Made by a program: the position numbers and the translations under genes. Under the pieces are notes generated by a model. It searched no databases. It had not been told where the DNA came from and saw nothing but the letters and a program-made list of their open reading frames with translations. Shown here piece by piece: positions 1-35,493 of a stretch of 35,493 bases of DNA. Every line of letters starts with the position of its first letter. Within the stretch, counting starts at the first letter, position 1. This DNA comes from Ktedonobacter sp. 13_1_20CM_4_53_11 (GTDB lineage Bacteria > Chloroflexota > Ktedonobacteria > Ktedonobacterales > Ktedonobacteraceae). The stretch covers positions 1-35,493 of the forward strand of contig MNIY01000081.1 in assembly GCA_001919995.1 (NCBI GenBank), written 5' to 3'.

Positions 1-476
1 CGTCTTCTCGTCCAGAGAACAGCGCCATCGCTGGCTCGTAGCGCTATGATATTCCTATCCGGAGTAGCAAGATACAGTACATTGTGATCTACTCTTAAAA
101 GATGAGAGGACGGGGCAACAGAGTATTGCCAGAGCAAGTACATATACTTATGCCTCGTCCAAAGCGCTCTCACCTTTCCATCCTGGTCTATGACATAGAT
201 GACTTGATGAACAACTAACACCTGCACAGAATGCAGCTGGGCATGACTTGGTGGCGTGGAAATGTGTCCATTGGAAGCTTGTTCGAGATGGGAAGCTCCA
301 GTCAAGTGCAACGGTCTCACCAGCAGCAGGGAAAAAAGAGCGACACCGAGTATCGTGAAAAGAGCCATCCCCACGCGTGTTCGAAACGAGAAACCTTGAC
401 CATCTACCCACCGGTTTACGGTCCGGCTGCCCTCCTGTTGTGGATCAAGGTCCATGATCTCAAATTCAGCTGCCAT
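1..476 (-). CDS. Membrane-anchored PQQ-like beta-propeller protein, 3' end outside window
   Basis: An open frame starts at the ATG at 476-474 and runs off the left edge without a stop, giving about 158 residues. A purine-rich ribosome site (AAGGA) lies just upstream of the ATG. Residues about 1-33 are polar, about 36-55 form one hydrophobic helix (ALFTILGVALFSLLLV), and a Ser/Pro/His-rich linker follows. From about residue 85 there are propeller-like strands: VIYVIDQDGKVRAL, then VLYLATPDRNIIALRASDG followed by AVLWTRR. This 'LYLAT.D..I.ALRASDG..LW' pattern is typical of PQQ-type or WD-like blades. The likely layout is a cytoplasmic N-terminus, one membrane anchor and an extracytoplasmic propeller. 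The ligand cannot be told. It is divergent from the CvpA gene at 827. Confidence 0.72.
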   Translation of the reverse strand, partial: MAAEFEIMDLDPQQEGSRTVNRWVDGQGFSFRTRVGMALFTILGVALFSLLLVRPLHLTGASHLEQASNGHISTPPSHAQLHSVQVLVVHQVIYVIDQDGKVRALWTRHKYMYLLWQYSVAPSSHLLRVDHNVLYLATPDRNIIALRASDGAVLWTRR

Positions 477-826
477 AGTTCCTTCATGTTCAAGTTGACG
501 CAAGATGCACCCCTTTTGCAGTCGCTCTTTTCTTCAACCGGAAGAAGCATCGAACGGCTTACAAGAAGAAGTATAGGCCACATCCGCTACTTTGTAAACT
601 GATTTTGATACAAAATCACATCTGCTACAAGTGAAACAAGTGAAACAAATGAAACAAGTGAAACAAATGAAACAAGTGAAACAAGTGAAACAAACAGCAA
701 GCAGAGTAAGCCGGAACCGGAAAGTATAGCTGGCATTTAACATATGGCCCTCCATAACGTATAAGTAAGTATATAGAATAGGCTCATCTATTCTTCTACT
801 GTATATTACCTGGAGGGTCATCAAAT
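477..826. other. Divergent intergenic region, no gene seen
   Basis: This 350-bp gap separates two divergently transcribed genes. It holds a perfect inverted repeat (GATTTTG, 3-nt loop, CAAAATC) at 601-617 and a 9-bp tandem repeat at 632-694. I see no convincing coding sequence. Reading frames that cross the repeat only give a monotonous Cys/Phe/Thr peptide. Confidence 0.6.
632..694. repeat. 9-bp minisatellite, seven tandem copies
   Basis: Seven head-to-tail copies of TGAAACAA(G/A) occupy 632-694. Copies ending in G and A are interspersed. There are no spacers, so this is not a CRISPR array. It lies between divergent genes, roughly 130 bp upstream of the CvpA start, so copy number could affect promoter spacing. 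Confidence 0.9.
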
Positions 827-1393
827 ATGGTCGGCTCAATGAGTATCGTTGATATTCTCTTTCTGGTGACGGTCATCCTGCTCGTCTTCAGCGGTTTCAG
901 GAATGGAGCAGTGATTAGCTTGTTCTCCTTGCTCAGTATCCCAATAGGATTTTTTGTAGCGTCCCACTATGGACCAGGTTTCACAGCTATGCTCGCGGCG
1001 AGCGGCTTGTCGGCTACTCCTCTCATTTCATACGTCGTCTTGTTTTTCGGGACCGCACTTGTCCTCCACATTCTCGGCTCCTCCGTGCGTAATATAACGA
1101 AAGGCATTCCATTGCTTGGCCCGGTGGATACCTTGCTCGGCGGGGCAATCGGTTTTGTCGAGGCATGGGTGTTATGGTTGGTGTTTCTCATCATTCTCGG
1201 TAATTTCCTGCATGGTATTCAGTCTAGCCTCTTGCCCACGGCAAGCATTGCTCATGGCCTCAACCTCCAGGTCGAGCAGTATAAAAGTTGGCATGATTTT
1301 TACAATCAAGCCATCACCAACAGCCTGTTTGCAAAGGTGAATGCCTTCTTTGTCAGTCAGTTGCCGGCATTGCCACAGCCACCCAGGTCCTAA
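827..1393 (+). CDS. CvpA family membrane protein
   Basis: The product is 188 residues, close to the usual length for CvpA/colicin V production-type proteins. It has four hydrophobic segments (about residues 5-25, 28-48, 62-82 and 104-128). The N-terminal pattern 'IVDILFLVTVILLVFSGFRNGAVISLFSLLS' has the family's Gly-Phe-Arg-x-Gly turn after the first helix (long peptide split here only for description). CvpA proteins are inner-membrane proteins linked to envelope homeostasis and, in some bacteria, colicin V export or purF regulation; the exact role here is unknown. A GGAGG site sits about 10 nt before the ATG at 827. A second in-frame ATG at 839 is possible. It lies upstream of hflX on the same strand. 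Confidence 0.8.
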   Translation: MVGSMSIVDILFLVTVILLVFSGFRNGAVISLFSLLSIPIGFFVASHYGPGFTAMLAASGLSATPLISYVVLFFGTALVLHILGSSVRNITKGIPLLGPVDTLLGGAIGFVEAWVLWLVFLIILGNFLHGIQSSLLPTASIAHGLNLQVEQYKSWHDFYNQAITNSLFAKVNAFFVSQLPALPQPPRS

Positions 1394-1571
1394 AAGTAAA
1401 GCTTGCTTTATGAGTTGTGGATGCATACAATAACAGTAGCGTTACCAGAAAAATCAATAAAGGCGGAGGTACATACAAACGACAAAGCAAGATCGTACAA
1501 TCGAGACAGGTGCTCACGGTAGACATGAACATGCCTACCTCGTCGCAGTAGAGAGCGACGAACAAGATAGT

Positions 1572-2801
1572 TTGTGGAGCGTTGAAGATTCCCTCAGTGA
1601 ATTGAAAGCATTAGCAAGTACAGCGGGCGCGGATGTCGTCGGCACGATGATTCAACGGCTGCATCATCCCGACGTAGCGACCTACATTGGCAAGGGCCGG
1701 GCGCAAGAACTGGGTGACCTGGAGAAGCAATTGGGGTTTGACCTGGTAATCTTCGATGACGAGTTATCACCTTCGCAGCAGCGTAACCTGGAGAAAATGC
1801 TTAACGCGCGTGTCATCGATCGGACGGCCTTGATATTGGACATTTTTGCGCAGCATGCCCGGACTCGTGAAGGGCGGTTGCAGGTTGAACTGGCCCAATT
1901 AGAATATCGCCTGCCCCGCCTGACTGGCCGAGGCGTAGCGTTTTCCCAGCAAGCGGGAGGTACGCGCAGTGCAGGTGCGGCAGGCGTAGGAGGAGCGATA
2001 GGCGTGCGCGGCCCCGGTGAAACAAAGCTGGAAATGGATCGCCGCCGCATTCGCAGCCGTATCGCTGACTTGCGCGAGGACATTGAAAACGTCCGTGAGC
2101 AGCGATCGCTTCATCGTCAGCAGCGCGCCGCCCAGGCTATTCCCGTCGTGGCTATCGTTGGCTATACCAATGCAGGTAAATCGACCCTTTTTAATGCTCT
2201 CACCGAGTCAGAAGTAATCGCAGAGAACAAGCTCTTTGCCACCCTCGACCCCATTACCCGCCACCAGATGTTACCGGGCAACCAGGAGGTGTTGTACACC
2301 GACACCGTTGGTTTTATCCAGAAATTGCCTACTAAGTTGATCGCGGCATTTCGCGCCACGCTTGAAGAGGTTATCGATGCCGACCTGCTCCTGGAGGTAG
2401 TAGATGCGAGCCATGAAAATGCTATCGAGCAGAGCGAGACGGTCAACGAAGTATTGCATGATCTTCAGATCGGCGAGAAGCCACGTGTCACGGCATTGAA
2501 TAAAATAGACCTGCTGGATGAACCGTCGGAATTAGACCTCAGCCTCTATCCCAACGCTGTACCCGTCTCTGCTTTGAAACACGTTGGCCTGGGCGCGCTG
2601 CGTGAGAAGATCGCCCAGGTGCTGGCAGATAGTATGGAGATGGTGCAGGTGACGATCCCGTACGAGAAAAGTGAGCTGGTAGAGCTCTTTCATCGTAGGG
2701 GACGCGTAGATCTTGAAGAGCACAGGGCGGAAGGTACGTTTCTGACTGGCCGCATTCCCCGTACGCTCGAAGGCTATTACGCTCCATATCTTGAGTTTTG
2801 A
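1572..2801 (+). CDS. hflX: GTPase HflX (probable start lies upstream at a non-AUG codon)
   Basis: HflX is a ribosome-associated GTPase that splits stalled ribosomes. From the TTG at 1572 the frame encodes 409 residues. G1 is GYTNAGKST near residue 197, G3 is DTVGF, G4 is NKIDLL, and the glycine-rich loop RGPGETKLE that marks HflX is present before G1. The N-terminal HflX domain includes ALASTAGADVVG and ATYIGKGRAQEL. The frame stays open upstream to a stop at 1458-1460, and the extra codons read HAYLVAVESDEQDS, which fits the beta-strand at the start of HflX proteins. So translation probably starts before 1572, although no in-frame ATG, GTG or TTG exists there. A strong GGAGG at 1465-1469 is correctly spaced for an ACG at 1479 or, less well, an ATA at 1473. 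Confidence 0.93.
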   Translation: MWSVEDSLSELKALASTAGADVVGTMIQRLHHPDVATYIGKGRAQELGDLEKQLGFDLVIFDDELSPSQQRNLEKMLNARVIDRTALILDIFAQHARTREGRLQVELAQLEYRLPRLTGRGVAFSQQAGGTRSAGAAGVGGAIGVRGPGETKLEMDRRRIRSRIADLREDIENVREQRSLHRQQRAAQAIPVVAIVGYTNAGKSTLFNALTESEVIAENKLFATLDPITRHQMLPGNQEVLYTDTVGFIQKLPTKLIAAFRATLEEVIDADLLLEVVDASHENAIEQSETVNEVLHDLQIGEKPRVTALNKIDLLDEPSELDLSLYPNAVPVSALKHVGLGALREKIAQVLADSMEMVQVTIPYEKSELVELFHRRGRVDLEEHRAEGTFLTGRIPRTLEGYYAPYLEF

Positions 2802-2808
2802 AGACGAA

Positions 2809-2859
2809 CAGGTTAAAGCGGCTGCCCCTGGTTTCGCCAGGGGCAGCCGCTTTAACCTG
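2809..2859. terminator. Perfect 23-bp hairpin after hflX
   Basis: Arms 2809-2831 and 2837-2859 are perfect inverted complements of 23 nt around a 5-nt loop (TTTCG). The inner half is GC-rich. It begins 8 bp after the hflX stop. No T-run follows on the plus strand, so it may be a bidirectional or Rho-assisted terminator, an mRNA-stabilising structure or a REP-like element rather than a classic intrinsic terminator. Confidence 0.7.
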
Positions 2860-2962
2860 TGCTTCCTATGATACTTGTGTAGCCACACGGGATATGGTAT
2901 CCTCGGTAGAGTTAGTTAACCTGACCTCATCTATCTACTATCAGAGAAAGCAGCCACCGATA

Positions 2963-4699
2963 ATGTCAGAACGAAGGCAACAGAGTTGGTACGTGCCCTT
3001 GCGCGTCCGTTTTCGCTCTCCCGCTGAGCAGGCCCAATGGGAACGTGAACACATCCCGCAGCCTACTCTTGGAGACAGTCACTCGCTATCACTAACGGGT
3101 GCGGATGTCCCTTTAGAAGTGGATATCGCTGCGCAGCGACGGACCCGGCAAATCAAAGAATTATTACGTCTTAGCAACATTATGCGCACAGGCCTGGGCT
3201 TAAGCGAGGTCCTCCAACAGATCGTAGCCTCCACCAGTGCTTGTACGGGTTTTCGCATCCTCGTCGTTCACCTGATCGAAGAAGGAAGCGATTTGCTATC
3301 TCCATACGCCTTCGCGGGGATGTCAGAAGAGAACATCAATGTTTTACGAGCGGTCCGTCGACCGGTTGAACAGGTGCTCCGTCTAATGCGGCCGGAGTTT
3401 CGTATCAGTCAAAGCTATTTTATTTCGCACGAATATGTTGAGGACATCTCGGATATCGTGTCGGTCATCAATAAATCGGTGGATGACTATCAGCCTGGCG
3501 GATGGCATCCCGACGATGCCTTAATTGTGCCCCTCTTTAGCCCCCGTCAAAAGAAGCTCTTAGGTTTCCTCTCGCTGGATGATCCAGAGGACAGCAAAAT
3601 TCCCACGCTGGAAAGCATCGAGGTGGCCGAATTATTTGCTAACCAGGCGGCTATAGCGATTGACAATGTGCGCATCTTCCAGGAAAATGAGGCCGAATCA
3701 CAGGTGCTGGATAAGGCGATCGCCGCCTTGTTGAACGATGTTGAGCAGATTCAACGTGGCGATCTGCGCGTACGCATCCATTCTAGCCATGAGAAATTGC
3801 AGCCCTTAGGTGAGGCTATCAACCAGATGGTGGAAGAGTTCAGCGGCATCCTGGGCAACGTGCAGATGGTAACGCATGCGGTAGATAAACATGCACGCGA
3901 TGTCCAGCGTAGCTCTGACCTGCTGGTACGGGATGCCAGCCAGCAAGATTTGCAGGTCCAGCACATTTCGCATGCCATCGATGAAATCGCCGAAACCATG
4001 ACGAGACTGTCGAGCAGCGCTTCGGAATTGTCGCGGGTTGTCCTCGAGGCCGTAGATGTCACGCTTGATGGGCAGAGTGCCGTTGACCGTGCGGTTGAGG
4101 GCATGAGCCAGGTGCGTGAAGCATCGGCTCTCTCCGCGCGTATCATGAAACGGCTGGGCGAGAGTGGTCAAGAAATCAACGAGACGATACTGGCTATCAC
4201 CGATCTGACGACGCGTATGAATCTAGTAGCACTCAATGCCGCGATAGAGGCGACACGAGCGGGTGAGCAAGGGCATGGTTTTGTGGTCATCGCGCAGGAA
4301 ATACGAACGCTCGCAGTGAATAGCGCGGAGGCGGCTAAGAAAGTGGCCTCCCACATACGGGCAATTCAACGTGAGACCACCGCAATTTCACATAGCGTCG
4401 AACAGAATACTCTTGAAGCGGTGAAGCAGACAGAGCTGGTCACGCAAACGGGGGTAGCCTTCGATGCAATCAGTGTCGTCACCGAACAGATGGCTGGCCT
4501 GGTACAGGGCATCTGTGCCGCCACAGATAATCAAGAGCAGGGATCGCAACAGGTTGTCAGCGCCGTTGAACAGATCGCGCGTATGACCAGCGAAATTACG
4601 CTGCACATGCGTCATATGCAGCAATCTTTATCACAGCTGGTAGAGTTGACCAACTCGCTTCGATCGCGCATGGCCGTGTTCAGGATCGCAGAACGATAA
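2963..4699 (+). CDS. Soluble methyl-accepting-type signalling protein (GAF, HAMP-like, MCP domains)
   Basis: From the ATG at 2963 the product has 578 residues and no transmembrane segment. Residues about 65-238 look like a GAF sensor domain, ending in ELFANQAAIAIDNVRIFQ. Residues about 245-300 resemble a HAMP-like linker (IQRGDLRVRI, LGEAINQMVEEF). Residues about 310-560 are a coiled-coil MCP signalling domain, with the conserved tip MNLVALNAAIEATRAGEQG near 419-437. It should signal from the cytoplasm to a CheA-type kinase, but no che gene is visible here. The frame is open back to 2798, and an ATG at 2894 is also possible, but the upstream part crosses the 23-bp hairpin. I therefore prefer 2963, although its ribosome site is weak. 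Confidence 0.85.
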   Translation: MSERRQQSWYVPLRVRFRSPAEQAQWEREHIPQPTLGDSHSLSLTGADVPLEVDIAAQRRTRQIKELLRLSNIMRTGLGLSEVLQQIVASTSACTGFRILVVHLIEEGSDLLSPYAFAGMSEENINVLRAVRRPVEQVLRLMRPEFRISQSYFISHEYVEDISDIVSVINKSVDDYQPGGWHPDDALIVPLFSPRQKKLLGFLSLDDPEDSKIPTLESIEVAELFANQAAIAIDNVRIFQENEAESQVLDKAIAALLNDVEQIQRGDLRVRIHSSHEKLQPLGEAINQMVEEFSGILGNVQMVTHAVDKHARDVQRSSDLLVRDASQQDLQVQHISHAIDEIAETMTRLSSSASELSRVVLEAVDVTLDGQSAVDRAVEGMSQVREASALSARIMKRLGESGQEINETILAITDLTTRMNLVALNAAIEATRAGEQGHGFVVIAQEIRTLAVNSAEAAKKVASHIRAIQRETTAISHSVEQNTLEAVKQTELVTQTGVAFDAISVVTEQMAGLVQGICAATDNQEQGSQQVVSAVEQIARMTSEITLHMRHMQQSLSQLVELTNSLRSRMAVFRIAER

Positions 4700-4714
4700 T
4701 GAAGTGAGAAGTAG

Positions 4715-5530
4715 CTAATTCCTGTACCAGAACTGATCCCAAGCCTGCCAAAACGTATCGGCCGTAGATACCACTGTCCGTGGACCCTCGAAACGGACGC
4801 CGGTGCGTCCCATGAAGTCACTGGCATGGTCAGGCGTTGCCAGATCCACTTTGAATGTCACTGGCGCGGTCGTTTTGTAGGGTTTTGGCCAGTTGCGCAA
4901 ACTCAGCGATTGGGCCACGCGCATCTCGATCAATGAACAGGCATCTTTAGGAGCCATATTGCGCGATGAGAAGCGGCCAAGACCCGTTTTCACCGGCGCT
5001 GTTGTCACCTCGTCCCCCAGCAGCGCGGTCACCTCGCGGCAGGTTGCTTCGTCACCAGAGACAAATACCGCGGGGACATCCCAACATCCGGCGATGGCCG
5101 CCAGGATACCGCTCTCACCGACCAGCGTATCATTGATCCACGCGTTGTACCAGGCTTCCGAGGAAACAGTGTGGCAGAGTACGCCATCGGGCGTACCCGC
5201 CATGGCGTGTGCTCCCACGAATAAGATGGCATCACATCCCTGCTCGAAAGGTGTGATGTAGCGTGCCCAGGGATAGCCGAAAATATATTGCGCGCCAGCT
5301 TCCAGGCGCTCAGGAATAAAACTTTTAAAACTATAGGCGCCGCCCGCACCATGACAATCCACCACTTCGATCCTGCTTGCTCCGGCGGCGCGGGCACCGC
5401 GAACCGCTGCATTCATCTCATCCGTATAGAGCTTGCGGCACTCTTCGTAGAGCGCCTTTCCGCCGGTTACCTGGTCCCAGTGTTCTATACAAGAAATCCC
5501 TTCCATATCGCAGAAAATAACAACGTACAT
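4715..5530 (-). CDS. DppA-type D-aminopeptidase (M55 family)
   Basis: The product is 271 residues, close to the 274 of Bacillus subtilis DppA. The zinc-site residues known for the family all appear in order: Asp8 and Glu10 in CDMEG, His60 in VDCHG, His108 in GAHAM and Glu139 in VGESG. DppA is a self-compartmentalising, zinc-dependent peptidase that releases D-amino acids from short peptides such as D-Ala-D-Ala, so a role in recycling cell-wall peptides is plausible. A strong AGGGGGT ribosome site precedes the ATG at 5530. No dipeptide transporter genes adjoin it, unlike the B. subtilis dpp operon. It converges with the MCP-like gene, with 15 bp between them. Confidence 0.9.
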   Translation of the reverse strand: MYVVIFCDMEGISCIEHWDQVTGGKALYEECRKLYTDEMNAAVRGARAAGASRIEVVDCHGAGGAYSFKSFIPERLEAGAQYIFGYPWARYITPFEQGCDAILFVGAHAMAGTPDGVLCHTVSSEAWYNAWINDTLVGESGILAAIAGCWDVPAVFVSGDEATCREVTALLGDEVTTAPVKTGLGRFSSRNMAPKDACSLIEMRVAQSLSLRNWPKPYKTTAPVTFKVDLATPDHASDFMGRTGVRFEGPRTVVSTADTFWQAWDQFWYRN

Positions 5531-5687
5531 GCCTACCCCCTGAAATTACACGTCTTTTTATCTTTTCCTTCTCTATCTTTATAACGGGCAGGTTATCATG
5601 AAGATTACATCCAGTTGACAAAAAAGGTGGGTGTTATCTTAAATTTGTAGGAATGGCTGTTGGATGATCTACATGAGTGGCGGAACA

Positions 5688-6185
5688 TCAGCGTTTCCGC
5701 TGCAGACGTTGAACTTGCCTTTTCTCCAGGCGCTCTAGCTTCTGTTGCCGTTTCGGCGACAATTCATATTCGCGGTACAGGCGCTTGCCCACTTTCCAAC
5801 CAATGTAGCCGCCGAGCACCGTACCGATGACCGTAAAAAGAGCGGTGGCGATGCGTATGTTGGTTGCGGGATCGACATGAACCAGGAAAACGATTAAATT
5901 AGCGGTCACCCGTCCAAAGCCAATTATGCCGAGCAAGAGGCTGATCAAGACCCCAACCACGATACCCATGCAGCAGCCAAGTGGCCCTCCATTGGTCTCA
6001 TACTGCGCCATCGTCGGCAAGACTATTTCAGGTTCAGTTGCTGCTGCCTCAGCCTCAGCTGCACCAGAGGGTGGCGCTTCTTCGGCGAGTGGAGGGAGCT
6101 CATTCACTTCGTCCATGTATTCTTCTGCCTGCGCTTCGTTCTCATCCTCCGGATTCGGACGCGGCATGTAAGGTGGTACTGGCAT
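5688..6185 (-). CDS. Hypothetical membrane protein with acidic N-terminus and basic tail
   Basis: I do not recognise a family. The 165-residue product has a Pro/Glu/Ala-rich acidic N-terminus (about 1-65), then two hydrophobic segments: GIVVGVLISLLLGIIGF near 75-92 and IATALFTVIGTVLGGYIGW near 110-130. A very basic coiled tail follows (KRQQKLERLEKRQVQRL, about 143-160). The likely topology has both tails in the cytoplasm. It lies 82 bp downstream of upp on the same strand and could be co-transcribed with it. The ribosome site is weak. Confidence 0.65.
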   Translation of the reverse strand: MPVPPYMPRPNPEDENEAQAEEYMDEVNELPPLAEEAPPSGAAEAEAAATEPEIVLPTMAQYETNGGPLGCCMGIVVGVLISLLLGIIGFGRVTANLIVFLVHVDPATNIRIATALFTVIGTVLGGYIGWKVGKRLYREYELSPKRQQKLERLEKRQVQRLQRKR

Positions 6186-6267
6186 GATATTCTCGTGAAT
6201 CTACCGTGTTTGTGTAGCCCGCAAGGTGCATGACTCGTAAAAACCCCTGCGGGGCACACACTCTAAC

Positions 6268-6987
6268 TTAAAACGTGCCAAACTGACGGTCTCCGGCGTC
6301 ACCCAGACCAGGCACGATATATCCGACATCGTTCAAGGACTCATCAAGCGCTGCAACGAAGATGTCGATGTCAGGATGCATCTGGGAGAGTTTGAGCAGA
6401 CCATAGGGCGCCGCGATAATACAAACATAGGAGAGGCGAGGAATACCGCGCAGTTTGAGTATATTGATGGCATCAATGGCCGATCCCCCCGTCGCCAGCA
6501 TCGGGTCGATGGCGTAGGCCACCTGTAGATCAACCTTATGCGGCAACTGATTATAGTACTCCATGGCCTGCAGGGTACGCTCGTCGCGTCGCAGGCCTAG
6601 ATGCCAGACCTGGATATCTGGTATGACTTCGCGGAATGCCTCTGCGAGGCCAAGACCTGCCCGGAGTATGGGCGTGACCCCGATTCCACCGGCCAGCCGT
6701 TGTCCCACCATCGTCGCCATCGGTGTTTCAATTGGAGCCGGCTCCAGGGCTAGAGACTGCGTTGCCTCGTAAGCCAGCAGGGCGCCGATCTCCTTCACCA
6801 GCCGGTAAAACTCCGGTGGTTGTGTGTTCTTATCGCGCAGCGCTGTCATTTTATGAGCCATGACCGGATGCGAGGAAATATGCACGCGTGGAAGGTTTAA
6901 CACTTCCTCTCGCTTCGGTTGAGAAATACCTGCCATTGGAAGGTTTGGACGCCCCCCGCCCTGTGTACTTGTTTCTACCATCTTCAT
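6268..6987 (-). CDS. upp: Uracil phosphoribosyltransferase
   Basis: Upp converts uracil and PRPP to UMP in pyrimidine salvage. The product is 239 residues, about 30 longer than the usual 208-210 because of an N-terminal extension (about 1-33) rich in Gly, Pro and Ser. The core starts at RVHISSHPVMAHKMTALRD. The PRPP-binding loop is YAIDPMLATGGSAIDAI, the uracil-binding end reads PGLGDAGDRQFGT, and PILRAGLGLAEAF is present. AAAGGAG lies 5 nt before the ATG at 6987; a second ATG two codons later is also possible. The core homology would fit a later start, but no better ribosome site is seen. A likely extended -10 promoter sits upstream at 7021-7029. Confidence 0.95.
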   Translation of the reverse strand: MKMVETSTQGGGRPNLPMAGISQPKREEVLNLPRVHISSHPVMAHKMTALRDKNTQPPEFYRLVKEIGALLAYEATQSLALEPAPIETPMATMVGQRLAGGIGVTPILRAGLGLAEAFREVIPDIQVWHLGLRRDERTLQAMEYYNQLPHKVDLQVAYAIDPMLATGGSAIDAINILKLRGIPRLSYVCIIAAPYGLLKLSQMHPDIDIFVAALDESLNDVGYIVPGLGDAGDRQFGTF

Positions 6988-7020
6988 CTAACTCCTTTGT
7001 AAAACGAATCATCCTAGAAC

Positions 7021-7029
7021 ATTGTACCA
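7021..7029 (-). promoter_or_regulatory. Probable extended -10 promoter of upp
   Basis: On the minus strand the sequence reads TGGTACAAT, matching the extended -10 pattern TGnTATAAT with one mismatch in the hexamer. It lies about 35 bp upstream of the upp ATG. The -35 region is weak. A 13-bp inverted repeat (GACTA-TAC-TAGTC, 7035-7047) lies just upstream and could be a regulator site. Confidence 0.45.
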
Positions 7030-7104
7030 GAGGTGACTATACTAGTCGAATCTCAATGGTTGTTCCTCAGGTAAAAGACATTCGAGTGGGTGTTTTTCTT
7101 CGTA

Positions 7105-7480
7105 TTACAACCTTCCGGAGCTTCAAGCCCCTGTCTTTCAAGCTGGGGATGAAAGTGGCGTTCCTTATTTGGAGCTTGGGTGGGGTTCATTTCCACTTTT
7201 GCTCCCCCCAAAAAGAATAGGACAGGAGTCTTCAGGCACCTGAAGAAAAGAAGAGTGTTTCCTGGGTTCGCGGGGAAATCGTTCGCCGCGGCAAAAGCAC
7301 TCACGTCTTCCCGAAGTGCCATGCCAGACACCAGTTGCTTTTGAGCGAACGCTCGCTTGTGTGTATTAAACGGACTCCTGCCGTGGGACGAGCATGCCGC
7401 GTCATTCGTCGCGTGCCGCAGGCTCCGGGAGTCTGAGGGAGTCGTCACAACCTTAAAACCCAGGGGCTGTTATTGGAGGA
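7105..7480 (-). mobile_element. Decayed IS200/IS605-like relic related to the iscB element
   Basis: Read on the minus strand, 7107-7165 contains an end hairpin (TCATCCCC...GAAAGAC.GGGGCTT) that aligns base for base with the right end of the iscB element (TCCTCCCCC...GAAAGACGGGGGCTT at 9106-9132). The DNA just before it encodes the same degenerate peptide in all related ends (compare NPTQAPNKERHF here with NPPDKERPFLPRPERRG at the iscB end). The body to about 7480 holds several inverted repeats (CTTCAGG..CCTGAAG at 7231-7246, GACTCC..GGAGTC around 7371-7432) but no intact gene. The left boundary is not clear. It abuts the iscB element directly, so the region is a composite of nested or adjacent insertions. 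Confidence 0.6.
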
Positions 7481-7483
7481 GTC

Positions 7484-7745
7484 ATGAACCCCTGCATCGA
7501 ATGCGGGGGCTTGCAGCAAGGCTCATCGTCTCGCTACAAGCCCGGAACATGACCAGACTCAGGCTTGAAACAGAGCCTACGTTAGGAGCGAATCCATAGG
7601 CACGTCCGGGTGCGACGCCAGCCCGGACCGCTGCGGCAATCGATTAAACAGGGCTAGCGGGTTACCCCAGTGTCGTTTGCGTCAAACCGCTCCATAACCT
7701 TGTCGAGGCGAACATCACCCGGCGCTTGCCGGAGGCTCGCAAGAG
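7484..7745 (+). ncRNA. Omega RNA (HEARO-type) guiding IscB
   Basis: IscB proteins work with an RNA encoded just upstream of the gene; this RNA class was first described as HEARO. The 277-bp leader between the element's left end and the iscB ATG is non-coding and highly structured. Stems seen: 7489-7497/7501-7509 (end hairpin), AGGCT/AGCCT at 7561-7565/7574-7578, GTCCGGG/CCCGGAC at 7604-7610/7622-7628, AGCGG/CCGCT at 7656-7660/7687-7691, and CCGGC/GCCGG at 7719-7723/7728-7732. GGGTTACCCC sits inside the AGCGG/CCGCT stem and could form the pseudoknot expected of this class. In this family the guide is the sequence immediately 5' of the element, here about 7465-7483. The 3' boundary is estimated. 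Confidence 0.72.
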
Positions 7746-7761
7746 CAAAGAGGACCCCATC

Positions 7762-9090
7762 ATGTCAAAAGTGTTGCTCCTGGATATGACCAAACAGCCC
7801 TTAGACCCAGTGCATCCGGGCCGAGCACGCCTGTTGCTCAAAGAGGGCAAGGCCGCCGTGTATCGCAGGTACCCCTTTACCCTCATCCTGAAGACGCAAG
7901 TGGACTCCCCTGCGGTGTCTGCCCTGCGGCTCAAACTTGATCCAGGGGCGAAGACGAGCGGGCTGGCCCTGGTCGATGACGCGAGCGGGGAAGTGGTGTG
8001 GGCGGCAGAACTCGGCCATCGGGGAGCCAGCATCAAGAAGCGCATAGATGCCCGGCGTGGCGTGCGGCGCAAGAGACGCTCACGTTTCACGCGGTACCGC
8101 AAGCCGCGCTTCCACAACCGCAAGAGTTCCAGGAGAAAAGGGCGGCTTCCGCCCTCGCTGGAAAGCCGGGTTGCCAACATGCTGACCTGGGTAGGGCGCC
8201 TGAGGCGTTTGTGCCCCATTGAGGTGATCAGCATGGAACTGGTTAAGTTCGATATGCAGGCCATGCAAAACCCGGAGATCACTGGCGCCCAGTACCAACA
8301 AGGGGAACGCATGGGCTATGAGACGCGGGAATACCTGCTCGCAAAGTGGGGGCGGCGATGCGCCTACTGCGGGGCTGAGGATGTTCCCCTGGAGATTGAG
8401 CACATCCTCTGCCGCGCACGAGGCGGCACGCATCGCGTGAGCAACCTCACCCTGGCCTGCGAGCCGTGTAACGTCAAGAAGGGCACGCAACTCATCGAGG
8501 ATTTCCTGAACAAGAAGCCAGACGTGTTGGCACGCATCCTGGCCCAGGCGAAAACGCCGCTCAAAGCTGCTGCCGCCGTCAATGCGACCCGCTGGCACCT
8601 CTTTGAACGGCTGAAGGCGACCGGCTTACCCCTGGAGACCAGCAGTGGCGGTTTGACCAAATACAACCGGGCGAAGCGGCATCTGCCGAAAACGCATTGG
8701 CTCGATGCAGCGTGTGTCGGCCAGAGCACCCCACAGCCTCTGGAAACGAGCCAGGTGGTTCCTTTGCTGATCGAAGCCACCGGTCATGGCAACCGGCAAA
8801 TGTGCGGCGTCGATGAGCATGGCTTTCCCATCCGCCATAGGCAGCGGAAGAAGGTGCATTTCGGCTACCAGACGGGTGACCTGGTGCGGGCGGTGGTTCC
8901 CACGGGGGCGAGGGCGGGGACGCATGTTGGGCGCGTGCTGGCACGAGCCAGCGGCTCTTTCGATTTGAGGACCAAAGCTGGACGCCAGGCCGGGATCAGT
9001 TATCGGTATTGCCGTCCCATCCATCGCAACGATGGCTATCGTTACCAGCAAGGAGGGCGGCATGCAGTCCCCGCCACCCAATCCACCTGA
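7762..9090 (+). CDS. iscB: IscB RNA-guided nuclease (RuvC + HNH), Cas9-ancestor family
   Basis: IscB is an omega-RNA-guided DNA endonuclease ancestral to Cas9. The product is 442 residues, within the usual 400-500. Order of parts: PLMP-like N-terminus (VLLLDMTKQPLDP, RARLLLKEGKAAV); RuvC-I with Asp60 in LKLDPGAKTSG; Arg-rich bridge helix about 92-126; RuvC-II with Glu159 in ISMELVKFD; HNH domain about 195-242 with Cys200/Cys203, Cys233/Cys236, His214 in LEIEHI and Asn228; RuvC-III with His312 and Asp315 in THWLDAACV; and a C-terminal target-motif-binding domain (KKVHFGYQTGDLVRA, GTHVGRVLARASGSF). Every expected catalytic residue is present, so it is probably active. I chose ATG 7762 over the upstream in-frame start at 7726, because the family motif begins right after it and GAGGA lies 8 nt before. 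Confidence 0.95.
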   Translation: MSKVLLLDMTKQPLDPVHPGRARLLLKEGKAAVYRRYPFTLILKTQVDSPAVSALRLKLDPGAKTSGLALVDDASGEVVWAAELGHRGASIKKRIDARRGVRRKRRSRFTRYRKPRFHNRKSSRRKGRLPPSLESRVANMLTWVGRLRRLCPIEVISMELVKFDMQAMQNPEITGAQYQQGERMGYETREYLLAKWGRRCAYCGAEDVPLEIEHILCRARGGTHRVSNLTLACEPCNVKKGTQLIEDFLNKKPDVLARILAQAKTPLKAAAAVNATRWHLFERLKATGLPLETSSGGLTKYNRAKRHLPKTHWLDAACVGQSTPQPLETSQVVPLLIEATGHGNRQMCGVDEHGFPIRHRQRKKVHFGYQTGDLVRAVVPTGARAGTHVGRVLARASGSFDLRTKAGRQAGISYRYCRPIHRNDGYRYQQGGRHAVPATQST

Positions 9091-9269
9091 CAAGGAAAGG
9101 CCATTCCTCCCCCGCCCGGAAAGACGGGGGCTTCCTGGCTCGGTTTCTGTGAAAGATCAAAAGGGGCGAAAAGATCAGCAGGAAGTAGCAGGCATATCAC
9201 AACAAGAGATGGCAGGTGAAGGTCCAGGGGCTTTTAACCGCAAAGGTTCATTGACAGGCGAGAGGTACC

Positions 9270-9653
9270 TTATTGATCAATGTAATGACCGGCCTGCTCC
9301 AGAACCTGCAAGGCCCGTTCCACATTCTTCTCTTTGATCAGTAAGTAATCGGTCGCGTATGTAGCAATCGCCAGGACGCTGATATCCGCCTCGGCCAGTG
9401 GAATAGCCAGCGAGGCATGGACGCCTGCTGCGGAAAAATCGAAGGCTCCCTGCACCTGCAAACAGCGCCATCCTCTCTCCGCCTCTATGTCATCTGGAAC
9501 ATTGTCCTCCTGGCAGGCGATAGATAGTTCCTCATTTGTACGTGTCAGCGAGACAAAGTCGCCCATCAGAGCCCAATAGGGAATGTGTTTATCGGGATGG
9601 AACTGACAAACAGCATATGTATGTGGCAATAGTGATAAACTTAATTTTTTCAT
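9270..9653 (-). CDS. ACT domain-containing small-molecule-binding protein
   Basis: The product is 127 residues from the ATG at 9653, which has AAGGAG about 12 nt upstream; a longer TTG-started frame to 9692 would include that ribosome site and is unlikely. The pattern SLLPHTYAVCQF, FVSLTRTNEELSIACQEDNVP, AERGWRCLQVQGAFDFSAAGV and AEADISVLAIATYATDYLLIKE is typical of ACT-domain proteins of the CASTOR-like ACT_7 group, two ACT-like folds that bind amino acids or similar effectors. It probably senses a metabolite, but no partner enzyme is adjacent, so ligand and output are unknown. A 17-bp palindrome at 9754-9770 upstream may be its operator. Confidence 0.85.
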   Translation of the reverse strand: MKKLSLSLLPHTYAVCQFHPDKHIPYWALMGDFVSLTRTNEELSIACQEDNVPDDIEAERGWRCLQVQGAFDFSAAGVHASLAIPLAEADISVLAIATYATDYLLIKEKNVERALQVLEQAGHYIDQ

Positions 9654-9753
9654 TGGTTCTGTTTGCTCCTTTTCGCTGGTGTTACTTGGCAAAGTATATG
9701 CACTTTAACCCCCAGGTACTACATACAAAATAGGAAAAAATGATCATAGTATT

Positions 9754-9770
9754 TTGTGCACTGTGCACAA
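9754..9770. promoter_or_regulatory. 17-bp perfect palindrome, candidate operator
   Basis: TTGTGCAC-T-GTGCACAA is a perfect palindrome about 100 bp upstream of the ACT-protein start and outside any gene, which is the form of a dimeric regulator site. The half-site GTGCACAA occurs again at 18155-18162, about 50 bp upstream of the ECF sigma gene. The regulator is unknown. Confidence 0.45.
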
Positions 9771-9810
9771 CACTTATGTTACACCTGGGTAATCACAGAC
9801 AAGAAGCGAA

Positions 9811-9872
9811 ACTTTCTTGATAACTTTTTGAGGAAAGCAATAACTTTCTTGACAACTTTTTGAGGAAAGCAA
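9811..9872. repeat. 32-bp tandem duplication
   Basis: The unit starting ACTTTCTTGATAACTTTTTG at 9811 is repeated at 9843 with a 32-bp period and one internal mismatch (GATAAC versus GACAAC). Each copy contains CTTTC and GAAAG as an inverted pair. It lies between the phosphatase 3' end and the ACT gene's upstream region. Confidence 0.85.
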
Positions 9873-9900
9873 CCACGTGAGTATGCAAATTATACAAATA

Positions 9901-10719
9901 TTATGCAGGGGCGTTTGATCCACCAGGGACGCGTAATTGATACACAAACCCGCGCCCGCCGAGGAACATACCGCCGTCAACGTTGACACACTGCCCACCT
10001 GCATATATGCAGGGACTATCTATCTTTCCGGGTGGGCAGCGCAGCATGGAACTGATGGGAGTATGACCGTGTATCAGTTGTTGCCCGCCAAAGATGCTCA
10101 GAAAGCGGCGGGCGAACTCTTCGCCATTAGTCGCGTGCGTGAACGCTCCACGCCGGGCAAAATCTTCCAACATTTCTTCCCAGGCTAATGCATCGCTCCG
10201 GCTTAACAGCTTGTTGAAGGCAGCATTCACCTCATCAACGGTACGTCCACATTTGATATAGAAGGGAGCGTCCGCATGCATGAAGAGGTAATCATCCACC
10301 AGCGCCATTGCAGGCAGATGAGCCATCCAATCGAGGTGTCGCGATGTCAAACTGGCGATATCCTTGCGGTTTCCGCCATTCTGTTTCCAGCGGGTCAGAA
10401 AATTGCTCCCCAGCCCCGTTGAGCGCCTGCCGAAACGATAGGCTGCAAGCAACATCATCTCATGGTTGCCAAGCAACGACGCAACAGAGCCACCAGCGGC
10501 AGTTGCTTCTGCCTGCAAGCGCATCACCAGATCCAGCACAGCAATGCCGTCAGGTCCACGATCAACAAAATCGCCTATAAACCAGAGCGTAGCTGTTCCC
10601 GCCTTCCAGGAGTGTTCAGCGTCGATCAATTGCGCATCCTGCAGCAGCTTGACAAGCTTTTTCAGATGGCCATGGACATCGCCAATAATATAGATCGGTT
10701 GGGGGGATGGGATCTGCAT
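9901..10719 (-). CDS. Calcineurin-like Ser/Thr protein phosphatase
   Basis: The product is 272 residues. It shows the metallophosphoesterase (PPP-type) signature in order: GDVHG with Asp14 and His16, GDFVDRG with Asp50 and Asp53, GNHE with Asn85-His86-Glu87, then FMHADAPF and IHGHTPI carrying the later metal-binding histidines. The family uses two metal ions to remove phosphate from Ser/Thr residues or small molecules such as diadenosine tetraphosphate. It lies 56 bp downstream of a Ser/Thr kinase gene on the same strand, which suggests it reverses that kinase's phosphorylations. No membrane segment or signal peptide is seen, so it acts in the cytoplasm. Confidence 0.9.
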   Translation of the reverse strand: MQIPSPQPIYIIGDVHGHLKKLVKLLQDAQLIDAEHSWKAGTATLWFIGDFVDRGPDGIAVLDLVMRLQAEATAAGGSVASLLGNHEMMLLAAYRFGRRSTGLGSNFLTRWKQNGGNRKDIASLTSRHLDWMAHLPAMALVDDYLFMHADAPFYIKCGRTVDEVNAAFNKLLSRSDALAWEEMLEDFARRGAFTHATNGEEFARRFLSIFGGQQLIHGHTPISSMLRCPPGKIDSPCIYAGGQCVNVDGGMFLGGRGFVYQLRVPGGSNAPA

Positions 10720-10775
10720 CGGTACTCTCTTTTTCTCCTGGTATAGTGCAGCGTAGCCAGAGCGGGGTCGCGATC

Positions 10776-11762
10776 TTAATGGCCGATAGTATGGGCAAAC
10801 TGCGCAAGGAAGCCCAGCACGCCAATCAGTAGAAAAATGGCGATGATAATGAGGGTGGCCGTGATAGCTGTTCGCACAGAGTGGTTGAGACGTTGCGTCT
10901 CTGGCTCATAAAGCACCGGCTTGACCTCTTCCAGGTTGCGCAGATCATGGAGGAGATTGCTCATCGACTGGTAACGCTTATCCTGGTCACGACGAATGGC
11001 CCGCATTACTACGGTAGCCAGTGCCGGCGAGAGCTGCGGATTCATGAGGAGGATCGAGGGCGGATCCTGCGAGATATGCTGGTTCATAATAGCAAAGATA
11101 TTCTCACCCTCAAATGGTGTACGACCACAGAGCATTTCATACAGCATCACACCGACAGCATAAATATCAGAACCAGCCATTCCACGCTCGCCCTTGAGCT
11201 GTTCCGGTGACATGTAATCAGGCGTGCCCACCGTACCTGATAGGCCGCGCCAGGTCACGCGCCGCGCACCTTCGAGTAGAGCGATACCAAAATCAATGAT
11301 TTTGATGTTGCCATCCTCCTGTATCATGATGTTCTCAGGCTTAATATCACGATGGAAGATGCCTTGTTCATGGCAGTATGCCAGGGCATCACAAATTTGT
11401 AGCGTGATGCGGATCGCCTCGGCAATCGGCAATGGATTGGGGGCGTGCTCTTCGAGTACGGCGCGCAAGGTTTGCCCTTTGATATACTCCACCACCAGGT
11501 ACTCTTCCGAGCGCTTTTCATCAGTATTGAGCAGTTGCTGCACATGCGGGTGATGCAGGCGATTGCCTATCTCGGCTTCGCGCTTGTAGCGCTCAAAGAC
11601 AGCAATATTGCCAATTAAATCATCATTGGGGAATTTGAGAACGACTTCTTGCTGATTCGATACATCACGCGCTAGATACACCCGGTTCATACCCCCGTGC
11701 CCCAGCATACGAATAATTTCGTAATGATCAACCTGTGTGCCTGATGTATAGGCTATGGTCAT
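10776..11762 (-). CDS. Ser/Thr protein kinase with C-terminal membrane anchor
   Basis: The product is 328 residues from the ATG at 11762. This start is preferred over a GTG-started frame to 11810 because the kinase fold begins right after it (DHYEIIRMLGHGG). Motifs: glycine loop LGHGGMNRVYLA (20-31), ATP lysine Lys43 in VVLKF, catalytic loop HRDIKPEN with Asp139, DFG at 157-159, activation end GTPDYMSPEQL. It is therefore a complete Hanks-type kinase. The catalytic domain ends near residue 280. A hydrophobic helix follows at about 299-321 and only about 7 residues lie beyond it, so there is no extracellular sensor: this is a tail-anchored kinase facing the cytoplasm. It is probably co-transcribed with the phosphatase downstream. 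Confidence 0.93.
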   Translation of the reverse strand: MTIAYTSGTQVDHYEIIRMLGHGGMNRVYLARDVSNQQEVVLKFPNDDLIGNIAVFERYKREAEIGNRLHHPHVQQLLNTDEKRSEEYLVVEYIKGQTLRAVLEEHAPNPLPIAEAIRITLQICDALAYCHEQGIFHRDIKPENIMIQEDGNIKIIDFGIALLEGARRVTWRGLSGTVGTPDYMSPEQLKGERGMAGSDIYAVGVMLYEMLCGRTPFEGENIFAIMNQHISQDPPSILLMNPQLSPALATVVMRAIRRDQDKRYQSMSNLLHDLRNLEEVKPVLYEPETQRLNHSVRTAITATLIIIAIFLLIGVLGFLAQFAHTIGH

Positions 11763-11920
11763 AGGCTCTGTTTGCCTTTCTCCAGTATAGACAACAGGGT
11801 CTCGCGCCACTAGTATAACATACTTTCCTCTACATCAGAAAAATGCTTGCAAGAGATGAGATATTCACGTGATGGCTATATCACCGTCTTGGTGACACGT
11901 TTGGCATGCAAGATCCCTTC

Positions 11921-11967
11921 CCTCTTTCGCTGACGCGAAGTGATCGTCTTCGCGTCAGCGAGAGGGG
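11921..11967 (-). terminator. 20-bp stem-loop downstream of the small membrane-protein gene
   Basis: Arms 11921-11940 and 11948-11967 pair over 20 bp (two G-U pairs) around a 7-nt loop. It starts 14 bp past the 3' end of the minus-strand gene that ends at 11981. No T-run follows, so it is a probable but not classic intrinsic terminator. Confidence 0.6.
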
Positions 11968-11980
11968 TTGCCGAAGGCCA

Positions 11981-12430
11981 TCAGGTCCGGAACGCAGCGC
12001 GCACGTTGGCGTCAGCAAAGAAGTAGACCAGGATCACAATGGGAATGATCATACCGACCGCAGCGGACCAGAAGTTGGCATGTGGTTGGGTGAAAGCCAA
12101 CACACTGTTGAGCAGGCTGATAATCTCGATGATCACCGTGGCCCAGAAGGCCCAACGCTTGAGTGTCCACAATCCCCAGGCGAAGAGGAGTGAGACCAGC
12201 CCCACTACCAGGAAAATGCCTGCCAGGACTCCTGCTATAGCACTCACAGTGGCGCCAGTGATGGCATATCCATTGACTGTCGTCCCTGCGCTATTGGCAG
12301 CCACGATGACTGCTACAAGCGCCAGGATACCTAAGATCAGAAAGAATATGCCCTGGATCGCTACCAGGACCGCTATAATCGAGACTCCAAGTGGACGCCT
12401 GCGAGGCGCCTCCATCGTCGCGTTTTGCAT
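11981..12430 (-). CDS. Small four-helix membrane protein
   Basis: From the ATG at 12430, which has AAGGAG 6 nt upstream, the product is 149 residues; the longer frame to 12478 lacks a good ribosome site. After a short basic N-terminus (RRRPLGVSIIAVL) four hydrophobic helices follow: about 17-42, 65-88, 92-112 and 120-140. The pair 'RPLGVSIIAVLVAIQGIF' and 'GLWTLKRWAFWATVI' resembles small DUF2127-like integral membrane proteins, but I would not assign a function. It stands alone between two stem-loop or repeat regions. Confidence 0.72.
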   Translation of the reverse strand: MQNATMEAPRRRPLGVSIIAVLVAIQGIFFLILGILALVAVIVAANSAGTTVNGYAITGATVSAIAGVLAGIFLVVGLVSLLFAWGLWTLKRWAFWATVIIEIISLLNSVLAFTQPHANFWSAAVGMIIPIVILVYFFADANVRAAFRT

Positions 12431-12451
12431 GTGCTTCTCCTTGTACGAAAT

Positions 12452-12491
12452 CTGGACAAACTTAGGAAGACTGGACAAACTAAGAAGACTG
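12452..12491. repeat. Short direct repeat of about 19 bp
   Basis: CTGGACAAACT(T)AGGAAGA occurs at 12452-12470 and again, slightly changed, at 12471-12491. It lies just upstream of the small membrane-protein gene and could hold regulator half-sites. Confidence 0.5.
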
Positions 12492-12690
12492 CATACAGCA
12501 TCAAGTATTCTACTCGCGAAGAAGCTGGGAGAATGAGAGCTTTTGCACTAAGAAGCATTCCACATACGTATTACTGAAGAAGTTACTTAACCAGTATAAT
12601 CTCCTCTGTATAGGAAGTCAACCTCTGGCCAATTTCGTGACCCTTAACAAAAAGCCCCTCTGCACGCTTGAAAGCGAGCTCCTAAAGGAC

Positions 12691-12719
12691 TGGACAACCT
12701 CGGAAAAGGAGACTATACT
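12691..12719 (+). promoter_or_regulatory. Sigma-70-type promoter positioned for a leaderless mRNA
   Basis: A -35 box TGGACA (12691-12696) and a -10 box TATACT (12714-12719) are separated by exactly 17 bp. With six bases after the -10, the expected +1 is 12726, the A of the DUF503 start codon. Each hexamer differs from consensus at one base. Confidence 0.65.
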
Positions 12720-12725
12720 CGCCCC

Positions 12726-13016
12726 ATGATAATAGGAGTAAGTCAAATTACGTTACATTTGCCGGATAGTCAATCGTTAAAAGATAAACGGCAGATCATT
12801 AAATCTGTTATGGCCAGGATTCGTAACCGCTTTGAAGTGGCGATTGCCGAAGTCGAGGAGCAGAATCTCTGGCAAATAGCCGTTCTTGGCGTGAGCTGCG
12901 TGAGTAATAGTAGGCAGCACGCAGAAGAAATTTTGGGGCAGGTACGCCGTTATATAGAAGAGACGCGCCCGGATATTATCGTTAGTAATGTTGAAAATGA
13001 GCTTATCAGCTGGTAA
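12726..13016 (+). CDS. DUF503 (YlxP-like) family protein
   Basis: The product is 96 residues, the usual size for DUF503. The N-terminal pattern IGVSQITLHLPDSQSLKDKRQIIKSVMARIRNRF (residues 3-36) and the central WQIAVLGVSCVSNSRQHAEEIL match the family. DUF503 proteins are small cytoplasmic alpha/beta proteins, often beside rbfA and infB, and their function is not established. Here it instead opens a cell-envelope operon, 6 bp before the glycosyltransferase gene. No correctly spaced ribosome site precedes the ATG; the nearest AAGGAG is 14 nt away and would lie upstream of the predicted transcript start, which fits leaderless translation. Confidence 0.88.
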   Translation: MIIGVSQITLHLPDSQSLKDKRQIIKSVMARIRNRFEVAIAEVEEQNLWQIAVLGVSCVSNSRQHAEEILGQVRRYIEETRPDIIVSNVENELISW

Positions 13017-13022
13017 AAAAAA

Positions 13023-13823
13023 ATGTCGTTATCACAAATAAAAGCTACGTCACAACACCATTCGCCGGAAGCAGCCTACGTACTCGGGGTTCGGGTTGAT
13101 CGCCTCTCACAGCGCCAGGCTCTCGACAGCATCGAGCAGATCATCGTGCAGTGGCGAGCCAGTGACCGTGCGCAAGTATGCCAACAGATCGTGACTGTCA
13201 ACCCAGAGTTTGTCATGAACGCACAGCGCAATAAGGACTTTCGTACAGCGATCAATGCTGCCGCGCTCATTGTTGCCGATGGCGTGGGAGTTGTCTGGGC
13301 GACGCGCTATTTAGGGCGACCTGTGCCTGAGCGCGTGACGGGTACCGACCTGCTGCCAGAATTAGCACAGCGCTGTGCCGCTACCGGCTATCGTCTCTAC
13401 CTGCTCGGTGCCGCGCCAGGGATTGCGGAAGCTGCGGGCGCGCGTTTGCAAGAGTTAGCCCCTGGGCTGGTAATCGCGGGTACGTATGCCGGTTCGCCTG
13501 CACCCAACGAAGAAGAAGAAATCATTGAACGGGTGCGAGCGGCCCACGCCGATGTGTTGTGCGTAGCATATGGCGCCCCCGCGCAGGATCTGTGGATATG
13601 GCGCAATCTCGCGCGGCTGCCGGTAGCGGTGGCAATAGGGGTTGGCGGCGCCTACGATTTTCTCTCGGGACGTCAACAGCGAGCGCCGGTATTTCTGCGC
13701 AAGTTGGGCCTGGAATGGCTCTACCGGCTCTATCGTGAACCCTGGCGCTGGCGGCGTATGCTGGCTTTGCCTCGCTTTGCAATGCGAGTGATTTTGAGGG
13801 GACGCAAGAATCATGACGCTTGA
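13023..13823 (+). CDS. WecG/TagA/CpsF family glycosyltransferase
   Basis: The product is 266 residues. Family motifs are present: VTVNPEFVMNAQRNKDFRTAI near residues 59-79, then ADGVGVVWATRYLG with the catalytic-region Asp, VTGTDLLPELA, YLLGAAPG, CVAYGAPAQDLWI and GVGGAYDFLSGRQQRAP. Members transfer N-acetylmannosamine, or a related sugar, to a lipid-linked GlcNAc in teichoic acid, enterobacterial common antigen or capsule synthesis; the substrate here cannot be fixed. The C-terminal REPWRWRRMLALPRF is a basic amphipathic segment typical of membrane-associated TagA. The gene follows DUF503 by 6 bp and overlaps rfaE1 by 11 bp. No ribosome site is obvious; only an A-run precedes the ATG, so translational coupling is likely. 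Confidence 0.92.
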   Translation: MSLSQIKATSQHHSPEAAYVLGVRVDRLSQRQALDSIEQIIVQWRASDRAQVCQQIVTVNPEFVMNAQRNKDFRTAINAAALIVADGVGVVWATRYLGRPVPERVTGTDLLPELAQRCAATGYRLYLLGAAPGIAEAAGARLQELAPGLVIAGTYAGSPAPNEEEEIIERVRAAHADVLCVAYGAPAQDLWIWRNLARLPVAVAIGVGGAYDFLSGRQQRAPVFLRKLGLEWLYRLYREPWRWRRMLALPRFAMRVILRGRKNHDA

Positions 13824-14838
13824 CCTATCGCTACCTGGTCTCACCAGTTCGCGTTTCCGTTCGCTCATCAGCGATTTCAGTGGCAAGCGTGTCCTCGTCA
13901 TTGGTGACATGGTAGCCGATGAATACCTGATCGGCAGACCTACCCGCATCGCCCGTGAAGCTCCTGTCTTGATCCTGGAATTGAGTGAGGAACGTATTGT
14001 ACCAGGAGGAGCGACCAATGTAGCCGTCAATGCTTGCACTTTAGGCGCAGAAGTGTTCCTGGCGGGCGTCGTAGGCGATGATATTCCTGGCCAAAGTTTG
14101 CGCCGGGCCATCAGCGAACTGGGCATGCACCAGGAGGGCCTTGTCACTGATTCCTCTCGCCCCACTTCAACAAAGACGCGCATTGTGGCGGGAAGCTCTC
14201 AGATCGTCCAGCAACACATCGTGCGTATCGACCGCGTGGACACCTCCGAGGTTGGTGAGCCAAGCAAAGGACAGATTCTCGACTACATACGCGATGTCTT
14301 GCCCTCTATGGATGCGGTTATCATGTCGGATTATGAGAACGGCATGATCAGTCCTGATATTATCAACCTCAGTATCCCAATGGCGCGTGAGTTGCATAAG
14401 ATCGTCGTGGTGGATTCACACGGCTCGCTTTCCCGCTTCCAGGGAGTGACCGCGCTGACCCCGAATCAGCCAGAGGCGGAACTCTCGTTGGGTATGACCA
14501 TCAAAACACAGGCTGATCTGCACGAAGCGGGGCGCCGGCTGCTTGAGGGTAACCACGCGCAGGGCGTGCTGGTTACGCGCGGTGCTGAGGGGATGAGCCT
14601 CTTTGAAGCTGACAAGGTCCCGCTGCACCTGCCTATCCACCAGCTCGATCACGCGAGCGAGATCGTAGATACGAATGGGGCGGGCGATACCGTTGCCGCT
14701 ACCTTTACCGTTGCCTTGACCACTGGCGCCAGTATGGCGGAGGCGGCCTATATCGCCAACGTCGCGGCTGCCCTGGTGGTTCGCCGGTTGGGCTGCGCCA
14801 GTAACACACCGGAAGAATTGATGAGCGCAATCGTATGA
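13813..14838 (+). CDS. rfaE1: D-glycero-beta-D-manno-heptose-7-phosphate kinase-like PfkB kinase (RfaE1/HldE domain I)
   Basis: The product is 341 residues and matches the N-terminal kinase half of HldE: KRVLVIGDMVADEYLIG, IVPGGATNVAVNACTLGA (the PfkB glycine motif), VVDSHGSLSRF, LTPNQPEAE and the catalytic DTNGAGDTVAATF. The enzyme phosphorylates heptose-7-phosphate at C1. It overlaps the TagA-type gene by 11 bp and the RfaE2 gene by 4 bp (ATGA), so the three are translationally coupled. In enterobacteria the two HldE activities are one fused protein; here they are split. The assignment to heptose rather than another sugar rests on the partner gene. Confidence 0.88.
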   Translation: MTLDLSLPGLTSSRFRSLISDFSGKRVLVIGDMVADEYLIGRPTRIAREAPVLILELSEERIVPGGATNVAVNACTLGAEVFLAGVVGDDIPGQSLRRAISELGMHQEGLVTDSSRPTSTKTRIVAGSSQIVQQHIVRIDRVDTSEVGEPSKGQILDYIRDVLPSMDAVIMSDYENGMISPDIINLSIPMARELHKIVVVDSHGSLSRFQGVTALTPNQPEAELSLGMTIKTQADLHEAGRRLLEGNHAQGVLVTRGAEGMSLFEADKVPLHLPIHQLDHASEIVDTNGAGDTVAATFTVALTTGASMAEAAYIANVAAALVVRRLGCASNTPEELMSAIV

Positions 14839-15368
14839 GCAACCTGTTACACGAAACTGAACAGAAGATACTTGATCGCGAAGAGCTGGCCAGAGTGGTA
14901 GAATACCGGCAGCAGTCAGGAGAGCGTGGCGTCTTCACCAATGGCTGTTTTGACCTGCTGCACCTGGGGCATGTACGCTATTTACAGCAAGCCAGGACGC
15001 ACGGCGATTTCCTGATCCTGGGACTCAACAACGATGCCGGGGTTCGCGTCCTGAAAGGCGTGGGCAGGCCGCTGGTGCCGGAGAAAGAGCGGGCTGAAAT
15101 CCTGGCTGCGCTCAGTTGTGTTGATTACATAACAATCTTCGCTGAGCCGACCGCTGGTTCGCTTGTACGCCTGCTACAGCCAGCGATCTATGTCAAGGGC
15201 GGTGATTACGCGAACGTGACCAGTGACCAGCCTGATACCGGCCGTTTACCAGAGGCAAAGGTCGTCCAGGAATACGGTGGTAGCGTGCGTTTAATCCCAT
15301 ATCTGCCACATCATTCGACAACCGAATTGATCGCGGCCATTAAAAAGCTTCCCGAGCGATCTTCATAA
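14835..15368 (+). CDS. rfaE2: D-glycero-beta-D-manno-heptose 1-phosphate nucleotidyltransferase (RfaE2/HldE domain II)
   Basis: The product is 177 residues and is a complete cytidylyltransferase-type domain: FTNGCFDLLHLGHVRYLQQA carries the nucleotide-binding HxGH motif, followed by LGLNNDAGVRVLKG, PLVPEKERAEILAAL, VDYITIFAEPT, YVKGGDYA and the C-terminal STTELIAAI. It joins a nucleotide to heptose-1-phosphate (ADP in Gram-negative LPS pathways, GDP in some S-layer or glycan pathways) to make an activated heptose. It starts within the stop region of rfaE1. Since Ktedonobacteria are thought to be monoderm, the product is more likely used for a wall glycan or glycoprotein than for LPS; this is inference. 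Confidence 0.92.
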   Translation: MSNLLHETEQKILDREELARVVEYRQQSGERGVFTNGCFDLLHLGHVRYLQQARTHGDFLILGLNNDAGVRVLKGVGRPLVPEKERAEILAALSCVDYITIFAEPTAGSLVRLLQPAIYVKGGDYANVTSDQPDTGRLPEAKVVQEYGGSVRLIPYLPHHSTTELIAAIKKLPERSS

Positions 15369-15454
15369 GATCGAAATAGTGGGCGATTGCGTTCAGCGCG
15401 TGCTTTCCATGTTCTAGCTCCAGTAACGCCGTCGTCCGGGAGACCATAATATTC

Positions 15455-17191
15455 ATGGCAAAAGACTCTATTGAAGAATCAAAAACTGGTATGGAAGCGG
15501 TTCCCGTCGTAAATGCTGGCACCGCTGGAACGACACCGGAATTATCAGCCATACCTTTGGGAGAAAGCGCTGCGGGAGAGACGCTCCCTGGCGAGCGGCA
15601 GCACATCGTCAAGTCAGCTACGCTCGTCATGCTCGGGAACCTGGGCAGTAGTGTGATGGGAATGGTGCGGCAGCAGGTAGTGGCTTCGTTTGGGCAGGGC
15701 ATCGCCAGCCCTTTTCTATCCGCCATCACCCCTGCCCAGACCTTCAACGATTTCCTGATCAATGGTTCAATCAATGGAGCCTTAGTGCCGACATTTAACG
15801 ACTATGCCGAGCCTGAAAAGCGAGAGCAACTGCGCCGCCTGGTCTTCACGATCGTGAATCTTGTCTTTCTCATCATGTTAGTGTCGGCTATTGTCTTTCT
15901 CTTCATCGCCCCCTGGTTTATCAATAATATACAGGTGCCCGGCTATACTCCACAGGAGAAACTGCTCACCACGCAGTTCGCACGCATCATCTTTTTCTCG
16001 CTGCTCGCGCTGGGGCCATTCGCGGTCCTGCAGGCCGCTCTCTTTGCGCGTAAAGAATTTGGCTGGCCGGCCGTTGCCACCGCCGCGTATCATATCGGTA
16101 TCATTATTGGAGCCATAGTTGGTGCGCTCGTTGGCAATCATTACCTGGGGCAATATGGGTTAGCCTTTGGGGTATTGCTGGGCGCGGCCGGCGAAATCGC
16201 TCTACTGCTGCCAGGATTGCGCAACCAGCGACTGCGTTACATGTTTGTGCTCGATCTAAAGCAGCCAGCGTTGCGTCGCATCCTGAATCTCTACAAGTGG
16301 ATTGCGCTCAGTTTTCTGGTCAGCGCCTTTTTTATCATTCTGGATCAAAGCCTCGCCACGAGGACTCCCGGTGCTGGCAGCGATCCAGGCGCGGCCAACT
16401 ATCTAGCTATGCGCCTCTCTACCACGCTGATCCAGTTTCCAGCAGGGTTAGTTGCCACTGCCCTATCGGTAGCTGTGTTGCCGACGCTGACAGAGCACGC
16501 CAGGGCAATAGACAATGAACGCTTCAAGAAGACGCTGCTGCTTGGTTTCCGCCTTGGCCTGCTCCTGATGATTCCCGCCGCCGCCGGCCTCATGGTGTTA
16601 GGTTTGCCGATTGTATCCCTGCTCTATCAACACGGCAGATTCACTGCCCACAATGCACAGCTCACATCGCTTGCGCTGGCACTTTACGCATTCCAGTTGC
16701 CCTTTGTGGCGATCGATCAGCTCTTGCTCTCGGCGTTTTACGCTCGAAAAAATACCATTACCCCGGTCATCGTTGGCTTTGTCTGCTACGGTAGCTATCT
16801 CGCCGTCGCTCTGCCTTTCTGGCAGACCGTCGGAATGCCAGCGCTCGTCGTCGCCAACACAGTGCAGAACTCGCTCCATGCCGTTATCCTACTGGTATTG
16901 TTGCGCATGACAATAGGCCCTCTACGCCTGCGCGAGATCATATCGGCCTTCTTAAAAATCAGCGCAGCAACCATTGCTATGGTTGCCGTTGCCTGGGGTC
17001 TACAGGTGCTATTTGGCCATATAAGGCTCTTCTCGCTCAATCATTTGACTGGCCAGTTTCTGACTGTATTGGTGTCTGGACTCATCGCTGTGGGGGTCTA
17101 CGTTAGCGGCGTGTTGCTGCTACGTGTAGAAGAGGTTGGCATGATGAAAGGGATAGTAATGGCAAAGCTTGGGAGGCGGAGCACTCTGTAG
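15455..17191 (+). CDS. murJ: Lipid II flippase MurJ (MviN family)
   Basis: The product is 578 residues with about 14 hydrophobic helices. The MurJ fold begins near residue 50 (HIVKSATLVMLGNLGSSVMGM, QQVVASFGQG) after a polar N-terminal extension of about 48 residues. Family segments seen are FNDFLINGSINGALVPTFNDY, QTFNDF, ILDQSLATRTPGAGSDPGAANYLAMRL, FPAGLVATALSVAVLPTLTEHA, and LLYQHGRFTAHN. MurJ moves the peptidoglycan precursor lipid II across the cytoplasmic membrane. It is the last gene of the envelope cluster, 86 bp after rfaE2. A GGGAGA ribosome site precedes the ATG at a somewhat long distance. Confidence 0.93.
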   Translation: MAKDSIEESKTGMEAVPVVNAGTAGTTPELSAIPLGESAAGETLPGERQHIVKSATLVMLGNLGSSVMGMVRQQVVASFGQGIASPFLSAITPAQTFNDFLINGSINGALVPTFNDYAEPEKREQLRRLVFTIVNLVFLIMLVSAIVFLFIAPWFINNIQVPGYTPQEKLLTTQFARIIFFSLLALGPFAVLQAALFARKEFGWPAVATAAYHIGIIIGAIVGALVGNHYLGQYGLAFGVLLGAAGEIALLLPGLRNQRLRYMFVLDLKQPALRRILNLYKWIALSFLVSAFFIILDQSLATRTPGAGSDPGAANYLAMRLSTTLIQFPAGLVATALSVAVLPTLTEHARAIDNERFKKTLLLGFRLGLLLMIPAAAGLMVLGLPIVSLLYQHGRFTAHNAQLTSLALALYAFQLPFVAIDQLLLSAFYARKNTITPVIVGFVCYGSYLAVALPFWQTVGMPALVVANTVQNSLHAVILLVLLRMTIGPLRLREIISAFLKISAATIAMVAVAWGLQVLFGHIRLFSLNHLTGQFLTVLVSGLIAVGVYVSGVLLLRVEEVGMMKGIVMAKLGRRSTL

Positions 17192-17252
17192 GGGCGCAAT
17201 GAATTGCGCCAGCCTGGGGAGCCGATCCAAGGGCGCAATGAATTGCGCCCTT
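17191..17252. repeat. Two palindromic GGGCGCAAT repeats after murJ
   Basis: GGCGCAAT-GA-ATTGCGCC occurs at 17193-17210 and, with longer arms (AAGGGCGCAAT...ATTGCGCCCTT), at 17229-17252. The first copy starts at the murJ stop. The short palindromic form suggests a dispersed REP-like or terminator-like element. Confidence 0.75.
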
Positions 17253-17460
17253 ACAAAGCTACACTAGTAAAGAATTAAGATGCTTGGTAGATTACTGGTT
17301 TGTACCTGGGCGACGGTACCGGTATAATCTCCTAATTTGAGGTCATATCCGTCTACGTTCTCTCTAGTGATCTCATTTAACTCCTGCTTGGAAGTATGGT
17401 CACCTTGCTTCATCTCACTATCGGCTTCCAAAGTTGATGGTTAGCCATCTAAGAGTTTTG

Positions 17461-17937
17461 TTACTGCCCTTTCTCCAGTTCCACGACCACCTTCTTAATC
17501 CCAGAAACTACGTCATAGAGCGCATTGTCAAGGTTCGACCAATCAGTCACAGGTCTCGCATCTCTAGGCAAAGCCTGGAGTTTGGCGAACGGTTCATTAT
17601 GCCAATCGCATTGGCGCAGGATAACTGGGATGACACGAACCTCACCTTTTTCATGCCTTTCTAGAGCATATCTTACTTCAACTCTATTTGAATAATCAGA
17701 AGCTATGAAAGCTCTACTCACCAGAAGCAGAATGATGTCAGCAGTATCGAGATGTGAGCTAATAGCCTGTTCCCAGGGATCACCTCCGCTTATCTGGCGG
17801 TCGTGCCAGCAAACTATGCGGTTCTGCCGCTTCAATACACTAAGACCCTTCTCCAGCTCATCTCTCAATTTTTCATCTTCACGCGCATAGGAAAAGAGGA
17901 TTTCGATGGGCTTCTTCACAGGTTGATTTGAGGACAT
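17461..17937 (-). CDS. Stand-alone TIR domain protein
   Basis: The product is 158 residues and consists almost entirely of one TIR domain of the bacterial TIR_2 type: IEILFSYAREDEKLRDEL at 11-28, CWHDRQISGGDPWEQAI at 43-59, ADIILLLVSRAFIASDYSNRVEVRYALERH at 66-95 (described in full only by position), VIPVILRQCDWHNEPFAKLQALP at 102-124. Glu87 in the 'NRVEVRYALE' segment stands where the catalytic Glu of NAD-cleaving TIRs lies. Bacterial TIRs cut NAD or make cyclic ADP-ribose signals, in defence or regulation. No sensor or effector domain is fused and no Thoeris, CBASS or Argonaute partner is adjacent. A GGGAG ribosome site precedes the ATG. Confidence 0.9.
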   Translation of the reverse strand: MSSNQPVKKPIEILFSYAREDEKLRDELEKGLSVLKRQNRIVCWHDRQISGGDPWEQAISSHLDTADIILLLVSRAFIASDYSNRVEVRYALERHEKGEVRVIPVILRQCDWHNEPFAKLQALPRDARPVTDWSNLDNALYDVVSGIKKVVVELEKGQ

Positions 17938-18212
17938 AAACGCACTCCCAAACTACAAAGTTAACAATGTTCACCCCTACTTATAAACCTGAGTATATGC
18001 GCTGCAATGATTATTATCAAGCTTGCGAGTAACTTATCTAATTTTAAGCAACCTTCAAAAGAGATAAGAAAGTGATTTGTTTGTCTTAAGCGAGTTTAGT
18101 ATCTGCTTAGAGTCTCCTACAGCAGAGCTTATAAGGGTCGAAAATCCTTGTAATGTGCACAAAAAGGCGCTACCCTAATAATCAGATATAAAGAAAAGAG
18201 GAGTACATAACT

Positions 18213-18830
18213 ATGCAGATACAAGAGACGACAAAAATACAAACGATAGATATCAGCGATGGCGTGTTGGCGCAACAAACACTTGCCGGCGACCCATACG
18301 CTTTTGAGGATCTTGTAAAGCGTTACAGCACTCCGCTGTTTAACTTCATATATCGCTTCCTGGGTGATTATGACCAGGCCTGCGATATCTTACAACATGT
18401 ATTTATTCAATTGCACGGTTCCTTGAACACACTGCGTACAGATAAGCCATTGAAAGCCTGGCTTTTCCAGGTTGCGCGCAATCGCTGCCTTGATGAACTG
18501 CGGCGCAAGCGGGTTATTCATTTCTCAGAACTGGAGTCGGTGAATGATGATGAAGAACTTTCACCTTTAGCAGCCATTCCTGATAATGGTCCGCTCCCTG
18601 AAGAATTGGCTGAGCAAAGCGACTTGCAGTATCGACTGCAAGATGCCATCCAGACGCTGCCCATTAAGTTTCGCTCTGTAGTGCTGCTACGCTACGCGGG
18701 TCAACTCAGTTTTTCTGAGATCGGACAAACCCTCAATATGCCAGAAGCGACTGCTAAAACCTACTTCCAGCGCGCCAAGCCTCTACTACGCACCGCTCTC
18801 ATGAACCAGGATCAACTTGTCGCTCACTAA
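18213..18830 (+). CDS. ECF-type RNA polymerase sigma factor
   Basis: The product is 205 residues. Region 2 covers about 15-95, with AFEDLVKRYSTPLFNFIYRFLGD, ACDILQHVFIQLH and the -10-binding LKAWLFQVARNRCLDELRRKR. An acidic linker follows (about 110-135: NDDEELSPLAAIPDNGPLPEE in part). Region 4 is about 140-195: LPIKFRSVVLLRYAGQLSFSEI then LNMPEATAKTYFQRAKPLL, a helix-turn-helix for the -35 element. It directs RNA polymerase to a stress- or signal-specific regulon. A GGAG ribosome site precedes the ATG at 18213. No recognisable anti-sigma gene adjoins it, only the small gene at 19008, and a strong terminator follows. Confidence 0.92.
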   Translation: MQIQETTKIQTIDISDGVLAQQTLAGDPYAFEDLVKRYSTPLFNFIYRFLGDYDQACDILQHVFIQLHGSLNTLRTDKPLKAWLFQVARNRCLDELRRKRVIHFSELESVNDDEELSPLAAIPDNGPLPEELAEQSDLQYRLQDAIQTLPIKFRSVVLLRYAGQLSFSEIGQTLNMPEATAKTYFQRAKPLLRTALMNQDQLVAH

Positions 18831-18862
18831 TAAAAAAGGGGAAAGCGATATTCGTTAAAAAA

Positions 18863-18891
18863 GGTACCCGGCCAGGCCGGGTGCCTTTTTT
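18863..18891 (+). terminator. Intrinsic terminator of the ECF sigma gene
   Basis: GGTACCCGG (18863-18871), a 5-nt loop and CCGGGTGCC (18877-18885) form a 9-bp stem with one G-U pair, preceded by A-residues and followed by TTTTTT. It lies 32 bp after the stop codon. Confidence 0.9.
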
Positions 18892-19007
18892 AGCATTTTT
18901 TCTCATTCCTGAAATTGTATGCTCCGGTTTTGAAACTACCTTGTTTTCCAATTCGTACTAAGACAAGAAGCTTAAGAAAAATAAGAAAGATTAGAGGGCG
19001 TTAAGAA

Positions 19008-19232
19008 ATGCAGTATACACAACAATTCACATATGTAGACAAAGAAATAGCATATGATGATATCGATATTCTTTTCAGTCAATTGCAGCCGATAGAACCA
19101 CCGCATTCGATCGTTGCTCGTATTCTCAGCCGGGTAAAGGGCCAGGCAATAGATGGAAGGATTCCTTCTCACCCTCTGGCATGGCAAATGCTGGACGGCA
19201 GCCTGGAGCAGGGGATGAGAAGGGCTCACTAA
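19008..19232 (+). CDS. Hypothetical 74-residue protein
   Basis: I do not recognise a defined family. The product has an acidic N-terminal half (YVDKEIAYDDIDILFSQLQ) followed by PIEPPHSIVARILSRVKGQ, a 'PxEPPxSxVxRIL' pattern that I associate with short proteins or cytoplasmic segments near ECF sigma genes. There is no membrane helix and no zinc motif, so it is not a classic anti-sigma factor. It lies 177 bp after the sigma gene, beyond that gene's terminator, and ends 9 bp before the convergent deacetylase gene, so it fills the space tightly. The ribosome site (GAGGGCG) is modest. The position suggests, but does not show, a link to the sigma factor. Confidence 0.55.
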   Translation: MQYTQQFTYVDKEIAYDDIDILFSQLQPIEPPHSIVARILSRVKGQAIDGRIPSHPLAWQMLDGSLEQGMRRAH

Positions 19233-19241
19233 CTTCGTTCA

Positions 19242-20081
19242 TTATTGAATGCGCGCGAAAAGGTCATTTTCACCTGGTACATCAGGTCCCACCCTTGATG
19301 CTGCCAATTGATAGCATTCATGATTTCTCCAATTTCGCTGAATCTCTTCTGGTATCTTCGCCATGAGATTATTGGGATCGAGCTGCGTGCGGTGCATCGA
19401 CCGTGAGCGATCCTTTTGCTCCCTCCACGGTTCTACATTGAGCCAGACATTGATCTGTTCGTCCGGCATGCCCAGTTTTTCAGGATCGAGACCGCTGAAA
19501 GACCCTTCATAGTTTTGTGTGCTCATCCATTCGCCAATCGCCCGCAATGCACTACGTGGGAAAGAACTATAATAGAGTTTAGAGACCGAGTGTGCTGGAC
19601 CCAGGTCGGGGTATTGTACGGCGTCGGCGGCTGCATGAAAAGCGCTGGTCGTGTAGCGATAGATGGCAATATGATCTGGGTGCCCGTAAGCACCGCTTTC
19701 ATCAAACGTAACGATAACCTGTGGGCGAAATTCGCGGATAATCTTCACAAGCTTGCCCACTACTTCTGCCGCGCTGGCCTGGGCGAATGCGCGCGCATCA
19801 GCATTTTCAGGGGTACCGGCCATACCTGAGTCACGATAATCCAGAAACCAGAGGTTATGCACTCCAAGCACTTCGGCGGCGGCGCGCATCTCTCCTTCTC
19901 GTACCTGACCCAGGTTTTCAGGCGTTGCCAGGGCGGGATCGGCAATTTCTCCAACCTCACCGCGTGTGGCACAAACCAGGCCCGTTTCAACGCCAGACGT
20001 GTTATACTGTAACAATGCGCCGCTCACTATACCCTCATCATCGGGGTGAGCAAAAGCACCGAGTAATCGTTTAGTAGACAT
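19242..20081 (-). CDS. PIG-L/LmbE family N-acetylglucosaminyl deacetylase
   Basis: The product is 279 residues. The zinc and catalytic motif AHPDDE appears at residues 11-16 and the third metal ligand in GAYGHPDHIAIYR. The segment LVCATRGEVGEIADP and WFLDYRDSGMAGTPEN match the subgroup that contains the mycothiol enzymes MshB and Mca (deacetylation of GlcNAc-inositol or cleavage of thiol conjugates) and also bacillithiol BshB; the substrate here is open. No other thiol-synthesis gene is nearby. It is convergent with the 74-residue gene and has only a weak purine stretch before its ATG. Confidence 0.9.
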   Translation of the reverse strand: MSTKRLLGAFAHPDDEGIVSGALLQYNTSGVETGLVCATRGEVGEIADPALATPENLGQVREGEMRAAAEVLGVHNLWFLDYRDSGMAGTPENADARAFAQASAAEVVGKLVKIIREFRPQVIVTFDESGAYGHPDHIAIYRYTTSAFHAAADAVQYPDLGPAHSVSKLYYSSFPRSALRAIGEWMSTQNYEGSFSGLDPEKLGMPDEQINVWLNVEPWREQKDRSRSMHRTQLDPNNLMAKIPEEIQRNWRNHECYQLAASRVGPDVPGENDLFARIQ

Positions 20082-20380
20082 TGTTCTCGTTCTTTCTTAC
20101 TATTGCCATAGTGATGAAACCATACAGTACCCTGTACTGTAACATCTCTCAAGAAATTCTGTCAATTCGCTTCTTATAATTCACCTATCCCTAAAGAATA
20201 GGAACAGTATTTAACATAGTTCTCTATGTTTTTCTATGGATAATGTGTTACACTAAGTTTAGCATGCAGGCACAAAAGCCGGGCCGTGGCAGGGATAGTC
20301 TTTTTAAACCCAGCTTTGACGACGATTGAGTGGCTCTGTGTTGAATATCGGCGTATATGTATGATGAAGGAGTGATTTAC

Positions 20381-21145
20381 ATGGCAAGAACTGTTCTGGA
20401 TAAAGAACTGCAGGAACTGGATGAACAAATTTTACGACTGGGATCTCTGGTAGATGATGCCCTGGCAAAAGCGCTTGATTCCTTGGAGACCGGCGATATA
20501 GCCAAAGCAGGGTTAGTAATAGAGGCAGATGCCGGCATCGACATTTTGCGGGCGGCCATCGAGGAGCACACCATTCGCTTATTGACGCTGCAACAGCCCC
20601 TTGGTGGGCGCGATCTGCGCTACCTTACCTCGGCACTCTCTATCGCGGGCGACCTGGAGCGTACTGGTGATGGAGCTGCTGGCATCGCGCAGATCATCTT
20701 GCGCATGACGCCCCTTCAGTCCGATGCCAGGCCAGAAGTGAAGGTAAAGGATGACACCGAAGTCACCTCGACGAATGGCGTTGAGATCAGTGAAGCCACG
20801 ATTTTGCGTGGTATTCTCGATCTGGGCCTGGAGGCCCGGCGCGTCTTACAGGGGACAATGGAGGCATTTGCGCGGCGTGATGTCAATGCCGCAAGGCACA
20901 TCTGGGAGGAAGATGACGTTGTGGATGTGCGCTATCACCTGGTACGTCATGATTTGATGGCGATGCTTGCTGGCGCTCGTGCCATCCCTGCCCTGCAAAA
21001 TGATGCACACATTTTGCAGCGCGCCACCTATCTGCTCTGGATTGCTCACAAGCTTGAGCGGGTTGCCGACCATAGTGGTAATATCTGCGAACGTATTGTC
21101 TTCATTCTAGAGGGCGAGACCAGCATTAAACGCTCTCAAGAATAG
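20381..21145 (+). CDS. phoU: Phosphate signalling protein PhoU
   Basis: The product is 254 residues from the ATG at 20381, which has GAAGGAG about 9 nt upstream; the frame is open from 20357, but that would place the ribosome site inside the gene. Two PhoU helical repeats are seen: about 5-100 (LDKELQELDEQILRLGSLVDDAL, DLRYLTSALSIAGDLERTGDGAAGI) and about 135-245 (RVLQGTMEAFARRDVNAARHIWEEDD, ATYLLWIAHKLERVADHSGNI). PhoU links the Pst phosphate transporter to the PhoR/PhoB two-component system and represses it when phosphate is plentiful. No pst or pho gene accompanies it in the window. A charged insert (VKVKDDTEVTSTNGVEIS) separates the repeats. Confidence 0.92.
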   Translation: MARTVLDKELQELDEQILRLGSLVDDALAKALDSLETGDIAKAGLVIEADAGIDILRAAIEEHTIRLLTLQQPLGGRDLRYLTSALSIAGDLERTGDGAAGIAQIILRMTPLQSDARPEVKVKDDTEVTSTNGVEISEATILRGILDLGLEARRVLQGTMEAFARRDVNAARHIWEEDDVVDVRYHLVRHDLMAMLAGARAIPALQNDAHILQRATYLLWIAHKLERVADHSGNICERIVFILEGETSIKRSQE

Positions 21146-21157
21146 CGCCTCTTCCAG

Positions 21158-21190
21158 AAAAAGCAAGGATTGCGTTGATCCTTGCTTTTT
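21158..21190 (+). terminator. Intrinsic terminator of phoU
   Basis: AAAAAGCAAGGAT (21158-21170) and ATCCTTGCTTTTT (21178-21190) form a perfect 13-bp stem around a 7-nt loop, ending in a T-run. It starts 13 bp past the phoU stop. Confidence 0.92.
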
Positions 21191-21367
21191 TAACTTTCTG
21201 GCACTGGCAACACAGCGGTTCTTAGCCACGTACTCCTTACAATCTTTTTACAATTTTCTGCGGAATTTCTGATGTACGAAGATTACAATCTTGACAGATC
21301 AAAATTGTAGTTGTGTTTTCATTGAATACAGTATCACCCGTCCAAAAATTATGGAGGAATATAACTT

Positions 21368-22654
21368 ATGTCGCAGCAGTATGATGAACAGGCTATACCA
21401 TATCAATCCGATCAGGGCACGGCATACGCTCATGATAATGGCTCTGCCCCTACGGAACCATACCATTCTGCCCCTGCGGAGCAATACCGTCCCGCTCCTG
21501 GCAGCCTGCCAGAGTACACGCCGCCGCCACGGCGCCCAAGAAGTGGCGTGCGCACGGGAGCTATTATCGCGCTGACCTTGTTACTCGCTATTGTCTTCGG
21601 CACTGGTTTATTTGCTGGCTGGCAATTTGGACGCGGCTCAGCCGTCGTCGCACCGCCCGCTACAAGCCAGTTACAGCCAGGCACAAATCAAGCTCCAACC
21701 GTACCGTCGCTCAATGGCAATAATACCGAGGCGGTGCGAGAGGCCGTGATTGCCAAAGTGCGACCCGCAGTTGTCGAGGTGAACGTCACCTCGCAGAGTG
21801 GTTCGGGAATTGGTTCCGGTGTCATCATTGACCGGCGCGGCTATATCGTCACCAATAATCATGTTGTCAATGGAGCACAAAGCATAGAGGTGGTGCTCTA
21901 TGATGGTACCAGCATCAAAAATGTTCAACTGGTGGGAACCGATCCTGCCGATGACCTCGCTATCTTGAAGATCACTCCACCTGCCTCGAATTTAAGGGTA
22001 GCAACTCTGGGTGACTCCTCAAAACTGCAGGTTGGGCAGGATGTTATGGCAATTGGTAATCCTCTGGGTATCACCCAAACGGTGACAAATGGTATTATCA
22101 GCGCCCTTGGCCGCAGCGTGAATGAGCAGAACGGAGCGATTATTCCCAATGCCATTCAGACCGACGCCGCCATCAATCCCGGCAATAGTGGTGGGGCTTT
22201 GGTAGACATGCAGGGTAACTTGATAGGAATCCCAACGCTGACGGCTATTGACCCTGAATTTAATACTCCAGCTAACGGCGTCGGCTTCGCGATTCCATCA
22301 AATCGTGTCAATTTTATCGCGACCCAAATCATTCAAACTGGCAAAGTGACGCATACCGGCCGGGCCGCGCTAGGCGTAAGAGTAGCTGATGTTGATCCAA
22401 ACCTGGCCGCGCAGGATAACCTCTCCGTCGATCACGGCGCGATGATTGTCAGCGTTGTGCCAAATGGTGCAGCTGACCAGGCTCACCTACAAGCAGGTGA
22501 TGTTATCGTAAAAATCGATAATAAACAGGTGACCGACACTGCTTCGCTGGGTGATGCTCTCATCAGCAAGAGCCCTGGCGATACGTCTTTCGTGTCAAGG
22601 TTCAGGTTGTACTGTGCAAGGCCCCTACATTGTTCTGCTGACCTTCTTGTTTAG
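21368..22654 (+). CDS. HtrA/DegP-type membrane-anchored serine protease with PDZ domain
   Basis: The product is 428 residues. A Pro/Tyr-rich cytoplasmic tail (1-58) precedes one membrane helix (about 62-86). The trypsin-like domain (about 120-325) has the triad His165 in TNNHVV, Asp196 in DDLAILKI and Ser274 in NPGNSGGAL. A PDZ domain follows (about 332-405: ALGVRVADV, GAMIVSVVPNGAADQAHLQAGDVIVKIDNK). It should degrade damaged extracytoplasmic proteins. The C-terminus is odd: after SPGDT (406), where the family reads 'GDTVxVxVxRxG...VxVTLG', this protein reads SFVSRFRLYCARPLH to the stop, so the last PDZ strands are missing or frameshifted. Its 3' end overlaps the convergent gene by 53 bp. 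GGAGG precedes the ATG. Confidence 0.9.
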   Translation: MSQQYDEQAIPYQSDQGTAYAHDNGSAPTEPYHSAPAEQYRPAPGSLPEYTPPPRRPRSGVRTGAIIALTLLLAIVFGTGLFAGWQFGRGSAVVAPPATSQLQPGTNQAPTVPSLNGNNTEAVREAVIAKVRPAVVEVNVTSQSGSGIGSGVIIDRRGYIVTNNHVVNGAQSIEVVLYDGTSIKNVQLVGTDPADDLAILKITPPASNLRVATLGDSSKLQVGQDVMAIGNPLGITQTVTNGIISALGRSVNEQNGAIIPNAIQTDAAINPGNSGGALVDMQGNLIGIPTLTAIDPEFNTPANGVGFAIPSNRVNFIATQIIQTGKVTHTGRAALGVRVADVDPNLAAQDNLSVDHGAMIVSVVPNGAADQAHLQAGDVIVKIDNKQVTDTASLGDALISKSPGDTSFVSRFRLYCARPLHCSADLLV

Positions 22655-23366
22655 CCGGGGTTGCAGGACGACGTGCCCGGCTGGTAAGCAGGACGCCAAT
22701 AAAGAAGACTGTCCAGCCGAGAGCCATAACCAGCCAGAAAATGTTTTTCACTCCCAGGCGGGCTGTGGTGCCTGCAAGAGCAATGGTGAGTGTACCGACC
22801 AGGATCAGAATATTCGCCCCAAACAATGTGCTCGAACCCTGGCGCCGTTTCACTTGCCAGGCGGAATAGATGGCCACGCCAGCTACAGCTGCAGCCCCGA
22901 GTGTATTCAAAATAATAATGGTTATCAACCAGGGACCTACCGCTGGCTGCAATATGGCTGTTCCAGGGGTGCCAGCAATCTGGCTCAATTGCCCCTTATC
23001 AACAGTGGCAAAAGCAATGAGTAGCACTGCTAATGCACTCAACACACAGAGCACGACCAGGCAGATGCGTGTGAAACGGGCACTTGTGACCAGCGCTATA
23101 CTGCCGAGGCCAAGCCAGGCAGCTATTAACGCTCCGCCCAGAATGTAGTAGATGCGGAAGAACAGAACTCCAGGCTCACTGGTAGGATGCACCAGTATCA
23201 TGGCTACATAGGCCAGCGATGCGAAGAAGGCCATCAACAGTGCGATTGCCCAGAAGAACTGGTACGTACGGTGACGCCGTAGATACTGGCGCAATACTAC
23301 TCCCGCAAAAAGCCCGGTCACGATCACATTAATGATGGGATAGACTAACAAAATATCGCTGTTCAT
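22602..23366 (-). CDS. Hypothetical seven-helix membrane protein
   Basis: I do not recognise the family. The 254-residue product has about seven hydrophobic helices (about 7-27, 36-58, 70-95, 100-122, 143-167, 183-203 and 210-230), a short extracytoplasmic N-terminus (MNSDILLVYP) and a polar cytoplasmic tail from about 233 (SRARRPATPAKQEGQQ). RQYLRRHRTYQFFWAIALLMAFF between helices 1 and 2 resembles small integral membrane sensor or transport-like proteins without giving a clear match. It is convergent with, and overlaps, the HtrA gene. No strong ribosome site is seen before the ATG. Confidence 0.75.
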   Translation of the reverse strand: MNSDILLVYPIINVIVTGLFAGVVLRQYLRRHRTYQFFWAIALLMAFFASLAYVAMILVHPTSEPGVLFFRIYYILGGALIAAWLGLGSIALVTSARFTRICLVVLCVLSALAVLLIAFATVDKGQLSQIAGTPGTAILQPAVGPWLITIIILNTLGAAAVAGVAIYSAWQVKRRQGSSTLFGANILILVGTLTIALAGTTARLGVKNIFWLVMALGWTVFFIGVLLTSRARRPATPAKQEGQQNNVGALHSTT

Positions 23367-23580
23367 AACTCAAATAACCTGTCTAATGCTAATAACCCGT
23401 CAAGTATGCTAATTTGGAGGACAAACCTGTAAAAAACTCCATTCTTCCTGAGAAAAAGTACGAAAAACTCCACCTATTTCTATACTCTTATATCATAAAG
23501 CTTCTTTCGTCAAAACGTCAATCTTCTATCCCAATCCTATTACGTATGCGATATGCGTGCAGCTTGCGGCAAACGTTTTA

Positions 23581-23624
23581 TATAATGGGAGGAGTAATAT
23601 GTAAAATTGCGCGAAGAAGCGCAA
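23581..23624 (+). promoter_or_regulatory. Candidate -10 box and leader hairpin of ackA
   Basis: A perfect TATAAT lies at 23581-23586, without a good -35 at 17 bp. The transcript would start near 23593, giving a leader of about 60 nt. That leader holds a perfect 6-bp hairpin (TTGCGC, GAAGAA loop, GCGCAA; 23607-23624) before the ackA ribosome site. Confidence 0.45.
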
Positions 23625-23651
23625 AAGAGAGCACAACGTAAGGAATTGTTC

Positions 23652-24866
23652 ATGAAAATCCTCGTATTGAATGTTGGTTCAAGTAGTCAGAAATGCCGCC
23701 TCTATGAAATGGGAGATAGTCTCCCCGACCAGCCGCAAGCACCGCTCTGGGAGGCCAATGCTGATTGGTCCGAGCATCAAGGCGAAACGCACTGCAAGAT
23801 TACTACCTCTACTGGTCAAAGCCTGGAAGAGAAACTACCAACCACTTCACGACAGGACGTGCTCGCGCACCTGCTCAAAACCCTCTGGAGCGGCAAAACG
23901 CAGGTCATCGCTCAAGCGTCAGAGATCGATATCGTTGGCCATCGCGTCGTACACGGTGGGCAGGAGTATCGCGAGAGTACGAAGATTACACCCGCCGTGA
24001 AGGATGCTATCAAGCGCCTATCATTGATTGACCCCCTGCATAATCCCTTGAACCTGGAGGACATCGAGGCGATTGAGCAAATCTTGCCGCGTGTGCCGCA
24101 GGTAGCAGTCTTTGATACCGCCTTTCACAGCCAGCTCCCCATGGAAGCGGTCGTTTATCCAGGACCTTATGAGTGGTTCGAGCAGGGCATCAGGCGCTAT
24201 GGCTTTCACGGCATCAGCCATCAATACTGCGCCCAGCGCGCCGCTCAGCTCCTGGGGCGCGACCTGGCATCCTTGCGCCTGGTGACCTGCCACATCGGCA
24301 ACGGTTGCTCGTTAGCCGCTATTCAAGACGGTCACAGTATCGATACCACCATGGGGTTTACCCCGCTCGAAGGTTTGATGATGGGCAGTCGCTCTGGCTC
24401 GGTCGATCCCGGGATCCTCATTTACCTGTTGCGCCAAAAGGGGTACTCCGCCGACCAGTTTGATACCATGCTCAATAAAGAATCCGGCCTGAAAGGAGTT
24501 TCTGGCGTATCGGGCGATATACGGGCAATACATGAAGCTATTGGGCAGGGCAATGAAAGAGCGAAACTGGCCTTCGCTATCTACGTCCATCGACTGCGGT
24601 TTTATATCGGGTCAATGATAGCGGTGCTGGGTGGGCTGGATGCCCTCGTTTTTGCTGGCGGGGTTGGCGAAAATGACGCCGAAATGCGGACGGATGTCTG
24701 TGCTGCCTTTGCTTTTCTTGGCCTCCACCTCGACCCGCAAAAAAATGCCCAATCCCCTTCGGATCAGGATGTTGCTGCAGCCGAGTCTGCTGTACGTGTG
24801 CTCATTGTGAGCACGCAGGAAGACTGGTCAATTGCGAAAGAGTGCTGGAGGATCGCCAGGGCATAG
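23652..24866 (+). CDS. ackA: Acetate kinase
   Basis: The enzyme interconverts acetyl phosphate plus ADP with acetate plus ATP. From the ATG at 23652 (AAGGA upstream) the product is 404 residues, the usual size is about 400. Signatures: N-terminal LVLNVGSSSQKCRLYE, HRVVHGG, FDTAFH, GFHGISHQY, CHIGNGCS, the second acetate kinase signature region FTPLEGLMMGSRSGSVDPGI, and FAGGVGEND. An upstream TTG-started frame (23607) would put a leader hairpin inside the gene and is not favoured. No phosphotransacetylase gene (pta) is adjacent. Converges with the anti-sigma gene, 6 bp apart. Confidence 0.96.
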   Translation: MKILVLNVGSSSQKCRLYEMGDSLPDQPQAPLWEANADWSEHQGETHCKITTSTGQSLEEKLPTTSRQDVLAHLLKTLWSGKTQVIAQASEIDIVGHRVVHGGQEYRESTKITPAVKDAIKRLSLIDPLHNPLNLEDIEAIEQILPRVPQVAVFDTAFHSQLPMEAVVYPGPYEWFEQGIRRYGFHGISHQYCAQRAAQLLGRDLASLRLVTCHIGNGCSLAAIQDGHSIDTTMGFTPLEGLMMGSRSGSVDPGILIYLLRQKGYSADQFDTMLNKESGLKGVSGVSGDIRAIHEAIGQGNERAKLAFAIYVHRLRFYIGSMIAVLGGLDALVFAGGVGENDAEMRTDVCAAFAFLGLHLDPQKNAQSPSDQDVAAAESAVRVLIVSTQEDWSIAKECWRIARA

Positions 24867-24872
24867 CCTTCT

Positions 24873-25616
24873 TTACATCCGTCGTGGCGACCAGCGCCTC
24901 GTTAAGAGAACGCCTATGATACCGATGACCAGGAGAGCGAAGCCCAGTGCTTGCCGCACCAGGGGTATACTCAAGTCGATAATTGGAGGCACAGGCGGAG
25001 CTTGCTTCGGCGGCTGGTTATTGGGGGAGGTTTTCTTTGGCTCCGTCCTCGCAGCGGGTGTACTACCACGCGCTGGTGTGCCGGCGGGTGAGCTCCCAGC
25101 GCTAGGGGAGGTTTTATTGGGCGTGTGTGTAGGCGCATTGTTCGTTGCCTTTTCATTCGGCTGCATGGCCTTATTATTAGGTGAGGCTGGCGCCGTTGCA
25201 GAACCTGCCGACGTTGTCATCGTCCCCCCACCATGTATCAGCATGGGTAGAACACCTGACAGCAGGAAGATAAAGCCGATCACCGCGGCAATAGTACTCA
25301 TTATGCGCAAGGAACGCTGCATGTAATGCGGCAACCCGCGTCGTGCTGGTGTGTATGCTGGTTCTCCCTGACGAGTGGCTGGTTCTTGTAGGTAGGTGAC
25401 ACCTGCTGGCAGCGCGAATGAACGGGGTACCGCTGGCTGTGGCATAGCTCGCAGTAAAGCCACCGTCTGTCGCAGGCTCGCCAGTGCGCCTTGACACCGC
25501 TGGCAGCTTTCGATATGTGCATTATATTCCACCTGTTCCGCTGGCGAGAGCTGCGCGTCCAGGAACGCTGAAAGCTGTTCAGTTGTCAGGTGTCGATCTC
25601 TATCTAAATTGGCCAC
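24873..25616 (-). CDS. Zinc-finger anti-sigma factor, membrane-bound
   Basis: The product is 247 residues starting at a GTG with GGAG about 7 nt upstream. An N-terminal zf-HC2/ZAS-type domain (about 8-60) carries His34, Cys38 and Cys41 in the AHIESCQRCQ motif, the sigma-binding zinc site. One membrane helix follows near 106-127 (IMSTIAAVIGFIFLLSGVL). A long Ser/Thr/Pro/Asn-rich region (about 130-210) is low complexity, and a second hydrophobic helix lies near 220-238 just before the C-terminal RRWSPRRM. It lies 20 bp downstream of an ECF sigma gene in the same operon, so it almost certainly sequesters that sigma factor until a signal releases it. The two helices put the Pro-rich loop outside the cell. 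Confidence 0.9.
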   Translation of the reverse strand: MANLDRDRHLTTEQLSAFLDAQLSPAEQVEYNAHIESCQRCQGALASLRQTVALLRAMPQPAVPRSFALPAGVTYLQEPATRQGEPAYTPARRGLPHYMQRSLRIMSTIAAVIGFIFLLSGVLPMLIHGGGTMTTSAGSATAPASPNNKAMQPNEKATNNAPTHTPNKTSPSAGSSPAGTPARGSTPAARTEPKKTSPNNQPPKQAPPVPPIIDLSIPLVRQALGFALLVIGIIGVLLTRRWSPRRM

Positions 25617-25636
25617 GCCGGTACTCCATGCTGGTT

Positions 25637-26275
25637 TTACTCTTTGTTAGTAGGTAGACGATAATTACGTGGCAAAAGTTCCCTGTACTGGTCAAGGTAA
25701 AGGCGCAGGCGCGCTCGCCCACGCGCGATGCGTGACCGCACCGTCCCAATATTGGACTGGGTTGTAAGCGCAATTTCTTCATATGAAAGTCCCTCGATAT
25801 CGCATAAAACCACGGCTACGCGTTGATCGAGGGGAAGTGCTTGCAGGCCGCGTTGAATAATGCCCTGTAATTCTTGACTGAGTAAATATTCTTCAGGGTT
25901 TGCTTCTTGCCCGCTTTCCACCAGGGAACTTAGATCGCTGGCCGCATGTGGCTCATCTTCATCGGCGAGTACATCTAACGATTCTTCGGAGTGTCGCTGT
26001 GTGCGACGCCAGTGGTCACAGGCCATGTTTGAGGCGATGCGCAGGAGCCAGGCACGAAATGAGGAGCCGCCGCGAAAGGATCGAATGGCACGGAAAGCGG
26101 CGATAAAAGCATCCTGTGTGATATCCGCGGCAGTATCGGCGTTGCCTACCATGCGGTAGACGACGCTATAGGTTGTTTGCTGGTAATGCAGGATCAGCTC
26201 GTTGAATGCGTTGACATCTCCACGCTGGCTGCGGGCGATAAGTTGTTCCTCATCGTCTCGCATTTGTTTTGCCAT
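25637..26275 (-). CDS. ECF-type RNA polymerase sigma factor, partner of the adjacent anti-sigma
   Basis: The product is 212 residues. Region 2: AFNELILHYQQTTYSVVYRMVG, ADITQDAFIAAFRAIRSFRGG, SSFRAWLLRIASNMACDHWRR. An acidic linker of about 35 residues follows (ESLDVLADEDEPHAASD). Region 4: LPLDQRVAVVLCDIEGLSYEEIA then IGTVRSRIARGRARLRLYL, the helix-turn-helix. The length and linker resemble SigE/RpoE-like ECF factors. The gene for the zinc anti-sigma follows after 20 bp. Autoregulation is usual for such pairs, but I could not identify the promoter motif. Confidence 0.94.
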   Translation of the reverse strand: MAKQMRDDEEQLIARSQRGDVNAFNELILHYQQTTYSVVYRMVGNADTAADITQDAFIAAFRAIRSFRGGSSFRAWLLRIASNMACDHWRRTQRHSEESLDVLADEDEPHAASDLSSLVESGQEANPEEYLLSQELQGIIQRGLQALPLDQRVAVVLCDIEGLSYEEIALTTQSNIGTVRSRIARGRARLRLYLDQYRELLPRNYRLPTNKE

Positions 26276-26360
26276 TGCAGCGCCTCACTTTTGTCTTTTT
26301 TGCTGGCGCTAGTGTAACATATTTTATGGTTGGAGACTATGCTCTTCAAAAAGCCTCGCG

Positions 26361-26390
26361 TTGACATCACTGAATGAATGAGAATATAAT
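26361..26390 (+). promoter_or_regulatory. Consensus sigma-70 promoter of citrate synthase
   Basis: TTGACA (26361-26366) and TATAAT (26385-26390) both match consensus exactly, with an 18-bp spacer. The expected start is near 26397, giving a leader of about 127 nt. A partly palindromic CAAGCCAT/ATGGTTTG lies at the start site (26400-26415), and a perfect 7-bp hairpin (CTGCTTC, GAAGCAG) lies at 26432-26451. Confidence 0.75.
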
Positions 26391-26523
26391 TACTTTACAC
26401 AAGCCATATGGTTTGTTGTGTTGAAAGTTCACTGCTTCATCGTGGAAGCAGCAGATGCTCACTTACCGGGTGCCAGTTGCATTCACCGAACCGAAGCCTG
26501 CCCCCGCTCTGGAGGAAGCCCAT

Positions 26524-27645
26524 ATGCCGACCACAGATGGCCTTGAAGATATCGTAGCAACCAATTCACGTATTTGCGACCTCGATGGTAAACTTGGAAA
26601 ACTCACCTACTATGGGGTCGATATCCACGACCTGGCGCGTTACTCCTCTTTTGAAGAGACCGCCTACCTGCTCTGGCACGGTATCTTACCGACACGAGCC
26701 CAGCTTGAAGAAGTGACAGCTCAATTACAGGCCAATCGCGAGTTACCAGGACGCGTGATCGAGATAATGCACCTGCTGCCCAGGTCATCCTCTCCCATGG
26801 AAGTACTTCGTACCATCGTTTCCACCCTCTCTTCTTTTGATCCCAACCCTGAAGACAGGTCTCCCGGGGCGAACTATGGCCGCGCGATACGTCTTACAGC
26901 GGCGCTGGGGACGATTGTGACAAGCTGGGAACATATTCGCAATGGCATGAAGCCAGTTGCTCCTTTGCCTGATCATAATACCGCGACAAACTTTCTCTAT
27001 ATGCTCAATGGTGAAATGCCCGATGATTACACTGCTCACGCCCTGGATACTGCTCTGGTACTCCACGCCGATCATGAATTGAATGCTTCTACCTTTGCCG
27101 CTCGTGTAACGGCTGGCACCCTCGCTGATATGTATGCCTCTATTACCTCGGCCATCGGCGCTCTATCTGGCCCGTTGCACGGCGGAGCCAACGAACAGGT
27201 GATGCGCATGCTCCTGCGCATTGGCGAGGTGAGTAATACCGAACCCTACATTCGCAATGCCGTCGAGCACAAAGAGCGCATCATGGGCTTTGGGCACCGC
27301 GTATACAAAACGGAAGACCCGCGCGCTACCCATTTACGGGCTATGTCCGAAGAACTGGGGAAACGCACCGGTGATAGCCGCTGGTTCAAGATGTCGCGGA
27401 TTATCGAGGACTACATCAAAGAACAAAAGGGCCTTTATTGTAATGTCGATTTCTATTCCGCCTCCGTTTACTACATGTTGGGCTTTCCCATTGACCTGGA
27501 TACGCCCATTTTCGCTTGTAGTCGCATCGCTGGCTATACGGCCCACGTCCTTGAACAGTACGCCAATAACCGCCTGATTCGCCCTCGGGCCGAATACGTC
27601 GGCCCGAAGGTGACTCAATACGTTCCAATCGAACAGCGGGGATAA
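26524..27645 (+). CDS. gltA: Citrate synthase
   Basis: The enzyme condenses oxaloacetate and acetyl-CoA to citrate. From the ATG at 26524 the product is 373 residues, the typical length of the short (Gram-positive-like, often dual citrate/2-methylcitrate) type. This start is decided by GGAGGAA at 26511-26517 and by the family N-terminus TTDGLEDIVA, against an in-frame ATG at 26455 without a ribosome site. Catalytic residues are present: His184 in HADHELNAS, His219 in GPLHGGAN, His258 in GFGHRVYKTEDPR and Asp309 in NVDFYSA. No prp genes are nearby, so citrate rather than methylcitrate synthesis is the simpler reading. An exact-consensus promoter lies upstream. Confidence 0.96.
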   Translation: MPTTDGLEDIVATNSRICDLDGKLGKLTYYGVDIHDLARYSSFEETAYLLWHGILPTRAQLEEVTAQLQANRELPGRVIEIMHLLPRSSSPMEVLRTIVSTLSSFDPNPEDRSPGANYGRAIRLTAALGTIVTSWEHIRNGMKPVAPLPDHNTATNFLYMLNGEMPDDYTAHALDTALVLHADHELNASTFAARVTAGTLADMYASITSAIGALSGPLHGGANEQVMRMLLRIGEVSNTEPYIRNAVEHKERIMGFGHRVYKTEDPRATHLRAMSEELGKRTGDSRWFKMSRIIEDYIKEQKGLYCNVDFYSASVYYMLGFPIDLDTPIFACSRIAGYTAHVLEQYANNRLIRPRAEYVGPKVTQYVPIEQRG

Positions 27646-27705
27646 CCGTTGTCGGGGTTGTGGACATTTCTGCCCATGGTCCCGTTTCTGCTTCATTGAG
27701 GAAAG

Positions 27706-28052
27706 TTTCACCAAACCGAGGCAGGAGGCCCCCGCATTCATGCGCGGGGAGGAATGCCGAGTCCTTCTTTGGGGGTTGGGCATCGGGGTTTTGCTCCATT
27801 TCCGGTTTTCCTTCCTTGTGGTAGAATAGCTACATGCTTAGGCACACCGTTCAAGAGCGGTGAAACGGCTTGCACCTTAGCAACATACGGGTTGTGGCAA
27901 CCAATGGCCTTGCCACGTAAAAATGTTGGGCCATCTTGGAACGGGCATCGGTCATGGTGCCTATCGTCTCGGTCTGAATGTCTCGCTGTATACTGTCAGC
28001 GAGATGGGTTAGAAGCCAGGGACAAGCCCCTGCATTCATGCATGGGGTTCAT
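27706..28052 (-). mobile_element. ORF-less element with iscB-type ends (non-autonomous, possible orphan omega RNA)
   Basis: Read on the minus strand, the element starts at ATGAACCCC (28052) with an end hairpin (28027-28047) and ends with a GC-rich hairpin at about 27726-27754 followed by CTCGGTTT..GTGAAA. Both ends align with those of the iscB element at 7484-9151. It is only about 347 bp and carries no gene, but holds several strong stem-loops: TCTCGCTG/CAGCGAGA, TGGCAA/TTGCCA, and a nested CCGTT/AACGG inside a GCTTAGG/CCTTAGC pair near 27837-27882. It looks like a non-autonomous derivative that keeps the ends and a structured RNA. It sits between the convergent 3' ends of gltA and a kinase gene. 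Confidence 0.7.
27820..28052 (-). ncRNA. Candidate orphan omega-like RNA
   Basis: This is the structured part of the ORF-less element, in the same position relative to the left end as the omega RNA of the iscB locus. Its order is: end hairpin, 8-bp stem-loop (TCTCGCTG/CAGCGAGA), stem TGGCAA/TTGCCA, then an extended stem-loop near 27837-27882. Sequence similarity to the iscB omega RNA is clear only at the ends, so function as a guide RNA is inferred. Its guide would be the last codons of the adjacent kinase gene. Confidence 0.4.
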
Positions 28053-29968
28053 GACAGCAAACTTTTCAAATCCCTCTGGATCTCTCCGTAGCTCTGATAT
28101 CGCTCCCGGTTGTCCTCCATCAAGGCGCGGCTCAGTATGGTTTCGAGCGCAACAGAAACATTTGGATTCAGCATACGCACGGGCGGGAAAGCGGGATAGT
28201 GCGGCGGCGCATAGTTTGTCAGCGCATAGTGCATACATGCCGCCAGCGAGTAGATGCAGGTGCGCTGGTCGTAAGGCTTATCCTGCACGGGTAGATAAGG
28301 AGAAATCACCAGTTTCCGTGTCGTGCGATGCTGGCTCCCATTACCCATCGTTTCAACTGACGAAGGCGGCGGTGAAACCTGGAAACCCGTCAGGATGGGT
28401 CTTCCTCGCGATCTCTCAATGATTATGTTGCTGGGAGTGATGTCATAGTGGCGCAGAGGAGGATGTTCTCGCTCCAGGGCCATCAAGACATTCAGCAGCG
28501 AATTCATATAACCAATTACTTCGCGCTCCGCCAGCGGCCTGAGCAATTTCTGCATCCGTTCTTCCAGGCTTTCGCCATCGGCATAGGTCAGCACGATATA
28601 ATAGTGTTTGCCCTCGACGAAACGATCAAGCACGCGCGGCAGCAATGGGTGACGCAGGCGCATCAGGGGTTCTGTGGCCTTCTCGTAATAGACCAGTTCT
28701 TTTGCGCGGCGAGTCAGTGGCAAGTCGGTGCACTCCCAGCGTTTCAGTACTACCTGGGCATCGTTGGCCTGGGTATCGTAGGCTACGGCGACCATCAACC
28801 TGGTCTCTTCGTTGTGCTTCAAGACACGCTTAATGACATAGCGCCCCTGCCGCGCGCTGACCCCAGATAACGGGCTATTGAGCAAGATACCGGGTGGTAT
28901 GGTCAGCCGGCCACAGACGGAGCAACAGCGTTGTCCGAAGCGGAGTGGCTCGTCACAGTAGGGGCAGTGTCGGTTATCCTGCTCGGCGCCACAAGCGCTG
29001 CAGCGCTGCGCGCCAGTACGATTCTGGTGTTTGCAGACCTGGCATACATAGCGCTGCTGAGCCGTCTGCACTGCGTCGGCATATTTTTGTGCGAATTCCA
29101 GGATATTGGGGTAACGCTGGCGATAATCCTTCGCCAGCGCCCGCAGTATCACCGCTGCTACCTCTACCGGAATGCGCCGATTCCACTGCTGCGGAGAGGA
29201 AGGTAGCTCATTAAAATGCGCGTTCCACATCTCTTCGACGCGTCTATACACAAAGGGGGTACGGCCACTGAGCAATTCATAACAGCTTACGGCTAGCGCA
29301 TACTGGTCGGAATCGCGGCGCGGATTGCCCTGCCATTGTTCGGGAGGCATATAGGCCGCTGTTCCTGTCGCTTCGCCAAGGGAAGCGTGTGTCTGCATTC
29401 CCAGGTAAAACGTTGTGCCAAAATCCGAAAGTAGAAGTTGACCACTGCGCCCAATGAGCAGATTTCCCGGCTTGACATCCTGGTGAATCAGCCCATTTTG
29501 ATGCACAAAGCTCAGCGCATCAGCAGCCTGCCGCATGTAAGGTACCAACTCCTCCGCGTAAGCGACTCTTCTACTGCCATCATCACGACGGAAGAGGTCA
29601 TAGATTGTCTGGGGCGCGTACTCCATCACCAGGTAGGGGCGTTCATCCTCCAGCTTGCCGAAGTTGTAGACTGGCAGGATATTTGGATGTTGCAGGTCTG
29701 CAATGCGCCGTGCCTCGTCAAAAAAGTTTCCCAGCGCCTTCTCGTTGAACTGGTCGAAGCGCAGCACTTTAAGGGCCATAATGCGGCCGAGCGGCGCCGG
29801 CTCACGTACCTTGTAGACATGACCATAGCTGCCTGCGCCAATGAAGGAGAGGACTTCGTAGCCGCCGATATGCGCACCCTGCACGAGAAAGTCACAGCGA
29901 GGACAGACGACGGCATTGGCAGGGTTCTCATGTCCTCCACCTGGACGTGTATTCAAACAACGGGCCAA
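28049..29968 (-). CDS. Zinc-ribbon Ser/Thr kinase fused to a degenerate second kinase domain
   Basis: The product is 639 residues from a TTG at 29968 (purine-rich AAGAGGT upstream). Residues 1-30 hold part of a zinc ribbon (Cys4, Cys22, Cys25; the expected partner of Cys4 is missing). Kinase domain 1 spans about 37-297: glycine loop IGAGSYGHVYKV, Lys67 in ALKVL, HQDVKPGN with Asp164 (Arg of HRD replaced by Gln), DFG at 182-184, GTAAYMPPEQ. Two zinc ribbons follow (Cys309/312/323/326 and Cys335/338/349/352). A second kinase-like domain spans about 376-635 with HYDITPSN (507-514), but TGF stands where DFG should be, so it is probably a pseudokinase. No membrane helix. The stop TGA lies within the left end of the adjacent mobile element. 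It follows the kinase at 29983 by 14 bp. Confidence 0.88.
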   Translation of the reverse strand: MARCLNTRPGGGHENPANAVVCPRCDFLVQGAHIGGYEVLSFIGAGSYGHVYKVREPAPLGRIMALKVLRFDQFNEKALGNFFDEARRIADLQHPNILPVYNFGKLEDERPYLVMEYAPQTIYDLFRRDDGSRRVAYAEELVPYMRQAADALSFVHQNGLIHQDVKPGNLLIGRSGQLLLSDFGTTFYLGMQTHASLGEATGTAAYMPPEQWQGNPRRDSDQYALAVSCYELLSGRTPFVYRRVEEMWNAHFNELPSSPQQWNRRIPVEVAAVILRALAKDYRQRYPNILEFAQKYADAVQTAQQRYVCQVCKHQNRTGAQRCSACGAEQDNRHCPYCDEPLRFGQRCCSVCGRLTIPPGILLNSPLSGVSARQGRYVIKRVLKHNEETRLMVAVAYDTQANDAQVVLKRWECTDLPLTRRAKELVYYEKATEPLMRLRHPLLPRVLDRFVEGKHYYIVLTYADGESLEERMQKLLRPLAEREVIGYMNSLLNVLMALEREHPPLRHYDITPSNIIIERSRGRPILTGFQVSPPPSSVETMGNGSQHRTTRKLVISPYLPVQDKPYDQRTCIYSLAACMHYALTNYAPPHYPAFPPVRMLNPNVSVALETILSRALMEDNRERYQSYGEIQRDLKSLLS

Positions 29969-29982
29969 CTATTCTACCTCTT

Positions 29983-32001
29983 CTATTTTTTCTTGAGGAA
30001 GCGGCGGCATATCCATGCATCTAGCATACCGCGCAGGGCGCCAACCAGGCTTAAGACACTCGCGATGATCAGCAGCGCTATCCATGACTGGTTCAAATGG
30101 CTGAAAATGGCTGAGTGTGATGAAAAGATCACGTTCCATAAGATCCCCAGTAGAAATGCTCCAACGAACATGAGCATGCCTGCGATAGCGCTACTGCGCG
30201 ACAGCGTGGCAAAACTCATCTTCGCTGAGAGCCAGACTGCCATCATGGCACCAGGCGTAGGAATGCCTATGAAGATAATGAACAACACACCTAGCACATC
30301 CAGCCAGGGGAGGCTGTTGCGTGGGTACACGAAAAAAGCCGGCAAGGCGAAAATCATCATGATTGTCAGTGGCAACAACCCTGTCATGGCTCCTGCCACG
30401 GCCGGCCGCCAGAGTATTGGCGCCACCTCTACCTGTTCTTTGGCATCGATACGGCCAAGCTGGCGCATGAGATAGAGGTTGCTCACCAACAGGACAATAT
30501 AAGCGATAAGATGAGGTGAGCCAGGGGATACCACACCATAAGCAATGAAGGCGCCGCTTAGCACGGGCGCGATGATAGCAATGATGACAGCGCGCATGAC
30601 GAATTTACGCACAGGGCGGTTGCGCACCACAGCGGTAAAGCCCATTGCCCCCAGGATCAAGAAATTGAGGCCGCAGCCTAGCAGCATTCCCAATAAGACA
30701 ACCAATACAGTGTTATCTTTTGATAGCAGAAAGATGAAGATAATAAATTGTGTGAGCAGCGCAATCAATGCCGTAATGCCATAGAATAAGCGTTTCCCCT
30801 CGCGATACTGTTTCGCATCCGCGCTGATGGCTGCTCTGCCGGGATGTAATTGATCCTGTGGTCTGTACGGGTAAGAGGGAGCGGCATAGCCTGCTGGATA
30901 TGCTTGAAGCACGCCAACCGGACTTTGCGCCTGTGCCTGCGAAGGCCACTGCCATTGACCCTGCTGCTGTTGCAGAGGGCTGGCTACACCGCCGGGTGGA
31001 ACCGGCCTCGCTGGTTGTGCTGGCGGAATGCTGGGAGCAGGTACGGTGGCAACCATTGATGAGACCGCGCCCCAGGGCCGCTCGGCTACAGTCAGGTCAA
31101 TATTGTTGCCATCGCCAGTGAGACGCAGTGAGTGCCCTGACCCTACGGCAGCCCGCAGCTCAGCCGCCATCTCCGAAGCACTCTGGTAACGGTCCGCGGG
31201 ATTCTTTGCCAGCGCTTTCACCACGACCGCTTCAATGGCGGGTGAGAGATCAGGGCGAGAGTCTTTGATGGAGGGCAGCGGATCATGCATCTTCTTAGCC
31301 ATCACCGCGAAAGCATTAGGGCCTGCATAGGGTACACTTCCCGTGAGTAACTCAAATAGGATGATACCAAGCGAGTAAATATCCGAGCGGAAATCTATTT
31401 CATTGGTGCTGATCTGTTCAGGTGAGGCGTATTCCGCCGTTCCCAGGAAGATGCCTACGCTGGTCAGTCCGGGCATGGCTTTCAAACGCACAATGCCAAA
31501 GTCGCCGAGCAGTAGTCTGCCATCAAGGTGGAAGAGCAGATTCCCGGGTTTGATGTCGCGATGCACCACACCAAGGCCGTGGGCGTAGTCGAGGGCATCA
31601 GCCACCTGGCTTATGTAGCTGACAACGAGTTTGAGATCGAAGTGTGAGCCGGAACGGTTCGTGTCGTCAATGTGCTCGCGCAGCGTTCCGCCGCGGATAA
31701 ACGGCATCACCAGGTATGCGACCCGCTCCTGTTCTACCACCGCCTCGTCATATTCATAAATAGGTAAGATATTTTTGTGTTCGAGCTTTGCGATGGTGTC
31801 AGCCTCGCGGCGGAACCGTGCCAGGAAAACGTCCTTCTGTTCGACTTCGGTGTTGTTGCCAGGGATGAGCACCTTTACCGCCACGGTGCGCACCGGGCGA
31901 GATTGCTGCGCCAGGTACACTGCACCCATGCCGCCGTGTCCAATGATGCGCTCAAAGGTACATGTGCCAAGCGTGACACCTATCAATTCTTTAACGTCCA
32001 T
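29983..32001 (-). CDS. Ser/Thr protein kinase with multi-pass membrane domain
   Basis: The product is 672 residues. The kinase domain (about 12-290) is complete: glycine loop GHGGMGAVYLA (21-31), Lys43 in VAVKVL, catalytic loop HRDIKPGN with Asp149, DFG at 167-169, GTAEYASPEQ. A Pro/Gln/Ala-rich linker follows (about 320-400, with QQQQGQWQWPSQAQAQ). About eight hydrophobic helices fill residues 410-660, and the protein ends in the basic CRRFLKKK. Instead of the usual single helix plus PASTA sensor, signal perception may therefore occur within the membrane. It is probably co-transcribed with the dual kinase downstream (14 bp gap). The ribosome site before the ATG at 32001 is weak. Confidence 0.92.
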   Translation of the reverse strand: MDVKELIGVTLGTCTFERIIGHGGMGAVYLAQQSRPVRTVAVKVLIPGNNTEVEQKDVFLARFRREADTIAKLEHKNILPIYEYDEAVVEQERVAYLVMPFIRGGTLREHIDDTNRSGSHFDLKLVVSYISQVADALDYAHGLGVVHRDIKPGNLLFHLDGRLLLGDFGIVRLKAMPGLTSVGIFLGTAEYASPEQISTNEIDFRSDIYSLGIILFELLTGSVPYAGPNAFAVMAKKMHDPLPSIKDSRPDLSPAIEAVVVKALAKNPADRYQSASEMAAELRAAVGSGHSLRLTGDGNNIDLTVAERPWGAVSSMVATVPAPSIPPAQPARPVPPGGVASPLQQQQGQWQWPSQAQAQSPVGVLQAYPAGYAAPSYPYRPQDQLHPGRAAISADAKQYREGKRLFYGITALIALLTQFIIFIFLLSKDNTVLVVLLGMLLGCGLNFLILGAMGFTAVVRNRPVRKFVMRAVIIAIIAPVLSGAFIAYGVVSPGSPHLIAYIVLLVSNLYLMRQLGRIDAKEQVEVAPILWRPAVAGAMTGLLPLTIMMIFALPAFFVYPRNSLPWLDVLGVLFIIFIGIPTPGAMMAVWLSAKMSFATLSRSSAIAGMLMFVGAFLLGILWNVIFSSHSAIFSHLNQSWIALLIIASVLSLVGALRGMLDAWICRRFLKKK

Positions 32002-32049
32002 AGAGTAATCGGTCCATCAAACTTCTTTAACATTCGAGTGTATACAATT

Positions 32050-34083
32050 TTAATTCCATAAATCGCCCTGGGCGGCCTCTTTCACAACACGTTTCTTTGG
32101 TATTGTACGCTTTTCGCGCCCTGATTTCTTTGCGGGCGCGCTAACCGTGGTTTCCTCGTTATTGATCGTATAAAGTTGCCCTTCTCCATCTTTGACGACC
32201 TCCACAGTCGCTTCAAAAATCGAGGATCGGCTCACGCGCACCTCCGGCCAGAGGCCCAGTATCGCTTCAATGGTCGAGTCTCCGCAATCGGCTAGAGACG
32301 ACCAGCGCGCTCTGGCCTCGCGCAGAACGTCCGACAGAGAGGGCGCAGCAAGATTCTCTATCAATAATACGAACGAGGTTCGCAGTTGTTCCATCCAATC
32401 GAGCTTGTAGAGTCCTATCCCAGCGGAGAAAGCAATGCCCTGCCCGCTCACACGTTCCGCCGCCTGCGGCAGTTCTGAGCGGCGGTACGCGTGCAAGAGT
32501 TCATAGCAGAGACGTTCCGGCAAGAAACCCTCCGCCTGTACGCGCTGTCGCACAGCGGCGCTGTCGATCAATGCCAGGCGGGCCGCGAAGTCGTCGTAGC
32601 GATTGCGCAACAGCTTGATGAGTTCGGTAGCTGATAATTGATCGGCATACCAGGCAATGGGGAACATCTGTGTGATACTTGCGAAAGCCTCTCTCGCTTC
32701 TACTGGAATAGCCAGCACAATGTCTCCGCGATTGCGCAGTTGTTGCAACTTCTGAAGCTTGCGCTCCCGGTAAGATGGTGTCCAGAAACCAAGTATTTCA
32801 ACGTAAATGCGCTTCTGCTCGCGTGTAAGCGCGAAGTCCGGGATGAAAATACCGTGCTCGAGTATGAGAGGCTCAGGCTCGCGCAAAAGTTGCCAACCTT
32901 CTACGGCGTTGCTGTTTTGCAAGGCAATAAATGCCTCGGTGAAGGATTGTTCGATGTTGCTATCAAAGATGGATGGCGCATCCGTTGTTCCCCGTTGAGC
33001 ATCCGTGGGCAGTTCTTCCACGTTACTATCGGGCGCTGCCTCAACAGGTGGCAGCAGCGAGAGCAGCGTTTGATTCATAGCGAAGCAATACGATCGTTGT
33101 AAAAAATGCACGGTCGCCTCTGCCTCAACGATGGCGTTCGTAAGGGTTTTACTCCGTTTCTGCTTGTTCCGCTCGTGCGCAATGGTAGCAACCTGGCGTG
33201 GGGAGGAGCCATAGCCTAAAAGTAAGCGACAAAGCCTGGCTAAGCGCATGCCGTACTGCTGTGGTGCACCGGTCATCTCTTGAGGGCCATAGAGCGTAAG
33301 GTGCAACAGCGGTGCCGTGTTGGCGCTGGAAGGGTCATAGGTGAGATCATAATAGACGCCGAGCCGGCGAGCCAGGTAACAGAGGCGTTTGACGACTGTG
33401 CCGATACCAGTACCGATCTGCCCGGCCGCGCCGGCGGGGAGATCAGTTCCGCTCTGCGCATGTTCAAAAGCGTTACAGTCGATGATAAAGCGCACGTTCG
33501 AGGCATTGAAGAGCGCCGACTCAAAAGCCCACTGGTTATACAGTGTCGCCACATCCTGCGCGGACGGGGGACGCGGCGTCTCGCGCGTCAGCACCTCTTC
33601 ATCGTCGCTGTCCAGCGCTAGCAGGTACTCCAGGTCTGAAGCGCCAAGCTGGTATGTGGCCGAGAACTTCTGCAAAGTGGCAGCGCGTTCCTGTGCGTCC
33701 AGGAAACCTTGCTGGTGTTCGTTGACATAATCATAAAGCGCGAGCCGCAACTGGATAGGAGAAGTAATACCTGCCATTTCAAGCAGCGACTGGGATTCGC
33801 TGCCGATGCGTTGGAACACCTCTGACCAGGAGCGCTGCTGCCAGTGATACCAGGCGCTCAGTGCAGCTATGAGACAATGGGCCAGCCGGTAATCGCCTAC
33901 ACATGCGCGGGCCTCGTCCTGGGAGAACTGCCGCCGTGGTTGCCCCATCAATTGCTCATGATAAGCAATCAAGCGTTCTATCTCTAGCCGCAGCTCGCCT
34001 GGCCGGAGGAAGTGCAACCCGACATAGAGTTCTCCCCCACGTCGATATACCTGTTTTTTGATGTCCTGCAGACTGAAACGCAC
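32050..34083 (-). CDS. Bax1-type nuclease (DUF790), XPB-partner family
   Basis: The product is 677 residues from a GTG at 34083 with AAAGGGGA upstream. Residues about 180-340 match the DUF790 middle region (LYNQWAFESALFNASNVRF, FLARRLGVYYDL-like, YGPQEMTG, YGMRLARLCRLLLGY). The nuclease core is about 370-460: FDSNIEQSFTEAF with Glu378, FIPDFAL with Asp416, and VEILGFWTPSYRERKLQKL with Glu429. This 'PDF...VEIxGFWTxxYxxRK' pattern is the hallmark of Bax1. In archaea Bax1 pairs with XPB helicase and cuts DNA bubbles, a likely role in excision repair. No xpb gene adjoins it here. The tail (about 635-677) is Lys/Arg-rich. It lies upstream of the kinase gene by 48 bp. Confidence 0.88.
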   Translation of the reverse strand: MRFSLQDIKKQVYRRGGELYVGLHFLRPGELRLEIERLIAYHEQLMGQPRRQFSQDEARACVGDYRLAHCLIAALSAWYHWQQRSWSEVFQRIGSESQSLLEMAGITSPIQLRLALYDYVNEHQQGFLDAQERAATLQKFSATYQLGASDLEYLLALDSDDEEVLTRETPRPPSAQDVATLYNQWAFESALFNASNVRFIIDCNAFEHAQSGTDLPAGAAGQIGTGIGTVVKRLCYLARRLGVYYDLTYDPSSANTAPLLHLTLYGPQEMTGAPQQYGMRLARLCRLLLGYGSSPRQVATIAHERNKQKRSKTLTNAIVEAEATVHFLQRSYCFAMNQTLLSLLPPVEAAPDSNVEELPTDAQRGTTDAPSIFDSNIEQSFTEAFIALQNSNAVEGWQLLREPEPLILEHGIFIPDFALTREQKRIYVEILGFWTPSYRERKLQKLQQLRNRGDIVLAIPVEAREAFASITQMFPIAWYADQLSATELIKLLRNRYDDFAARLALIDSAAVRQRVQAEGFLPERLCYELLHAYRRSELPQAAERVSGQGIAFSAGIGLYKLDWMEQLRTSFVLLIENLAAPSLSDVLREARARWSSLADCGDSTIEAILGLWPEVRVSRSSIFEATVEVVKDGEGQLYTINNEETTVSAPAKKSGREKRTIPKKRVVKEAAQGDLWN

Positions 34084-34727
34084 CTGTTTCCCCTTTACTT
34101 GTTACGTGTAGCCTCTATTATAGCGGAAAAGAAAGCATCTTCATACCATGTTTTTGCATGGCTCTCCTTCACCTATTTCTTATGGGATAAGCCGTTTCTG
34201 GCTACACGACAAATCATGCGTTTGTGCTGCGCGCATCACTTCTTCTTGTGTGAGCAGCATTCAGCCCCATCGATGAGTTTGTAGCAGATGCTTCTTGAAT
34301 CTATGAGCGAAGCGTGTCTCGAACCCACAGGTGCATTTGAATGGGTGGCTAATGCGATGCGCTACCCACCACAATAGCAAGAACGTGCATACCGTTGTGA
34401 TTAGAAAGTAGTAGGTCATTAGCATCTTTCACCTTGCACTTGAATGCCATAACTTTAATATACAAGCTTCAATTTATCCTAAATATATTGACGTGATTGT
34501 TGCGGATAACTCAAATATTTCTGCGGTGATATTTCCCGCATGTGTATTGATGCTTTATTCAGGATGCCCATGATGCAGCATCGAACAACCCGGTTCGCAC
34601 TATCAATTGCTGGCGAAAGCATGGGAAAAAAGTCTCAGGCACTTGAACGCATGTCTAAAAAGTTGTATGGTAGTGATGGGATTGTAGTAATATTTTGTTA
34701 ATTTTGTTGCGGTTAAGGAAAAGAACC
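34084..34727. other. Intergenic region, no gene seen
   Basis: About 640 bp between two divergent genes. Both strands carry only short frames without family patterns or good ribosome sites. Apart from a possible promoter near 34643-34671, I see no clear feature. The length suggests a decayed gene or a large regulatory region. Confidence 0.5.
34643..34671 (+). promoter_or_regulatory. Possible promoter of the right-edge kinase-like gene
   Basis: TTGAAC (34643-34648) and TATGGT (34666-34671) are separated by 17 bp. Each has two mismatches to consensus. It lies about 57 bp upstream of the ATG at 34728. Confidence 0.35.
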
Positions 34728-35493
34728 ATGAACGCAACCCCACGACGCCTTGGAAAATACGAGTTGCAGGAACTGCTTGGATACGGGAGCACGGGCGAGG
34801 TCTGGAAAGGTGTTGATAGACAATCCCGGCAGGATGTTGCCGTGAAAATGCTTCATCCCGATCTGCTTCAGAATGACCCCAATTTCATTACCTTCTTCAT
34901 GAAAGAATGGCAAGGCATAACGGCATTGCACCATCCCAACATTGTGCAAGTACGCGAGGCCAATATTTCCCGTCCATCGGAGTCCAGCAACGAGACCACC
35001 CCTTATATAGTCATGGACTACATCGAGGGGCAAACCACGCTCGTGAAGAGTATCCAGCGTACCTCGCATATGGGAATGTTCCCGCCTGTCGCCGAGATTG
35101 TGAATCTCTTTACACGCGTTGGTGCCACCGTTGATTATGCGCACGAACAGGGAATCGTTCATAACAACATCAAGCCATCGAATATCCTGCTCGACATAAA
35201 AAACACGACGCATTTACCCGCTGGTGAACCAATGCTCACCGATTTCGGTATTGCACATCTCCCGGGAAATAACAATAATGTTTCCACCCTCTATATTTCC
35301 CCGGAACAGGTGAAAGGGGAGGAAGCGAATCCGCGCAGTGATATTTATGCACTGGGAGTAATTCTCTACGAAGTATGTACCGGAGTACTGCCCTTTCAAG
35401 GTGAGAGCAGCATGGCTATCATGATGCATCACCTCAATACGCTACCCACCTCTCCCATGCTCATTAACCCCAATATTCCCCTTCCACTTTCAG
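34728..35493 (+). CDS. Ser/Thr kinase-like protein with degenerate catalytic loop, 3' end outside window
   Basis: The gene starts at the ATG at 34728, with AAGGA 8 nt upstream, and runs off the right edge after 255 codons. The kinase fold is clear: glycine loop LGYGSTGEVWKG (17-28), Lys40 in VAVKML, YIVMDYIEGQT, DFG at 172-174, LYISPEQ and RSDIYALGVILYE. The catalytic loop, however, reads VHNNIKPSN (144-152): the HRD motif is HNN, so the catalytic Asp (position 147) is Asn. Most Hanks kinases with this change are inactive or very weak, so this may be a pseudokinase that acts as a scaffold or sensor. The C-terminal part, which might carry a sensor domain, is not visible. Confidence 0.88.
   Translation, partial: MNATPRRLGKYELQELLGYGSTGEVWKGVDRQSRQDVAVKMLHPDLLQNDPNFITFFMKEWQGITALHHPNIVQVREANISRPSESSNETTPYIVMDYIEGQTTLVKSIQRTSHMGMFPPVAEIVNLFTRVGATVDYAHEQGIVHNNIKPSNILLDIKNTTHLPAGEPMLTDFGIAHLPGNNNNVSTLYISPEQVKGEEANPRSDIYALGVILYEVCTGVLPFQGESSMAIMMHHLNTLPTSPMLINPNIPLPLS

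Follow-up and report, generated by a model that had tools for sequence, protein, structure and literature searches.

The window, a stretch of 35,493 nucleotides from a contig of Ktedonobacter sp. 13_1_20CM_4_53_11 (MNIY01000081.1), contains an iscB gene preceded by a HEARO (omega) RNA within a 1668-bp element, and a short insertion with a TnpB-type right end immediately upstream of that element (Table 1). IscB is a small RNA-guided DNA cutter of the type ancestral to Cas9. The other scanned ORFs of the window (1572–34083) are ordinary genes of the chromosome, with matches to HflX, a chemotaxis receptor, an M55 peptidase, uracil phosphoribosyltransferase, an ACT-domain protein, a phosphoesterase, Ser/Thr kinases, a WecG glycosyltransferase, a PfkB kinase, MurJ, an ECF-type sigma factor, PhoU, a trypsin-PDZ protease, acetate kinase, citrate synthase and DUF790.

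Table 1. Features of the iscB locus and of the insertion upstream of it (positions in the window).
Feature	Position	Strand	Basis or remark
TTAC motif, MITE left junction	7105..7108	+	Alignment of ends; empty site of G002 reads TTGC
TnpB-type MITE, 340 bp	7109..7448	+	Right end GGGAGTCGTCAC; neither tnpA nor tnpB recognised; G001 and G002 lack it
Host spacer, 32 nt	7449..7480	+	Between MITE right end and IscB left end; putative TnpB guide
Omega RNA guide (host flank, 16 nt)	7465..7480	+	Predicted from the family pattern and the boundary of the element
IscB mobile element, 1668 bp	7481..9148	+	Absent at the orthologous site of G001 and G002; scarless
Omega RNA scaffold (HEARO, RF02033)	7481..7718	+	Full-length covariance match
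iscB	7762..9090	+	442 aa, ATG start, stop included; NF040563, PF14239, HNH domains
Right-end terminal hairpin	9100..9139	-	Fold -23.8 kcal/mol, z -2.37; resembles IS200/IS605 left end
GTGA, candidate TAM and target motif of insertion	9149..9152	+	TCAC on the minus strand; present in empty sites

The identification of the protein as IscB, proposed in a first-pass annotation, was borne out by the NCBIfam guided_IscB model (NF040563), which scored 439.7 bits against a cut-off of 175. The RRXRR domain (PF14239) scored 222.6 bits against a cut-off of 25, and HNH domains were also matched. The longest frame of this ORF starts at an alternative in-frame TTG at 7726. All the nuclease residues listed in that annotation are indeed present: Asp60, Glu159, His312 and Asp315 of RuvC, His214 of HNH, and the four HNH cysteines (Cys200, Cys203, Cys233 and Cys236). 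In an alignment of 37 IscB sequences (the window protein and 36 among 120 listed homologues), Asp60, Glu159, His214, Asp315 and the four cysteines are invariant, and His312 is conserved in at least 90% of the sequences. The catalytic residues align with the equivalent positions of solved IscB chains, three of which were compared; for OgeuIscB, the published description names D61, E193, H247, H340 and D343 (PMC9640706). Three residues past the HNH histidine, the window protein has Cys217 in place of the consensus proline. The AlphaFold2 model built from the 37 sequences was poor (mean pLDDT 60.1, pTM 0.31). As judged from its sequence, the window IscB is a further representative of a well-known family, ordinary among its relatives; its activity as a nuclease is a prediction, as it was in the first-pass annotation.

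The IscB family is common in these bacteria. The same 442-aa sequence is on record for Ktedonobacter sp. 13_1_20CM_3_54_15, whose genome was assembled from a metagenome. A protein search of 101 relatives gave a match at E ≤ 0.001 in 94, many of them weak (E about 1e-8) and short of a full IscB, and four genomes (G018, G021, G022 and G024) gave at least 17 scored matches each, fragments included. The nearest genome compared (G001), which shares 72% of sampled words, contains four HEARO loci and three protein matches that are 44–61% identical to the window IscB. Beyond near kin, a contig scan named three loci of 51–53% identity, in Pseudomonas, Thiocystis and Stutzerimonas records. A literature search for IscB together with Ktedonobacter racemifer gave no match.

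One of the relatives' copies is interrupted. At this locus of G022 (L082, C1:4372000-4378100), the iscB reading frame breaks after about residue 283, where an insert contains an ORF for a group II intron reverse transcriptase-HNH protein (1389–3113, minus strand). Another ORF of this type lies at 4727–6061 (minus strand), followed, just upstream of iscB, by a match to a group II intron (RF00029, 65.8 bits); the stretch examined contains no HEARO match. Matches to iscB that break near residues 280–285 also occur in G011, in G018 and in other copies of G022.

The structured leader claimed upstream of the gene proved to be a HEARO RNA when the covariance search suggested with that claim was run. 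A cmscan of the whole window placed RF02033 there with 127.2 bits (gathering score 83, E 3e-26), over model positions 1–211 of 211, as the single Rfam match above its gathering threshold. The leader had been given as 277 bp, which presumably corresponds to 7485–7761, that is, to the HEARO RNA without its first 4 nt plus the 43 nt before the ATG. Altae-Tran and coworkers (2021) reportedly found that an RNA arising upstream of the gene guides IscB. This mode of guidance is established (PMC9755519, PMC9640706). A scan for promoters of one type, sigma-70-like, gave no sites in 7050–9250.

The extent of the element was read from the same neighbourhood in G001 and in a genus-mate, G002, both of which lack it. 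Their empty-site joint is ATTGGAGGA followed directly by GTGAA, and the filled site in the window reads ATTGGAGGA / GTCATGAACC ... CGGTTTCT / GTGAAAG, where slashes denote the junctions. Because these empty sites could be compared with the window, the element can be set at 7481–9148 with a 2-nt ambiguity (7482–9149 and 7483–9150 are equivalent placements) and without target duplication. The expectation that both transposon ends could be drawn thus held, whereas the ends first proposed, 7484 and 9151, each lie about 3 nt off those given by the empty sites, and that interval closes with host bases that belong to the GTGA motif.

The empty sites also support the earlier placing of the guide just outside the left end. 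The 16-nt left flank is identical at 15 of 16 positions to the empty site of G002 and at 14 of 16 to that of G001; counted from the target-adjacent motif (TAM), the mismatches fall at position 10 in G002 and at positions 10 and 13 in G001, all of them within the 14 TAM-proximal positions. In OgeuIscB, mismatches in these 14 positions abolished cleavage (PMC9640706). The mismatches of the window copy may represent polymorphism, the empty alleles compared being those of G001 and G002.

Four copies were checked for empty sites: that of the window, L066, L119 and L122. A left flank serving as the putative guide, with an empty site that restores the guide match and the TAM, was seen for the window copy and for L066 of G024, whose empty sites are likewise scarless with GTGA and match the guide at 16 of 16 positions in G021 and 15 of 16 in G018. 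The exception was L119, the empty allele of which reads ATAA in G001. For L122, no alignment in G001 exceeded the threshold of the script. The flanks of a further copy, L067 of G024, were found in G021 and G018 as separate diverged pieces only, with no readable empty site. Beside L066 lies a 75-bp repeat (456–530), which has upwards of 40 listed matches in G018 and G021, most of them with 87–99% identity.

The two ends were also compared across copies. A GTCA left end could be recognised in 70 of the 79 unique copies compared (the other nine were dropped), with 69 distinct 16-nt flanks, although the search pattern itself contained GTCA, so this count does not test the motif. When near-identical copies are aligned in pairs, many of the alignments, though not all, start at GTCA or within a few bases of it. 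Right boundaries were placed by pairwise alignment for 39 copies (of the other unique copies, two were excluded and 38 gave no boundary in this way); RTGR stands at the boundary in 35 of the 39 against 12% of background 10-nt windows, a count that overstates independence, as the copies are related. The candidate TAM, GTGA, is compatible with NNRR, given for OgeuIscB (PMC9640706), and does not match NWRGNA, given for an engineered OgeuIscB (PMC13180657). Empty sites in close kin allow guide, boundary and TAM to be predicted from genomes alone.

No transposase was recognised inside the element: the seven other ORFs of at least 80 aa that overlap it have no Pfam match. Having no Y1 transposase TnpA of its own and being inserted scarlessly beside a short target motif, it is classed as a passenger of the IS200/IS605 kind and not as an autonomous IS. 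Its right end, taken as the reverse complement, is similar to the left ends of IS200/IS605 elements with TnpA and TnpB in the relatives. Three of the 14 right-end matches listed in relatives are the right ends of other IscB copies; at another, L178, genes for a Y1 transposase and for TnpB follow the match directly. The right end of the window element also aligns with the MITE's left end, with a local score of 33, which none of 2000 shuffles reached (maximum 28). Most of the aligned end junctions read TTAC or TCAC; the rows of L179 and of two poorly extracted IscB ends are not aligned at the junction motif. Y1 transposases were found in nine of ten relatives searched; the one without a match, G018, nevertheless contains IscB copies. 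Because of the likeness of its right end to TnpA/TnpB left ends, the element is likely to be mobilised in trans, by the transposase of another element.

At the locus in the window, the IscB gene is intact and the HEARO RNA complete; the insertion, which is scarless, lies between a 16-nt flank and a GTGA that was there before it, and the right end of the element resembles the left ends of TnpA/TnpB elements. Very probably this is a non-autonomous element of the IS200/IS605 type that carries IscB with its omega RNA and would follow a homing cycle. Such a cycle is known from work on TnpB and IscB elements. Here, the TnpA of another element would move the IscB element as single-stranded DNA to sites beside TCAC on the minus strand, and the omega RNA would take up the left flank as its guide. 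An empty site that had re-sealed, with the guide match followed by GTGA, would be cut by IscB, and repair from the sister copy would restore the element. Its own left junction, with the guide followed by GTCA, would be spared, as the motif is missing there. The iscB gene would be antisense to the presumed polarity of the transposase, and the guide would therefore lie outside the transposase-defined right end, as it does for TnpB.

A copy that is intact in sequence could still be an inert passenger, having lost an effective match between guide and target after insertion or never having had a promoter at this site. The guide is mismatched to both known empty alleles, the promoter scan found nothing, and Cys217 stands where proline is the consensus, all of which would fit such a copy. 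However, the ORF is full, the HEARO RNA scores as a full one and every catalytic residue is kept; moreover, the mismatches could be polymorphic and the scan was limited to one promoter type. We regard inertness as possible, though clearly the less probable state. That IscB has been domesticated, with a role in the host upstream of upp (the uracil phosphoribosyltransferase gene) and without further mobility, would agree with its intergenic place between upp and the ACT-domain gene. This reading is set aside as scarcely credible because G001 and G002 lack the element at the same site; in addition, both ends are present and homologues stand at many different flanks.

A second insertion, unseen in the first-pass annotation, sits between upp and the IscB element. 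By its sequence, it is a MITE in which no gene was recognised and whose right end is of the TnpB type. Its left junction has a 6-nt ambiguity and was placed by the TTAC motif, and its left end is common to TnpA-bearing elements. Nineteen ends with its right-end sequence, GGGAGTCGTCAC, were collected, and their 16-nt flanks are all different. They are those of the window, of L067, L168, L172 and L152, and, in G021, of nine copies of the MITE and of five elements with tnpB. In all five tnpB elements of G021 examined (L216–L220), GGGAGTCGTCAC lies 34 nt past the tnpB stop, and the frame preceding it matches the TnpB C-terminal domain (PF07282). The MITE at L067 is of the same kind as that of the window, and the family is dispersed, with nine near-full-length copies among the matches listed in G021.

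The position of this MITE raises the question of where the promoter for the IscB guide comes from, and of whether two OMEGA systems may use one guide. The IscB element could be paired with the MITE, such that transcription outward from the MITE would yield the omega RNA and the spacer would serve as a TnpB-type guide at the 3' side of one scaffold and as an IscB guide at the 5' side of the other. The two insertions have the same orientation at a distance of 32 nt, and GGGAGTCGTCAC occurs exactly twice in the 264,453 bases around 70 IscB copies (both strands, up to one mismatch): 32 nt upstream of the IscB left end in the window and 22 nt upstream at L067. These two pairs, head-to-tail in both cases, belong to two genera, and the tnpB elements of G021 show the same right end past the tnpB stop. 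With even spacing, the chance of one such placement would be 70 x 32 / (2 x 264453), about 0.4%, a post hoc figure that was prompted by the window, so only L067 counts as a replicate. Yet the layout is present in just two of the 70 copies, one being the window that prompted the test; of the 69 other copies with a left end, it is found in L067 alone, and pattern scans of eight genomes and of 47 genomes of the order gave no further case. Common target preferences could cluster such elements. Among the ORFs scanned in the window, none was recognised as TnpB. The fold of 7360–7480 is no more stable than that of shuffled sequences (z 0.56), an argument against the MITE end of the window copy forming a strong structure by itself. 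We consider such a pairing rather improbable. Its most specific form, in which the 32-nt spacer would be transcribed as a shared guide, preceded by the TnpB-type scaffold and followed by the IscB omega RNA, seems slightly more doubtful still. If it were true, a single RNA could direct two unrelated nucleases to the same locus, and the MITE would supply the promoter, which an IscB guide, being external to its element, cannot contribute. Among the titles and abstract openings searched, there was no report of IscB and TnpB elements sharing a guide, which is weak evidence, as subscription papers were mostly out of reach.

The locus can be compared with known systems. With IscB/HEARO (OMEGA) systems such as OgeuIscB (7xht), HfmIscB (9k2z) and TbaIscB (9k30), it shares the RRXRR, RuvC and HNH parts and the catalytic residues of the protein, the upstream HEARO RNA, the predicted guide in the left flank and purines at positions 3 and 4 of the candidate TAM. 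The window IscB differs from them in being a short, 442-aa protein of a Ktedonobacter clade with a TAM, GTGA, predicted from genomes only. The IscB copies of G024 belong to the same family, with the same left end and, at the closest copies, GTGA; they differ in their diverged sequence (at most 69% protein identity), in their sites, and in their number, with at least 17 scored matches compared with three in G001. Finally, the terminal hairpin, the TTAC or TCAC junction motif and the scarless insertion of the window element are those of IS200/IS605 TnpA/TnpB elements and of their MITEs; unlike TnpA/TnpB elements, it has neither tnpA nor tnpB, and its nuclease gene runs antisense to the presumed polarity of the transposase.
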